Positions 1 through 64,000 of a stretch of 64,000 nt of DNA are shown piece after piece; positions within the stretch are counted from its first letter, which is position 1; the number at the start of each line of letters is the position of its first letter. The stretch spans positions 62,001-126,000 of the forward strand of contig VBAK01000105.1 in the NCBI GenBank assembly GCA_005882275.1, read 5' to 3'. The notes beneath the pieces are model-generated. The model saw only the letters and a list, made by a program, of their open reading frames with translations, did no database searches and had not been told where the DNA came from. This DNA comes from Candidatus Segetimicrobium genomatis. Its GTDB lineage: Bacteria > Sysuimicrobiota > Sysuimicrobiia > Sysuimicrobiales > Segetimicrobiaceae. Position numbers and translations under genes: made by a program.

Positions 1-540
1 GTGGAGAATCCCGATCTGGCGCGCACCTTCCACTACTCGCGCATCGCCGGCGAGCCGGTCCGGTGCTACCGGCCGCGGTTCGCCAAGGTGGCCTACCTCC
101 TCCAGATGCCCTCTGTGGATCTCGGGCGGGCCGTGGCGCGCGAGAAGGGGGCGCCGCTCACCGAAGCCGATCGCGAGGAGCTCGAGCACCGCGCGGTGGA
201 CGCCCGCCGGTGGCTCGACGCCTATGCGCCCGCGCACTACAAGTTCGAGATCCCTGCCAGCCTGCCCACGACCGTGGCCGCCCTCACGGCGCCGCAGCGG
301 CAGTACCTCGCGCGCGTCGCCGAGAGCGTCGGGGCCCGGACCTGGACCGGGGAGGAGCTGCACGCGCACCTGCACGATCTCAAAGCCGAGATGAACCTCA
401 GCCCGCGCGAGGCGTTCGGGGCGATCTACCAGGTGTTCCTCGGGAAGGACTCCGGCCCCCAGGCGGGGTGGTTCCTCACGGCCCTCGACCGGCAGTTTGT
501 CCTGCGGCGGCTCCGGGAGGGCGCGCAAGATGCCGCCTGA
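1..540 (+). CDS. lysK: Lysyl-tRNA synthetase class I, C-terminal part (5' truncated by window)
   Basis: ORF open at the window edge; C-terminal pattern 'LSPREAFGAIYQVFLGKDSGPQAGWFLTALDRQFVLRRL' resembles class I LysRS C-termini. Confidence 0.75.
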   Translation: MENPDLARTFHYSRIAGEPVRCYRPRFAKVAYLLQMPSVDLGRAVAREKGAPLTEADREELEHRAVDARRWLDAYAPAHYKFEIPASLPTTVAALTAPQRQYLARVAESVGARTWTGEELHAHLHDLKAEMNLSPREAFGAIYQVFLGKDSGPQAGWFLTALDRQFVLRRLREGAQDAA

Positions 541-1498
541 GCCGGCGGCGGGCCGGCCCTGCGTGGTGGCCGTGCTCCGGACGGTGCGCGACCGTCACGT
601 CGCCGCGATCGAGGCGGTCGATCCGAAGGTGCGCGTGGTCCGCGTCACGGACCGGACGACGTGGCGTGAGGAGGCGCCGGAGACGGAGGTCATCATGGGC
701 TTCCGCCCGCTGCGCGACGGCGCCCTGGGATCCCGGCATCTGCGATGGGTGCAGGCGCTCGGGGCCGGGGTCGAGAACCTCTGCCAGGACGTGGCCGGCA
801 CCGACATCCGGGTGACCAACAACCACGTCCACGGCGATGCGATCGCGGATCACGTCTTCGGGTTCGTCTTGACGCACACGCGGCGGCTCTGGGAGGCCCG
901 CGACTGCCAGGCCGCGCGCCGGTGGGTCCACGACGAACTGCGGGGCGCGGTGCTGGCGGGACGCACGATGGGGATCCTGGGCCTCGGCACGATCGGCGCC
1001 CAGGTGGCCCGGCGGGCGGCGGCGTTTGGGATGCGCGTCGTGGGGACCGCGCGGCGCCCGCGGCCGATCCCGGGCGTGGAGCGCGTGTATCCGCCGGACG
1101 AGATCGACGCCGTGCTGCGGGCGGCGGCGGTGCTGGTCATCGCCCTGCCCCTGACGCCCGTGACGCGGGGGATCGTGGGCGCGCGCGAACTGGCGGCGCT
1201 GCCGGACGGGGCGTTCCTGGTCAACATCGGGCGGGGCGGGCTCGTCGACGAGGCGGCGCTCCTGGCGGCCCTCCGGGCCGGGCGGCTGGGCGGCGCCGGC
1301 CTCGATGTCTTCGACACGGAACCGCTCCCCGCCGACAGCCCGCTGTGGGCGGCCCCGCGGTTGATCATCACCCCCCACGTCGCCGGGGATTTCCCCGGAT
1401 ACCTGGATCGGGTCATCCCGCTCTTCTGCGAGAACCTGAGGCGGTATCTCGGAGGGCAGCCGCTGCTGAACGTGGTCGATCCGGTCCTCGGGTATTAG
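530..1498 (+). CDS. D-2-hydroxyacid dehydrogenase (NAD-binding)
   Basis: GLGTIGAQVARRA Rossmann motif, 'NIGRGGLVDEAALLAAL', 'GLDVFDTEPLPADSPLW', 'ITPHVAG'; ATG at 530 overlaps the upstream stop. Confidence 0.9.
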   Translation: MPPEPAAGRPCVVAVLRTVRDRHVAAIEAVDPKVRVVRVTDRTTWREEAPETEVIMGFRPLRDGALGSRHLRWVQALGAGVENLCQDVAGTDIRVTNNHVHGDAIADHVFGFVLTHTRRLWEARDCQAARRWVHDELRGAVLAGRTMGILGLGTIGAQVARRAAAFGMRVVGTARRPRPIPGVERVYPPDEIDAVLRAAAVLVIALPLTPVTRGIVGARELAALPDGAFLVNIGRGGLVDEAALLAALRAGRLGGAGLDVFDTEPLPADSPLWAAPRLIITPHVAGDFPGYLDRVIPLFCENLRRYLGGQPLLNVVDPVLGY

Positions 1499-1535
1499 GG
1501 CCGCTCCAGCATGCCGTGAGGGGCGGCCGGGAGGG

Positions 1536-3623
1536 GTGGTCGTGAAGCGATACGCGGCCGACAAGATCCGGAACATCGCCGTCGCCGGACACGGCGGAAC
1601 GGGGAAGACCTCCCTGGTCGAAGCGATGCTGTTCGCGGCCAAGGCGGTGGACCGGCTCGGCCGGGTGGAGGATGGGACCACCACCACGGATTTCGACCCC
1701 GAGGAGATCCGCCGGAAGATCACCGTCAACGCCGCGCTCGCGCCGCTCGAGTGGAAGGACGCGAAACTGAACCTCATCGACACCCCGGGGTATCCCGACT
1801 TCATCGGCGAAGTCGTCGGCGCGTTTCGGGCCGTGGAGAGCGTCCTCATCACGGTCGACGCGACCGCGGGCGCGGAGGTGCAGACCGACAAGGCCTGGAG
1901 CCTCGCCGCCCGGGAGCGCCTGAGCCGGATCGTGGTGGTCACGAGGATGGACCGGGAGAACGCGGCGTTCGCCAGGGTCGTCGACGGCCTGGCGGAACGC
2001 TTCGGCCGGCAGGTGGTCGCGCTGCAGTGGCCGATCGGCTCGGCGGGATCGTTCAGCGGGACCATCGACCTCGTGACGATGACGGCGCTCGGTCCGTCCG
2101 GCCCGATGGCGCTCGACAGCGTCCCGCGGGACGTCCAAACTGCCGCGGCTGAGGCCCGGGACCGCCTCGTCGAGGCCATCGCCGAGACCGACGATCAGCT
2201 GACCGAGACATATCTGGAAAAGGGCGAGCTCGAACCGGCCGCCCTCGTCGCCGGTCTCCAGCGCGGCGTGCGCGCGGGGACGCTGGCGCCCGTCCTCTGC
2301 ACGGCGGCCCCCCGCGGGATCGGCGTCGCGGCCCTGCTCGATGCGCTGGTTCAACTGCCCCCCTCGCCCGCGGCGCGGGAAGGGGTGGCGGCGCGGAGCG
2401 CCAAGGGCGGGGCGGTGACGCTCACGGCCGCCGACGGGGTGCCGGCCGCGCAGGTGTTCAAGACGATGGCCGACCCGTACGTGGGCAAGCTCTCGTACCT
2501 GCGGGTGTTCAGCGGCACGCTCAAGTCCGACTCGCAGGCCTGGAACGCCGGCAAAGGCAAAGCCGAGCGCCTCGGCCAGCTCTTCTTCCTCCGGGGGAAG
2601 CACCAGGAGCCGGCCCCGGAGATCGGCGCGGGAGACATCGGCGCCGTCGCCAAGCTCGCCGAGACGGGCACCGGAGACACCCTGACCGACAAGGACCGGG
2701 GAGTGATCCTGCCCCCCATCGAGTTCCCCAAGCCGGTGATGTCCATGGCCATCGAGCCGAAGAGCAAGGCCGACGAGGACAAGCTGAGCGCGGCGCTGGC
2801 CCGGCTCATCGAGGAGGACCACACCCTTCAGGTCCGCCGGGCCGGCGAGGTGAAGCAGACGGTGCTCTCGGGCATGGGGGAGTCCCACCTCGAGATTGTC
2901 GCCGACCGCCTGAAGCGGAAGTTCGGGACGGAGGTGACGCTGTCGGTGCCCCGGGTGCCCTACCGCGAGACGGTGCGCGGACACGCCCGCGTACAGGGCA
3001 AGTACAAGCGGCAGACCGGCGGGCGCGGGCAGTACGGCGACTGCTGGATCGAGCTCGACGCGAAGCCGCTCGGCGGGGGCTACGAGTTCGTCGACAAGAT
3101 CTTCGGCGGGGCCATCCCGCGGAACTTCATTCCCTCGGTCGAGAAGGGGATCAAGGACGCGATGGAAGAGGGGATCGTCGCCGGGTATCAGGTCGTCGAT
3201 GTCAAGGTCACCCTCGTGGACGGGTCGTACCACGAGGTCGACTCGTCCGACATGGCCTTCAAGATCGCCGGGTCGATGGCGTTCAAGAAGGCCATGCAGG
3301 AGGCGAAGCCGGCGCTGCTCGAGCCCATCGTGACCGTGGCGGTGCAGGTGCCCGAAGACCAGATGGGCGATATCATCGGCGACCTCAACAGCAAGCGGGC
3401 GCGGATTCAGGGCATGGAGGCGGGCGCGGAGGGGACGTCGATCGTGCGCGCGCAGGTGCCGATGGCGGAGATGCTCAGGTACGCCTCGGACCTGCGATCG
3501 ATCACGGGGGGCCGGGGGACGTTCGAGATGGAGTTCGCCCACTACGACGAGGTGCCCGCGCACATCGCCGAGCGCGTGATCGCCGAAGCGAAGAAGCAGA
3601 AGGAAGCGGTGGAGAGCCGGTGA
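1536..3623 (+). CDS. Elongation factor G-like protein (EF-G paralogue type)
   Basis: P-loop GHGGTGKTS, DTPGYPDF, full-length EF-G domain organisation; GHGGTGKT rather than AHIDAGKT suggests the EF-G-like paralogue. Confidence 0.88.
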   Translation: MVVKRYAADKIRNIAVAGHGGTGKTSLVEAMLFAAKAVDRLGRVEDGTTTTDFDPEEIRRKITVNAALAPLEWKDAKLNLIDTPGYPDFIGEVVGAFRAVESVLITVDATAGAEVQTDKAWSLAARERLSRIVVVTRMDRENAAFARVVDGLAERFGRQVVALQWPIGSAGSFSGTIDLVTMTALGPSGPMALDSVPRDVQTAAAEARDRLVEAIAETDDQLTETYLEKGELEPAALVAGLQRGVRAGTLAPVLCTAAPRGIGVAALLDALVQLPPSPAAREGVAARSAKGGAVTLTAADGVPAAQVFKTMADPYVGKLSYLRVFSGTLKSDSQAWNAGKGKAERLGQLFFLRGKHQEPAPEIGAGDIGAVAKLAETGTGDTLTDKDRGVILPPIEFPKPVMSMAIEPKSKADEDKLSAALARLIEEDHTLQVRRAGEVKQTVLSGMGESHLEIVADRLKRKFGTEVTLSVPRVPYRETVRGHARVQGKYKRQTGGRGQYGDCWIELDAKPLGGGYEFVDKIFGGAIPRNFIPSVEKGIKDAMEEGIVAGYQVVDVKVTLVDGSYHEVDSSDMAFKIAGSMAFKKAMQEAKPALLEPIVTVAVQVPEDQMGDIIGDLNSKRARIQGMEAGAEGTSIVRAQVPMAEMLRYASDLRSITGGRGTFEMEFAHYDEVPAHIAERVIAEAKKQKEAVESR

Positions 3624-3648
3624 TCCGAAGGGGAGCCGTCAGGCCCGC

Positions 3649-4914
3649 CTACTCGTAGAGGAGGTACTTGGCCCGAACGACTTTGAAGCGCTCCAGATCA
3701 AACTGCCAGGTCTTCTCGATCTCCTCAGGCGATTTGCCCGCCATGAGCATCTTGCGCACCTGATCCGTGCCCATGTCCAGGTCGAAGAGATAGTTGCCGA
3801 AGCGCGTCTTGCCCCACCCGAACCGTCCCGGGTAGGTGCGCCGCACGACGTCGATGATCTGGAGGGTGAGATCGACCGGGCGATAGACCGCCCGGTCGGT
3901 CACACGGATCTCCACGCCCCCGTACTCCGGTCCGCCCGAGTCCGTCCAGGGCTCGCCGCGCCAGTAGGTCTCGCGGAACGCCACGCCGCCGATGTTGCGG
4001 GCATCCAGGGCGTCTTTCAAGCGCCACGGCTGGATGTACGTCGCGCCGACGACCTCGAACGGCTTGGTGGTCAGGATGCCCACGGAGAGGCTGGTGTCGC
4101 CGATCGGGCCCATGGCCGGGTAGAGAACGACGGTGTTGAAGTGGGGGATCCCGGGCGATGTCGTCACCCAGGGAAGTCCCGTGTCGTCGAACCAGGTGGA
4201 CCGCTTCCATCCCTGCATCGGCACCACGATCAGATTGGCCCCGAGCCCGTGCTCCTGATTGAACATCCGCGCCAGTTCTCCGATCGTCATCCCGTGGAGG
4301 ATCGGGATCGGGTACATCCCCATGAAGGATTTCCACCGGGGATCGAGCACCGGTCCATCCACCAGCTGTCCGCCGATCGGGTTGGGTCGGTCCAGGACGA
4401 TGAACGGGATCCCCTTTTCCGCCGCCGCCTGCATGGCCAGGGCCAGGGTGGAGATATAGGTGTAGAATCGCGCTCCGACATCCTGGAGGTCCATGACGAT
4501 CGCATCGATCCCTCTGAGCATCCCGGGGGTGGGACTGCGCGTGCTCCCATAGAGGCTGAAGATCGGGAGGTGCGTCTTGGGGTCGATGGCGTCGGCCAGG
4601 GTCCCTCCCCCATCGCCCCGGACGCCGTGCTCGGGACCGAACAGCGCGACCAGGTGCATATCTTTGCGGGCCGCCAGGAGATCGATGGTGCTGTAGAGCG
4701 TGTGGTCGACCCCGGTGGGGTTGGTGAGGAGTCCGACCCGCTTCCCGAGGACCGCGGCGGGAGGGTTGCGGAGGAAGACTTCGAGCCCGGTCCTGACGAA
4801 CCCGTTCGTCGTGGATTCCGTTGGAGCCGGGGGAGTGCCCTGGGAAGACGCGGAGCCGGCAATCAGGAACGCGATCCCCAATGCCGCTGCAATGGCTCGA
4901 AGTGGCTGCCTCAT
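3649..4914 (-). CDS. DUF1343 / NamZ-like exo-beta-N-acetylmuramidase family protein, signal peptide
   Basis: 'KRVGLLTNPTGVD', 'FGPEHGVRGD', 'DLQDVGARFYTYISTL', 'VLDRPNPIGG'; N-terminal hydrophobic signal. Confidence 0.85.
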   Translation of the reverse strand: MRQPLRAIAAALGIAFLIAGSASSQGTPPAPTESTTNGFVRTGLEVFLRNPPAAVLGKRVGLLTNPTGVDHTLYSTIDLLAARKDMHLVALFGPEHGVRGDGGGTLADAIDPKTHLPIFSLYGSTRSPTPGMLRGIDAIVMDLQDVGARFYTYISTLALAMQAAAEKGIPFIVLDRPNPIGGQLVDGPVLDPRWKSFMGMYPIPILHGMTIGELARMFNQEHGLGANLIVVPMQGWKRSTWFDDTGLPWVTTSPGIPHFNTVVLYPAMGPIGDTSLSVGILTTKPFEVVGATYIQPWRLKDALDARNIGGVAFRETYWRGEPWTDSGGPEYGGVEIRVTDRAVYRPVDLTLQIIDVVRRTYPGRFGWGKTRFGNYLFDLDMGTDQVRKMLMAGKSPEEIEKTWQFDLERFKVVRAKYLLYE

Positions 4915-5056
4915 CCTCTCTCCCGGCCGCTGATGGCCTGCGTACGACTACATGCCCAGTTCGACGTCCGAGGCGACATGTCTTGCCGGCGTCCGGGCGA
5001 GGCCGCTCGCGTTCTTGACGGGGTATCCCCCGTACCGTAAAATCGCGTTGCCAGAC

Positions 5057-5131
5057 GGGCGCGTAGCTCAGGGGCAGAGCGCTTCCTTGACACGGAAGAG
5101 GTCCGAGGTTCAAGTCCTCGCGCGCCCACCA
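5057..5131 (+). tRNA. tRNA-Val (anticodon GAC), CCA encoded
   Basis: Cloverleaf by eye: acceptor GGGCGCG/CGCGCCC, D-arm GCTC/GAGC, anticodon stem CTTCC-TTGACAC-GGAAG, T-arm CGAGG-TTCAAGT-CCTCG, 3' ACCA. Confidence 0.95.
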
Positions 5132-5242
5132 TGCCGCCGGCCGCACTGGACTGCACGAGGGTGTTCTCGTCCTTGTTTTCCAAGGGTTCTGCGGCTTCGG
5201 CCGACTGCACCGGACTGCAGCCGCAGACCTTAGGAGATCATA

Positions 5243-5465
5243 ATGAGGGAAATGGACTTGGTTGTACTGACGAGAGATGTGTTGGATCTCGGCTTACGAG
5301 CAGGGGATATCGGGACAGTAGTGTTAGTTCACCGGGGAGGCGCCGGGTACGAGGTCGAGTTCTCTACTCTAGCCCGGCCAGACTCTCGCAGTCGTGACCC
5401 TGTGCGCAGGAGATGTCCGACCGGTAGGCGATCGTGAGATCGCTCATGCACGGCAAGTGGCTTAG
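5243..5465 (+). pseudogene. DUF4926-like small protein, frameshifted near 5373-5375
   Basis: Frame 1 MREMDLVVLTRDVLDLGLRAGDIGTVVLVHRGGAGYEVEFSTLA; after skipping one C in the CCC at 5373-5375 it continues GQTLAVVTLCAGDVRPVGDREIAHARQVA*. Confidence 0.65.
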
Positions 5466-5479
5466 ATCCGCGGCAGGAA

Positions 5480-5791
5480 TCATAGGGTGCGATGCATTCT
5501 GGCTTGCCAGTAGCCGGGTCGGCGCCTGCCATGGGCCACCGCAAGTACCTCGACCTCGCCATCTCGCAACCGGTAGACCAGGCTGAAGGGAAACCGGGGG
5601 AAAAGGTAGCGCCGAGCGCGAGCGCCGTATCGTGGCCATCGGTCCGGGGCTGTGGCTACGGCTTCAACGGCATGCCGCAGTTCTTCGCCAAAACCGCGCG
5701 CTGCAACCAGGCTGTGCTGCGCGTATCACTCGTAGGCTGCTGTTGCTTCCTGGGCGGCCGCCGGGTGGAACTTAACGGTTGTTGGGGGCAC
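5480..5791 (-). pseudogene. RelE/ParE-type toxin interrupted by an in-frame TGA
   Basis: GTG start at 5791 overlapping the antitoxin end; reads MPPTTVKFHPAAAQEATAAYE*YAQHSLVAARGFGEELRHAVEAVATAPDRWPRYGARARRYLFPRFPFSLVYRLRDGEVEVLAVAHGRRRPGYWQARMHRTL*; TGA at 5728-5726. Confidence 0.75.
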
Positions 5792-6017
5792 GCGAGCCGC
5801 GGTGCAGTCGCGTCCTCAGTTCACTCCAAGGGATGGGTTTAACTGCGCCAGAGTCGAGTTCGGCCATGCGATGCTCGATTTCGGCGACCCAGGCTTCTTC
5901 GACACCTTCCTCTGATTTGAGGTCGAGACTCTCGATCAGCAAGCCCGTGAGGGCGACGCGCTCCTTCGGGTCGAGCCTCATTGCCTCTTGAAAGAGGTCT
6001 CGTGCTGATCTCGTCAT
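5772..6017 (-). CDS. Addiction module antitoxin (PF09720-like)
   Basis: MTRSARDLFQEAMRLDPKERVALTGLLIESLD...EEAWVAEIEHRMAELDSGAVKPIPWSELRTRL, typical of this small antitoxin family; overlaps the toxin reading frame. Confidence 0.8.
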   Translation of the reverse strand: MTRSARDLFQEAMRLDPKERVALTGLLIESLDLKSEEGVEEAWVAEIEHRMAELDSGAVKPIPWSELRTRLHRGSRAPNNR

Positions 6018-6220
6018 ATCTCTATGCTCCCACCTCAAAACTTACGGGTCCGACGATGTGCTTGACCCTCCGGACTCTGAGTATATCCTACAGCCGGCGG
6101 CATCGGAAGACAAGGTCTCACTCCGTACGTTTCATCGAGCATCACCTCGAATCCGATGGGGCTAGCAACGTCACTATCTGCGTAGCCATCGCAGGAGCTT
6201 GCATACGCGTGGCAGATTAG

Positions 6221-6239
6221 TGTACACTTGTTGTGTACA
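6221..6239. promoter_or_regulatory. Palindromic operator TGTACAC-TTGTT-GTGTACA upstream of YefM/Phd-PIN pair
   Basis: Perfect 7-bp inverted repeat with 5-nt spacer, each arm carrying TGTACA; immediately upstream of the antitoxin start. Confidence 0.7.
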
Positions 6240-6260
6240 GTTTAACTCTAGGGGGGCGTC

Positions 6261-6497
6261 GTGAAGAAAGTTAATGCGAGAGATGCCCGGGCCGGCCTCC
6301 CGGCCCTCTTGAATAGAGTGGCGATGGGAGAGGAGATCGTGATCCAGCGGCGGGGAAAGGCGGCGGCCCGGCTCGTGCCCCCTATCCGGTCGCGCATGCG
6401 TTTGCCGGATCTCACAGCTTTCAGGGCTTCGATCCGAGTTAAAGGCGAGCCCATGAGCACGACCGTAGTACGGGTAAGACGTGAAGAGCGCTATTGA
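6261..6497 (+). CDS. Phd/YefM family antitoxin
   Basis: MKKVNARDARAGLPALLNRVAMGEEIVIQRRGKAAARLVP motif. Confidence 0.85.
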   Translation: MKKVNARDARAGLPALLNRVAMGEEIVIQRRGKAAARLVPPIRSRMRLPDLTAFRASIRVKGEPMSTTVVRVRREERY

Positions 6498-6952
6498 TCT
6501 ACGTCGACACGAGCGTCCTCGTCCCATACTACTTTCCTGACCCCCTCAGCAGTCGTGTTCAGCGGTTCTTGCGGGAAACACCCGGGATCGCACTAAGTGA
6601 TCTTGGAGAAGTGGAGTTTTTCTCCGCTCTGGCCAGAAAAGTCAGGGAGCGAGAACTCCAGCGTGAAGACGCTCGACGCGTCGCGGCCGTTTTCATGGGG
6701 CATCTCGAAGGTGGAGCGTATACCCGACTTGAACTGGATAGAGCCACCTACCAAACTGCGCGGAGCTGGATCAGCGGTTTTGATGTCCCACTCCGCGCCC
6801 TTGATGCGTTGCACCTTGCCGTTGCAGCTACGGGCGCCCTGCCGATCGCCACAGCCGATGCAGCACAGGCTCGTTCGGCAGCATCGCTGGGCCTGCGGGT
6901 CATGTATTTCGGTCCTGGGCGGCGTGTCCCGACGGTCACGCGTAAGAAGTGA
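6494..6952 (+). CDS. vapC: PIN-domain toxin (VapC-like)
   Basis: MIYVDTSVLVPYYF ... 'LRALDALHLAVAATGALPIATADAAQARSA'; ATG overlaps the antitoxin stop. Confidence 0.88.
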   Translation: MIYVDTSVLVPYYFPDPLSSRVQRFLRETPGIALSDLGEVEFFSALARKVRERELQREDARRVAAVFMGHLEGGAYTRLELDRATYQTARSWISGFDVPLRALDALHLAVAATGALPIATADAAQARSAASLGLRVMYFGPGRRVPTVTRKK

Positions 6953-6963
6953 GGGTACACCCA

Positions 6964-7220
6964 CTACTTGACCCCGTCGCCGTCCCAGTAGGCGGTTGCG
7001 GACGCCACCTGCATCCCCCCAGACCGGCACGTCCCAAAGATGCAGCGGCTGTAAACGCCTTCACCGGTGACGCCGTTGCCGCGCCGGCCGGGCACGACGA
7101 GCGGCTGTGCGTAGATCTGGCCCCGGACCGGTGTGTTCCAGAGCTTGCGGAGCCGGCCCGCCGACGACGGGGTCAGGATTCGCTCGGCGCTGTTCCAGCC
7201 CGTCCGCCCGGCCCCGCCTA
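6964..7220 (-). pseudogene. Possible remnant of a PQQ-repeat/beta-propeller protein
   Basis: Minus-strand RTGWNSAERILTPSSAGRLRKLWNTPVRGQIYAQPLVVPG resembles the N-terminal part of PQQ-like repeat proteins; truncated by the neighbouring gene and followed by unlike sequence. Confidence 0.4.
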
Positions 7221-8120
7221 GCCCATTCGAGTCAGCGCAGAGAGCGACTGCAACTCTTCGACGTAGGGCTTCGCCGGATCCGCCGGGATCAGGTTCAAAA
7301 CGACGTGGTCGGCTCCTGCCGCGAAATGGGCGTCCACTCTTGTCCGGATGGATGCGGCGTCGCCCCACGCGACCACGGCATCGAAGAGCCGATCGGACCC
7401 AGCCGAATCGAGTTCCGGGGCAGGCCAGCCGAGCCTCAGCAGATTGTTTCGGTAGTTCTCCATGCGGAGATAGAGCCGTGTATGGCGATCGCCGATCGCC
7501 CGGGCGGTGGCCCGGTCGCCGGCCAGCACCACGGGGAGGTCTGCCGCGAGGAACGGTTCGGGACCCATCTGCTCGCGGATTGCGCGTACGTGGTCGGTGG
7601 TCGTGAAGTAGGGATAGGCGCCGGCGGTGCGCTCGGCCGCGAGCGCCACCATCCTCGGCCCGAGGGTGGCCAGCACGACCGGCGGGAGCGGAGCCTCGGG
7701 ACCGCGCCAGACCGCCGTGCCCATGACCTCGAGGTAGCGACGCATCGTCGTGAGGGGCCGTACGTAGTCGTGTCCCCGGGCGGTGACCAACGGTGCGTGG
7801 CTGACTCCGATGCCGAGGATGAATCGCCTCGGCCACGCCTCGGCGAGAGCGCGGCCGCCCGCCGCCATCGCCTGCGGGTCGCGCGCGTAAAGGTTCGCGA
7901 TTCCGCTTCCGACGACAAGCCGCGACCCGGCGGAGAGATAGATTGCGCCCTGCGCGAACGCCTCGCGCCCGGTCGATTCTCCGTACCAGAGCGTTCCGTA
8001 GCCGAGCCGTTCCATCTCGGCCACGACCTCGCGCTGGACGGCGGCAGGCAGTCCGGAGAGCGCGCCGGCAAAGACTCCAATCCGGCCCGGATGCACATCG
8101 CCCAGCCGCCGCAGGCCCAT
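7218..8120 (-). CDS. LLM class flavin/F420-dependent oxidoreductase
   Basis: 'GRIGVFAGALSGLPAAVQREVVAEMERLGYGTLWYGES', 'RFILGIGVSHAPLV', 'PLPPVVLATLGPRMVALAAERTAGAYPYFTT'; start taken at MGLRRLG (CAT at 8118-8120). Confidence 0.85.
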   Translation of the reverse strand: MGLRRLGDVHPGRIGVFAGALSGLPAAVQREVVAEMERLGYGTLWYGESTGREAFAQGAIYLSAGSRLVVGSGIANLYARDPQAMAAGGRALAEAWPRRFILGIGVSHAPLVTARGHDYVRPLTTMRRYLEVMGTAVWRGPEAPLPPVVLATLGPRMVALAAERTAGAYPYFTTTDHVRAIREQMGPEPFLAADLPVVLAGDRATARAIGDRHTRLYLRMENYRNNLLRLGWPAPELDSAGSDRLFDAVVAWGDAASIRTRVDAHFAAGADHVVLNLIPADPAKPYVEELQSLSALTRMG

Positions 8121-8342
8121 CACCGACAGTCTAGCACAGTGGTTCAGCGCCAAGCGTCGTCCCATGAGGGGCGTTGACACATCATGAGCGACGAAGCCGG
8201 GCTGGACGAAGCCCAGGAGAGTCACTGGAGGTCTCGTACGTGCGCAAAGTGGGTACATACGCCGATGCTCCTCGCCGAAATGGTTTTGGCCGGGTCTTTC
8301 CAGGGCATAGTATCGGCGGAGTCTTCTCACGGAGGTGTCGGG

Positions 8343-8708
8343 ATGTATCAACAGGGACAGCCCGCAATCAAGAAGGATACGTGGCTCATCCTCGTCACTG
8401 CGGCAAGCCTGATGATCGCCATCGCGTCTCTCGTCCTCGTCACGCGGACCCGGGCGGAGCTGCGGCAGGGTATCACGACCCATGCCCTCGTGCTGGTCAC
8501 GCCGGAAGGCCGGATGCGGCTCGGTATGCTGCCGGGCAATGCCCTAGGACTACGCATCTACAGTCCCGCCGGGCGGGAGCGCCTGGGGTTGGGCGTGACC
8601 CCCAAGAACTCCGCCGGATTCTCCGTGTACGATGCGAACGGCAGGCCGCGGTTCCACCTCATGTTTTCCGATAAGTCCGGCCGTTCAGATTTCAAAATCG
8701 TGAAGTGA
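8343..8708 (+). CDS. Hypothetical membrane-anchored protein with short beta-repeats
   Basis: N-terminal TM helix (WLILVTAASLMIAIASLVLV), then repeats of the form 'LRIYSPAGRERLGLGV..GFSVYDANGRPRFHLMF'. Confidence 0.6.
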   Translation: MYQQGQPAIKKDTWLILVTAASLMIAIASLVLVTRTRAELRQGITTHALVLVTPEGRMRLGMLPGNALGLRIYSPAGRERLGLGVTPKNSAGFSVYDANGRPRFHLMFSDKSGRSDFKIVK

Positions 8709-8989
8709 GGCACCGCCCCGGCCGGCGGCCGGTCGGGGCTCGGACACTGCTCCGCTGACATTTATAGAGGGGGAGTCCCTCCGCCGGGGCCGCGCGCCTC
8801 GGCGGTACATCGATCTGGCGCCGCTGCGATAACATCTCCGCCGCGAATATTTGCCCGCCAACTGGCGGGCGTGCCTGCCGCACGCCCCGTTCTCTGTCCG
8901 ATCCTCCCGCAGTTTGGGCATTGAAACTACTGGAACGGCGGTCCCGGCAGTGCGTCTGGCGACAATTCGGCAGTGTTGAGCGGAGGTTC

Positions 8990-10801
8990 ATGCTTCTTCC
9001 CAGAGGCGACGAATACGTCGCTGCGGTTCAAAACCCGCGCACCGCTTTCGGCGACGTTGAGCTGAGAGACTGCGCTCCTGAGAGCGATCAGTTCGGCATC
9101 CCCAAGCCCTACTCCGGCGGCTTTACGGCGACGTTCCATCTGACGCATCAATCTCAGGAGTGGGCCGTCCGGTGCTTCACGCGGACCATCTCCGATCTCC
9201 AGGAGCGGTACGCGGCCATCGATCACTTCCTGGCGAGGAATACCGAACGATGCTTTGTCGGGACGTTTTACCTCTCGAAAGGGATTCGGATTGCGGCTCA
9301 ATGGTATCCGATCATCAAGATGCAGTGGGTCAAGGGTGAGACCCTGAACGCCTTTATCGGGAAGAACATCGGGGATGCCGGACGCATCAAAAAGCTCGTC
9401 CCGGAATTCCGCGGCCTGGTCCAACGGCTTCAACACCTCAAGATCGCTCACGGTGATCTACAACACGGAAACATCGTGGTCAGCGACGGGAAACTGGTGC
9501 TCATCGACTACGACGGCATGTTTCTCCCGAAACTCGCGCGCCTGAGGACCAATGAAATTGGCCATCCGAATTATCAGCATCCGGGGCGGAACGCGGCCTA
9601 CTATGATGCGTCCGTCGACCATTTTTCGTCGATCGTCATCTACCTGGGGCTGCGGGCGATCTCGGAGGCTCCAAAGCTGTGGGGCAAGTACGATGACAGC
9701 GAGAATATCCTCTTTCGCGCGGAAGATTTCGTCGACCTCGCGCGGTCGGCCGTGCTTCGGGAGCTGTCCGCGCTCCCCGCGCTCTCCTCGGATGTCGAGA
9801 AGTTTCAGGGCGTCTGCAAACTGCCGTTTTCCGAGGTCCCGGACCTTGAAACATTCATCGCGGGGCGTTTTCAGCATCCGGAAGGGGCGGGTTCCCACGC
9901 GGCCGCGGCCTCGGCCGCGCCGAAAGCGGCGCCGCCCCCCGCCGGGCCAAAGACCGTCCCGCCTCCGGCTCCAGCACGAGCGGTGGCGGTCTCGGCCCCG
10001 CCAAAGGGTGTCCCGCCCTCGGCCGGCCCGGGGGGCCAGAACGCTCTCCTCGACGGGTCGGACGTCGAGCTGCTCAGGAGGCACGTTGGTCAGCGTGTCG
10101 ACGTCGTGGGGTCCGTGGCGTACTATCACGTGTCTGGGAAAGGATTCAGCCGTCCCCTCGTTCTGCTCAACTTCGGCGCCTATCCCGATCATACGTTCAC
10201 GCTTGTGCTCAGGGATCGCGCGCTGAAAGCATTCCGGAGCAGCGGGGTGGACCCCCAAGTCCTCGTCGGCAAGCGGATCAAGGTGTCGGGCGTCATGGCA
10301 AGTTACAAAGGCAAACCGCAGATGGAGGTCGAGGGGCCCGCGCAGATTCAGGTGCTCGGGGGAGGGATGGCGGCGCAGACGTTGGTGAGCCGTCCGGCTG
10401 CCGCGCCCGTCTCGGGTTCCCATCAGCAGGCGGGCTCCGGCTCGCCCGAATCGGTGTTCGACAGGCTGTACGGGGGGCGAGCGGTCTCACCGGATGCTGC
10501 GAAAGCGGCGCCCACGCACACTCTACCGCCGAGGCCGGCGAAGGCCCCGCCCGTCCACACTCCCACGCCGAGGCCGGCGAAGGCCCCACCGGCCCGCGCT
10601 CCCGCCCCGAGGCCGGCGAAGGCCCCACCGGCCCGCGCGTCCGCCCCGAGGCCGGCGAAGACGGCCGCCCGTCAGGCGCCTCGCGCGGACCGGACCCGCA
10701 AGAAGATCCCGGGCGTTCTGGTGGGCATCTTCGTGGTGGTGGTGCTGGGCGTGATCGGGTGGGCCATTTGGGCATTGGTGAGCGTTACCGGGGGGTTTTG
10801 A
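8990..10801 (+). CDS. Ser/Thr protein kinase-like protein with OB-fold-like domain and C-terminal TM helix
   Basis: HGDLQHGNI catalytic loop and LIDYDGMF (DFG-equivalent); central 'VDVVGSVAYYHVSGKGFSRPLVLLNFG...VGKRIKVSGVMASYKGKPQMEVEGPAQIQVL' OB-like; C-terminal 'VLVGIFVVVVLGVIGWAIWALV'; ATG at 8990 preceded by CGGAGG. Confidence 0.85.
   Translation: MLLPRGDEYVAAVQNPRTAFGDVELRDCAPESDQFGIPKPYSGGFTATFHLTHQSQEWAVRCFTRTISDLQERYAAIDHFLARNTERCFVGTFYLSKGIRIAAQWYPIIKMQWVKGETLNAFIGKNIGDAGRIKKLVPEFRGLVQRLQHLKIAHGDLQHGNIVVSDGKLVLIDYDGMFLPKLARLRTNEIGHPNYQHPGRNAAYYDASVDHFSSIVIYLGLRAISEAPKLWGKYDDSENILFRAEDFVDLARSAVLRELSALPALSSDVEKFQGVCKLPFSEVPDLETFIAGRFQHPEGAGSHAAAASAAPKAAPPPAGPKTVPPPAPARAVAVSAPPKGVPPSAGPGGQNALLDGSDVELLRRHVGQRVDVVGSVAYYHVSGKGFSRPLVLLNFGAYPDHTFTLVLRDRALKAFRSSGVDPQVLVGKRIKVSGVMASYKGKPQMEVEGPAQIQVLGGGMAAQTLVSRPAAAPVSGSHQQAGSGSPESVFDRLYGGRAVSPDAAKAAPTHTLPPRPAKAPPVHTPTPRPAKAPPARAPAPRPAKAPPARASAPRPAKTAARQAPRADRTRKKIPGVLVGIFVVVVLGVIGWAIWALVSVTGGF
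10529..10664 (+). repeat. 39-bp tandem repeat encoding PRPAKAPP-type linker (3 full units plus partial)
   Basis: CCGAGGCCGGCGAAG recurs at 10529, 10568, 10607 and 10646. Confidence 0.85.
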
Positions 10802-10944
10802 GCCGGTGCAGACCGTCCACCGGGGACCCACGAAGGCGGCTCAGCAGAGCCGCCGCGGGGCATGACTGAATGTGCGGTCGGACACTGGGAGGCCGGCGCC
10901 TCTCATGAGCAACAGGGGTGCGCCACACAAAGGAGGCGGTGAGG

Positions 10945-11781
10945 ATGTCGTACACAGCCGAAATCAGCCGCAAGAACCCGTCATGCTTTCTGTTCCTGAT
11001 CGACCGATCCGGTTCCATGGCCGATCCCTTCGGGGAAGACTCGAAGAAACGGAAAGCCGATCAAGTCTCGGACGTGATCAATCGACTCCTGCAGAACCTC
11101 ATCATCAAGTGCGCGAAGCAGGAAGGCGTGCGTGACTACTACCACATCGGCGTGATCGGGTACGGAATGCAGGTGGGCCCCGCCTTCGCCGGCGCGCTCG
11201 CCGGGAAGGACTTGGTGCCCATCAGCGAAGTCGCGAACACCCCCGCCCGAATCGAGACGCGCAGCAAGAAAGGCGACGATGGGGCGGGCGGCGTCACGGA
11301 TCAAACCGTGAAGTTCCCCATTTGGTTTGATCCCGTGGCTCACGGCGGGACGCCGATGTGTAAGGCACTGACGCAGGCGCAGTCGATGATGCAGGGGTGG
11401 ACGAGCGAGCATCCGCACGGGTTTCCCCCGGTGGTCATCAACATCAGCGACGGAGAACCGACCGACGGCGACCCCAGCGCCCCGGCCGAATCCTTGACGC
11501 AGATATCCTCAAGCGACGGAAACCTCCTCTTCTTCAACGTGCACATCTCCTCCCACGCGGCGTCGTCCGTCCTGTTTCCCGACAACGACGAGACGCTGCC
11601 GGACGATCACGCGCGCCTGCTGTTCAACATGTCCAGCCGCCTGCCCGAATTCCTGCGAACGTTCGTGCAGCAGGAAGGCATTGCCGTGTCCGAGAACACG
11701 CGCGGGTTTGCCTTTCAGGCGGATCTGGTGACCCTGATCAAGTTCCTGGATATCGGCACGCGACCGAGCAATATGCGGTAG
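10945..11781 (+). CDS. TerY-like von Willebrand factor A (vWA) domain protein
   Basis: MIDAS: DRSGSM, HGGTPM, ISDGEPTDG; AGGAGG Shine-Dalgarno at 10931-10936. Confidence 0.88.
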   Translation: MSYTAEISRKNPSCFLFLIDRSGSMADPFGEDSKKRKADQVSDVINRLLQNLIIKCAKQEGVRDYYHIGVIGYGMQVGPAFAGALAGKDLVPISEVANTPARIETRSKKGDDGAGGVTDQTVKFPIWFDPVAHGGTPMCKALTQAQSMMQGWTSEHPHGFPPVVINISDGEPTDGDPSAPAESLTQISSSDGNLLFFNVHISSHAASSVLFPDNDETLPDDHARLLFNMSSRLPEFLRTFVQQEGIAVSENTRGFAFQADLVTLIKFLDIGTRPSNMR

Positions 11782-11801
11782 GGGATGGCGTCCACAGGGA
11801 C

Positions 11802-12611
11802 ATGGAGGCGCTGCTGACCCTTCTGCGGCTGCAGAAGGCGGGGAATGCGGAAGCGGAGTATGAAGACGCCTCGTGTCCGGACGAGAATGGGAGACGAGAG
11901 GGCGCCGAGCTGCGCTTTGCCATTGCGGACGGCGCCAGCGAGGGCATGTTGAGCGGCGCATGGGCGAGAGTCCTGGTGGAGCTGCACTGCCGGTTTGACT
12001 GGATGGGTGGCTCAGTTGAGCAGTTTCTCGAGAGCGCGTATGGAGACTGGCAATCGTTTACGTCGGAGTACCTCCGCGGCCGGGAAACGCGGAACTCTCC
12101 GGTGCAGTGGTACGAGGAGCCCGGATTCGAGGTAGGAGCGTTTTCCACCCTCCTCGGATTGACCCTCACCGGCCGCTCCCAGGACCGGTCCGGCGCATGG
12201 ACGGCCGTCGCCGTGGGCGACAGCTGCCTCTTCCAGGTCAGGGGCGGCGCCCTGCTGAGGAAATTCCCCCTCGAGCAGTCCGCCGATTTCAATAATCGTC
12301 CGGTGCTCCTTGCCAGCAAGCCGGCGCACAACGGACAGGCCATCGGCGCCGTGAGACGGATGTCCGGGACGTTCGAGCCCGGGGATGTCTTTTACCTCAT
12401 GACCGACGCGCTGGCGCGGTGGGCGTTGGGGGAAGACGAAGAGGGCAGGAATCCATGGACGGTCCTCCGGGACCACGCCACACGCGATGGTCCGGCGTTC
12501 GGCGCGTGGATCGCGGCGTTGCGAAACGACCGGGAATTGCGCAATGACGACGTGACGGTCCTCCGGATCGACCTGCCCGGACGCGAGCCGGACCGGTCCC
12601 CGTCGGCCTAG
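11802..12611 (+). CDS. PP2C-family protein phosphatase
   Basis: FAIADGASEG, AVAVGDSCLFQVRGG, FYLMTDALARW, NDDVTVLRI motifs in order. Confidence 0.85.
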   Translation: MEALLTLLRLQKAGNAEAEYEDASCPDENGRREGAELRFAIADGASEGMLSGAWARVLVELHCRFDWMGGSVEQFLESAYGDWQSFTSEYLRGRETRNSPVQWYEEPGFEVGAFSTLLGLTLTGRSQDRSGAWTAVAVGDSCLFQVRGGALLRKFPLEQSADFNNRPVLLASKPAHNGQAIGAVRRMSGTFEPGDVFYLMTDALARWALGEDEEGRNPWTVLRDHATRDGPAFGAWIAALRNDRELRNDDVTVLRIDLPGREPDRSPSA

Positions 12612-14644
12612 CCGCGCTCCACCTCCACCATCGCATCGAAGGCGGCCTGGCCGGCGGAGAAGTCGAAGGTGTCCACCGCCTCGTCGGGAATCGCAGGGCG
12701 CCCCGAGGTGAGGCGGTTCAGCCCTGTCCAGCCGTCGCGCATCCACACGGTCCCGGGCGGGATGCGGCCGGTGACGTGCGCGCGCGCCCGGAACTCACCC
12801 CGGTCGTTGAAGATGCGGATCGGCGCGCCATCCTCCAGGCCCCGCGCCGCGGCATCCGCCGGCGAGATCCACAGCCTCGGCTCCGGGTCGAGCCGCGCGA
12901 GCGTGGGGAGCGCCCGACCGTGGTCGTAGAACCCATGAAACTGGGTCAGCGTCCTGCCCTGGCGGAAGCTCAACGGGTAACGGTCGGATCCGGGCAGCGG
13001 CACGTACACCGGGAGGGCCGGAAGCCCGAGAGACTTCGCGCGCTCAGAGTAGAACTCGACCTTGCCCGAGGGCGTGGGGAAGACGCGGTCCGGGTGGGCG
13101 ACGTGGGAAACGCGCAGCGCGCGCATCCCGCCCTCGGCGCGCAGCGCGGCGACGGTCGCGCGGCCGGTGGCCGGATGATCGAGGATCGCGTCGATCGGCC
13201 CCTCGTCGGTCTCCCACGGGAAGAAGTCGACGAGGCCCAGACGGCGTCCCAACTCCTGGAGCATCCACGAGAGCGACCTCGCTTCGCCGGGCGCGTCGAG
13301 GATCTTCGGCATCAGGTAGAGGTGGGTGTTGGTGCTTTTGCAGCCCAGCTCTTCGAGCCACGCGGTCGCGGGGAGGACCACGTCGGCACAGCGGCGGGCG
13401 GTGTCGTTCATGAAGAGGTCGTGCGTGACGACGAGGTCGGTCCGGGCCAGCCCCGCGGCCACATGCTCGGCGTCGGCGAAGGACGAGAGCATGTCGGTGC
13501 CGAGGAGGAAGAGGACGCGGACGCTGCCGTCCCGCAGGGCCTCGGTGATCCGGGGCATCTGGTTTGGGAGGTAGCGGCCCGGCGGCCGGCGCGCCGCGGC
13601 GGCGATGTTCCCCAGCGCCTGGCCGTGACTCGCGCCCCCGTGGCGCGGGCCGAGGCCCCCGCCGGGAACGCCGAGATTCCCCGTGAGCGCGGGCAGGCAC
13701 GCGACGGCCCGGGCGCCCTGCCAGCCGTTGGCGCCTTTGTGCATCGAGCTGCCCCCGAGCAGGATCATCGCGGGCCGCGTCGTGGCGTAGCGGCGGGCGA
13801 GCGCCGCGATCCGATCGGCCGCGAGCCCGGTCTCTCGCGCCGCCTGCTCGATGGGATACGCCCGCACGTGCTCGGCCAGCCGATCGAAGCCGACCGTGTG
13901 CGCGTCAACGAACCCGCGGTCATACAGCCCCTCGCCGACGATCACGTGCATGAGCGCGAGGGCGAGCGCGGCGTCCGTCCCGGGCCGGATCACCAGCACC
14001 TCGTCCGACTGCGCCGCCGCCTCGGTGCGGCGTACGTCGATCGTGACGACCCAGGCGCCGCGCCGCTTCGCCGCGGAGAGATGGCGGCCGGTGTTTGGCT
14101 GGCTGGCCAGGTTTGCCCCCCAGAGCAGGATCAGGTTGGCATGCGCGCCCATGTCCTCTTTGGTGTTCGTCTCGAGGGGACCCGTCAGCCCGATCCCGAA
14201 GCCCCCGAGGCCCCAGCAGATCATCGCCGGGTGCCACCACTGGCAGCCGTAGAGATTGGCAAAGCGACGCAGGAGCTGAGAGGCGATGCGCGTCCCGTAG
14301 TTGTTGGCGAAATGACCGTGGCCCTGCCAGACGCCCACCGCTTCCCGTCCGGCCGTCCGCATCCGCGCCACGACGAGGTCGAGCGCCTCCCCCCAGCTCG
14401 CCCGACGCCAGGCGTCGTCCGTTCTCCGGTCACGGACCAGCGGGAAGAGCAGCCGCTTCGGATTTCCGATGATCTCCCGCGAGGCCTGCCCGCGGAGGCA
14501 GAGGAAGCCTTGGCTGTCCGGGTTGTCGGGATCGCCCTTCACGCCGACGAGCCGCCCGTCCTCCACGTCCACCAGCATCCCGCAGAGCGTCGGGTGGCAG
14601 TTCATGGGGCACATCGTCCGGATCGTGCGGCGCGCGGAGCTCAT
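12608..14644 (-). CDS. Molybdopterin-dependent oxidoreductase (formate dehydrogenase/DMSO-reductase-like)
   Basis: N-terminal CPMNCHPTLCG...GFLCLRG cluster-binding region, 'GDPDNPDSQGFLCLRG', 'ALTGNLGVPGGG', 'FLLGTDMLSSFADAEHV', C-terminal 'ARAHVTGRIPPGTVWM'. Confidence 0.88.
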   Translation of the reverse strand: MSSARRTIRTMCPMNCHPTLCGMLVDVEDGRLVGVKGDPDNPDSQGFLCLRGQASREIIGNPKRLLFPLVRDRRTDDAWRRASWGEALDLVVARMRTAGREAVGVWQGHGHFANNYGTRIASQLLRRFANLYGCQWWHPAMICWGLGGFGIGLTGPLETNTKEDMGAHANLILLWGANLASQPNTGRHLSAAKRRGAWVVTIDVRRTEAAAQSDEVLVIRPGTDAALALALMHVIVGEGLYDRGFVDAHTVGFDRLAEHVRAYPIEQAARETGLAADRIAALARRYATTRPAMILLGGSSMHKGANGWQGARAVACLPALTGNLGVPGGGLGPRHGGASHGQALGNIAAAARRPPGRYLPNQMPRITEALRDGSVRVLFLLGTDMLSSFADAEHVAAGLARTDLVVTHDLFMNDTARRCADVVLPATAWLEELGCKSTNTHLYLMPKILDAPGEARSLSWMLQELGRRLGLVDFFPWETDEGPIDAILDHPATGRATVAALRAEGGMRALRVSHVAHPDRVFPTPSGKVEFYSERAKSLGLPALPVYVPLPGSDRYPLSFRQGRTLTQFHGFYDHGRALPTLARLDPEPRLWISPADAAARGLEDGAPIRIFNDRGEFRARAHVTGRIPPGTVWMRDGWTGLNRLTSGRPAIPDEAVDTFDFSAGQAAFDAMVEVERG

Positions 14645-14876
14645 GAGGTTCTCCGTTCAGGCCCCCGTTGCCGGCTTCGGTCACCAGGGGGGACGTCAAC
14701 GGAGAGTTCCGGTTTGGTGCGCGCACTCCTCCCATGAAGCGCGCCGGCAGCGCTTCCTCGAGGCGCCCCCGGGTCCTGACCGGCCCGTCCGTGCGGCGCT
14801 CCCAATCGCGGACAGAAGGGTCCTGCCGCCCCCGTTATTTTAGGGGAATTTCCCCGGCAGAAGCCACCGCCAGCCC

Positions 14877-14906
14877 TTGCCTTACAAGCAGTTCGTAGGA
14901 TATGAT
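14877..14906 (+). promoter_or_regulatory. Candidate sigma70-type promoter for sulfite oxidase-like operon
   Basis: TTGCCT - 18 nt - TATGAT, about 90 bp upstream of the CDS. Confidence 0.45.
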
Positions 14907-14993
14907 AGATATTTAGGTGGCTCGTCTTGCGTGGAGGAGGCCGAGGGCCGAGTTCCTCGCGAGCCCGCCACGCGTTGACGCTCAGGGAGGTTC

Positions 14994-16235
14994 GTGATGC
15001 GCGGGGAGGATCTGCTCGATGAACACGCGTACAGTCAGGTCAGGGCCGACCAGTTCGTCCACGCGCAGGCGAAGGCCGCCGGAGTATCACGGCGTCGCTT
15101 CCTCGAGCTCGTAACCGCCGGCGCGGGCGCGGCGGCGATCGAGGGCCTCCGCCCCCGGGCGGTCGGTGCCCAGGCCCCCACCGATCTTGTGGTCAAGCCC
15201 ACCCCCCCGGAGTTCTTCAACGAGCTCGGCCCCAACAGAGAGATGCGGTGGGAAGTCATGTATTCGCGGGGCTATGTCGTCCCGAACGAGTTATTCTTTG
15301 TCCGCAACCACAGCCGGACCGCGCGCCTCGATGCGGCGACCTGGCGGCTGCGGGTCGAAGGATCCGGGGTGTCGGAGCCGCGGGAGTTCACGTACGAGGA
15401 AATCATCGCCCTCCCCTCGGTGTCGGTCATGCGGTTCATTGAATGCGCCGGAAACGGCCGGAGCTTCTTCGAGGCGTCGTACGGGAACAAGGCGCAGGGC
15501 GGGCAGTGGAAGCTGGGGGCGATCGGCGTGGCGGAGTGGACCGGTGTACCGCTGCGCGAAGTGCTGGATCGGGCGGGGTTGCGGCGTTCGGCCCAGGACG
15601 TGATGCCCGAGGGGCTGGACGAGCTGAAGGTGCGCCGGCCGATGCCGATCGCAAAGGCGCTGGCCGACGATACGCTCCTTGTGTACGCGATGAACGGGCA
15701 GACGCTGCCGATGGACCACGGATTCCCCGTGCGGGTCCTGGTGCCCGGATGGATCGGCGTGGCGAACATCAAGTGGGTCGGACGGATCGAGGTCTCCGAC
15801 CAGCCCCTGTACTCCGCCTGGAATACCGAATCGTACGTGCTGATTGGTCCCCAGTACAAGCGGAACCCCCCGGCCAAAGGCCCGGCGCTCACCTTTCAGA
15901 ATGTGAAGAGCGCGTTTGAGCTGCCGTGGAATGGCGAGCTGCTGGCGGGGCCCACCCTGCTGCGGGGGAGGTCCTGGTCCGGCGCCGGGAAGATTTCGAA
16001 AGTCGAAGTCAGCCTGGATCGCGAGATCACGTGGCAGACGGCGCGCCTGAGGGAGCCCAACATCCCACGCGCCTGGGTCCGATGGGACCTGGACTGGGAT
16101 GCGCAGCCCGGTGAGTACAGCCTGCGGGCGCGGGCGACCGACGAACGGGGGACCAGGCAGCCGGTCATCGCCCCCTGGAACGACCAGGGCTACTTGTATG
16201 ACGCGGTCGTCAAACACCCCGTGACGGTGCGATGA
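14994..16235 (+). CDS. Sulfite oxidase-like molybdopterin enzyme with twin-Arg-like signal
   Basis: SRRRFLELVTAGAGAAAI signal; 'FFVRNHSRTARLDAATWRLRVEG', 'RFIECAGNGRSFF', 'DHGFPVRVLVPGWIGVANIKWVGRIEV'. Confidence 0.88.
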   Translation: MMRGEDLLDEHAYSQVRADQFVHAQAKAAGVSRRRFLELVTAGAGAAAIEGLRPRAVGAQAPTDLVVKPTPPEFFNELGPNREMRWEVMYSRGYVVPNELFFVRNHSRTARLDAATWRLRVEGSGVSEPREFTYEEIIALPSVSVMRFIECAGNGRSFFEASYGNKAQGGQWKLGAIGVAEWTGVPLREVLDRAGLRRSAQDVMPEGLDELKVRRPMPIAKALADDTLLVYAMNGQTLPMDHGFPVRVLVPGWIGVANIKWVGRIEVSDQPLYSAWNTESYVLIGPQYKRNPPAKGPALTFQNVKSAFELPWNGELLAGPTLLRGRSWSGAGKISKVEVSLDREITWQTARLREPNIPRAWVRWDLDWDAQPGEYSLRARATDERGTRQPVIAPWNDQGYLYDAVVKHPVTVR

Positions 16236-16606
16236 CTCGACGGATCGCGGTGACGGTGCCGCTGGTCGCCCTCCTGGCGGCCGGCGCGTTCTTGTCTCTC
16301 GCGCGTTCGGGTGCCGGCGCTCCGCCTTCGGTGGGCTTGATCGAAAAGGAGTTCCTCTTCACCCCCAAAGACGTTGTGGTGGGGACGGGCGGGATCGCCT
16401 TCGTCGTCGACAATGAAGGCGCCATCGAGCACAACTTCGTCCTCGAGGCCCCCGGCGGGAAGACGGTCGTCCAGATCGCCGCCATCGAGCCCGGCCAGAC
16501 AGCCAGGGTCACCGCCACCCTGCCCTCCGGGATCTATACCATCTACTGCAGTTTGCCCGGCCACAGGGATGCCGGGATGGTGGCCACGCTTCGCGTTGGT
16601 CCCTAG
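16232..16606 (+). CDS. Cupredoxin/plastocyanin-like secreted protein
   Basis: Type I copper ligand pattern 'EHNF...YTIYCSLPGHRDAGM'; ATGA overlap with upstream gene. Confidence 0.8.
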   Translation: MTRRIAVTVPLVALLAAGAFLSLARSGAGAPPSVGLIEKEFLFTPKDVVVGTGGIAFVVDNEGAIEHNFVLEAPGGKTVVQIAAIEPGQTARVTATLPSGIYTIYCSLPGHRDAGMVATLRVGP

Positions 16607-16612
16607 ACTCGC

Positions 16613-17977
16613 TTAGGGGGCGGGATCGACCGTTACGGTCGCATCCGGGGCGCCGGTCTTGAGGATGCCGGTAATCGCCTCGACGGAGGATTGAGGATAC
16701 GGCCCGAGCTGGAGCGTGTAGGCGGGCCCTCCCCGGGCGACCCACACATCGTATCCCAAAGCCGTGATGCGCTGCGAGAGGGCTTCCGCGTCCTTCTGTG
16801 AGGTGAAGGTGCCAAAGAGCAACTGGGCGGTGCCGCCGGCGAGCGGCTCGGTCTGGCTGCGGAAGCCGCGGCCGGCCAGGGCGGCGGCGAGATCCTCGGC
16901 GACGTTCCGCGGCAGGGGTTCGGACACCACCCGGAAGATCGGGCCTGTCTGCGTGCTGATCGTCGGCGAGAATCCCCCGGCCGCGAGCTGCTTGGCGATG
17001 GCCGATGCGCGATCGCGATCGGAGACCGGGCCGATCCGAACGGAGTAGAGAGGGTTCACGGCGCCGGGGGCGGGTCTGGCGGGCGGGGGCGGCGCGGCCT
17101 GCGGGGCCGGGGCGGGCGGCGGCGTGATCGGGCGCGCCGGGGCCGTCGGCGGTGAAGCCTGCGGGGCCGAGGCGGGCGGGGGCGGCGCGGCCTGGGTTGG
17201 AGCCGGTGGGGCCGGCGCGGCCTGTGGGGCTGGCGCAGGCGGCGGTGGCGCGGTCTGGCGTGCCGGGGCCGCCGGCGGCGTGGCCTGTGGGGCCGGTGCC
17301 GGGCGCGGTGGCGCAGCCTGGCGCTTTACGCTCGGCGGCGCGGTCTGGCGTTTTGATGCCGGAGATGGCGGAAGCATCTGGGACCCGCTGGGTCTGACTG
17401 GGCGCGCCGCGGGCGGGAGCAGTTTCACGCTGGGAAGAGCCACATCTGCCGGTTGGGGGACCGCCGGCGGCGCAATCGCTTCGATGGGCTTCCGGATCGG
17501 AGGAGCGGGTGCCTCGCTGGGAGCCTCGATCTCCTGAGCCGCCCGCTGGCTGGCGGCGACCAGCATGATCATGGCCAATCGCGTATAGTGCTCCTTGGTG
17601 TCAGTTCCCCGCCTGATGGCATCCTCGTAGACCGCCACCTGCCGGCGCAGTTCGCCCGGTTCGTCGCCGGCCATCGCCCTTCGTGCGGCCACCAACCCCC
17701 GCATGGCATCCTGCTCCTCCGGGTCGGTCGACAGGATTCCCAGGAAGACGTCTTGGGCCTCGTGGGCCCGGCCCTCATGCAGCAACTGCCAGGCCTCGAC
17801 ATTTTGGGCCGGCAGCGTCGTTCCCGGGGTCCCGGGGGGTGGCAGAGGGGCCGGGGCGGTGGTTTCCCTGGGCGCCGCGGGGGCCACCGCGCGTTCTTTG
17901 ACGGCGGACCCCCGGATGATGAAGGTGATCGTGATCCCCAGGAGAAAGGCCAGAGCGGGTACAAGAATTTTTCGCAC
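16613..17977 (-). CDS. SPOR-domain-like, Pro/Ala-rich membrane-anchored protein
   Basis: N-terminal TM (VRKILVPALAFLLGITITFII), long PA-rich linker (about 17050-17400), two C-terminal SPOR-like units 'YSVRIGPVSDRDRASAIAKQLAAGGF' and 'AQLLFGTFTSQKDAEALSQRITALGYDVWV'. Confidence 0.7.
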   Translation of the reverse strand: MRKILVPALAFLLGITITFIIRGSAVKERAVAPAAPRETTAPAPLPPPGTPGTTLPAQNVEAWQLLHEGRAHEAQDVFLGILSTDPEEQDAMRGLVAARRAMAGDEPGELRRQVAVYEDAIRRGTDTKEHYTRLAMIMLVAASQRAAQEIEAPSEAPAPPIRKPIEAIAPPAVPQPADVALPSVKLLPPAARPVRPSGSQMLPPSPASKRQTAPPSVKRQAAPPRPAPAPQATPPAAPARQTAPPPPAPAPQAAPAPPAPTQAAPPPPASAPQASPPTAPARPITPPPAPAPQAAPPPPARPAPGAVNPLYSVRIGPVSDRDRASAIAKQLAAGGFSPTISTQTGPIFRVVSEPLPRNVAEDLAAALAGRGFRSQTEPLAGGTAQLLFGTFTSQKDAEALSQRITALGYDVWVARGGPAYTLQLGPYPQSSVEAITGILKTGAPDATVTVDPAP

Positions 17978-18780
17978 GGTCAACTCACGGGAACGGGGGT
18001 GAGATGGTCCTCCTGCGCAACGAACCACAGCATGTCTGATCCCCCCACGGGGAGACCCTGCCGATTGTCAAACTCTTCAGGACGGGCAGGGTCTCTGTTC
18101 CCGCCATCCTGATCTCCGACTTCCACCATGGACTCGTGAACACCTTCCGTTGAGGGGCCTCTTTGAGAGGTAGTTGTCGCGCATCCAGTCAAATGGGCAA
18201 GGCGCCCGACTCCTTCATATGATCGTGGGATCTCCTCCTTTTGGAGGAGGCCGTCCAGGGGCCGTCCGACGGCTCTCGCAGACGCATCGCGTCCTCCACC
18301 CATCCGCGCAGGACGGCACCCGAACGTCTCACACACCGTCACACAAACCGTCGCACGGACTTTGCGCGTGCACGGGTTCGCCGACGGGATTTGCGTCAGG
18401 GAGACCCCTGCCGTTGTTTGATCGTTGCGCATAGCCAATGGCGCCGTGCGGTGACCCAACCAGTCATTTCCGCGGTGATAAAGAGGAGTCCGGCTCACTC
18501 GTCAAGGAGCCAGTAAGCACTGCAGCTGATGCCAACAGACGGGGCCTTCTTCGTCGTCTTTCTTCGTTCTCGGGCTCGGAATCTGACAGGTCCGTGAGTC
18601 AATCCCGGGATGGATAGGGGCCCGCGGAGTTCAGGGAGGCGCACCGTCGTCCCGAGAAACGGGCCGGGCCCGCGCGCTGCGCGCGGGCCGCCACGTGTTG
18701 TTGCCACCCTGAGGACCCACCGGCGCAGGCACGACAAATGCCAAACCGCAAATTCTGAGCGGAAGGGGAGGTGCGGGAAG

Positions 18781-20547
18781 GTGCGTATTCGCCAGCGTAC
18801 TGCCGTGCTGCTGGGATTGGTGCTGCTGACGCTGCCGGCCTCGGGCTCCGCGCATTCGAGTCCGGCGATCAACCCCCTGTGCACCGGAGAGACCGCGCAA
18901 TACGATCCGGGCAACGGCGAGAACATTGTCGTCCCACCGGGCTACACGGTGTCGGTCTTCGCCAGGGACCTGAACTTCCCGACCGGGATCGCGTTCCGCG
19001 GCACCGGGGAGCACTTCAGAGTCTACGTCTTGGAATCGGGCCACGGCCTGCCCAGCAAGTGCAACGACGAGACCGCGTGGCCGGGCGGCGAGTTTGCCCC
19101 CGACAACCCCTTCACCCCCGACATCCTGGTATTCGACAGGCACGGAGACAAGGTCGCGGGGCCGCTGGCGAAGCCGACGGCGGATGGGGACGGGTTTCAG
19201 CCGCACGGTCCGGCGATCGACATCGCGTTCGAGCCCACGGCGGCCGGGGGCAAGGGGGACTGGGAGGGGGGCGAGGGCGCGCGGCTGTTCGCCACGGACT
19301 CGAACCAGGCCACGCACGGCGGCGGGCAGAACAACAGTTCCCGCATCGTGATCGTCAATCCCGGCTCCGGGCACGTCACCCCCTTCATCACCGGGCTGCC
19401 GACGGGTGACCACCCGACCGAGCAGCTCGCCTTCAAGGACGGGTATATTTACTGGTCCCAGGGCTCGACGACCAACTCCGGCGTGGTCGGCCGGGACAAC
19501 AACAACGGCCTCAACCAGTGGGATATCCCATGTCAGGACATCACGCTCAGCGGCAACGCCTTCGATTCGGGCGGCGGCGTGATGACGAGCGGGTACGCCC
19601 CCTTCGGCACGCGGCGCGCAACCGTCAAGGCGTTCCAGGACGCGACGCACCCAGGCGTGTGCGACGGCGCCATTCTGCGCGCGAGGCTCGACGCCGGGAA
19701 TCCGGAGGACACGATTCAGCCGTTCTCGTGGGGGTACCGGAACGGATACGCCATCCGGTTTGCGCCTCTCAATCATGCCCTGCAGGGCGGGCTGCTCGTG
19801 GGCGAGGACGGCGCGGACGAGCGGGGCGCCCGGCCGTCGAACAACGGTCCGGATATGCTGGACCTCGCTCAGATGAATCCCGACGGCACCCCGGACTACC
19901 ACGGCTGGCCGGACCGCTACGGCTTTCTGCCGGCGAGCCAGGCGGTGTTCAATCCCATCGGAGGGCCGGGCGATGACGCCTGCCCGACCACGACGACGGG
20001 GACCCCCGCCGAGATTGCGTGTCTGACGGCGCACCACGACATTCCGATCGGTGACGTGCTCGCGTTTCCGCCCCAGCAGATCACGGCGCCCCTAGCCGTT
20101 GAGGCGGCGGACTCCTCGTTCACCGGGATCGATTTCGTCCCCGGCTCCTTCGCCGGCGGGCCGGTCCTGCCGGGCGCTGCCCTGTACACGCTCGAGGGAG
20201 ACTTCGGATTCTCGGCGGCGAACTCGTCGGGCCCAAACGAGGTGGGGCACGAGGTTAAGCTGGTCAACTTCAGTGCGCCGGGCCAGCCGCTCGAACTCAA
20301 GATCACGCGGTTCGCCCACAACGACACCAATGAGCAGGTGTTCGTGAGAACCGATGGGAAGATCCACGGGTTCAATCGTCCCACGAACGTCAGGTTCGGC
20401 CCCGACGGGTGCGCCTACGTCGTGGATTACGGGGTCGTGCGGGATTTCGGGCAGTCCGATCCGGACGCCAAGTTCAAGGTCGACGGCGACGGTCCGCTCG
20501 TTCAGATTCCGGGGACCGGGGTGATCTGGAAGATCTGCCGAAAGTAG
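18781..20547 (+). CDS. Secreted PQQ-dependent sugar/sorbosone dehydrogenase-like beta-propeller
   Basis: 'VVPPGYTVSVFARDLNFPTGIAF', 'HPTEQLAFKDGYIYWSQGSTTNSGVVG', 'PTNVRFGPDGCAYVVDYG'; GTG 18781 with GGAGG upstream, signal peptide. Confidence 0.7.
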   Translation: MRIRQRTAVLLGLVLLTLPASGSAHSSPAINPLCTGETAQYDPGNGENIVVPPGYTVSVFARDLNFPTGIAFRGTGEHFRVYVLESGHGLPSKCNDETAWPGGEFAPDNPFTPDILVFDRHGDKVAGPLAKPTADGDGFQPHGPAIDIAFEPTAAGGKGDWEGGEGARLFATDSNQATHGGGQNNSSRIVIVNPGSGHVTPFITGLPTGDHPTEQLAFKDGYIYWSQGSTTNSGVVGRDNNNGLNQWDIPCQDITLSGNAFDSGGGVMTSGYAPFGTRRATVKAFQDATHPGVCDGAILRARLDAGNPEDTIQPFSWGYRNGYAIRFAPLNHALQGGLLVGEDGADERGARPSNNGPDMLDLAQMNPDGTPDYHGWPDRYGFLPASQAVFNPIGGPGDDACPTTTTGTPAEIACLTAHHDIPIGDVLAFPPQQITAPLAVEAADSSFTGIDFVPGSFAGGPVLPGAALYTLEGDFGFSAANSSGPNEVGHEVKLVNFSAPGQPLELKITRFAHNDTNEQVFVRTDGKIHGFNRPTNVRFGPDGCAYVVDYGVVRDFGQSDPDAKFKVDGDGPLVQIPGTGVIWKICRK

Positions 20548-20561
20548 CGGCGGCTCCGACG

Positions 20562-20595
20562 GGGACAGGAGGCGGCCCGCGCCGCCTCCTGTCCC
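20562..20595. terminator. Bidirectional hairpin between convergent genes
   Basis: GGGACAGGAGGCGGC-CCGC-GCCGCCTCCTGTCCC, perfect 15-bp stem between convergent stops. Confidence 0.8.
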
Positions 20596-20596
20596 G

Positions 20597-22132
20597 TTAA
20601 TGCAGCTGCTGCCAGGAGAGCATCGCGGCGCCCTTCCCAAATGCGCTCAGGGCGAGCGGGTCGAATCGCAGAATCAGGGTCGCATCCCGGATCGTGAAGC
20701 CGGGATTGCCCGTCCCCCGAGTACTGTGGTACATCGCCCCCACCTGATCCAGGGACGCCCCCGGCAGAACGGCCATGCCGTCCTGCGTGTAGATCAGGCC
20801 GTCGACGACGAGCGTGCTTCCCGCGCACATCACGAACGCCCCCGACCAGTTGACGCGGGGCCCGCAGGTCTCGACCGGGAGATCGACCGGGATGCGGGCG
20901 CCGAGCACCACGATCGCAGGGGTCCGGCGGCCGGCCACCGTCGAGAGGTCGTGCCGGTTGGCCACCGTCACGTTCTTGCGTATGGTCAGGTCGCCCCCCA
21001 CGGCCAGCGTGACATCGCCGGAGGTCCCCCCCAGGCTCACGCTTTGGGAAAAATCAAACGATCCGTCGATATAGACGGTCCCGTGCAGGGATTGCTCAGG
21101 ATGCGACGCCAGATAGAACACGATTTTATAGAACTGCATGGTGGTGTACAGCGCATCAGCCTTGTCCGCCAGGCCCGCGCTCCGGTTGAGCGCGGCGTTC
21201 GCCGGGTTCTGGGCGGCGCGGGCCCGGAACGGCGCCGGATCGAGCGCGAGCGGCGGTAGGACCTCCTCTCGAAAGCTCTTCACGTAGACGTGCCGCATGT
21301 AGGCCCCCTCGCGGAGGTCGCCGACGTTCTGGACGTCGGTCAGGCGATCGGCCACGGTCACGCACGCGAATCGTGTGCCGCACCGGTTGGGGATTGGCCC
21401 CGCGGCCGGTTGGGCCTTGATCAGGTCCCCAAAGGCCGTGAGGATCCAGGGCGCCGGCTCGCTCGTCGGAGAGGGATTGTAGACCGGTCGTGTGGGGAAC
21501 CCGAACAGCGTGTAATCAAGGACCGTCGTCCCCCGGAGCGTCACCGTGTCGCCCCCCTCTTCGCTGAGGGCATTCAGGCGCACGCTCTGGTCGGAGAAAT
21601 TGACCTCCGCAAACGAGCCCACATTCCCACCGCCGCCCGGAGAGCCGACGTCATACGGGGCCAGGTAAATCCGCGAGGCGCCCTGGAACTCCACCCGGGA
21701 CACCCCAAAGAGGGCCGCCAGGAAGGGCGCGCCGGGCATCGCACAGGCCCGCACCCGCGCGGGGATCATCCTGCCCAACGACGCGACGCGCCCCAGGGCC
21801 TCGAGCGTCTTGAGCCCGGCCCCGCACCCGGCGGCCGGCCCCGCATCCACCCAGTACGTGAACTGCCCGCCGCCGTACGGCGCCGTGACGCCTGCCTCAG
21901 GGGTGGCCTCGGCCGCCGGGTCGGCTGCCGCGACCATGTCGGCCATGGCCTCCCCCAGACCGGCCTGGGCAATATAGAAGCTGCGAGAGACCGCGTACTG
22001 CACCGCGGCATGGCTCATATCGGTGTTCATCAGGCCGACCAGGGCGACGCTGATCACCGTCACGAGCACGGTTCCGATCAGCAGCGCCAGCATGGCCTGC
22101 CCGCGTTCGGCGTCGTCCGGGTGTGCGCTCAT
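20597..22132 (-). CDS. PilX-like pilus assembly/hypothetical protein with N-terminal TM
   Basis: 'ERGQAMLALLIGTVLVTVISVALVGLMNTDMSHAAVQYAVSRSFYIAQAGLGEAM' is typical of PilX-type N-termini. Confidence 0.6.
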   Translation of the reverse strand: MSAHPDDAERGQAMLALLIGTVLVTVISVALVGLMNTDMSHAAVQYAVSRSFYIAQAGLGEAMADMVAAADPAAEATPEAGVTAPYGGGQFTYWVDAGPAAGCGAGLKTLEALGRVASLGRMIPARVRACAMPGAPFLAALFGVSRVEFQGASRIYLAPYDVGSPGGGGNVGSFAEVNFSDQSVRLNALSEEGGDTVTLRGTTVLDYTLFGFPTRPVYNPSPTSEPAPWILTAFGDLIKAQPAAGPIPNRCGTRFACVTVADRLTDVQNVGDLREGAYMRHVYVKSFREEVLPPLALDPAPFRARAAQNPANAALNRSAGLADKADALYTTMQFYKIVFYLASHPEQSLHGTVYIDGSFDFSQSVSLGGTSGDVTLAVGGDLTIRKNVTVANRHDLSTVAGRRTPAIVVLGARIPVDLPVETCGPRVNWSGAFVMCAGSTLVVDGLIYTQDGMAVLPGASLDQVGAMYHSTRGTGNPGFTIRDATLILRFDPLALSAFGKGAAMLSWQQLH

Positions 22133-22442
22133 CGGCTCAACCGCGCAGGGGGCAACCTCTGCGTGCCGTGTGCTCCACTCCGGTTTGGAGTCCCCGCAGG
22201 GGAGCGGCCGCCCCGCTGGCATCGGATTCGCAGGACGTGCGGTGAACTCCTTGAGCGGTGACGTTCGAGGCGGCCCCCCCCGAGGGATTTGCCTGGTCCA
22301 TCAAGAATTATGGACCCGACGTGAACCTCAGGAGTGACACTGCGGCCGAAGCCTGCACCGCGAACCGTACGCGCCCGAGTTCTCCGTCCGTGTCTGTAAC
22401 ATCGTGGGGATGGGCACACAACCCTACTGGAGGTGGTCCCAA

Positions 22443-23171
22443 GTGCACAGGATACTGGCATTCGTACTCGTGACCGTCATGGTCACGCTGGTCATGCCGC
22501 CGGCCGGTGCCCAGATCAGCTCCTCGATCCAGATTGTGTCGCCGAGGAACAATGCCACAATCTCCGGCACCCAGGTGGTCGTCGAGGTCAGGGTGCAGAA
22601 CTTCTACCTCAATCCGCTCTCGATCGGGAAGGCCGCCCGGCCGGGCGAAGGCTACTGGGAGGTCTCCGTCGATGGGAAGTACGCCGGGCTCTCGGCCGAC
22701 GAGGTGGCCTCGTTCCCCAACGACGCCTTCCCCGCGCTCGAGCCCGGCAGGCACACGATCAAAGCGGAGCTGCGCAACAACGACCACTCCTCCGTGGCCG
22801 GCGCGGAGAGCTCCGAGATCTCGATCACGATCCCGCCCAAGAGCGCCATGCGCTACACCCCGGCCTCGGGGCAGCCCGGGATCAAGATCATGGTGCCCCA
22901 CAACCACGCGTCGGTGAGCCCGTACCTGATCGTGTGGGTCAAGATCAAAGGCTTCAAGGAAGAGGCGAGGGCGGTGGGAACACCGGCGAAGTCGGGAGAG
23001 GGATACTGGCGCCTCTATGTCGACGGCAGGATGGCCGGGATCTCGACGTCGAGCGTCGCCGATGTTCAGATGACCCGCGGCAGGCACGTGTTGGGCGTGA
23101 GCCTTCGCAACAACGATCACTCGCCCGTCCGGGGCGCGTCGAGCGATCAGGTCACCGTGACGGTGCACTGA
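22443..23171 (+). CDS. Secreted protein with two tandem homologous (Ig-like) domains
   Basis: Signal peptide; domain 1 'PGEGYWEVSVDGKYAGLS...LEPGRHTIKAELRNNDHSSV' and domain 2 'SGEGYWRLYVDGRMAGIS...MTRGRHVLGVSLRNNDHSPV'. Confidence 0.65.
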   Translation: MHRILAFVLVTVMVTLVMPPAGAQISSSIQIVSPRNNATISGTQVVVEVRVQNFYLNPLSIGKAARPGEGYWEVSVDGKYAGLSADEVASFPNDAFPALEPGRHTIKAELRNNDHSSVAGAESSEISITIPPKSAMRYTPASGQPGIKIMVPHNHASVSPYLIVWVKIKGFKEEARAVGTPAKSGEGYWRLYVDGRMAGISTSSVADVQMTRGRHVLGVSLRNNDHSPVRGASSDQVTVTVH

Positions 23172-23208
23172 CGCCGGTCCTCGAGGGCGCAACCCAAAGT
23201 GGCGGGAG

Positions 23209-23227
23209 GGGCCGGGAATCCCGGCCC
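23209..23227 (+). terminator. Intrinsic terminator-like hairpin
   Basis: GGGCCGGG-AAT-CCCGGCCC followed by TTCCCATTT. Confidence 0.5.
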
Positions 23228-23310
23228 TTCCCATTTGCGGGCCGCCCGTTGCGGACAAGACATGTCCCAAATGTCCGCGCAATGAGGAACGGTGTGATTA
23301 AATAGAAATC

Positions 23311-24429
23311 GTGGACACGGCCCCCGATCAGCCGCCGAAGAGGGGCGTGCGCGTTGGGGGCGACCCCGCGCGCTCCTCCGGCCCTCCCGTGCCCCGCGCC
23401 CGGGCCGGCCACATCTTTCTCCGTGCCTGCCGGGGCGAGCCGACCGAGTCCACGCCGGTGTGGCTGATGCGGCAGGCCGGCCGCTACCTCCCCGAATACC
23501 GGGCGGTCCGCGAGCGGCTCAGCCTCCTCGATCTCTGCAAGACGCCCGAGGCCGCGGCCGAGGTGACGGTGCTGGCGGTGGACCGCCTCGGGGTCGACGC
23601 GGCGATCATTTTCGCCGACATCCTGCTTCCCGCAGAGCCGCTGGGCGTGGGGTTGGAGTTCGTCGAGGGCGAAGGGCCGGTGATCCGCCGCCCGGTGCGC
23701 GGGCCGGCGGACGTGGACCGGTTGCCGGTGGTCGACCCGCTGGCGCGCGTCCCGTTCGTCTTCGAGGCCGTGCGGCTGGCCCGGCAGGCGCTGGCCGGCC
23801 GGGTGCCCCTGATCGGCTTCGCCGGCGGGCCCTTTACGGTCGCGTCCTATCTGATCGAAGGGCATGCCTCGCAGGACTTCCTCCAGACGAAGGCGTTCAT
23901 GCACCGCGAGCCGGCCGCGTGGCGCGCGCTGATGGAGAAGCTCGCCGCGCTCACGATCGCGTATCTCAACGGCCAGATCGCCGCCGGCGCGGACGCCGTG
24001 CAGCTCTTCGACAGCTGGATCGGCTGCCTGGCCCCCGAGGACTACCGGCGTGGAGTCCTGCCGCACGTGCGCCGCGTCATCGCCGGTCTCGCGCCGGGGG
24101 TACCGGTGATCCATTTCGGGACGGGCACGGCGGGGCTGCTCGAGCTGATGCGGGAGGCCGGGGGCACGGTGATCGGCCTGGACTGGCGCGTTGATCTCGG
24201 CCAGGCGTGGCGCCGCCTGGGCGCGGGGGTGGGCGTGCAGGGCAATCTCGATCCTGCGCTTTTGCTGGCCGATCCGGCCGGGATCCGGCAGGGGGTGCGG
24301 GCGGTGCTGCAGAGCGCCGCCGGGCGGCCGGGCCATATCTTCAACCTGGGCCACGGGGTGCTGCCCGCCACGCCGTGGGCGCACGCGAAGGCGATGGTCG
24401 AGATGGTGCACGAGGAGAGCCGGCGCTAG
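23311..24429 (+). CDS. hemE: Uroporphyrinogen decarboxylase
   Basis: 'TPVWLMRQAGRYLPEYR', 'FAGGPFTVASYLIEG', 'QGNLDPALLLA', 'FNLGHGVLP'. Confidence 0.96.
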   Translation: MDTAPDQPPKRGVRVGGDPARSSGPPVPRARAGHIFLRACRGEPTESTPVWLMRQAGRYLPEYRAVRERLSLLDLCKTPEAAAEVTVLAVDRLGVDAAIIFADILLPAEPLGVGLEFVEGEGPVIRRPVRGPADVDRLPVVDPLARVPFVFEAVRLARQALAGRVPLIGFAGGPFTVASYLIEGHASQDFLQTKAFMHREPAAWRALMEKLAALTIAYLNGQIAAGADAVQLFDSWIGCLAPEDYRRGVLPHVRRVIAGLAPGVPVIHFGTGTAGLLELMREAGGTVIGLDWRVDLGQAWRRLGAGVGVQGNLDPALLLADPAGIRQGVRAVLQSAAGRPGHIFNLGHGVLPATPWAHAKAMVEMVHEESRR

Positions 24430-25359
24430 ATGCCCGCGCCCTACGACGCCGTGCTGCTCATCGCGTTCGGCGGCCCGGACCGGATGTCGGACGTCCGGCC
24501 GTTCCTGGCCAACGTGCTCCGCGGCCGGCGGGTCCCCCCGGAGCGGATCGAAGAGGTCGTGCGGCACTACGAGGTGTTCGACGGGCATTCTCCGCTCGCC
24601 GAGCTCACCGGCCGGCAGGCAGAGGCGCTGCGCGCCGACCTGGCCGCGCGCGGCTCGCCGCTGCCCGTCTACATCGGCATGCGGAACTGGACGCCCTACC
24701 TCCACGAGACCCTCGCCCGCATGCGGGGAGAGGGCGTCCGGCGGGCGCTCGGCATCGTCCTGGCCCCGCACCGGAGTTACTCGAGTTGGGATCAGTATCT
24801 CGACAACGTGGCCGAGGCCCGCGAGCGGGTCGGGGCGGAGGCGCCCACCGTTGATTTTCTGCCCCCCTGGTTCGATCATCCGGGATTCATCGAAGCGCAG
24901 GCGGACCGGGTCGCGGCCGCGCTCGAGGCCGTGCCGGCCGCGCAACGATGGGACACGCCGCTGATCTTCACCGCGCACAGCATCCCGGCGGCGATGGCGG
25001 CGCGATCCCCCTACGTGGTGCAGCTGACGACGTCCGCCGGGCTGGTGGCCGCCCGCCTCACCCATGCCCGGTGGTCCGTGGCGTATCAGAGCCGGAGCGG
25101 CGATCCCGGGACGCCCTGGCTGGAACCGGACGTGACCGCGATGATCCGCGGGCTGGCCCGGCAGGCCGCGGCCGCCGTGGTCGCCGTCCCAATCGGCTTT
25201 GTCTGCGACCACATCGAGGTGCTCTACGATCTCGACACCGAGGCCCGCGCGGCGGCCCGCGAGGTGGGGGTGGCCTTTCATCGCGCCGGCACCGTCATGG
25301 ACCATCCCGCCTTCATCCGGATGCTGGGTGACCTCGTCCGCGCCGGCGCCGCCGGCTGA
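24430..25359 (+). CDS. hemH: Ferrochelatase (coproporphyrin/protoporphyrin ferrochelatase)
   Basis: 'DAVLLIAFGGPDRMSDVRPFLANVLRGRRVP', 'TAHSIPAAMA', 'VAYQSRSGDPGTPWLEPDV', 'IGFVCDHIEVLYDLD'. Confidence 0.95.
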   Translation: MPAPYDAVLLIAFGGPDRMSDVRPFLANVLRGRRVPPERIEEVVRHYEVFDGHSPLAELTGRQAEALRADLAARGSPLPVYIGMRNWTPYLHETLARMRGEGVRRALGIVLAPHRSYSSWDQYLDNVAEARERVGAEAPTVDFLPPWFDHPGFIEAQADRVAAALEAVPAAQRWDTPLIFTAHSIPAAMAARSPYVVQLTTSAGLVAARLTHARWSVAYQSRSGDPGTPWLEPDVTAMIRGLARQAAAAVVAVPIGFVCDHIEVLYDLDTEARAAAREVGVAFHRAGTVMDHPAFIRMLGDLVRAGAAG

Positions 25360-25378
25360 TTCCCGGCGGGCGGTCCCG

Positions 25379-26863
25379 ATGGCGAACCGGGGGGGCGCGT
25401 CGGAAGCGGGAGCCGTCCGGATCGTGGTCGTGGGAGGCGGGATCGCGGGCCTGGCGGCGGCGCATCGCCTCATCGAGGTGGGCGCGGCCGGGCAGATTCC
25501 CGTGGAGCCCTTCCTGTTCGAGTCCCGGGACCGGCTGGGGGGGATCATCGCGACAGAGCGGACCGGCGGCTGCATCATCGAAGGCGGGCCGGACGCGTTT
25601 CTCACGGAGAAGCCGTGGGCCGTGGCCCTGTGTGAGCGGCTGGGGCTGGCCGACCGGCTGATCCCGACCCGGGAGGCCCCCCGGCGAACGTTCGTGCTCC
25701 ACCGCGGGCGGCTCGAGCCGCTTCCGGACGGGTTCGCGCTGCTGGGGCCGAGCCGCCTCGGGCCGGTCCTGCGGACCCCGCTCCTGTCCTGGCGGGGGAA
25801 GCTGCGCCTGGCGATGGACCTCGTCCTCCCCCGAGGGCGGGTCGACGGAGACGAGAGCGTGGGCGCGTTCGTCGCCCGCCGCTTCGGGCGCGAAGTCCTC
25901 GACCGCGTGGTGCAGCCCCTCGTCAGCGCGGTCTACACGGCCGATCCCTCGGCGATCAGCCTGGCCGCCACGATGCCGAGGTTTCGGGAAATGGAGCGCC
26001 GCCACCGCAGCATCGCGTGGGCGCTCGCGCGATCCGCGCCCCGCCGCCGGGACGCGGAGGGGAGCGGGCCGCGCTGGAGCCTGTTCGTCACCCCATCCGG
26101 CGGAATGCAGGACCTGGTCGAGTCCGTCGCCCGCCGGCTGCCCCCCTCCGCGGTGCGGCTGCGGCAGGGTGTCGCCGCGGTGGTCCGCCCGAACGGCGCC
26201 CGGATGTGGCGGGTCGACCTCGCCGACGGGACTGCCATCGCGGCCGACGGCGTGATCCTTGCCACGCCCGCGCACCAGACCGCCCGCCTGGTGGCGGGAC
26301 TGGATCCCGACCTCGGCCGCCTGTGCGAGGCGATTCCGTACGCCTCGTCCGCGGCCGTCACGCTGGCCTACCGGCGCGCCGATGTCGGGCACGCGCTGGA
26401 CGGGTTCGGGGTCGTCGTCCCCCGGTCCGCGGGCCGGTCGATCCTGGCGGCCACGTTCTCGAGCGTGAAGTTTCCGGGCCGCGCCCCCGACGGCCAGGCG
26501 CTCCTCCGCGCGTTTCTCGGCGGCGCCCTCGTTCACGGGCTGCTCGATCGGGACGACGACGCGCTCGCGGCCGCCGCCGAGCAGGACCTCGGCGACGTGC
26601 TCGACATTCGCGCGCGTCCGCTCCTGGTCCGGGTGCACCGGCACCCCGCGGCGATGCCGCAATACCTCGTCGGCCATCAGGAGCGCGTCAGGGCCATCGC
26701 GGCGCAGGCCTCGCGCCACGCCGGCCTGGCCCTGGCCGGCGCCGCCTACGGCGGGGTCGGGATCCCCGACTGCGTTCGCTCCGGTGAGGAGGCCGCCGAG
26801 CGCGTGCTCGAGGGGGTGGCGGGCGCGTCTATTCCCGGGGCGTTGGCGCGGCCGCGGCGATGA
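25379..26863 (+). CDS. hemY: Protoporphyrinogen/coproporphyrinogen oxidase, HemG/HemY type
   Basis: FAD motif VVVGGGIAGLAAAHRL; 'IEGGPDAFLTEKPWAVALCERLGL', 'RRFGREVLDRVVQPLVSAVYTADP', 'AGAAYGGVGIPDCVRSGEEAAE'. Confidence 0.93.
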   Translation: MANRGGASEAGAVRIVVVGGGIAGLAAAHRLIEVGAAGQIPVEPFLFESRDRLGGIIATERTGGCIIEGGPDAFLTEKPWAVALCERLGLADRLIPTREAPRRTFVLHRGRLEPLPDGFALLGPSRLGPVLRTPLLSWRGKLRLAMDLVLPRGRVDGDESVGAFVARRFGREVLDRVVQPLVSAVYTADPSAISLAATMPRFREMERRHRSIAWALARSAPRRRDAEGSGPRWSLFVTPSGGMQDLVESVARRLPPSAVRLRQGVAAVVRPNGARMWRVDLADGTAIAADGVILATPAHQTARLVAGLDPDLGRLCEAIPYASSAAVTLAYRRADVGHALDGFGVVVPRSAGRSILAATFSSVKFPGRAPDGQALLRAFLGGALVHGLLDRDDDALAAAAEQDLGDVLDIRARPLLVRVHRHPAAMPQYLVGHQERVRAIAAQASRHAGLALAGAAYGGVGIPDCVRSGEEAAERVLEGVAGASIPGALARPRR

Positions 26864-29183
26864 GGGCGACGATGCGCTCGGGGGACACGGGGCCCTCCGT
26901 GATGCGCGCCCCGAAGGGCGCGAGGGCGTCCTCGATCGCGTTGGCGAGCGCGGCGGGGGGCGCGATCGCCCCGCCTTCGCCCACGCCTTTCACGCCGAGC
27001 GGGTTTCTGGGCGAGGGATGCTCGAGGTGGATCGTCTCGATCCGCGGCACGTCGCGGGCCTTGGGGAGCGCGTAGTCCATCAGGGACGCCGTGAGGAGCT
27101 GTCCGGCGGCGTCGTAGACGAGGGTCTCCCAGAGGCCGCCCCCGACGCCTTGGGCGACCCCGCCGTGGATCTGCCCGTCGACGATCTTGGGGTTGACGAC
27201 GCGGCCGCAGTCGTGCGCGACCACGTATCTGAGGATGGTGACCAGGCCCGTCTCCGGGTCGACGTCGAGCACCGCCACGTGGACGGCGCTCGCAAACGTC
27301 ACCGTCGGCACCGTCTCGACCACCGACGTCTCGAAGATCGGATCGGCCACGCGCCGGCCCTGAAACGTGGGCAGGCTGGACTGCACGATCCCGGCCAGCG
27401 GCAGCCCGCGGCCTGGGGTCCCCTTGACGAACACTTGCCCATCCGCCACGTCGAGATCGGCCTCGCCCGCCTCCAGCAGCGCGGCGGCGGCCCGCACCAG
27501 CTTCTGCCGCACCTCGCCCGCCGCGCGGGCGACGGCGTTGCCGGCGAGGACGAGGCTGCGGCTGGCAAACGTGCCGATCCCGGCGCCGACCTCGCCCGTG
27601 TCGCCCCCGATCACGGTGACGTCGGCCAGGCCGACGCCGAGGGCGTCGGCGGCGATCTGGGCAAACGTGGTTTCATGTCCCTGGCCCTGCGAGCACGCGC
27701 CCGTCGCCACCACGACCTTCCCCGACGCATCCACGCGGACGGTCGCGCTCTCGAAGGGGCCGATGCCGGTCCCTTCGACGTACGCCGCGATCCCCACGCC
27801 GCGGTACACCCCCCGGAGGCGCAGCGCCTGCTGCTCCCGCCGGAGGGCGGCGTACCCGACCGCGTCGAGGGCGCGCTCGAGCGCCTCCGGGAAGTCCCCG
27901 GTATCGTACACGAGCGGGTTCCCATCGCGGTAGAGCAGGCCGACGTCGTACGGCATCTCCTCGAGCCCGATGAGGTTGCGCCGGCGAACGTCGGCGGGGT
28001 CCAGGCCGAGTTGGCGCGCCAGGCGGTCCAGCATCCGTTCCATGACGAACACCGCCTCAGGGCGGCCCGCGCCCCGGTAGGGAGCGTGCGGCGTCTTATT
28101 CGTCAGGACCGACCGGGCGTCGAACGCGGCGTGCTTGATGCGGTAGGGTCCCAGCATGTGCGCGACCGTGTTGTACGGCTGCACGATCCCCCAGGGATTG
28201 TAGGCGCCTTGATCGAGCAGGAACCGGTCCCGGAACCCGAGGATCGTGCCGTCCGCGGCGGCCGCGATCTCGGCGTCGTGAAGCTGCTCCCGCGAGTGGG
28301 TGGCGCTCTCGAGGTGCTCGCGGCGGGTTTCGATCCATTTCACCGGCCGGCGCAGCCGGGCGGCGGCGGCCGGGATCAGGATATCCTCGGGGTACACCGA
28401 GCACTTGGTGCCAAACCCTCCGCCGACATCGGGGGCGACGACCCGCACCCGGTGGGCCGGCAGGCCGAGGCAGTCCGTGAGCGCGCGCTGCACGAGGTGC
28501 GGCACCTGCGTCGACGTCCAGACGGTGATGCCTCCGTCCCGGAGATCGGGGACCGCCAGGATTCCCCGCGGCTCGATGGGCATCCCCGCGGACCGTGAAA
28601 TCCTGAGGCGCTCCCGCAGCCGAACCGGCGCCGCGGCGAACGCCCGGTCGGGATCGCCCACGCTGAGCGCAAAGTGGACGGCGACATTATCGTCCCACCC
28701 CTCGTGGAGCCGGGGAGCGGCAGGATCGAGTCCCTGCTCCACGTCGGTGACGGCGGGGAGGGGGTCGTAGTCGATCTCGACGAGCCCGAGGGCGTCTTCG
28801 GCCGCCGCCCGGTCCTCCGCCAGCACGACGGCGATCGGCTCGCCGGCATAGCGGACCGTCCTCGCCGCCAGCGGGACCCCGGGCGCCGCGCGCACGCGGA
28901 AGCTCACCCGCGCCGCCAGCGGGGGCGTCGGCAGGCCGACCGACGGCAGCGGGCGGAGCGCGCCCGCGAGGTCGTCCTGGGCCAGGCACGCCGCGACCGA
29001 TGGATGGGCCCGCGCACGGTCGAGCCGGACCGCGACGAGCCGGGCGTGGGCGCGGGCGCTGCGGACCACGGCGGCGTGCAGGCACCCGGCGGCGGAGAGA
29101 TCATCCACGAACCGGCCGCGGCCCGCGAGCAGCCGCGGGTCTTCGTGCCTGCGGACGGCGGCGCCGACGTACCTGCCGCTCAT
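26829..29183 (-). CDS. Xanthine dehydrogenase family molybdopterin-binding (large) subunit
   Basis: MSGRYVGAAVRRHEDPRLLAGRGRFVDD; 'PDVGGGFGTKCSVYPED', 'HAPYRGAGRPEAVFVMERMLD', 'QGQGHETTFAQIAADALGV', 'GVKGVGEGGAIAPPAALANAIEDAL'. Confidence 0.93.
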   Translation of the reverse strand: MSGRYVGAAVRRHEDPRLLAGRGRFVDDLSAAGCLHAAVVRSARAHARLVAVRLDRARAHPSVAACLAQDDLAGALRPLPSVGLPTPPLAARVSFRVRAAPGVPLAARTVRYAGEPIAVVLAEDRAAAEDALGLVEIDYDPLPAVTDVEQGLDPAAPRLHEGWDDNVAVHFALSVGDPDRAFAAAPVRLRERLRISRSAGMPIEPRGILAVPDLRDGGITVWTSTQVPHLVQRALTDCLGLPAHRVRVVAPDVGGGFGTKCSVYPEDILIPAAAARLRRPVKWIETRREHLESATHSREQLHDAEIAAAADGTILGFRDRFLLDQGAYNPWGIVQPYNTVAHMLGPYRIKHAAFDARSVLTNKTPHAPYRGAGRPEAVFVMERMLDRLARQLGLDPADVRRRNLIGLEEMPYDVGLLYRDGNPLVYDTGDFPEALERALDAVGYAALRREQQALRLRGVYRGVGIAAYVEGTGIGPFESATVRVDASGKVVVATGACSQGQGHETTFAQIAADALGVGLADVTVIGGDTGEVGAGIGTFASRSLVLAGNAVARAAGEVRQKLVRAAAALLEAGEADLDVADGQVFVKGTPGRGLPLAGIVQSSLPTFQGRRVADPIFETSVVETVPTVTFASAVHVAVLDVDPETGLVTILRYVVAHDCGRVVNPKIVDGQIHGGVAQGVGGGLWETLVYDAAGQLLTASLMDYALPKARDVPRIETIHLEHPSPRNPLGVKGVGEGGAIAPPAALANAIEDALAPFGARITEGPVSPERIVALIAAAAPTPRE

Positions 29184-30100
29184 CCGGCCGGGAGCGCGCA
29201 GGGGGAAGGTCCCACGGCCGCGCTCACCCTTGAGACAGGCGGGGGTCGAGGGCGTCGTGGAGCCCGTCCCCGGCGAGGTTGAAGCCGAGGACCACCAGGG
29301 CGATCGCCACCCCCGGGGCGAGCGCCGCCCAGAAGGCCGTGAGGAGATATTTGTAGCTGTCGGAGAGCATCGCGCCCCACTCGGGGGTGGGGGGTTGGGC
29401 GCCCAGGCCGAGGAAGCCGAGGGCCGCGGCGTCGAGGATGGCGCCGGCGACCCCGAGGGTCGCCTGGACGACCAGCGGGGACGCCGCGTTCGGCAGAATC
29501 GCCCGCAGGAGCACACGCCACGCCCGCGCGCCCATCGCCCGCGCCGCCGTGACGTATTCGTGTTCCTTGATCGCGAGGGTGGAGGCCCGCGCGACGCGCG
29601 CGTACACCGGGATGTTCACGATGCTCACGGCGAGGATCGTGTTGTTGAGGCCAGGGCCGCGCATCGCCACGATGCCGATGGCCAGGATCACGGAAGGAAA
29701 GGCGAGCATGACGTCCATCATCCGCATGATGACGCCGTCCATCCGCCCGCCCACGTACCCCGCCGCGATGCCGAGCAGCGCTCCCGTGACGAGCGCCCCG
29801 GAGACGGCGGCGAGCCCGACCGTCATGGAGATCCGCGCCCCGTAGATCACGCGGCTGAAGACGTCGCGTCCCAACTCGTCGGTCCCGATCCAATGCAGCC
29901 CCGACGGCGATTTGAGGCGGCCGAGGAGGTTCTCGTCATCGTATCCCGCCGGGGCGATCTTCGGGGCGAGGAGGGCGATCAGCGTAAAGAGCGCGATCAG
30001 GCCGAAGCCGATCCGGGCGTTGCCGTTCCGCCAGAACCGCTTGACGGCCATCCGCAGCGCCGAGCGCTCGGCGCGGCGCATCGCCGGGTGCGCGGCCAGG

Positions 30101-31105
<1,005 letters not shown>

Positions 31106-31176
31106 CGTAAATACCAGGCGGGGGCCGCGAAGGCGCTCACCCTCGTGGCCCCCGGCCGGGTTGCCCGCCGGAGCGG

Positions 31177-32781
31177 TTACTTGAGTTCGACGGTCTCCAT
31201 GTACTCGTTGGCGTCCGGCTGCCCCACGAGCCCCTCGACGTTCTTGCGCATCAGGAGCGGGACTTTCGCGTGCGCGATCGGGATGTCCCGGTAGTCGCTG
31301 AGGATCATCTGCTCCGCCTGCGCGTACAGCTTCGCCCGTTCGGCCTGGCTCACGGCGACCTTGCCTTTATTGATCGCGTCGAACACCGCCGGGTTGTTGT
31401 ACGAGAGGTAGGCGTTGCCGGGGTCGTACTTCGGGAAGAAGAACCCCATCCAGTCGTCGGGATCGCCGTTGTCGCCGATCCACCCGATCATGAAGATGGG
31501 AAACTTGTTGGTCTTGCGGTCCTTGAGGTACGCGGCCCAGTCCTCGGTCATCAGGTGGACCCGGATGCCGATCCTGCCGAGGTCGCTGGCGATCGCCGTG
31601 CCGATCTCTTTGCCCGCCGGGAAGTAGGGGCGGCTCACCGGGATGTACCAGAAGTCGAGCGAGAACCCGTTGGGGTACTTCGCCTCGGCCAGGAGTTGCC
31701 TGGCTTTTGCGGGATTATAGTCGTACCCCATCCCGGTTTGCGCCCGGCCCCACATTAACGGCGGCATGTGCTGCTGGGCCACCTCGCCGAATCCGGCATA
31801 CAGACCCTGGACGATCGCCGGCCGGTTGATCGCGATGGCCACGGCCTGGCGGATCCGCTTGTCCTTGAAGAGGTCGTTGTTCATGTTGAACCGGACCCAG
31901 CCGGTGTTGAACGGCGGCCGGAACCCCACCTTGAGGGTGGGATCGTTCTGCGCCACCTTCACGTCATCCGTGTTCGGCAGCTCCATCGCATGGACCTCAT
32001 TGGCCCTGAGGGCGAGGAACCGGGCGGCGTTGTCCTTGATCACCCGCATCACGATCCGCCGGGTCTTGGGAAGCCCTTTGCGGAAGAAGCTGGGGTTGGC
32101 CTCCAGGGTGATATGGTCGTCCCGGATCCACTCCACGAACTTGTACGGGCCGGTGCCGACCGGATGCTGGCCCACGCCCTCGCCGCCGTACTTCTGGAAC
32201 GAGGCGGGGCTGGCCATGTCAAAGGAGATGATGGAGAGGTTGTAGACCAGGGGGGCGTTCGGTTTGTTCAGGACGACCTGCAGCGTGTACGGGTCGACCA
32301 CCCGGGCTTCCTTGAAGGAGTCCGCCATGAAGTCGTTCCAGTACTCGAAATCGAAGCCCTTCACGGCGTGATACGGGTTCTTGGGGTCGGCCATCCGGTC
32401 GAAGTTGAACTTGGCGGCCTCCGCGTTCCACGGGGTGCCGTCGTGGAACGTCACGCCCTTGCGCAGCTTGAACGTCCAGACGAGGCCGTCGGGTGAGACC
32501 GACCAGCTCTCCGCCAGGTCGGGCTCGATGTCGGTCTGGCCCTGCTTGGCCCGGACGAGGAGGTTGTAGACCTGGGTGGTCACCTCCGATGTCTCGCCAT
32601 TCGAGCTCACCTGGTTGTCGAGCGTGTCCGCGTCTCCCGATTTTCCCCAGACAAACGTGTCGTTCATTTGAGCGGCCCACCCCACGCGGGCGGCCGGCGA
32701 AAAGAGGAGCCCGGCCGCGAGGCAGCCGATCGTCGCGAGGGCCAGGACCGCGCCTCTCGAGAGCCTTGCCTGTGTCACCAT
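31177..32781 (-). CDS. dppA: ABC transporter extracellular solute-binding protein, family 5 (DppA-like)
   Basis: 'LAESWSVSPDGLVWTFKLRKGVTFHDGTPWNAEAAKFNFDRM', 'HPVGTGPYKFVEW', signal peptide. Confidence 0.93.
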   Translation of the reverse strand: MVTQARLSRGAVLALATIGCLAAGLLFSPAARVGWAAQMNDTFVWGKSGDADTLDNQVSSNGETSEVTTQVYNLLVRAKQGQTDIEPDLAESWSVSPDGLVWTFKLRKGVTFHDGTPWNAEAAKFNFDRMADPKNPYHAVKGFDFEYWNDFMADSFKEARVVDPYTLQVVLNKPNAPLVYNLSIISFDMASPASFQKYGGEGVGQHPVGTGPYKFVEWIRDDHITLEANPSFFRKGLPKTRRIVMRVIKDNAARFLALRANEVHAMELPNTDDVKVAQNDPTLKVGFRPPFNTGWVRFNMNNDLFKDKRIRQAVAIAINRPAIVQGLYAGFGEVAQQHMPPLMWGRAQTGMGYDYNPAKARQLLAEAKYPNGFSLDFWYIPVSRPYFPAGKEIGTAIASDLGRIGIRVHLMTEDWAAYLKDRKTNKFPIFMIGWIGDNGDPDDWMGFFFPKYDPGNAYLSYNNPAVFDAINKGKVAVSQAERAKLYAQAEQMILSDYRDIPIAHAKVPLLMRKNVEGLVGQPDANEYMETVELK

Positions 32782-32953
32782 GATCTCTCCCTCCGCTCTG
32801 GCCTGCGTCTCGAACGCATCCTTGTATTCGGGCGGGCGCCCGCCCGGTCCTTTGAATGCAAAACCCCGGGCGGGGGGTCGGGCACGTCGCCCGGTCTTCC
32901 CGGAGCCGCTCCGTGCTCTGCGGCGCGTTCCGCGGCTGTGCTATAATAATCTA

Positions 32954-33231
32954 TGGAAGTTGCAGCGCACGTGCTTCATCAGTCTGGCTGTGACGGGGAC
33001 AAGTACGCCGGCAGCAGCCGGAAGAGAGGCGGGGCCTTAGGCTGAGAGCCCTGCCCGGGTGCCCGGCCGAAGACCACCCCTGAGCCGCAGGCGATGACCA
33101 TGCCTGCCGGGTGCGCCCGAGAGCGCGCGGCGAGTGCCCCCCGGGGAGGGGGGAAGATGGGTGGAACCGCGGCGGCCTCCGTCCCATGCGGGCGGGGGCG
33201 TTTGTATTTCTCTAGGGGCTGGAGGGCCGGG
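32954..33231 (+). promoter_or_regulatory. T-box riboswitch leader upstream of thrS
   Basis: T-box core GGGTGGAACCGCG at 33159-33171; stem I GACGGGGACAAGTA...CCACCCCTGAGC with GCCGG/CCGGC; specifier-loop ACC (33073-33075) followed by A; downstream imperfect hairpin plus GTTTGTATTTCTCT; extended -10 TGCTATAAT at 32939-32947. Confidence 0.85.
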
Positions 33232-35151
33232 ATGGAACAGGTGGCGGTGAAGTTCGCGGATGGATCGGCGCGGCGGTATCCGCGCGGGACGACGCTCGCG
33301 GCGCTCGCGGCGGAGACGGGCCGCCGCGACATCCTGGCCGCTCGGGTCGACGGGGCGCCGCGCGATCTCGCCGCCCCGCTCGAGCGCGATGCCGCGGTGG
33401 AGTGGCTGACGTTTGGCGACCCGGCCGGGCGGGAGATCTACTGGCACAGCACCGCGCACCTGCTTGCGCAGGCCGTGCGGGAGCTGTTCCCGCAGGCCAA
33501 ACTGGCGATCGGTCCTCCGATCGAGGACGGGTTCTACTATGACTTCGACATCGGCCGGCCGTTTACGCCCGAGGATCTGGAGGCGATCGAGGCGCGGATG
33601 CGCGAGCTGGCGAAGCGCGACGAGCCGATCGAGCGGATCGCCGTCAGGCGGAACGACGCGGTTCGGGCGTTCCAGAGCGGCGGGGAAACATACAAGGCCG
33701 AACTGCTCGAGGGGATTTCCGACGATCCGGTGAGCTTCTACCGCCAGGACGGGTTCCAGGACATGTGCCGGGGTCCCCATCTGCCGTCCACCGGCTGGAT
33801 CAAGGCGGTCAAGCTGCTCAGCACCTCCGGCGCGTACTGGCGGGGGGACGAGCACCGGGAGATGCTCCAGCGCATCTACGGGATCTCGTTTCCCACCCAG
33901 GAAGCGCTCGACGCGTATCTGGCCCGCCTGGAGGAGGCCAAACGGCGGGATCACCGCAAGCTGGGGCGGGAGCTGCAGCTCTTCGCCTCGGTGGAGGAGG
34001 TCGGCCAGGGGCTGCCCCTGTGGCTGCCGCGGGGCGCGACGGTGCGGCGGGTCCTGGAGCGGTACATCATCGACCTGGAAGAGGGGCTCGGCTACCACCA
34101 CGTGCACACCCCCGATCTGGCGAACACCCAGCTCTATAAGATCAGCGGCCATTGGGATCACTATCGGGAGAACATGTATCCTCCCATGAAGGTCGACAAC
34201 GAAGAACTGGTCCTGCGCCCGATGAACTGTCCGCACCACATCATGATCTACAAGAACCGGCAGCACAGCTACCGCGACCTGCCGGTCCGGATTGCGGAGC
34301 TGGGCAACATGTACCGTTACGAGCGGTCGGGGGTGCTGTCCGGGCTGGCCCGCGTGCGCGGGATGACGCTCAACGATGCCCATATCTTCTGCCGCCCCGA
34401 CCAGCTCACCGACGAGTTCATGTCCGTCGTCCGCCTCATCCAGCGCGTCTACGAGGATCTGGGATTCCGGGACTACTGGTACCGCGTGTCGCTCCGGGAC
34501 CCGGCCGACCGCGCGAAGTTCGTGCACAACGACGCCATGTGGGACCTCGCGGAGCACAAGCTGCGCGAAGCCATGACCGCGCTCGGCCTGCGGTTCGTCG
34601 AAGCCAGGGGAGAGGCGTCGTTCTATGGGCCGAAGCTGGACGTGCAGGTCCCCAACGTCATGGGCAAGGATGAAACGATCTCGACGGTGCAGATCGATTT
34701 CTATCTCCCGGAGCGCTTCGGGCTGGAGTATATCGGGGAAGACTCGCAGCCCCACCGCCCCGTGATGATCCACCGCGGCGTGATCAGCACCCTGGAGCGG
34801 ATGATGGCGTTTCTGATCGAGCTCTACGCGGGGGCGTTCCCGCTGTGGCTCGCCCCCGAGCAGGTCCGGGTGCTGCCGATCGCCGACCGGCATCTGGCCT
34901 ACGCGCGCCGCGTCCAGGAAACGCTCCGGGGCGCCGGCATCCGCGCGGGGGTGGACGCCGGCAGCGAGCGGACCGGGCACAAGATCCGCGAGGCGCAGTT
35001 GATGAAGGTGCCCTACATGCTCGTGGTCGGCAACCGGGAGGAGGAGCAGGAGACGGTCGCGGTGCGGAGCCGCGGCGCAGGCGACGAGGGGGCGGCGCCG
35101 CTGGCGGCGTTCACCGACCGGCTCGTCCGGGAGATCGCGTCGCGGCGCTAG
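33232..35151 (+). CDS. thrS: Threonyl-tRNA synthetase
   Basis: 'HSTAHLLAQAVRELFPQAKLAIGPPIEDGFYYDFD', 'MNCPHHIMIYKNRQHSYRDLPVRIAELGNMYRYERSGVLSGL', 'HRGVISTLERMMAFLIE'. Confidence 0.97.
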   Translation: MEQVAVKFADGSARRYPRGTTLAALAAETGRRDILAARVDGAPRDLAAPLERDAAVEWLTFGDPAGREIYWHSTAHLLAQAVRELFPQAKLAIGPPIEDGFYYDFDIGRPFTPEDLEAIEARMRELAKRDEPIERIAVRRNDAVRAFQSGGETYKAELLEGISDDPVSFYRQDGFQDMCRGPHLPSTGWIKAVKLLSTSGAYWRGDEHREMLQRIYGISFPTQEALDAYLARLEEAKRRDHRKLGRELQLFASVEEVGQGLPLWLPRGATVRRVLERYIIDLEEGLGYHHVHTPDLANTQLYKISGHWDHYRENMYPPMKVDNEELVLRPMNCPHHIMIYKNRQHSYRDLPVRIAELGNMYRYERSGVLSGLARVRGMTLNDAHIFCRPDQLTDEFMSVVRLIQRVYEDLGFRDYWYRVSLRDPADRAKFVHNDAMWDLAEHKLREAMTALGLRFVEARGEASFYGPKLDVQVPNVMGKDETISTVQIDFYLPERFGLEYIGEDSQPHRPVMIHRGVISTLERMMAFLIELYAGAFPLWLAPEQVRVLPIADRHLAYARRVQETLRGAGIRAGVDAGSERTGHKIREAQLMKVPYMLVVGNREEEQETVAVRSRGAGDEGAAPLAAFTDRLVREIASRR

Positions 35152-35211
35152 CGGGGCGCCGGGGGACCGGCCGGTCCGGCACCGACGCGCCCGCGCGCGG
35201 CGCCGGGCGGC

Positions 35212-35841
35212 TCAGGGCTGGTGCGCCCGCAGGTGGAGGGTGACCGTCACCGGGTCCCGGGCGACGAAGATGAAAGCCCGCGGGTACGGGATTCCGTAGT
35301 CGGCCATCCGGACGGTCGCCGTGCCGTCGGCCAGGTAGTCGCGGGCGAGCGCGGTGACCACGGCGGGGAATTCGATTGCGCGCGTCACGTCGCGGATCGT
35401 CAGGCTCCCCCGCACCGTCGCCGGAAACGGGTGGATGCCGAGCCCGGGGCGCGCGGTCACTTCCCCCGTGAACGAGATCCTGGGGTACCGGCCGGTCTCG
35501 AGAAAGGTCGACCGCATGGCGGCGTCCCGGATCCCGCCGCCGGTCGTGATCGCGCCGGAGGCGATCCCGGCGTCGACCCGGGCGACGTACTCCTCCCCCT
35601 CGCCCCGCGCCTCCACCGCAACGCGGCCGGTGACCTGGGTGGTCCGGCCGGAGAATCCGCCGCGGTTGTCCGGGACGCGGAAGACCACCGAGGAGTCCCC
35701 CGGCACGATCTCGAAGGTGCCGGTGGGGAGGAGCACCAGCCCCTCCACCATGGACGGAGCCCACAGCGCCGTCAGGACGGCCAGCCCCCCGATGAGCATC
35801 GCGCCGCGGCGCATCGCGGCCTCCTCTCCCCGGTTCTTCAA
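35212..35841 (-). CDS. YceI family protein (signal peptide)
   Basis: 'TFEIVPGDSSVVFRVPDNRGGFSGRTTQVTGRV', 'RYPRISFTGEV', 'GSLTIRDVTRAIEFPAVV'. Confidence 0.88.
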   Translation of the reverse strand: MKNRGEEAAMRRGAMLIGGLAVLTALWAPSMVEGLVLLPTGTFEIVPGDSSVVFRVPDNRGGFSGRTTQVTGRVAVEARGEGEEYVARVDAGIASGAITTGGGIRDAAMRSTFLETGRYPRISFTGEVTARPGLGIHPFPATVRGSLTIRDVTRAIEFPAVVTALARDYLADGTATVRMADYGIPYPRAFIFVARDPVTVTLHLRAHQP

Positions 35842-35898
35842 TGGACCGTACCCGATGAGTGTGTCGCCACGATCACGGCAGGGGGGACGCTGCCCCCG

Positions 35899-36921
35899 GT
35901 GACGCCGCCCGGCCGGCGCCGGCCGGCCCCGCCCGCCGCGGGGGCCTCATCGAAACCCGCGCCCGCCGTCTATCTGATCGTCGGCGAGGAGGAGTGGCTG
36001 GCGGAGGCGGCCCTGCGAACGCTCCTGGACGACCTCCTGCCTCTCGAAGAGCGCGACCTCAACCTGGACGTCGTGGACGCCGGCGAGACCCCGGTCCAGG
36101 ATATCGTGATGCGGTGCGAGACGCTGCCGTTCTTTGGGAGCCGCCGCGCCGTCGTGGTCCGGCGGGGCGAGGACCTCAACGCCGCCGACCAGGACGCGCT
36201 CGCCGCCTACCTCGAGCGCGGCGCGCCGCCCTCGGTGGTGATCATCGTCGCCGAAAAGATGGATCGCCGCCGCCAGCTCTTCGCGGTCCTGCAGCGCACC
36301 GGCCGGATCATTCCCTGCGAGCCGCCGGACGCCGGAGCGCTGCCCGGCTGGATCCGGGCCAGGGTGGAGGAGTCGGGGAAGACGATTCCCGCCGATGCGG
36401 CGCAGACGCTCGTGGTGCTGGCGGGTGGCTCGCTGCGAGAACTGGCGTCGGAGATCGGAAAATTGGTCTCCTACGCCGGCGATCGACGGGCCATCACAAG
36501 CGAAGACGTGCGCGCCGTGGCCAGCCATGTCGCCGAGGCCACCGTGTTCGAATTGATGGACGCCCTGGGGCGCCGGCAGGCCGATCTGGCGCTCAGGCTG
36601 CTCCAGACGGTGCTGGCCGAGGAGGCGCCGGTCAAGGTGCTCTTCATGCTGGGGGACCAGATCCGCATGCTGCTGAAGACGAAGACCCTCCTGGAGCGGC
36701 ACGCCGCTCCCGGGCGGCGGCCGCCTCAGGCCGCGATCCGAGAGGCGCTCGGAACGCGGGCGTTTCTGTTCGAACGCTACAAGGCCCAGGTCGAGGCGTT
36801 CGGCCGGCTGGACGTGTCGAGGGTCCTTGGGCTGCTCATGGAAACGGACACGGAAATCAAGACAGGCCAGAAGCCGCCCCGGCTGGCGCTCGAAACCCTC
36901 ATCGTGGGGCTCTGTGTCTAA
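35899..36921 (+). CDS. holA: DNA polymerase III subunit delta (start uncertain)
   Basis: 'PAVYLIVGEEEWLAEAALRTLLDDLLP', 'LPFFGSRRAVVVRRGE', 'LAGGSLRELASEIGKLVSYAGD', 'FELMDALGRRQADLALRLLQTVL'. Confidence 0.9.
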   Translation: MTPPGRRRPAPPAAGASSKPAPAVYLIVGEEEWLAEAALRTLLDDLLPLEERDLNLDVVDAGETPVQDIVMRCETLPFFGSRRAVVVRRGEDLNAADQDALAAYLERGAPPSVVIIVAEKMDRRRQLFAVLQRTGRIIPCEPPDAGALPGWIRARVEESGKTIPADAAQTLVVLAGGSLRELASEIGKLVSYAGDRRAITSEDVRAVASHVAEATVFELMDALGRRQADLALRLLQTVLAEEAPVKVLFMLGDQIRMLLKTKTLLERHAAPGRRPPQAAIREALGTRAFLFERYKAQVEAFGRLDVSRVLGLLMETDTEIKTGQKPPRLALETLIVGLCV

Positions 36922-36946
36922 AGGAATGCCGGATCAGGCGTGACGC

Positions 36947-37231
36947 TCAAGCGGGGGAGGCGGCGTGCGGGACGCTCCCCGGCGCGGGCCGGGCGACGCG
37001 CCGGACCAGGCGGGACTTGCTCCTGGCCGCGGCGTTCGGATGGATGATCCCCTTGCGCGCCGCCGAGTCCAGCTGCTTGATCGCCGCCAGGACCTCGGGC
37101 GCGCCCGGCGCGGCCGCCTGCCGGGCGTTTTTCACAAGGGTCTTGAGCATGGACCGAACCGCCTGGTTCCGGGCGGTCCGCCTGACCGTCTGACGCTTCC
37201 GCTTCAGGCCGGATTTCGAGCGCTTCGCCAA
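36947..37231 (-). CDS. rpsT: 30S ribosomal protein S20
   Basis: AKRSKSGLKRKRQTVRRTARNQAVRSMLKTLVKNARQ...AARKGIIHPNAAARSKSRLVRRV; TTG start. Confidence 0.93.
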   Translation of the reverse strand: MAKRSKSGLKRKRQTVRRTARNQAVRSMLKTLVKNARQAAAPGAPEVLAAIKQLDSAARKGIIHPNAAARSKSRLVRRVARPAPGSVPHAASPA

Positions 37232-37391
37232 CCAAGCACCCCCATGGCAGCCTCTCCGGTCCGCGGTATCGGCGCATCACCCGGCCGGAGCAGGCGTCGC
37301 CCATTGTAGCATACGGCCGGTGAAGGTGTCACCTCGTCCACGCGTGACGCGCGGCGGGGCGCGCGGCCCGCCATGTTATAATGGCGGACAG

Positions 37392-39023
37392 ATGTCGACC
37401 GGATCCGAGCCGCCTTCGAGTCACCGGCCGTTCGCCGCCGGCGGGCTGGCCCGGGCGGCCGGCGTGATCGCCGCAAGCACCTTGGCCAGCCGCGGCCTTG
37501 GGTTGATCCGGGACATCCTGATCGCGGCGCTCTTCGGCGCCACGTCCGCGAAGTCCGCGTTCGTCATCGCGTACTACGTCCCGTTTTTCCTCCAGCGCCT
37601 GCTGGTGGGGGGCATCCTCAGCATCGTCTTCATCCCCGTGCTCAGCGAGGTCCTCCTCAAAGGCGATCCGGAGGAGACCCGGCAGGTCGTCACCAGCACC
37701 CTGAATCTGGTGCTGCTCGTCGGCCTGGGCCTGGTGCTGGCCGGCGTCCTCGCCGCTCCGATCCTCGTGCCGTTGGCCGCGCCGGGGTATCTGCAGACGA
37801 ACCCCACGGTGCTGACCACGGCGGTCGACCTCAGCCGTGTGATGTTCGTGTCCATGGTCTTCCTCGCGCTCTCAGGGTTCCTCACCGGATTCCTCAACGC
37901 CCACCACCGCTTTGCCGTGCCGGCGCTCGCCCCGGTCATCTTCAACGTCGTCATCATCGGCGGCGTGCTGACGCTGAGCCGGGCGCAGGGCATCCGCGGG
38001 GTGGCCCTCAGCTTTCTTCTCGGGTGGGCGGCGCAGTTCGCGGTGCAGATCCCGGCGGCCCGCCGGGAAGGGCTGCGCTGGGGCACGACGCTGAACCTCC
38101 GGCACCCCGGGATCCGGGAGATGGGCCGCCTCGCCATCCCGGCGATGCTCGGGCTCGCCATCATCGAGATCAACTCGAACGTGGCCCGCTTCTTTGCCTC
38201 GTTCCTGCCCCCGCAGCCGGCCGTCGATTATGTCGCGGTGCTCGACTACGCGTTCACGATCAACCAGGCCCCCGTGGGCATCTTTGCGCTCTCGCTGGCC
38301 ACCGCGCTCTTTCCCACGATGTCGCGCCGCGCCGTCGAGGGGCCCGGACTGCTCCGCGAGACGACGTCGCTGGGGCTGCGCGGCATCCTCTTCACCATGG
38401 TGCCGATGATGGCGGTGATGCTGGCGCTGAGCGGCCCTCTCGTCCGGGTCATCTTTCAGCGGGGCGCGTTCGCCCCGGCGGCCACCCACGCGGTCGCGCT
38501 CGGCCTCGCCGGGTTTGCCGTGGGCAGCGTGCCGTATGCCGCCTACTACGTCGTCACCCGGACCTTCTACGCCCTGCACGATACCCGGACGCCCGTGCGC
38601 GTCGGCGTCTATATGATCCTGCTGAACGCGGCCGCCGATCTGGTGCTGATGCAGTGGCTCGGCCATACCGGGATCGCCCTGGCCACCTCGCTCGTGGCGT
38701 TCGCCAACGTCGGGTGGCTGCTGGCCATTCTGCGCCGCCGCCTGGGGCGGCTGGACGGCGCGGCGATCCTCGGCACCGGGATCCGGACCGCGCTGGCGGG
38801 GGCGGTCCTGGCGCTGGTCTCCCTGGGTACATTACAGGCAGCGGGGCGGGTGGTGAACCCGGCCCGGTTTTCCGGAGCGGCGCTCCAACTGGCGGCCGCG
38901 CTCGCCGCGGGCGCGGTCGCGTACCTCGGCGCCTGCGCCCTGCTCGGCGTGCGGGAACTGGCGCTCCTCGGCGCGTTTCTCCGTCGCAGCCGGGCCGGAC
39001 GTCCCCCCGCAGGCTTGCCTTGA
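37392..39023 (+). CDS. murJ: Lipid II flippase MurJ
   Basis: 'AASTLASRGLGLIRDILIAALFGAT', 'FLTGFLNAHHRFAVPALAPVIFN', multi-TM. Confidence 0.93.
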   Translation: MSTGSEPPSSHRPFAAGGLARAAGVIAASTLASRGLGLIRDILIAALFGATSAKSAFVIAYYVPFFLQRLLVGGILSIVFIPVLSEVLLKGDPEETRQVVTSTLNLVLLVGLGLVLAGVLAAPILVPLAAPGYLQTNPTVLTTAVDLSRVMFVSMVFLALSGFLTGFLNAHHRFAVPALAPVIFNVVIIGGVLTLSRAQGIRGVALSFLLGWAAQFAVQIPAARREGLRWGTTLNLRHPGIREMGRLAIPAMLGLAIIEINSNVARFFASFLPPQPAVDYVAVLDYAFTINQAPVGIFALSLATALFPTMSRRAVEGPGLLRETTSLGLRGILFTMVPMMAVMLALSGPLVRVIFQRGAFAPAATHAVALGLAGFAVGSVPYAAYYVVTRTFYALHDTRTPVRVGVYMILLNAAADLVLMQWLGHTGIALATSLVAFANVGWLLAILRRRLGRLDGAAILGTGIRTALAGAVLALVSLGTLQAAGRVVNPARFSGAALQLAAALAAGAVAYLGACALLGVRELALLGAFLRRSRAGRPPAGLP

Positions 39024-39049
39024 CAGTGCAAAGAGGTGGATGGTAGATT
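39020..39049 (+). promoter_or_regulatory. Sigma70-type promoter of hrcA
   Basis: TTGACA (39020-39025) - 18 nt - TAGATT (39044-39049), just upstream of CIRCE. Confidence 0.65.
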
Positions 39050-39063
39050 GAACCAAAGCGAGG

Positions 39064-39090
39064 CTAGCACTCTACGTCCTCGAGTGCTAA
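39064..39090. promoter_or_regulatory. CIRCE operator (HrcA binding site)
   Basis: CTAGCACTC-N9-GAGTGCTAA, one mismatch to TTAGCACTC-N9-GAGTGCTAA. Confidence 0.93.
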
Positions 39091-39104
39091 ACGAGGGTAC
39101 CGGG

Positions 39105-40127
39105 GTGGCCGAGCTCGACACGCGAAAGCGCGAGATCCTCAGGCTCATCATCGACGACTACGTCCTCACGGCCGAGCCGATCGGCAGCGAGACGGTGTCC
39201 GCCCGCCACCGGCTGGGGGTCAGCCCGGCGACGGTGCGCAACGAGATGGCCGGCCTCGAGGAGCTGGGCTACCTCCGCCAGCCGCACACGTCGGCGGGCC
39301 GGGTCCCGACCGAGCAGGCCTACCGGGTGTACGTGGACTCGATGCTCGGGGAGGAGCACCTCCCGGCGTGGGAGCGCGCCCGCCTGCGCCGAACGCTCTT
39401 CGGCGTCCAGCCTGACCGGACCGTCGAGCAGGCGGCGCACGCGCTGGCGTCCGTGACCAACTTCGCCGCGGTCGCGGCCTCGGTGACGACCGGGGAAACC
39501 CGGCTTCGGCATCTTCAGCTGGTCCCCCTCACGCCGCGGCGCGCGCTCCTGATCGCGGTGACCGACGAGGGCGTGTTCGAGGGGACCACGGCGGAGTTCG
39601 AGACGCCAATCCCGCCCGACGATCTCGACCGCCTCTCCCATGAGATCAGCCGCCGGATCGCCGGGATGCCGCTGCACGATCTCACCCCGCGCACGCTCGA
39701 CGCCGTGATCGGGGACGCGGCCCGCTACCAGCGGGTGGTGGACGAGGTCGCCCGGCTGCTCCGGGAGCACCTCTCCCAGACCCCGGGCCCGGTCTACTCG
39801 GAAGGGAAGGCCAACATCCTCAAGCAGCCCGAGTTCCAGGATGTCCGGCGGGCGCAGCCGGTGCTCTCTGCGTTGGAGCAGAGGGACGTCGTGGTGGAAT
39901 TGCTCCGCCCCGGATCCGAAGAGGACCGCGTCCGGATCACCATCGGCAGGGAGAACAAACGGGAAGAGATGAGGGAGTGCAGCGTGATCACGGTGACCTA
40001 TTTCGTGGAGGACCGCCCGGCGGGCGTGGTCGGGATCGTGGGCCCCACCCGCATGCGGTACGGAAAGGTGATCAGCCTCCTCTCGTTCCTGGCCGACAGC
40101 CTCGCCGAGGCCCTCGGTCAGGCGTAA
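39105..40127 (+). CDS. hrcA: Heat-inducible transcription repressor HrcA
   Basis: 'LDTRKREILRLIIDDYVLTAEPIGSETVSARHRLGVSPATVRNEMAGLEELGYLRQPHTSAGRVPTEQAYRVYVD'; GTG 39105 downstream of CIRCE. Confidence 0.95.
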   Translation: MAELDTRKREILRLIIDDYVLTAEPIGSETVSARHRLGVSPATVRNEMAGLEELGYLRQPHTSAGRVPTEQAYRVYVDSMLGEEHLPAWERARLRRTLFGVQPDRTVEQAAHALASVTNFAAVAASVTTGETRLRHLQLVPLTPRRALLIAVTDEGVFEGTTAEFETPIPPDDLDRLSHEISRRIAGMPLHDLTPRTLDAVIGDAARYQRVVDEVARLLREHLSQTPGPVYSEGKANILKQPEFQDVRRAQPVLSALEQRDVVVELLRPGSEEDRVRITIGRENKREEMRECSVITVTYFVEDRPAGVVGIVGPTRMRYGKVISLLSFLADSLAEALGQA

Positions 40128-40139
40128 CGCGCGCGCACG

Positions 40140-41246
40140 ATGCCCCGCCGCGATTACTACGAGGTGCTCGGCCTTCCCCGCTCCGCCACGCCGGAGGACA
40201 TCAAGCGGGCGTTCCGGCAGCTCGCGCGGGAACACCATCCCGACGTCAACCGAGACCCCCACGCCGACGAGCGCTTCAAGGAGATCAACGAGGCCTACCA
40301 GGTCCTGGGCGATCCCGAGCGGCGGGCCCTCTACGACCGCACCGGCCAGGTGGGCGCCCTGCGGGACCACGGGGGAGGCAATCCGTTCGGGGGCAGCCCG
40401 TTCGAGGATATCTTCGACATGTTCTTCGGCCGGGAGCGTCCGCAGGGGGGCGAGCCCGGGCCCGAGCGCGGCAGCGACCTTCGGGTGGCGCTCGAGGTGA
40501 CGCTGGCGGAGGCGGCGGCCGGGGTGGAGAGACGCATCGCGATTACCCGGGAGGAGACGTGCCCGGTCTGCTTCGGCACCGGAGCGGAGAAGGGCAGCGC
40601 TCCCGAAACGTGCCCCACCTGCCGCGGGGCCGGTCAGGTCCGCTACAGCCGGCGCACCGCGTTCGGCTCGTTCTCCCAGGTTTCCACCTGCCCGCAGTGC
40701 GGGGGAGCCGCCAAGGTGATCCCGCATCCCTGTGTGGAGTGCCGGGGGAGCGGGCGGGCGCGGGCGAAGCGAGAGATCACGGTGAAGGTCCCCGCCGGGG
40801 TCGAGGAGGGAACCCGTCTGCGGCTCCCGGGGGAAGGGGAAGCGGGGATGCGCGGCGGGGAACGCGGGGACCTGTATGTCGATCTGGCCATCACGCCCCA
40901 TGCCGTCTTCTCCCGCCGCGGGCGCGACCTGCACTGCGAGGTGTCCGTCTCGATGACGCAGGCCGCGCTGGGCGATGAGATCGATGTGCCCACCCTCGAG
41001 GGTCCGGTCCCGCTCGCGATTCCGCCGGGGCTCCAGCCCGGAGCCACGACCACGCTCCGGGGCAAGGGGATGCCGAGCCTCCGGGACGGGAAGGGCGACC
41101 TCATCGTGCACTTTCAGGTTGCGATTCCCGATGAGCTGACGAAGGAACAGGAGCGGCTGCTGCTGCAGTTCGGCCAACTGCGCGGGGAAGACATCAAGCC
41201 GCAGAAGAAGACGCTGCTCGGAAAGTTCCGCTCCCGTCTCTCTTGA
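40140..41246 (+). CDS. dnaJ: Molecular chaperone DnaJ
   Basis: RRDYYEVLGLPRSATPEDIKRAFRQLAREHHPDVN J-domain with HPD; CxxC zinc-finger repeats CPVCFGTG, CPTCRGAG, CPQCGG, CVECRGSG. Confidence 0.96.
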   Translation: MPRRDYYEVLGLPRSATPEDIKRAFRQLAREHHPDVNRDPHADERFKEINEAYQVLGDPERRALYDRTGQVGALRDHGGGNPFGGSPFEDIFDMFFGRERPQGGEPGPERGSDLRVALEVTLAEAAAGVERRIAITREETCPVCFGTGAEKGSAPETCPTCRGAGQVRYSRRTAFGSFSQVSTCPQCGGAAKVIPHPCVECRGSGRARAKREITVKVPAGVEEGTRLRLPGEGEAGMRGGERGDLYVDLAITPHAVFSRRGRDLHCEVSVSMTQAALGDEIDVPTLEGPVPLAIPPGLQPGATTTLRGKGMPSLRDGKGDLIVHFQVAIPDELTKEQERLLLQFGQLRGEDIKPQKKTLLGKFRSRLS

Positions 41247-42223
41247 GGGTTCGCGGGGCCGCGCAGCGGCGGCGCGCGGCCCCGCGCCGGCGCCCCCGCG
41301 CCGGCGGTTCGCGCTGGGCGGAACTCCGCGTCATGACCTCGCCCGGCGCCGCGGACGCGGTCGCGGCGATGCTGTGGGACCTCCGCGTCGGGGGCGTCGT
41401 CGAGGACCGGCTGTCGCCGTCGGCGGTCCGTCTGCGGTGCTACCTCCCGCCTTCGCGGGCGCGGGCGGTCACGCTGCGCCTGCTGCGCGCCCGGGTCCGG
41501 GGACTCGCCCGGTACGGCCTCGATCCCGGCCGATCGTCGGTAGCGTGCCGGACGGTCGAGATCGGCCGATGGGCCCGCGCGTGGCGGAAGGCCATGCGGC
41601 CCGTGCACCTCGGCCGGCTGATCATTGCCCCCACCTGGGCGCGCGTCCCCCCGCGCCCCGGCCGGATCGTCGTCCGGATCGATCCGGGGATGGCGTTCGG
41701 CAGCGGGGCTCATCCCAGCACGCGGCTGTGTCTCCGCGCCCTCCTCCGCTACCTTCGTCCCGCAGACCGCGCGCGCGGGACGGTCGCCGACGTCGGCACC
41801 GGTTCGGGCGTCCTGGCCATCGCCGCCGCGCGTCTCGGAGCCGCCCAAGTGCGGGCGCGGGACATCGATCCGGAGGCCGTGGCGATCGCCCGCGCGAACG
41901 TGCGGGCGAACGGCGTCGCCGGCAGGGTGTCGGTGGTCCGCGGCTCCGGCGTGGGCAATCCGCCGGTCCCCGCCGCCCTCATCGTGGCCAACATCGTCGC
42001 CGATACGATCATTCCGATGCTGCCCGAGGCCCGCGCGCGGCTGGCGCCCGGAGGCCTCTTCATCGGCTCCGGCATCGTCGCGGACCGGTTGGATGAGGTC
42101 CTCGCCGCCGCCGGCGCCTGCGGGTTCCGGAGGGTGGAGGTCCTCGCCTCCGGGGAGTGGCGCGCCGTGGTCCTTGCCGCCCGCGATTCAGACCGCCTTG
42201 AGGTTCGAGGCCGAGCGTGTTAA
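41243..42223 (+). CDS. prmA: Ribosomal protein L11 methyltransferase
   Basis: 'IDPGMAFGSGAHPSTRLCLRAL', 'VADVGTGSGVLAIAAARLGA', 'LIVANIVADTIIPMLPEA'. Confidence 0.9.
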   Translation: MRVRGAAQRRRAAPRRRPRAGGSRWAELRVMTSPGAADAVAAMLWDLRVGGVVEDRLSPSAVRLRCYLPPSRARAVTLRLLRARVRGLARYGLDPGRSSVACRTVEIGRWARAWRKAMRPVHLGRLIIAPTWARVPPRPGRIVVRIDPGMAFGSGAHPSTRLCLRALLRYLRPADRARGTVADVGTGSGVLAIAAARLGAAQVRARDIDPEAVAIARANVRANGVAGRVSVVRGSGVGNPPVPAALIVANIVADTIIPMLPEARARLAPGGLFIGSGIVADRLDEVLAAAGACGFRRVEVLASGEWRAVVLAARDSDRLEVRGRAC

Positions 42224-42274
42224 CATAATGACGGAGGCGGTCGCGGTGAGGGCCGCCGGGGAGTGCCGGCCACA

Positions 42275-42310
42275 AAGCCTTCGGGGGGCGGACAGTCCTG
42301 CCGGGGGCTT
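42275..42310 (+). promoter_or_regulatory. Candidate structured leader/hairpin upstream of mgsA
   Basis: AAGCC...(GGCGGAC-A-GTCC-TGCC)...GGCTT nested stem followed by CATCATTTTC. Confidence 0.3.
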
Positions 42311-42336
42311 CATCATTTTCTGGAAGGAGCAGGCGC

Positions 42337-42876
42337 ATGGAAGCGAGTCAAATCGGAACGCAGAGCACAGACGCGGCCGATCGAAGACCGGTCGAAGCGA
42401 AGAGTAGCTCACATGCGGGCGTGGAGGGGAACAGCCATCACGAAACCCCGGCGCCCCGCAAACGGATCGCCCTGGTGGCGCACGACGAGAAGAAGAACGA
42501 TCTTCTGGAATGGGCCCGGTTCAACAGGCTCCTCCTCCAGCAGCACGAGCTGTACGCCACGGACTCCACGGGCCGGCTGCTGGAACGCGAGCTCGGCATC
42601 GACGTCACGAAGCTGAACAGCGGGCCGTTGGGCGGGGATCAGCAGATCGGCGCGAAGATCGCGACGGGAGAGATCGATTTCCTCGTCTTCTTCTGGGACC
42701 CGCTGCAGTCGCACCCCCACGATCCCGACGTGCGCGCGCTGTTGAGGGTGGCGGTCGTCTGGAACGTCCCGGTCGCCTGCAATCGCGCCTCCGCCGATTT
42801 CATGATTTCGTCTCCGCTGATGCGCGAGCCCTACCAGCGGATCATTCCGCCGCACCAGGGCGCCGCCGTGGACTAG
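42337..42876 (+). CDS. mgsA: Methylglyoxal synthase
   Basis: '[19 protein letters not shown]', '[63 protein letters not shown]'. Confidence 0.96.
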
Positions 42877-43502
42877 TGGATTCGCCCGCTCTGGCTCAGG
42901 TGGATGTCACACCAGTGCGCGTAGCTGTCCTTGAGCTCCATCGCCACGTTCCCTGAGGAAGAGGACCATCCCCGCCCGCACTCGTTTTGCCCGTACTCGA
43001 ATCCGTTCGGCAGGATGATCCCCGCCCGGTGCTCCTTGCCGGTCACCGGGTTGAGGATCGGCTGGCCGCGTCCTGAGGCGGCGCTTCCGGCCTTGCAGGT
43101 CGCCGTACGGGCGCTCATGTCCAGATCGATCGTGATGTCCGTGTACACCGGGTCGTGGATTTTCTCGCACATGGCCGCGTAGACGGCAAAGTGAGTGACC
43201 ATGCCGTCGGTTTCCTTCCCGGTCATGATGCTGAGGAGCGCCTTTCGCTGCGCGTCGTTCGCCCGCCTGTCGATGATCGGCTGCATGGCCCCCTTTCCCT
43301 GATGGACGGCGCCGGGCCACGCGGCGGCGAACGCCAGGCTCAGCCCGTCGAGGCGCGTGGGGCCGAAGTAGCCTTTTTCGATCTTGAGGAACACGATCGC
43401 CTTGCAGTCGCCGTGGGTCGGCAGGGCATTGAACTGGCACGGACACCCGTAGGCGCAGTTGCAGTTGGCAAACTCCATCCCCTGGATCTCCCACTTCACC
43501 AT
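42873..43502 (-). CDS. DUF1326 domain-containing protein
   Basis: '[47 protein letters not shown]' Cys-rich N-terminus. Confidence 0.85.
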
Positions 43503-43730
43503 CGCGCTTCCCTCCGTCTGGTCTCCGCGCCGGCCTTCACGGCGCGCGCCCGACGTCCCGGCCCGCCCGCCGCGCAACGCCGATCGCAGGCCGATCGTAC
43601 CGAAGAGGAGTGCACAGGCAAGCCGGGACGCTCCGCTGCTGATTCGCCCGCGTCCCCGGCGCCTCCTACCCCGAAGCCGCCGCGGTCGCCGGCGGCGTGC
43701 GCTGCGCATCCGACCCACCCGATCGGCCTC

Positions 43731-43758
43731 TTGCAATTCCCCGCGGACCCGCTACAAT
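43731..43758 (+). promoter_or_regulatory. Candidate upstream carA promoter (P1)
   Basis: TTGCAA - 16 nt - TACAAT. Confidence 0.5.
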
Positions 43759-43831
43759 AGAACATCGAAGCGGACCATTAACGATCTCCGGGAGGGATCG
43801 ATGGGACGCGCGGAACTCGCGTGTGACCTCG

Positions 43832-43854
43832 GGGAGCCCGCCGGGCTCCCTTTT
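43832..43854 (+). terminator. Intrinsic terminator/attenuator in carA leader
   Basis: GGGAGCCC-GCC-GGGCTCCC-TTTT. Confidence 0.7.
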
Positions 43855-43940
43855 GCATGTCCGTCAGCGCCTCCCCGCCGCCCGTCGCCCGGGCCGGCCC
43901 GTCCTCGGCGGGAGCCGGGCCGTTCCGGCGGCGCGGCGCG

Positions 43941-43979
43941 CTTGCATTTTTATGAAGGAAATATGTATAATTATACACA
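43941..43979 (+). promoter_or_regulatory. Paired ARG-box-like operators overlapping carA promoter (P2)
   Basis: CTTGCATTTTTATGAAGG-AAA-TATGTATAATTATACACA; the second box fits TNTGNATWWWWATNCANA completely; -35 TTGCAT (43942) and -10 TATAAT (43966) lie inside. Confidence 0.8.
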
Positions 43980-44021
43980 CCGGCGCCGGGCGCCCCACCA
44001 CCGCGCCCGGGGGAGGGCGGC

Positions 44022-45137
44022 GTGCGCGCCAGAATTGCATTAGAGGACGGGTTGGTGCTCGCCGGCCGGGCCATCGGCGCGGCGGGATGGGCCGGGGGAG
44101 AGGTCGTCTTCACGACGGCGATGACGGGCTATCAGGAGGTCCTCTCCGATCCGTCCTACGAGGGGCAGGTCGTCACGATGGCCTACCCGCTGATCGGCAA
44201 CTACGGGGTGTCGGGGGAGGCCTGGGAGTCGTCGCGGCCCCACGTGGCGGGGTTCGTGGTGGGCGAGGCCGCCGGGCGACCCAACCACTGGCGCTCGGAA
44301 GGCAGCCTCACGGCGTGGCTGGCCCGCTGCGAGGTGGTGGGGGTCACGGGCGTGGATACGCGGTGCCTCGTGCGGCACCTGCGGACCCATGGTCTCCAGC
44401 GCGGGGTCGTCTCGACGGACGACGCCCCGGACGCGGACCTGGTGGCCCGCGCCCGGGCGCTCCCGGACATCGGCACGCTGGATCTCGTCGGGCGGGTGTC
44501 CACGCCGCGCGTCCGGCGCTATGCCGGCTCGGGCCCCCGGGTGGCGGTCCTCGACTGCGGAGTGAAGTGGGGGATCGTCGAGAACCTGCGCCGCCGGGGG
44601 TGCGACACCTGGGTGCTCCCGCACCGGACCTCGGCCGAGGAGATCCTCGACCTCCGGCCGGCCGGGCTCGTGCTCTCCCCCGGCCCGGGCGATCCCAAGA
44701 TGCTCTCGCCCCAGGTCGCCCAGGTGCGGCGCCTGTGGGAGCGGCTGCCGATCTTCGGGATCTGCCTCGGCCATCAACTCATCGGCCGCGCGGCGGGCGC
44801 GGAGACGTTCAAGCTGCCCTACGGGCACCGGGGGAGCAATCAGCCCGTCAAGGATCTGGAGCGGGGCCGCGTCTGCGTGACGACGCAGAACCACGGCTAC
44901 GCGGTGGACGAGGCCGCGCTCGATCCCGACGTGATCGTGACCCACCGCAACCTCAACGACGGCACCGTCGAAGGGCTCCGCCACCGCCGCCTGCCGATCA
45001 TGTCGGTGCAGTATCATCCCGAGGGCCGGCCGGGGCCGCTCGATTCCGCGTACCTCTTCGAGCAGTGGATGTCGATGATCGCGCCCCCCGCCCGTCCCGA
45101 GGCCGCGCACCGCGGCGCCGCGCTGAATGCCCGCTGA
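44022..45137 (+). CDS. carA: Carbamoyl-phosphate synthase small subunit
   Basis: '[55 protein letters not shown]', '[31 protein letters not shown]'. Confidence 0.97.
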
Positions 45138-48100
45138 GATCCGCAAGGTGCTGGTGATCGGCTCCGGGCCGATCATCATCGGGCAGGCCGCGGAGTTCGA
45201 CTACTCCGGCAGCCAGGCGTGCCGGTCGCTCTCGGAAGAGGGCGTGGAGGTCGTGCTGGTCAACAGCAACCCCGCCACGATCATGACCGACGTGGACACC
45301 GCCGACCGCGTCTACATCGAGCCGCTGACGGTCGACTTCCTCACGAGGATTCTGGAGCGGGAACGCCCTCAGGGCCTGCTCGCCACCCTCGGGGGCCAGA
45401 CCGGCCTCAACCTCGCCGTGGGGCTGGCGGAGGCCGGCGTGCTCGACCGGCTGGAGGTCCGCCTGCTCGGGACGCCGCTCGACGCGATCCGGCGGGCGGA
45501 GGACCGCGAGCTGTTCCGGGATGCCATGGTCGCGTTCGGGGAGCCCGTTCCGGAGAGCGCGATCGCGCGCTCCGTGGCGGAGGCCCGCGCCTTCGCCGAG
45601 TCGGTCGGGTACCCGGTGGTCGTCCGGCCCGCCTACACCCTGGGCGGCACCGGCGGCGGGATCGCGCCCGACCGCGAGGCGCTCGAGCAGATCGCATCGC
45701 GGGGGCTGGCCGCCAGCCGGATCGGGCAGGTGCTGGTGGAGCGATCGCTGGCCGGGTGGAAAGAGATCGAGTACGAGGTCATGCGCGACCGCCTGGACAC
45801 CTGCATCACCGTCTGCAACATGGAGAACCTGGACCCGATGGGGGTGCACACCGGGGACAGCATCGTCATCGCGCCGAGCCAGACGCTGAGCGACCGGGAG
45901 TACCAGATGCTCCGCACCGCCGGCCTGCGGATCATCCGCGGGCTCGGCATCGAGGGCGGATGCAACATCCAATTCGCCCTCGACCCCCACAGCGAGCGCT
46001 ACCATGTCATCGAGGTCAACCCGCGGGTGAGCCGGTCCAGCGCGCTGGCCAGCAAGGCCACCGGGTACCCGATCGCGCGGGTGGCGGCGAAGATCGCCCT
46101 GGGGCGGACCCTCGACGAGATTCCGAACGCGGTGACCGGGAAGACCTGCGCCAGCTTCGAGCCGGCGCTGGACTATGTGGTGCTGAAGATTCCGCGCTGG
46201 CCCTTCGACAAATTTGCCGGCGTCGACCGCCGGCTGGGCACCCAGATGAAGGCCACCGGCGAGGCGATGGCCATCGGGCGCTCGGTGGAGGAGGCCCTGC
46301 TCAAAGCGCTGCGGTCCCTGGACCTCGGGATCGACGGGCTCCGCTACCCGCCCGCCCCGGGGTGGTCCGTGGACGACGTCCGCCGGCGGATCGCGGTCGC
46401 CTGCGACGAGCGCCTCTTCGCGATCGCGGAGGGCCTGCGCCGCGGGATGCTCCCCCAGGAGATCGCCGACCTCTCGGGGATCGACCTGTTCTTCGTGCAC
46501 AAGATCGCGGGCCTCGCGGCGATGGAAGAGCACCTGCGCGGCCGGCGGGACGCCGAGATCCTCCGCGAGGCCAAGCGCCTGGGGTTTTCCGATCCGGCGA
46601 TCGCCGCCCTCTGGGGGACGACCGCGGACGCGGTCCGGGAGACCCGCCGCGGAGCCGGGATCCGCCCGGTCTACAAGGTGGTCGACACCTGCGCCGGCGA
46701 GTTTCCGGCGGTCACGCCCTACTATTACTCGACGTACGCGGTGGAGGACGAGGTCCCCGAGCGCCGAGGGGCCCGCGTCCTCGTCCTGGGGTCCGGCCCG
46801 ATCCGGATCGGCCAGGGGATCGAGTTCGACTACTCGAGCGTGCACGCCGTGAAGGCGCTCCGGGCCGAGGGCCGGGACGCCATCCTCATCAACAACAACC
46901 CGGAGACGGTGAGCACCGACTTCGACGTGGCCAACCGCCTCTACGTCGAACCCCTGACGCTTGAGGACGTCCTGCACGTCGCAGAGCGCGAAGCGGTCGA
47001 GGGCGTCCTCGTGCAGGTCGGCGGCCAGACCGCGCTCAACCTCGCCGGGCCGCTGGCCCGGGCCGGGGTGCGCCTCTTGGGCACCGCGGTCGAGCACATC
47101 GACATTTCCGAGGACCGCGAAAAATTCTACGCGCTCCTCCATACCCTGGAGATTCCGCACCCCCCGGGCGGGGCGGCGCGCTCGGTCGAGGAAGGGGCGG
47201 CGATCGCGGAGCGGCTGGGGTATCCGCTCGTCGTGCGCCCATCGTACGTCCTGGGCGGCCGGGGGATGCAGATCGTCGCCGGCCGGGAGGAGCTCGTCCA
47301 CTACCTCGAGCGCGCGCAGGCGCTCAACGAGGACCATCCCGTGCTCATCGACACCTACCTCGAGGGGCGGGAGGTCGAGGTGGACGCGGTCGGCGACGGC
47401 GTGGGGCTCTACCTGCCCGGGGTGATGGAGCACATCGAGCGGGCCGGGGTGCACTCCGGCGACAGCCTGGCGCTGTTTCCGGCTCCCCACATCACGGCAG
47501 ACGAGCGCGATCAGATCGTGGCCCACACGCTCGCGGTCTCGCGCGCGCTCCGGGTGCGCGGCTTCGTGAACATCCAGTTCGTGATCAAGGACGGCACCGT
47601 GTACGTCCTGGAGGCCAACTTGCGGAGCAGCCGGACGGTGCCGTTTGTCAGCAAGGCGGCCGGCTCGCCGCTCGTGCCGATCGCCGTCCGGGTCATGCTG
47701 GGGGCCTCGCTGGCCGATCTCGGCTACCCGGGGGTGACGCTGCTGCCGCCGCCCCCCCGGATCGCGGTGAAGGCGCCGGTGTTCAGCATGGAAAAGCTCG
47801 GGCAGGTGGACGTGCTGCTCGGGCCGGAGATGACCTCCACCGGCGAGGTGATGGGGCAGGACACCACTCTTCCCGGAGCGCTGTACCGGGCGCTCATCGC
47901 CGCGGGCGTGACCGTGCCGGCGCACCGGGCCGTGCTCGCCAGCATCGCCGACCGGGACAAGCCCAGCGCCGCTCTGTTGCTGCGCCGCTTTGCGGAGCTG
48001 GGGTATGCGGTCTACGCCACCGACGCGACGGCGCGGTTCCTGACGGGCCAGGGGGTCGCGGCGACCCGCGTGAGCAAGGACGGGGGGGAGCAGACCGCGC

Positions 48101-48324
48101 TCCGCCTCATCCACGAGCAGGCGGTGAGCGTGGTCATTAACACGCCGACGCGCGGGAAGATTCCCGGCCGGGCGGGGTTCGCGCTGCGCCGGGCCGCGTT
48201 CGAGCGGCACCTGCCGTGCTTCACGTCCCTCGATACGGCGGGGGCCTTCCTTGACGTCATCACCGCCCTGCACCAGGGGCAGATCCTCTCCCCGCAGGCG
48301 GCCGCGGAGATCTCGCCCCTGTAG
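45127..48324 (+). CDS. carB: Carbamoyl-phosphate synthase large subunit
   Basis: '[29 protein letters not shown]', duplicated ATP-grasp halves, C-terminal MGS-like domain. Confidence 0.97.
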
Positions 48325-48331
48325 CCGCCCG

Positions 48332-48369
48332 CTTGCAAGTTTATTCATCCTGAAGTATAATTATGCGAC
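48332..48369 (+). promoter_or_regulatory. Paired ARG-box-like operators overlapping argC promoter
   Basis: CTTGCAAGTTTATTCATC-CT-GAAGTATAATTATGCGAC; -35 TTGCAA (48333), 17 nt, -10 TATAAT (48356-48361). Confidence 0.75.
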
Positions 48370-48446
48370 CGGGCGCCGGGGCGGCGGCGGGGGCTGGACC
48401 ACGCGCGCGGCAGGGCCCGGCCTCGGCGGCCGATTCGGGGTGCGGC

Positions 48447-49508
48447 ATGGCGGTTCGGGTCAGCGTCATCGGGGCATCGGGGTACGGCGGCGCGGAGGCG
48501 GTGCGCCTCCTGGCGACGCATCCCGAGGTCCGCCTCGCGCACGTCACCGCGGAGGCCCAGAAGGGCCGGCCGATCGCGGATCTGTACCCGAACCTCCGGG
48601 GATTCGTCGACCTCGTCACCGAGCCCCTCGACGCCACGGCGATCGGCGGGGATTCCGACCTCGTGATCGTGTCGCTGCCGAGCGGGAAGGCGATGGAGAT
48701 CGTGCCCGAACTGCTCGAGCGCGGCGCCAGGGTGATCGACGTGGCCGCGGACTTTCGCCTGCGCGACCCGTCGCTGTATCCGGCCTGGTACTCGTTCACG
48801 CACACGGCGCCCCGGTACCTGGCCGAGGCGGTCTACGGGCTGCCGGAGCTGCACCGCGCCGCCATCCGCCCGGCCCGCCTGGTCGCCAACCCCGGATGCT
48901 ACCCGGCCGCGGCGCTCCTGGCCCTGACCCCGCTGGTGCGCGCGGGGGTCGTGCGGCGGACGGGCATTGTCATCGACGCGAAGTCGGGCGTGTCCGGGGC
49001 CGGGCGCGGGGGGGCCGCGGGCGGCCACGGGTTCTCGGAGGCCAACGAGGATGTGCGCGCCTACGCCATCCCGGGGCACGCGCACACGGCGGAGATCGAG
49101 CAGGAACTGTCGGGCCAGGCCGGCGGCGCCGGGGCGGCGGGGGATGTCCGCGTGACCTTCGCCCCGCATCTCGTCCCGATGACGAGAGGCATTCTCGTGA
49201 CCGCGTACGCCCCGCTGGCGCGCCGGCTGACCACGCCGGAGGCGCTGGGGCTCTACCGCGAGGCCTACGCAGCCGAGCCGTTTGTGCGGGTCCTGCCGGA
49301 CGGCGCCCTTCCCCAGACGAAGGCGACGCTGGGGAGCAACTACTGTGACGTGGCGGTGCGGGTGGACGCGCGCGCGGAGATGGCGATCGCGATTGCCGCG
49401 ATCGACAACCTCGGCAAGGGGGCCGCCGGGCAGGCCGTGCAGAACCTGAACCTCATGCTGGGGCTGCCGGAGGCCGCCGGGCTCCGCGTCCCCGCCCTCT
49501 ACCCCTAG
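48447..49508 (+). CDS. argC: N-acetyl-gamma-glutamyl-phosphate reductase
   Basis: 'VSVIGASGYGGAEAVRLLATHPEV', 'VANPGCYPAAALLALTPL', 'DAKSGVSGAGR'. Confidence 0.97.
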   Translation: MAVRVSVIGASGYGGAEAVRLLATHPEVRLAHVTAEAQKGRPIADLYPNLRGFVDLVTEPLDATAIGGDSDLVIVSLPSGKAMEIVPELLERGARVIDVAADFRLRDPSLYPAWYSFTHTAPRYLAEAVYGLPELHRAAIRPARLVANPGCYPAAALLALTPLVRAGVVRRTGIVIDAKSGVSGAGRGGAAGGHGFSEANEDVRAYAIPGHAHTAEIEQELSGQAGGAGAAGDVRVTFAPHLVPMTRGILVTAYAPLARRLTTPEALGLYREAYAAEPFVRVLPDGALPQTKATLGSNYCDVAVRVDARAEMAIAIAAIDNLGKGAAGQAVQNLNLMLGLPEAAGLRVPALYP

Positions 49509-49538
49509 ACACCGGTGATGCCGTAAAGGAGGCGGGCG

Positions 49539-50756
49539 ATGGCCGAAGGCGTAACACGCTTGATCCAGGGTGGGGTGACGTCGGCGCAGGGCTTCGCCGC
49601 CGCGGGCGTGCACTGCGGGATCAAGGCGCAGAAGAAGGACCTGGCCCTGGTCGTGTCCCGCGTCCCTGCCGCGGCCGCCGGGGTGTTCACCACCAACAAA
49701 GTCAAGGCGGCGCCGGTCCTCCTGGATATGGAGCGGGTGCGCTCCGGGCAGGGGCAGGCCGTCCTGCTGAACAGCGGCAACGCCAACGCCTGCACCGGCG
49801 AGCAGGGGATGCGCGACGCGCGGGAGATGGCCCGCCTCGCGGGCGAACATCTTCAGATGGTCGAAGATCTCGTCTACATCTGCAGCACCGGGCCGATCGG
49901 CGTGCCGCTGCCCATGGACGCCGTCCGGCGGGGCATCCCCGAGGCGGTCCGCCACCTCGGCGCGGATGGGACCGCGGCCGCCGAGGCGATCCTCACGACC
50001 GACACCGTCTCGAAGACCGGCGCCGTCCAGGTGACGGTCGGGTCCCAGGTCGTCACCGTGGGCGGGATGAGCAAGGGGGCCGGCATGATCCACCCTCAGA
50101 TGGCGACCACCCTCAGCGTCCTCACCACCGATGCCTCCGTGGCGCCCGCGGTGCTGAACAGCGCGCTGCGCCGGGCGGCCGACGGGTCGTTCAACCGGAT
50201 CACGGTGGACGGCGACCGGAGCACGAACGACACGATCCTCATCTTCGCCAACGGCGAGGCGGGCGCGCCGGAGATCACCGGCCCGGGGGACGCGCTGGAC
50301 GCGTTTCAGGCCGCGCTGAGCGTCCTGACCGGTGGGCTGGCCAGGGCCATCGCCCGCGATGGGGAAGGGGCGACCAAGCTGGTCGAGATCACGGTGGCCG
50401 GCGCGCAGACCGAGGAGGACGCCGAGCGCGCCGCCCGGGCGGTGGCGAACTCGCTGCTGGTGAAGACCTCGATTCACGGCGCCGGAGCCCACTGGGGGCG
50501 GATCATGGCCGCGGTCGGCTACTCCGGCGTGGACGTGGAGCCGGACCGAATCGCGGTGAAAATCGGCCCGGTCGTGGTCGCGGAGCGCGGCGCCGGCGTG
50601 GGCGGGCCGGAGCGCCTCGAGGAGGCCGGCGAGCATCTGGCGGGGGAGAACGTGCAGGTGACGGTGGATCTCGGCGTGGGGCGCGGGGAAGCGACCGTCT
50701 GGACCTGCGATCTCTCGGAGGAGTATGTCAAGGAAAATGCCGGGGAGCTTTCCTGA
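49539..50756 (+). CDS. argJ: Bifunctional glutamate N-acetyltransferase/amino-acid acetyltransferase
   Basis: 'KDLALVVSRVPAAAAGVFTTNKVKAAPV', 'SGNANACTGEQG', 'KGAGMIHPQMATTLSVLTTDA' self-cleavage site. Confidence 0.96.
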   Translation: MAEGVTRLIQGGVTSAQGFAAAGVHCGIKAQKKDLALVVSRVPAAAAGVFTTNKVKAAPVLLDMERVRSGQGQAVLLNSGNANACTGEQGMRDAREMARLAGEHLQMVEDLVYICSTGPIGVPLPMDAVRRGIPEAVRHLGADGTAAAEAILTTDTVSKTGAVQVTVGSQVVTVGGMSKGAGMIHPQMATTLSVLTTDASVAPAVLNSALRRAADGSFNRITVDGDRSTNDTILIFANGEAGAPEITGPGDALDAFQAALSVLTGGLARAIARDGEGATKLVEITVAGAQTEEDAERAARAVANSLLVKTSIHGAGAHWGRIMAAVGYSGVDVEPDRIAVKIGPVVVAERGAGVGGPERLEEAGEHLAGENVQVTVDLGVGRGEATVWTCDLSEEYVKENAGELS

Positions 50757-50757
50757 G

Positions 50758-51618
50758 ATGGTCACCGGGGCCGTCGCCGAGCAGGGCGCGGTGATCGCGC
50801 AGGGCCTCCGGTACGTGAATGCCTGGAAGGGGAAGACGGTCGTCGTCAAGTTCGGGGGGAGCGTGCTCGATGACAACGGCGGCGGCACGCTGGTGCAGGA
50901 TCTCGTCCTCCTCAAGGGCGCCGGCATTCATCCCGTGCTGGTCCACGGCGGCGGACCGGAGATCACCCGCGTCCTGGAGCGCCTCGGGAAAGAGTCGACA
51001 TTCGTCGGGGGACTCCGGGTGACCGACGCGGAGACGATGGACGTCGTGGAGATGGTCCTGGCGGGCCGGACGAACAAGGCGATCGTGTCGATGATCATCC
51101 GCGCGGGCGGGCAGGCGGTGGGGCTCAGCGGCAAGGATGGGCGGATGCTGGTCGCCCGCAAGCACCGCGGCGATGTCGATCTCGGCCAGGTGGGCGAGGT
51201 GCACGAGGTGCATCCGGAGCTCGTGGTCCAGCTCAGCGCGCAGGGGTACATCCCCGTGATCGCGTCGCTGGGGATCGGGGAGGACGGGATGAGTTACAAT
51301 CTCAACGCCGACACGGCGGCGGGCGCCCTCGCGGTGGCCGTCGGCGCCGGGAAATTCGTCCTGCTCACCGACGTCCCCGGCGTGTACCGGGATTACGACG
51401 GGACCCGGGAACTGATCTCGGAGCTGCGGGCGGCCGACGTGCCGGCGCTGATCGAAGACGGGACGGTCAGCCGCGGAATGCTCCCAAAGCTCAACGCCTG
51501 TCTCGCGGCCATCCGCGGCGGCGTGCCCAGCGCCCACATCATCGGCGGGGGGCTGCCGCACGCGCTGCTCGTCGAATTGTTCACGGAACGGGGCATCGGG
51601 ACGATGCTCGTCCCCTGA
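50758..51618 (+). CDS. argB: Acetylglutamate kinase
   Basis: 'GKTVVVKFGGSVLDD', 'LVHGGGPEITRVLERLG', 'SYNLNADTAAGALAVAVGAGKFVLLTDVPGVYRD'. Confidence 0.96.
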   Translation: MVTGAVAEQGAVIAQGLRYVNAWKGKTVVVKFGGSVLDDNGGGTLVQDLVLLKGAGIHPVLVHGGGPEITRVLERLGKESTFVGGLRVTDAETMDVVEMVLAGRTNKAIVSMIIRAGGQAVGLSGKDGRMLVARKHRGDVDLGQVGEVHEVHPELVVQLSAQGYIPVIASLGIGEDGMSYNLNADTAAGALAVAVGAGKFVLLTDVPGVYRDYDGTRELISELRAADVPALIEDGTVSRGMLPKLNACLAAIRGGVPSAHIIGGGLPHALLVELFTERGIGTMLVP

Positions 51619-51649
51619 AAGGCAAGGGAAAACAGGCGCGGGGTGGGAG

Positions 51650-52891
51650 ATGACGACACAAGAGACGATCGATCTGGCAGGCCGGGTGCTGATGCCGAAT
51701 TACCGGCGGTGGCCGGTGGCGTTCGTGGAAGGGCAGGGGGTCAGGCTCTGGGATCTCGATGGAAAGGAGTACCTCGACTTCGTGGCCGGCATCGCGGTCG
51801 ATGTCCTGGGGCACTGTCACCCCAGCCACGTCCGGGCGATTCAGCAGCAGGCCACGCGGCTCATCCATGTCTCCAACCTCTACCAGATCCCGCAGCAGGC
51901 CGAGCTCGGCCGCCTCCTGGTCGAGCTGACCGGGATCCCCGAGGGACGGGTGTTTTTCTGCAACAGCGGGGCGGAGGCCTCGGAGGCGGCGATCAAGCTG
52001 GCGCGGAAGTCCGCCCGTCAGGTGCGCGGCCGCGACGCGTTCGAGATCATCGTCGCCAGCCACGGGTTTCACGGGCGGACGATGGGGGCGCTGTCCGCGA
52101 CCATGGTGGCCAGGTATCACGAGGGGTTCCAGCCGCTCGTCCCGGGGTTCATCGAAGTGCCGTTCAACGATCTCGCCGCCGTCGACCGCGCCCTCACGGC
52201 GAAGACGGCGGCGGTGTTCATGGAGCCGGTCCAGGGCGAAGGGGGGATCAACCCCGCCGACGACGAGTATCTCCGCGGTCTGAGAACGCTGTGCGATCAG
52301 GCCGGGGTGTGGCTGATCCTCGACGAGGTGCAGACCGGGTTCGGCCGCACCGGCCGATGGTTCGCCTACCAGCACGCCGGGATCACGCCCGACATCGTGA
52401 CGCTGGCGAAGGGCATGGGGGGCGGGGTGCCGATCGGCGCGATCGTGGCGCGCGGAGAGCTGGCGCAGGCCTTTCAGCCGGGCAGCCACGGGTCGACCTT
52501 CGCCGGGGGGCCGCTGATCTGCACGGCGGCGCTGGCGGCGCTCGGGGCGATCCGGGACGAGAACCTCGTCGAGCGCGCGGCGCAGATGGGCGGGTACCTG
52601 ATGGAGCGTCTGCGGGAGCTGGCGAAGACCCATGCGGTCATCACGGACGTGCGCGGGCGCGGCCTCATGATCGCCATCGGCCTCAGCATCCCGTCGGAGC
52701 CGGTGGTCGCCGCGTGTCTCGCCCGAGGACTCCTGGTGAACAACGTGCAGCCCAAGGCGATCCGGTTCGTGCCCCCGCTGATCGTCGAGCGCGATGACAT
52801 CGACGAGGCGGTGACGATCCTCGGTCAGGCGCTCGCGGCGGTCGGCGCCGAGGCCGGCAAGGCCGCGGCGGGACCCGCGGCGGGACGGTGA
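51650..52891 (+). CDS. argD: Acetylornithine aminotransferase
   Basis: 'VFFCNSGAEASEAAIKLARK', 'LILDEVQTGFGRTGRWFAYQHAGITPDIVTLAKGMGGGVPIGA'. Confidence 0.95.
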   Translation: MTTQETIDLAGRVLMPNYRRWPVAFVEGQGVRLWDLDGKEYLDFVAGIAVDVLGHCHPSHVRAIQQQATRLIHVSNLYQIPQQAELGRLLVELTGIPEGRVFFCNSGAEASEAAIKLARKSARQVRGRDAFEIIVASHGFHGRTMGALSATMVARYHEGFQPLVPGFIEVPFNDLAAVDRALTAKTAAVFMEPVQGEGGINPADDEYLRGLRTLCDQAGVWLILDEVQTGFGRTGRWFAYQHAGITPDIVTLAKGMGGGVPIGAIVARGELAQAFQPGSHGSTFAGGPLICTAALAALGAIRDENLVERAAQMGGYLMERLRELAKTHAVITDVRGRGLMIAIGLSIPSEPVVAACLARGLLVNNVQPKAIRFVPPLIVERDDIDEAVTILGQALAAVGAEAGKAAAGPAAGR

Positions 52892-52892
52892 G

Positions 52893-54203
52893 GTGAGCGC
52901 GATGACGCAGCCCACGCGGGTCGCCCTGGCGTACAGCGGCGGCCTGGATACCTCGGTGATCATCCCCTGGCTCAAGGAACAGTACGGGTGTCAGGTCGTC
53001 GCCGTCGTCGCCGACGTCGGGCAGGGCGACGACTTCGACGCGGTGCGGACGAAGGCCCGGCGCAGCGGCGCCGACGCGGTCGAGGTCATGGACGTCCGGC
53101 GCGAGTTCGTCACAGACTACATCTTCCCGGCGCTGCGCGCCGACGCGATCTACGAGGGGCGGTACCTGCTGGGGACGTCGCTGGCGCGCCCGCTGATCGC
53201 CCGGGTCCAGGTGGAGGTCGCGCTGGCGGAAGGGTGTGACGCGCTGGCCCACGGCTGCACCGGCAAGGGGAACGACCAGGTCCGGTTCGAACTGGCGTAC
53301 CAGGCGCTGGCGCCCCACCTCATGGTGATCGCGCCGTGGCGGGAGTGGACCCTCGGCTCGCGGGAGGAAGAGATCGAGTACGCGCGCGCCCGCGGCGTCC
53401 CGGTGCCGGTCACCAAAGAAACGCCCTACAGCATGGACCAGAACCTCTGGCACCTCAGCTTCGAGAGCGGGATCCTCGAGGATCCCTGGGCGGAGCCACC
53501 GAGGGGGATGCACCGGCTCACCGTGGATCCCGAGGACGCGCCGGCGGCGGGCGCCTACGTCGAGATCGGGTTCGAGCGCGGGGCGCCGGCGAGCGTGGAC
53601 GGGCGCTCCCTGGATCCCGTCGCGCTGGTCTCCGCCCTCAATCGCCTCGCCGGCGCGCACGGGGTGGGGCGGGTGGATATCGTCGAGAACCGGCTCGTCG
53701 GGATGAAGAGCCGCGGCGTCTATGAGACGCCCGCCGGGACCGTGCTGGCGGAGGCGCACCACCACCTCGAGACGATCACCCTCGATCGAGACACCCAGCA
53801 CTACAAGGCGCTGGTGGCCCCCAAGTACGCGGAGCTCGTGTACAACGGGCTCTGGTACTCGCCGCTGCGGCGGGCGCTGGACGCGTTTGTGACGGCCACG
53901 CAGGAAACGGTGACGGGGACCGTCAGGGTCAAACTCTTCAAGGGCGCGGCCACGGTCGTCGGCCGCAGGGCGCCGCGGTCGCTGTACAGCCATGACCTGG
54001 CGACCTTCGGCCGGAGCACGGGCTACGATCAGGGCGACGCCGCCGGCTTCATCCGCCTGTTCGGCCTCCCGGCCAAAGTCTTCGCCGAGATCAACCCGGA
54101 ACTCGTCCGGGATCTCACGCCGGAGAGTGGAGCAACGGTAGGCGAGGACGGACCGCGGCCGGCGGTGCAGGCTCCCGGACGCCGCTCCGGCCCGAGGCCG
54201 TAG
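52893..54203 (+). CDS. argG: Argininosuccinate synthase
   Basis: 'VALAYSGGLDTSVIIPWLKEQYGCQVVAVVADVGQ', 'HGCTGKGNDQVRFEL', 'YSMDQNLWHLSFESGILEDPW'. Confidence 0.97.
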   Translation: MSAMTQPTRVALAYSGGLDTSVIIPWLKEQYGCQVVAVVADVGQGDDFDAVRTKARRSGADAVEVMDVRREFVTDYIFPALRADAIYEGRYLLGTSLARPLIARVQVEVALAEGCDALAHGCTGKGNDQVRFELAYQALAPHLMVIAPWREWTLGSREEEIEYARARGVPVPVTKETPYSMDQNLWHLSFESGILEDPWAEPPRGMHRLTVDPEDAPAAGAYVEIGFERGAPASVDGRSLDPVALVSALNRLAGAHGVGRVDIVENRLVGMKSRGVYETPAGTVLAEAHHHLETITLDRDTQHYKALVAPKYAELVYNGLWYSPLRRALDAFVTATQETVTGTVRVKLFKGAATVVGRRAPRSLYSHDLATFGRSTGYDQGDAAGFIRLFGLPAKVFAEINPELVRDLTPESGATVGEDGPRPAVQAPGRRSGPRP

Positions 54204-54204
54204 C

Positions 54205-55710
54205 GTGCCGGACGCCCGAGGGCCCCGCAAAGAGGATTCGGTCACCGCCCGGCTGTGGGGCGGCCGGTTCCGGGGCGAGCCGGACCCGCAGATCGCCGCG
54301 TTCACGACGTCGCTGCCGTTCGACCAGCGGCTGTACCGGGCCGACATCCTCGGCAGCATCGCGCACGCCACGATGCTGGGACGCTCGGGCATCATCGCCC
54401 CCGACGAGGCCGGCCGGATCGTCCAGGGGCTCCGGGAGATCCTGGGCGAGGTGGATGCCGGCCTGCTCAAGATCGAGGGAGCCGAGGACATCCACACGTT
54501 TGTGGAGTCCGCCCTGCGCACGCGGATCGGCGACGCCGCCCGCCGGCTGCACACCGCGCGGTCCCGGAACGACCAGGTGGCGACCGATCTGCGCTTCTAC
54601 TTGAAGGGGGAGATCGTCAAGATCGTGGGGCGCACGCTGGCGCTGCAGCAGGTGCTGCTGGCGCTGGCCGAGGCCCATTCCTCGGTGATCATCCCCGGAT
54701 ATACCCATCTCCAGCGGGCGCAGCCGGTCCTGCTCAGCCATCACCTGCTCGCCTACGTCTGGATGCTCCACCGCGACGTCGGCCGGTTCCGCGACGCATT
54801 CGCCCGGACCGATGCGCTGCCGCTCGGCGCCGCCGCGCTCGCCGGGACGTCCTACCCGATCGACCCCCAACTGGTGGCCGACCTGTTGGGGTTCTCCTCG
54901 CTGTGCGAGAACAGCCTGGACGCGACCGCAGACCGGGATTTCGCCGTCGAGTTCGTGTCGGCCGCGGCCACGCTGATGGTCCACCTGTCCCGGCTCGCGG
55001 GGGAAATCGTCCTGTGGGCCACCGCGGAGTTCGGGTTTGTGGAGCTCCTCGACGCGGTCGCCGCCGGCAGCAGCATCATGCCGCAGAAAAAGAACCCGGA
55101 TGCGGCCGAACTCGTGCGCGGCAAAGCCGGGCGGGTGATGGGGGATCTCGTGACCCTGCTGTCCATTCTCCGGGGGCTCCCGCTGGCCTACAACAGCGAC
55201 CTGCAGGAGGACAAGGAAGCGGTCTTCGACGCGGTGGACTCGACAAACGCGAGCCTGCAGGCGATGGGCCTGATCCTCCACGGCATCCGGATCAACACGG
55301 AGGCGATCGCCGCCCGATTGCGCGGAGGGTTCATGGGCGCGACCGAGATCGCCGACGACCTGGCCCGCCGCGGCATGCCGTTCCGGGATGCCCACGAGCT
55401 GGTGGGCCGGATCGTGCTGTACGCGCAGGAGCAGGGCCGGGAGCTGTGGGAGCTCACGCCCGACGAGTACCGGGAGTTCAGTCCGCTGCTCGATGCGTCG
55501 GTGGTGGAGGCGACGACCCCGGCGGGCGCGGTCGCCCGCAAGCGCTCCCACGGGGGCACGGCCCCCGAGCGCGTCCAGGAGCAGGTCCAGGCCGTCCGCG
55601 GCGCGCTGACGGAGAACCTTTCCTGGCTCGCGTCGCTCCCCGCCGTTCCCGTGGAGCGGGAGGCGGCCGCGCCGGGCGTCCAGCCGGGCGGGCGCGCCCC
55701 GGGGCGCTGA
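54205..55710 (+). CDS. argH: Argininosuccinate lyase
   Basis: 'LWGGRFRGEPDPQIAAFTTSLPFDQRLY', 'HTARSRNDQVATDLRFYLK', 'GSSIMPQKKNPDAAELVRGKAGR'. Confidence 0.97.
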   Translation: MPDARGPRKEDSVTARLWGGRFRGEPDPQIAAFTTSLPFDQRLYRADILGSIAHATMLGRSGIIAPDEAGRIVQGLREILGEVDAGLLKIEGAEDIHTFVESALRTRIGDAARRLHTARSRNDQVATDLRFYLKGEIVKIVGRTLALQQVLLALAEAHSSVIIPGYTHLQRAQPVLLSHHLLAYVWMLHRDVGRFRDAFARTDALPLGAAALAGTSYPIDPQLVADLLGFSSLCENSLDATADRDFAVEFVSAAATLMVHLSRLAGEIVLWATAEFGFVELLDAVAAGSSIMPQKKNPDAAELVRGKAGRVMGDLVTLLSILRGLPLAYNSDLQEDKEAVFDAVDSTNASLQAMGLILHGIRINTEAIAARLRGGFMGATEIADDLARRGMPFRDAHELVGRIVLYAQEQGRELWELTPDEYREFSPLLDASVVEATTPAGAVARKRSHGGTAPERVQEQVQAVRGALTENLSWLASLPAVPVEREAAAPGVQPGGRAPGR

Positions 55711-55713
55711 CCG

Positions 55714-56232
55714 GTGGCGGGGAGGTCTGCGGGCCGCACGCCGCCGCGCGACGCCGGCCGATCCGACCGCGAGCACCGCATCCGCGAGATCATCGCGCGG
55801 CACCCCGTGGGGACGCAGGAGGAACTGGCCGCCACCTTGCGCCGGCAGGGGCTGGCGGTGACCCAGGCCACGGTCTCCAGAGACATCAAACGCCTCGGCC
55901 TCGTGAAGGCGCCGTCGGGAGATGGGCGGCCCCGCTACGTGCTCCCCGAGCGCCCCTCGCCGGTCGATGTGCTGCGGCGGCTTCGGCTGGCGATCGACGA
56001 GTATGTCCTCTCGATCGATGCGGGAGAGGACCTGGTGGTGATCCACACCCTCACCGGCTGCGCGAACGCCGTGGCGGAGGCGGTCGATGCGATGGCGTGG
56101 GAGGACGTCGTCGGGACCGTCGCCGGCGACAACACGATCCTGGTCGTCCCCCGGCGCCGTGCCGCCCGCGCCCGCGTGCTCGGACGGCTCCGCGCGCTCA
56201 TCGAGGGCGGGCTCGGCGATCATCGTCGCTGA
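55714..56232 (+). CDS. argR: Arginine repressor
   Basis: 'HPVGTQEELAATLRRQGLAVTQATVSRDIKRLGLVKAP...YVLP', C-terminal 'GTVAGDNTILVV'. Confidence 0.94.
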   Translation: MAGRSAGRTPPRDAGRSDREHRIREIIARHPVGTQEELAATLRRQGLAVTQATVSRDIKRLGLVKAPSGDGRPRYVLPERPSPVDVLRRLRLAIDEYVLSIDAGEDLVVIHTLTGCANAVAEAVDAMAWEDVVGTVAGDNTILVVPRRRAARARVLGRLRALIEGGLGDHRR

Positions 56233-56412
56233 TCCGCGCGCCGGGCGTCCATTCGATGCCGGTCCCGTCCCGGCGGCGCGCCACCGGAACGTCCGGTCGC
56301 ATGCCTGCGGCGCGAGTCGGGATGTTCCGTCCGCCCGCAGCAGGGGTCCGGCAGGGATGAGCCGAACGAACCCCCACGAGGCTGTGAGCGCCGCGCCGGC
56401 GAGGACCCGCGC

Positions 56413-56868
56413 ATGGAAGTCTGGGTCACCAACTTACAGCACAAGGTCTCTATCGAGACGGGCTTTATCCGTGAGGTCGTCGCCTCTGCGCTGCGACTCG
56501 AAGGATATGCGCAGCCTCCGGAGGTCAGCGTCGCGCTGGTCGACGACGCGTACATCCAGGTCCTCAATCGCGAGTATCGGGGAGTGGACCAGCCGACCGA
56601 TGTCCTGGCGTTCCCGATGGAGACGGTCGAGGGTGTGCGGAGCGAGCCGGCGCTCGGAGACATCGTGATCTCGCTGGAGCGGGCTCGAGCCCAGGCCCGT
56701 GAGTTCAAGCACCCGATTCGCCGCGAGGTCGCCCTGCTGGCCGTACACGGTCTGCTGCACCTGATGGGGTACGAGGACGACACCGAGGCCGGCGCCTCGC
56801 TGATGTGGTCCAAGCAGAAGCTGCTGCTCGACAAGATCCTGGGCGCCGCATTCCGAGACAGCCGGTAG
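56413..56868 (+). CDS. ybeY: Endoribonuclease YbeY (rRNA maturation)
   Basis: 'EYRGVDQPTDVLAFPM', 'GDIVISLERARAQA', 'HGLLHLMGYEDD' metal site. Confidence 0.95.
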   Translation: MEVWVTNLQHKVSIETGFIREVVASALRLEGYAQPPEVSVALVDDAYIQVLNREYRGVDQPTDVLAFPMETVEGVRSEPALGDIVISLERARAQAREFKHPIRREVALLAVHGLLHLMGYEDDTEAGASLMWSKQKLLLDKILGAAFRDSR

Positions 56869-57348
56869 GTGCCCGCCGCCCCCCCGCCCGTCCGCTCGTT
56901 TCCAAAGGCGCTGGCCTGTGCCCTCCGCGGCCTTCGCCACGCGGCGAGGACCCAGCGTCACTTCCGGGCGCAGCTCGTGATCGGCGCCGTCGCCCTCCTC
57001 GCCGCGGCCTGGGCCGGACTGGAAGCGCTCGAGGTCGCCGTGGTCGCCGTCACCACGGCGATCGTCCTGGGCGCCGAACTCCTCAACAGTGCAATCGAAA
57101 CGCTGACCGACCTCGTTCATCCGGACCTGGATCCCGCCGCCGCCGTGGTGAAGGACGTGTCGGCCGCGGCGGCGATGACGGCGGCGGCGCTGGCGCTCAC
57201 CGTGGGTGTGTTGTTGTTCCTCCCTCGGCTCAGCAGGTTGTCGTCCTTGGCCGCGCGGGGCATCCCGCTCATCCTCAGCCTGCTCTGCCTCGCCATCCTG
57301 TCCGCAGGAGTTCTGCGGCGGCGGAAGGCCGATCGACGCGAGGACTAG
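56869..57348 (+). CDS. dgkA: Diacylglycerol/undecaprenol kinase family protein
   Basis: 'FPKALACALRGLRHAARTQRHFRAQL', 'LGAELLNSAIETLTDLVHPD', multi-TM. Confidence 0.88.
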   Translation: MPAAPPPVRSFPKALACALRGLRHAARTQRHFRAQLVIGAVALLAAAWAGLEALEVAVVAVTTAIVLGAELLNSAIETLTDLVHPDLDPAAAVVKDVSAAAAMTAAALALTVGVLLFLPRLSRLSSLAARGIPLILSLLCLAILSAGVLRRRKADRRED

Positions 57349-57447
57349 AGCGAAGGTCAACCGCTGTGCGGCGGATGGAGGCTGTCGACCTTTCCTGACG
57401 GCCGGCGGCGGTCAAATCTGGGTATAAATAATGGGGTATTCGAGGTA

Positions 57448-57456
57448 TGTTATAAT
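57448..57456 (+). promoter_or_regulatory. Extended -10 promoter upstream of CorC-like gene
   Basis: TGTTATAAT (TGnTATAAT). Confidence 0.45.
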
Positions 57457-57525
57457 TGGAGCGCTAGCTGTCGCAGCTTCCGCGCATCCGCGTCCCGCGC
57501 CAGGGAAAGGACAGGTTGACGCTGC

Positions 57526-58812
57526 TTGGAGGATTCCAGTATTGGCCTTCGGGTCGTGTTGCTGCTTGTCCTGATCGTGTTCTCCGCGTTCTTTAGTGCC
57601 TCGGAAACCGCGCTCTTTGCCGCCAACCGGGTCGTCCTCCGCCAGCGCCGCGCCCAGGGCGATCGTCGGGCCGCCATCGCGAACGCGCTGTTGAGCCAGG
57701 CCGGCGACCTGCTCACGACTCTCCTGGCCGGCAACACGCTGTCCAACGTCGGCGTGTCTGTCGTCGCGACCTCGATCGCGTTCTCCCTGATGGGCCGCGG
57801 CGGTGAGTGGGCCGCCTTCCTGGCCACCGCCCTCGTGCTGTTGATCATCGCGGAGATCGCTCCGAAGACCCTCGCCGCCCGCTATGCCGACCGCTTCGTG
57901 CTGGTCGTCGCGGGGCCGATCGGCACGTTGATGCGGATCTTCACCCCGCTGATCCGCGTGCTCTCGCTCGTGGCGACCGCGCTGATCCGGCCGTTCGGCG
58001 GTCATATCACGCCGCGGGCCCCGCTCGTGACCGAAGAGCAGCTCCGCTTCCTCGTCCAGCTCGGTGAGGAGGAAGGGGTCATCGAGCAGGAGGAGCGGGA
58101 GATGATTCACTCGGTCTTCGAATTCGGCGACACGGTGGTGCGGGAAGTGATGCGCCCCCGGGTGGATATCTCCGCGGTTCCGGCCGATGCGACGCTCAAC
58201 CGCGCGCTGGCGCTGATGACCGAGCGGGGGCACTCGCGCCTCCCCGTGTACGAGGGCACCATCGACCACGTCCTGGGCGTGGTGTACATCCGGGATCTCA
58301 TTCCCGCGCTGCGGCACGGCCGGCTGGACCAGCCGGTGTCCGAGCTCAAGCGCCCCCCCTTCTTCGTCCCGGAGTCGAAGAAGGTCGATGAGTTGTTCAA
58401 AGAGATGCAGCAGAGGAAGGTCTCCGTGGCGATCGTGCTCGACGAATACGGGGGCACCGCCGGCCTGGTGACGGTCGAGGACCTGCTCGAGGAGATCGTG
58501 GGAGAGATTCAGGACGAGTACGATCTCGAGGAGAAGCCGATCCAGCTCGTGGGCGACCGCACCGCGGTGGTCAATGCCCGCGTCCACCTCGACGAGGTCA
58601 ACGAGCTGTTGGGAGTCCGGCTCCCGCAGGATGAGGTGGACACGGTGGCGGGCCTCGTCTACTCGCTCTTCGGCCGCGTCCCCGCCCCGGGGGAGACGTT
58701 CGCGCTGCCGGGGATTGAATTGCGGGTGGAGAAGACCCTCGGGCAGCGGATCACCCGGGTCCGGATCACGCGCACGACGCCGGCGCCCCAGGAGGAAGCG
58801 GCCCCCCTGTGA
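57526..58812 (+). CDS. Hemolysin family/CorC-like transporter (DUF21, CBS pair, CorC_HlyC)
   Basis: 'FSAFFSASETALFAANRVVLR', 'MRPRVDISAVPADATLNRALALMTERGHSRLPVYEGTIDHVLGVVYIRDL', 'IVLDEYGGTAGLVTVEDLLEEIVGEIQDEYD'. Confidence 0.93.
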   Translation: MEDSSIGLRVVLLLVLIVFSAFFSASETALFAANRVVLRQRRAQGDRRAAIANALLSQAGDLLTTLLAGNTLSNVGVSVVATSIAFSLMGRGGEWAAFLATALVLLIIAEIAPKTLAARYADRFVLVVAGPIGTLMRIFTPLIRVLSLVATALIRPFGGHITPRAPLVTEEQLRFLVQLGEEEGVIEQEEREMIHSVFEFGDTVVREVMRPRVDISAVPADATLNRALALMTERGHSRLPVYEGTIDHVLGVVYIRDLIPALRHGRLDQPVSELKRPPFFVPESKKVDELFKEMQQRKVSVAIVLDEYGGTAGLVTVEDLLEEIVGEIQDEYDLEEKPIQLVGDRTAVVNARVHLDEVNELLGVRLPQDEVDTVAGLVYSLFGRVPAPGETFALPGIELRVEKTLGQRITRVRITRTTPAPQEEAAPL

Positions 58813-59525
58813 GGCTCCGGCTGCGGACCTACTTCCTCGCCGGCCTCCTCGTGTTGATTCCCCTCGGGGTGACCGTCGGGATCCTCTCCTGGCTGTTCAA
58901 TCTCCTGGACGGGTTTCTCGGCCCGCACATCTACGACTACCTCGGCCATCCCGTCCCCGGGCTGGGCCTGGCCGCGACGGTGCTGCTGGTCTTCCTGATC
59001 GGGCTCGTGACGACGAACATCGTGGGCCGGCGCGTGATGGCCGCGGTCGACGGCGCGCTCCAGCGCATCCCCCTCGTTCGCAGCATCTACACGATCGCGA
59101 AGCAGATGAGCGACAGCCTCCTCCAGCGCCACGTGAATTTCCAGCAGGTGGTGCTGGTGGAGTATCCGCGCCGGGGGCTGTACCAGATCGGGTTCGTCAC
59201 CGGGGTGATCGAGGGGCCGCTGCAGGATGAGCTGGCGGCGAGGGCGGGCGAGCGCGTGCTCAATGTCTTCATGCCGACGACCCCGAATCCCATGTCGGGA
59301 TACCTGATCATGCTGCCCGAACGCGACGTGCAGCCCCTCCGGATCAGCGTCCAGGATGGTCTGAAGCTCCTGGTCTCGGGCGGCATGGCCATCCCCGCGC
59401 TGCCGCGAAAGGTGGCGCCGCAGAGCCGGGACGGGTCGCAGTCCCGGGAGGGATCGCTGAGCCGGGAGGGATCACTGAGCCGGGAGGAATCGCAGAGTCG
59501 GGAGGGATCGCCGCCGCGCCGGTGA
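58809..59525 (+). CDS. DUF502 domain-containing membrane protein
   Basis: 'LRTYFLAGLLVLIPLGVTVGILSWLFNLLDG', 'VRSIYTIAKQMSDSLL', 'YPRRGLYQIGFVTG', 'VFMPTTPNPMSGYLIMLPERDVQPL'. Confidence 0.92.
   Translation: MRLRLRTYFLAGLLVLIPLGVTVGILSWLFNLLDGFLGPHIYDYLGHPVPGLGLAATVLLVFLIGLVTTNIVGRRVMAAVDGALQRIPLVRSIYTIAKQMSDSLLQRHVNFQQVVLVEYPRRGLYQIGFVTGVIEGPLQDELAARAGERVLNVFMPTTPNPMSGYLIMLPERDVQPLRISVQDGLKLLVSGGMAIPALPRKVAPQSRDGSQSREGSLSREGSLSREESQSREGSPPRR
59421..59510 (+). repeat. 18-bp tandem repeat (5 units) at DUF502 3' end encoding QSREGS/LSREGS
   Basis: cagagccgggacgggtcg x5 with point variants. Confidence 0.85.
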
Positions 59526-59616
59526 GGCCCGGCGCAATGTTGCCGCTGTGCTAGAATGATGCGGACCGGGATGTTCCATCCGCTCCGCGGGACGTCACAC
59601 CGAGCAGGGGGGACCG

Positions 59617-60546
59617 ATGACTGATCTGGAGCGGTACATCCTGGACGAGTGGACGGAGGACTACCGCGAAGGTCATGTCCCCCGCCGGGAGTTCCTCAGG
59701 CGCGTCGCGGTGTTCTCGGGTGGGGCCGCCGCGGGCGTCTCGACGCTGGCGAGGCTGGGGATCCCGGCCTCCGCCGAAGAGGTGGCCGCGGCCGCACGAG
59801 CGCCCGTTCCCCTGCGGGCCCAGACCGCCGCGGTGACCGTGCCCGCCGATGATCCCGCGATCGAGGCGCGGGCGGTCTCGTTCTCGCTCGGCGCGATGGC
59901 GATCCAGGCCTATCTCGCCCTGCCGAAGCAGAAGCCCAAGGCGCCCGGCGTGATCATCGTGCATGAGAATCGCGGCCTCCTCGAGCACTTCAAGGATGTC
60001 GCGCGGCGGCTTGCCAAGGCCGGATACGCCGCGCTGGTCCCAGACCTCCTCTCCCCGCAGGGAGGCACCGGCAAGTTCACCGACTCCGCGCAGGCGGCCA
60101 CGGTGCTCTCCCAGACGCCGCCGGCCCAGCACGTCGCCCTGCTCAACGCCGGCGTGGGCTACCTTCAGGGATTGCCCTCCGTGCGCGCCGACCGGGTGGG
60201 GACGATGGGATTCTGCTTCGGGGGCGGCATGGTCTGGCGGCTGGCGACGCAGAACCCGGATCTGCGGGCCGCCGTGCCGTTCTACGGTCCCAACCCGCCG
60301 CTGGAGGACGTGTCGAAGATCCGCGCCGCGGTGCTGGCGTTCTACGGCGCCAACGATTCGTTCGTCAATCCCGGCATCGCCGCGATGCGCGAGGCCCTCG
60401 ATCGGGCCGGCGTGACGTACGAGATGAAGATCTACGACGGGGCCGGCCACGCGTTCTTCAACGACACGGGGGACAAGTACGCCGCCGCCGCGGCGAAAGA
60501 CGCCTGGGCCCGCGCGCTCGCCTGGTTCGGCCGGTGGCTCGCATGA
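59617..60546 (+). CDS. Dienelactone hydrolase family protein, twin-Arg-like signal
   Basis: 'RREFLRRVAVFSGGAAAGVS', 'PGVIIVHENRGLLEHFKDVARRLAKAGYAALVPDLLS', 'VGTMGFCFGGGMVWRLATQ'. Confidence 0.92.
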   Translation: MTDLERYILDEWTEDYREGHVPRREFLRRVAVFSGGAAAGVSTLARLGIPASAEEVAAAARAPVPLRAQTAAVTVPADDPAIEARAVSFSLGAMAIQAYLALPKQKPKAPGVIIVHENRGLLEHFKDVARRLAKAGYAALVPDLLSPQGGTGKFTDSAQAATVLSQTPPAQHVALLNAGVGYLQGLPSVRADRVGTMGFCFGGGMVWRLATQNPDLRAAVPFYGPNPPLEDVSKIRAAVLAFYGANDSFVNPGIAAMREALDRAGVTYEMKIYDGAGHAFFNDTGDKYAAAAAKDAWARALAWFGRWLA

Positions 60547-61034
60547 GGCGCGCATCCGGCAGGAGCGCAAAGCGCGCCCGGCGTCCCCGGCGTCCGCTCC
60601 CCGCCCTCCGGCGGCCCCATCTCTCCAAGGAGCACGCGCGGCTGGTCCGCGTCGCGGCGCGGGCGCGTCGCCGGGCGTACGCGCCCTATTCGCAGTTCCC
60701 GGTCGGCGCGGCAGTGCTGGCCAGCGACGGCACCGTCTACGCCGGGTGCAACGTCGAGAACGCGTCCTACGGGCTGGCGCTCTGCGCGGAGCGCGTGGCG
60801 ATTCATACGGCGGTGGCGAACGGCCGGCGGCGGCTGACCGCGGTCGCGGTGGTGGGGCCGGCCGGGATCACCCTCACCCCGTGCGGGGCCTGCCGCCAGG
60901 TGATGGAAGAGTTCGGTGTGCAGAACGTGATCCTCGCCTCCCCGCGAGGAGCGCCCACCCTGGTCGCGTTCCCGGCGCTGCTGCCCAGCCCGTTCCCCCA
61001 GGTCGCGGCGCGGGGCCGGCATGCCGGTCTATAA
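60543..61034 (+). CDS. cdd: Cytidine deaminase
   Basis: 'RRRAYAPYSQFPVGAAVLASDGTVYAGCNVENASYGLALCAERVAIHTAV', 'TPCGACRQVMEEF'. Confidence 0.94.
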   Translation: MRRASGRSAKRARRPRRPLPALRRPHLSKEHARLVRVAARARRRAYAPYSQFPVGAAVLASDGTVYAGCNVENASYGLALCAERVAIHTAVANGRRRLTAVAVVGPAGITLTPCGACRQVMEEFGVQNVILASPRGAPTLVAFPALLPSPFPQVAARGRHAGL

Positions 61035-61896
61035 GACGGAGGCGATCGTCCTCCGGCAGCAGGCGCTGGGCGAAGCGGATCGCATCGTCACGCTCTTCAC
61101 CCGAGAGTACGGAAAGCTGCGGGCGGCCGCCAAGGGCATTCGTCGGCCGGCCAGCCGGCTGGCCGGCCGGCTCGAGCCGTTTACCCATGCGCGGCTGCTG
61201 CTGGCCCGCGGGCGGACCCTGGACGTGATCGCTCAGGCCGAGATCGTCGAGGCGTTCGCGGGCGTGCGGGCGGACCTGATCCGGTCCGCGTACGCGGCCT
61301 ACGTGGCGGAACTCGTCGACCGCGGGCTGGCCGATCGCGATCCGCATCAGGAGGTCTTCGCCCTGACCCTCGACGCGCTCGAGGCGCTGGGGCGCTCGCG
61401 CGAGGACGACGCGGATGTCGCGGTCCTGCATTTCGCGCTGCGCCTCGCCGGATGTCTCGGCTATCAGCCCGAGACGGCCGCGTGCGTGGAATGCGGGCGG
61501 CGCCTTCCCCGCGCCCGCGGCGCGGCGGAGGCGTGGGCCTTCAGTCCCGCAAGAGGAGGCGCCCTCTGCCCGGCGTGCCGGAGGGAGGATGCGGAGGCGG
61601 TCCCCGTGGCCCCCGGGCTGCTGGCGGCGTTCGACCACCTCATCCGGACGTCCGGGCCCGAGTCGTCCCGGCTTCGGATGACGCCCGTCCAGCGTGGGGA
61701 CCTGGCCCGGCTGGTCCAGCTCCACCTGGAGCACCGGTGGGAAGCCAGGCTGCGCGCGCCCCTGGTGATCAAACGCCTCAGAGAGCCTGTGCGGACGCCG
61801 CTGAAGGATCACGGCGGGGGTGACGGCGCGATCGCAGAGGGACGAGTTCGTGTAGCCCGCCTCGCGGACGCCACTGAAGGATCACGGCGGGGGTGA
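61021..61896 (+). CDS. recO: DNA repair protein RecO (C-terminus altered by tandem duplication)
   Basis: 'YKTEAIVLRQQALGEADRIVTLFTREYGKLRAAAKGIRRPASRLAGRLEPFTHARLLLARG'; stop lies within repeat copy 2. Confidence 0.93.
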   Translation: MPVYKTEAIVLRQQALGEADRIVTLFTREYGKLRAAAKGIRRPASRLAGRLEPFTHARLLLARGRTLDVIAQAEIVEAFAGVRADLIRSAYAAYVAELVDRGLADRDPHQEVFALTLDALEALGRSREDDADVAVLHFALRLAGCLGYQPETAACVECGRRLPRARGAAEAWAFSPARGGALCPACRREDAEAVPVAPGLLAAFDHLIRTSGPESSRLRMTPVQRGDLARLVQLHLEHRWEARLRAPLVIKRLREPVRTPLKDHGGGDGAIAEGRVRVARLADATEGSRRG

Positions 61897-61980
61897 CGGC
61901 GCGATCGCAGAGGGACGAGTTCGTGTAGCCCGCCTCGCGGACGCCACTCAAGGATCACGGCGGGGGTGACGGCGCGATCG
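61792..61980 (+). repeat. 73-bp tandem repeat, 2 full copies plus a 43-bp partial
   Basis: CGGACGCC.CT.AAGGATCACGGCGGGGGTGACGGCGCGATCG starts at 61792, 61865 and 61938 (73-bp spacing). Confidence 0.95.
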
Positions 61981-62016
61981 TGCGCGTGTTAAGATAAGCG
62001 TGCGGGAGGTGGTCGC

Positions 62017-62259
62017 ATGGAGATCGACCTGGAGCGGGCGAAGCGCGCGATTGCCCAATTTGGGGGCGCGATAGACGAGGCCAGGCGAGCGGTGCGTCAG
62101 GGCCGCCCCGGGATGCTGCGGGTCAACGATGAGGACCGGGTCATCGAGCTGCCCCTGACCTGGGCGGCGGCGGCGTTTGCCGCCCTCGCCGTCGCCACCG
62201 TCCTGACGTCCGTGCCCCTGCGGCGGAAGCGCGAAGAAGAGCCGCTCGGCATCGGGTGA
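62017..62259 (+). CDS. Small hypothetical membrane protein
   Basis: 80 aa with one TM helix (WAAAAFAALAVATVLTSV) preceded by GGGAGGTGG. Confidence 0.6.
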   Translation: MEIDLERAKRAIAQFGGAIDEARRAVRQGRPGMLRVNDEDRVIELPLTWAAAAFAALAVATVLTSVPLRRKREEEPLGIG

Positions 62260-62323
62260 CGGCCGGACGGGATCGGCTTTTCGTCCCCCCGAACAAGCAG
62301 CGGACGCTTGAGAAGGAGGACGA

Positions 62324-63208
62324 ATGCATTTTCAAGACCTCATCCTCTCGCTGGAGCGTTACTGGGCCGCGTACGGCTGCGTGATCGCGCAGCCGTACGA
62401 TGGTGAAGTGGGGGCCGGGACGATGCACCCGGCCACCTTTCTACGCGCGCTGGGTCCCGAGCCGTGGAAGGTCGCGTACACTCAGCCGAGCCGGCGGCCG
62501 ACCGACGGGCGGTACGGCAAGAACCCCAACCGGCTGTACACCCATCTGCAATATCAGGTCCTCCTCAAGCCCGCCCCCGCCGACGTGCAGGACCTGTACC
62601 TCCGGAGCATCGCGGGGCTGGGCATCAAGATGCCCGATCACGACCTCCGCTTCCTCGAGGACGACTGGGAGGCTCCGACGCTGGGGGCCTGGGGTCTGGG
62701 CTGGCAGGTGTTCCTGGACGGGCAGGAAATCAGCCAGTTCACCTACATGCAGCAGGTCGGCGGCATGGACGTTCCGCTCATCTCCGCTGAACTGACCTAC
62801 GGCCTGGAGCGGATCGCCCAGTCTGTTCAACGGAAGGACAGCGTCTTCGACCTCGTCTGGGCGCCCGGGGTCACCTACGGCGAGATCCGCCAGCAGGAGG
62901 AGTTCGAGCAGTCGATGTATGCGCTCGAGACGGCGGATGTCGCCGCGCTGGGGCAGCTCTTCGAGGCCTACGAGCGCGAAGCCCGGCGGCTGCTCGACGC
63001 CCGGCTGGCGTTTCCGGCCTACGAGTACACGCTGAAGTGCTCCCACGTTTTCAATCTGCTGGATGCGCGGGGCGCGGTGGGGGTCGCGGAGCGGGCGGCG
63101 CTGATGGGCCGGTGCCGCGCCCTGGCGCGGCGCAGCGCGGACCTGTACCTCGCCCGCCGAGAGGAGATGGGCTGGCCGCTGCTTCGGGACCGCGTGCATG
63201 CCGCCTAA
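62324..63208 (+). CDS. glyQ: Glycyl-tRNA synthetase alpha subunit
   Basis: '[72 protein letters not shown]'. Confidence 0.97.
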
Positions 63209-64000
63209 ACCGGCCCGGCACAAACGGCCGCGGCTCGTCTTCGAGATCGGCACCGAAGAATTGCCCGCGGCCGCCGCATGGGCCGCGGCCCGGCAGATCC
63301 GGGAGATGGCGCCCGAGGCGCTGCGCGCCGCCCGGATCCCCTGCGGAGCGGTCGCCGCGTGGTCGACACCCCGGCGGATCGTCCTTGCCGTCGAGGAGAT
63401 GGCGCTCCGGCAGGAGGACGCCGTCCGTGAGGTACGCGGTCCCGCCGCGCGCGTGGCGTACGCGGCGGACGGCCGGCCCACCCAGGCCGCCGAGGGGTTC
63501 GCGCGCGCGCAGGGAGTGCCCGTGGCCGGCCTGGAGCGCCGGTCGACCCCACAGGGCGAGTACGTGTTTGCCGTCCTGCGCTCTCCGGGCGGCCCCACCA
63601 TCAAGGCGCTCGGCGAGGTGCTGCCCGCGCTGGCCGCGGGGCTGGCGTTTCCCAAGGCGATGCGCTGGGGTCCCGAGTCCGTCCGCTTCGCGCGGCCGGT
63701 GCGGTGGCTGGTGGCGCTCCTCGGGCGCGAGATCGTCTCCTGTCGCTTCGCGGACGTCGAGGCGGGCAGGCGCACCTACGGCCACCGCGTCCTGAGCCCT
63801 CGCCCGATCACGGTCCAAAACGCCCAAGGCTTCGAGGCGGCGCTCCGCCGCGGATACGTCCTCCTCGACCCGGAGGCGCGGCGCCGGCGGATCACCGAGT
63901 CGGCCATTCGGGCGGCGCGCCGCGCGGGCGGGCACCCGATCCTGGACCCCGACCTCCTCGAGGAAACCGTCCAGCTGGTGGAGTGGCCCGAAGCCTTCTC
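63198..64000 (+). CDS. glyS: Glycyl-tRNA synthetase beta subunit (3' truncated by window)
   Basis: ATG at 63198 overlapping glyQ; '[23 protein letters not shown]', '[14 protein letters not shown]', '[26 protein letters not shown]'; absent from ORF track because no stop in window. Confidence 0.95.

Follow-up and report, generated by a model that had tools for sequence, protein, structure and literature searches.

The three adjacent genes considered here, encoding a Ser/Thr kinase-like protein, a vWA protein and a PP2C-type phosphatase, raise the questions of which system they form, what that system may do in this bacterium and where its parts came from. They lie in a stretch of 64,000 nucleotides of ‘Candidatus Segetimicrobium genomatis’ DNA, referred to below as the window. 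A preliminary description, made from the sequence alone, had taken the cassette for a stand-alone phospho-switch akin to the TerY-P triads. By sequence, we place it in TerY-P, as a member of the stand-alone STK-OB subtype with anti-phage relatives.

Organization of the locus and predicted proteins

The open reading frames described earlier at 8990-12611 are present there on one strand (Table 1), with intergenic gaps of 143 nt between the kinase and vWA genes and 20 nt between the vWA and PP2C genes; the sequence AAAGGAGG is found immediately 5' of the vWA ATG. The motifs quoted in the preliminary description (HGDLQHGN and DYDG of the kinase, the MIDAS of the vWA protein, and ADG, GDS and NDD of the phosphatase) are likewise real and are conserved in homologues. 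No sigma-70-type promoter was found, and terminator-like sequences are fewer than expected by chance. All three genes are under purifying selection, with dN/dS of 0.08-0.21 against orthologues in close relatives. The vWA protein is 97% identical in locus L004 of ‘Terrabacteria group bacterium ANGP1’.

Table 1. Features of the cassette and its surroundings (window coordinates).
Feature	Position	Strand	Remarks
tRNA-Val (GAC)	5057-5131	+	Edge of the variable interval with the triad
Possible accessory gene	8184-8708	+	Small protein, one transmembrane segment
STK-OB kinase gene	8990-10801	+	ATG start; 603 aa; intact; PADLOC STK_OB 5e-91
Codon for Arg61 in AVRCF (kinase beta-3, VAIK lysine position)	9170-9172	+	Family alignment; predicted strand E56-63
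Kinase catalytic loop HGDLQHGN (H154, D156, N161) to metal-binding DYDG (D173-G176)	9449-9517	+	
TerY-type vWA gene	10945-11781	+	ATG start; 278 aa; intact MIDAS; PADLOC TerY 1.6e-106
PP2C-type phosphatase gene	11802-12611	+	ATG start; 269 aa; PADLOC PP2C 6.6e-28
Molybdopterin oxidoreductase	12608-14644		Other flank of the triad

The AlphaFold2 model of the kinase comprises a confidently predicted kinase domain (aa 1-295), an Ala/Pro-rich linker, an OB-like domain (aa ~350-457), a second Ala/Pro-rich linker with 39-nt repeats and a terminal helix (aa ~575-602) that overlaps the predicted transmembrane segment; both linkers are modelled as disordered. Foldseek matched the model to Ser/Thr kinases at a probability of 1.00, and the barrel at ~350-457 follows the OB-fold order strand-strand-strand-helix-strand-strand. 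A match to STK_OB alone is no proof of the OB subtype: OB-less kinases, too, reach ~1e-79 on this model via the kinase domain. The OB domain was therefore checked with a separate profile, built solely from the OB domains of Bacteroidota and Pseudomonadota and thus without the window's lineage, and was matched at E 1.2e-17. No CxxC motif was found in the window kinase, which indicates that it has no zinc ribbon. No Pfam kinase model matched it above the cut-off, and sequence searches for solved relatives returned nothing meaningful for the vWA protein or the phosphatase, and for the kinase nothing beyond generic protein kinases.

Protein kinases carry an ATP-anchoring lysine at the beta-3 position. 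Canonical Hanks-type kinases combine this VAIK lysine with a glutamate in alpha-C, whereas the window kinase has R61 and no conserved Glu at position 72. Across 57 kinases of the family, the beta-3 position is Arg in 51 and Lys in 6, with no other residue, and this alternation supports the beta-3 placement of Arg61, which lies in the predicted strand E56-63 of the AlphaFold2 model. In the same 57 proteins the alpha-C position 72 is not conserved; the Arg73-Tyr74 after it is nearly invariant. The catalytic residues H154, D156 and N161 are kept in 56/57 (the remaining protein has a gap or an unread X), D173, Y174 and D175 in all 57, and G176 in 42. The beta-3 Arg, the OB domain and the C-terminal transmembrane helix, as well as the tRNA-Val context, were absent from the preliminary description.

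The TerY match of the vWA protein spans positions 1-277 of the 277 in the model, and its Pfam VWA match (1.1e-06) is above the cut-off. The MIDAS (D20xS22xS24/T136/D169) is invariant in 18 homologues. For the phosphatase, Pfam PP2C_2 scores 19.4 bits, below the cut-off of 24; the AlphaFold2 model has a pLDDT of 91.5 and matches PP2C structures including PstP and tPphA in Foldseek, and the metal-binding Asp residues D43 (ADG), D140 (GDS), D202 and D249/D250 (NDD) are invariant in 22 homologues. The preliminary description had made its reading depend on the kinase and PP2C folds, and these are predicted: PP2C confidently, together with the kinase domain and the OB-like barrel, with Foldseek in agreement. 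Mean column identity, compared over similar rather than identical sets of loci, is 71% for the vWA protein versus 44% for PP2C. The vWA protein is by far the most conserved component, as would be expected of a shared hub, although for such a role this is suggestive only.

Relationship to known TerY-P systems

The PADLOC models STK_OB, TerY and PP2C, which we take to be the component set of TerY-P in PADLOC, match the three proteins, so that TerY-P proved a sound lead. The assignment to the stand-alone STK-OB anti-phage subtype rests on a kinase with OB and without CxxC, and on a genome without TerD. The earlier remark that no ter genes are visible nearby holds, for TerD (PF02342), across the whole assembly, from which it is absent.

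In the account that PMC11090510 gives of Anantharaman 2012, Ter systems were the setting in which TerY-P triads were first recognised, as hypothesised metal-sensing switches. Those TerY-P kinases that have a zinc ribbon belong to Ter and CoCoNuT systems, and those with an OB fold to stand-alone modules (PMC11090510). The OB-type modules are anti-phage according to PMC11090510 and the commentary PMC7699616, both as citing Gao et al. 2020, and T7-like phages are the targets as that commentary relates it. In P. aeruginosa PAO1, a TerY-P variant confers protection from Autographiviridae whether the MOI is low or high, with survival of most of the cells (PMC10889362). The view of TerY-P as a Ter-related stress system of largely unproven function, from which the preliminary description started, is thus dated, as OB-fused stand-alone relatives are anti-phage by test. 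No mechanism of TerY-P was found in the literature searched, which left out most subscription journals, and phosphorylation of the vWA protein is not reported there for any TerY-P member.

With the STK-OB stand-alone TerY-P (Gao et al. 2020; PMC10889362) the cassette shares the three components, the kinase OB, the MIDAS, the linkage and independence from other genes. As in the adjacency criterion of PMC10889362, of which gene order is no part, fewer than three genes separate the components of the window triad. The cassette differs from the usual STK-OB TerY-P in its order (kinase-vWA-PP2C rather than vWA-PP2C-kinase) and in having a vWA and a PP2C from a different lineage than its kinase. The window kinase also has long Ala/Pro linkers and a transmembrane helix, which are found in Bacteroidota and some Pseudomonadota relatives, but not in the Pseudomonas TerY-P kinases of loci L024 and L127.

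The TerY-P of Ter operons and of type II/III-A CoCoNuT systems likewise has a TerY-like vWA, a PP2C and a Ser/Thr kinase in one operon. There, however, the kinases have a C-terminal zinc ribbon, whereas the window kinase has an OB domain, no CxxC and a genomic background without TerD. The absence of TerD and of the zinc ribbon rules out membership in Ter or CoCoNuT systems. A further group consists of OB-less vWA-PP2C-kinase operons of Bacillota, Acidobacteriota, Chloroflexota and others, whose kinases carry a membrane helix and a coiled coil, TPR or FGE-sulfatase part. These operons contain the closest relatives, outside its own lineage, of the window vWA (66-68% identity) and PP2C (up to 48%), but differ from the window in the kinase C-terminus and in gene order, and the kinase tree rejects a grouping with them. 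The E. coli genes YegI-YegK-YegL are presumably another kinase, PP2C and vWA set. The TerY model had no match at E<=0.001 in 14 control genomes including E. coli, which puts YegL outside the vWA family of the window at that depth.

Gene order and mosaic origin

Kinase, vWA and PP2C genes are linked (within ~5 kb) in 59 of 67 distinct TerY-family vWA loci from many phyla, which argues against a chance association; the survey of co-occurrence that the preliminary description had proposed as a check therefore upholds the triad. Among the eight exceptions, four loci run off a contig, the kinase is slightly further off in L115, and L028, L116 and L122 truly lack partners. In 48 loci the three genes share a strand in the usual order vWA-PP2C-kinase, in 5 the kinase is divergent, and PP2C comes first in L141, which has only a weak kinase match. 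Among the 67 loci, the order kinase-vWA-PP2C is seen only in the window and in L004-L007, from the candidate group ANGP1, and is a new feature of this lineage. Some relatives are decayed: the kinase of L004 is frameshifted, the vWA gene of L028 is broken and stands alone, and L116 and L122 have orphan vWA genes.

The histories of the components disagree. In the kinase tree, the lineage of the window joins the Bacteroidota OB kinases (support 100/99), whereas its PP2C falls with Fermentithermobacillaceae and Chloroflexota sequences (support 74/99). Tree tests, whose p-values lean low as the groups were picked after a quick tree, reject a grouping of the kinase with those of Fermentithermobacillaceae (AU p = 2e-6) and a grouping with Bacteroidota OB triads for both the vWA (p = 7e-6) and PP2C (p = 0.003), and do not reject a vWA clade with Fermentithermobacillaceae (p = 0.17). 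Given this reciprocal conflict between the kinase tree and the vWA and PP2C trees, which is consistent with the changed gene order, we conclude that the operon is a mosaic, in which an OB kinase was combined with a vWA-PP2C pair whose lineage of origin has OB-less kinases.

More generally, TerY-P might be a plug-in defence platform, in which a conserved vWA-PP2C core swaps membrane-anchored sensor kinases (with OB, coiled-coil, TPR or FGE C-termini) between lineages, and in which these kinases work with Arg in place of the beta-3 lysine. The window operon would then be a naturally occurring case, with an OB kinase placed on the core of an OB-less lineage. We give this wider picture slightly less than an even chance.

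Genomic context and distribution

The triad lies between tRNA-Val and a molybdopterin oxidoreductase, in what is a variable interval. In genome G032, of the same genus, both flanks and the same tRNA are kept and a gene for an FAD enzyme takes the place of the triad. G031, also of this genus, retains the oxidoreductase and some of the tRNA region with other cargo, and its triad is on another contig. Within the phylum, TerY is patchily distributed, with 6 of 43 genomes having it; in the genus, 3 of 5 do. Relatives in the cyanobacteria Calothrix and Acaryochloris are plasmid-borne.

An integrative island with att sites was considered and rejected. The 3' end of the tRNA-Val is not repeated in the window, and its two one-mismatch matches in the assembly are both on other contigs. 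As no att-like repeat was found, our claim is limited to a variable interval and does not extend to a mobile element. Viral carriage was also rejected, as neither phage records nor one scan of IMG/VR contained relatives. The surrounding genes encode Mo-enzymes, a luciferase-like monooxygenase and housekeeping functions. With these metabolic and housekeeping flanks, and no other PADLOC match among the ten neighbouring genes scanned, the locus is not a defence island. The absence of a defence partner among these ten genes and of TerD from the genome agrees with the earlier characterization of the cassette as stand-alone.

Proposed function

On balance, we favour the view that the cassette is a chromosomal STK-OB stand-alone TerY-P anti-phage system of permuted gene order and mosaic origin, in which kinase and PP2C together control how far the vWA protein is phosphorylated on infection. 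The C-terminal helix would anchor the kinase to the membrane, and the OB domain may sense phage-derived or infection-induced nucleic acid, which would switch the kinase on after phage entry. The substrate of the activated kinase might be the vWA protein TerY itself or else a protein of the host or the phage presented via the TerY MIDAS, and PP2C would remove the phosphate, keeping the system quiet in uninfected cells. Kinase and phosphatase may thus act reversibly on the vWA protein, as the preliminary description had suggested. As the cassette has no nuclease or killer gene, the outcome would be a phosphorylation-dependent block of phage development. In a close relative (G020, locus L006) the same triad has lost the OB domain by an in-frame deletion; OB sensing is therefore not indispensable, and the sensor of the system may lie outside this domain.

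By analogy with its relatives, the window copy itself is predicted to be active against phages. The component models, the OB domain and the lack of CxxC, the linkage, the plasmid copies, the patchy distribution, the variable interval at tRNA-Val, the anti-phage relatives and the purifying selection all favour the anti-phage TerY-P reading as a whole; the metabolic and housekeeping flanks, the lack of a defence island, the STK_OB scores of OB-less kinases and the OB-less triad of L006 count against it. The same neighbourhood, together with the invariant MIDAS and the first description of TerY-P in Ter systems as a hypothetical metal-sensing switch (Anantharaman 2012, as presented in PMC11090510), would fit the original TerY-P hypothesis of a stress- or metal-responsive phospho-switch, in which the MIDAS senses or needs metal, a cellular stress response is under the control of the kinase and PP2C, and any part in phage defence is no more than a by-product. 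We consider this unlikely, as the genome lacks TerD, the kinase has an OB domain instead of a zinc ribbon, OB-type relatives are anti-phage by test and the distribution is patchy and mobile.

Alternatively, the kinase could be a pseudokinase or a weak kinase that binds nucleotide as a scaffold or allosteric switch, with PP2C acting on phosphates placed by other kinases. The beta-3 Arg in 51 of 57 family members and the Arg73-Tyr74 that accompanies the lack of a conserved Glu72 in alpha-C point in this direction. However, the catalytic H154, D156, N161 and D173 are conserved in the family, six members have Lys in place of the beta-3 Arg, and the conserved linkage of a phosphatase is easiest to understand if its partner phosphorylates, so we regard this explanation, too, as improbable. 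Least credible, and in our judgement very improbable, is that the operon was recently captured and is silent or decaying, with no current function in this genome. The decayed relatives L004, L028, L116 and L122 lend this some weight, but the three reading frames are intact and their dN/dS values are low.

The cassette is ordinary in kind; what makes it noteworthy is its mosaic build and the access it offers to the mechanism of TerY-P, one of the few validated anti-phage systems built only of signalling enzymes. The system itself is by sequence a known TerY-P; what appears to be new here is the permuted order, the mosaic build, the variable interval at tRNA-Val and a kinase family with Arg or Lys at beta-3 throughout. 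The OB-type system is hereby extended to an uncultured candidate phylum. The kinase swap between lineages, the OB-less L006 and the occurrence of either Arg or Lys at the catalytic lysine position across the family offer natural comparisons that bear on which part senses phage, on the need for kinase activity and on the target of phosphorylation.

The small-protein gene upstream of the kinase was rejected as an obligate fourth component. Its link to the triad is weak, as genome G022 has the gene without any TerY. In G020 (L006 5353-5700), a gene for a 62% identical copy of the protein directly follows that of PP2C.

Genomic setting of the triad

The triad lies in a variable interval bounded by the tRNA-Val gene and the molybdopterin oxidoreductase gene. 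In two genomes of the same genus (G031 and G032), the interval between these genes is filled with unrelated cargo, which inspection of the translations by eye suggests to be MFS-, SDR- and TetR-like genes and one FAD amine-oxidase-like gene. A putative antitoxin and a PIN-domain gene share the variable interval with the triad.

Features in and around the triad
Feature	Location	Strand	Remarks
Variable interval	window 5132-12607		bounded by tRNA-Val and molybdopterin oxidoreductase
Putative addiction-module antitoxin	window 5772-6038	(-)	Unstab_antitox, 4.9e-13
PIN-domain gene	window 6494-6952	(+)	PIN domain, 3.2e-12
Small one-transmembrane protein, family unknown	window 8184-8708	(+)	adjoins triad
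Its counterpart	L006 5353-5700		adjoins triad

The small one-transmembrane protein flanks the triad in two lineages, those of the window and of locus L006 (genome G020), on opposite sides, and occurs without TerY in genome G022.

Variation in the triad families

The kinase orthologue at L006 (2259-3521) has lost its OB domain in frame, with the kinase domain, linker and transmembrane helix all retained. A Parabeggiatoa member (L018 1606-3303) carries an FGE-sulfatase domain (2.6e-28) fused onto the family kinase. The roughly 16 kinase-family matches in the Candidatus Obscuribacter genome G047, some with two kinase domains per protein, represent a lineage-specific expansion.

The vWA protein of L005, whose contig is filed under an Acidobacteria MAG, is 96% identical to the copies of the window's own lineage (candidate group ANGP1), reflecting either misbinning or very recent transfer. 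An 1840-aa open frame at L063 (2740-8259, genome G001), adjoining PP2C and kinase genes, contains the C-terminal portion of a vWA protein of the TerY family and is possibly a giant fusion or a frameshifted gene. The window's genome encodes a second PP2C_2 domain (G000:C114:26387-26956, locus L002) inside a 906-aa open frame, where it is perhaps fused to another domain.
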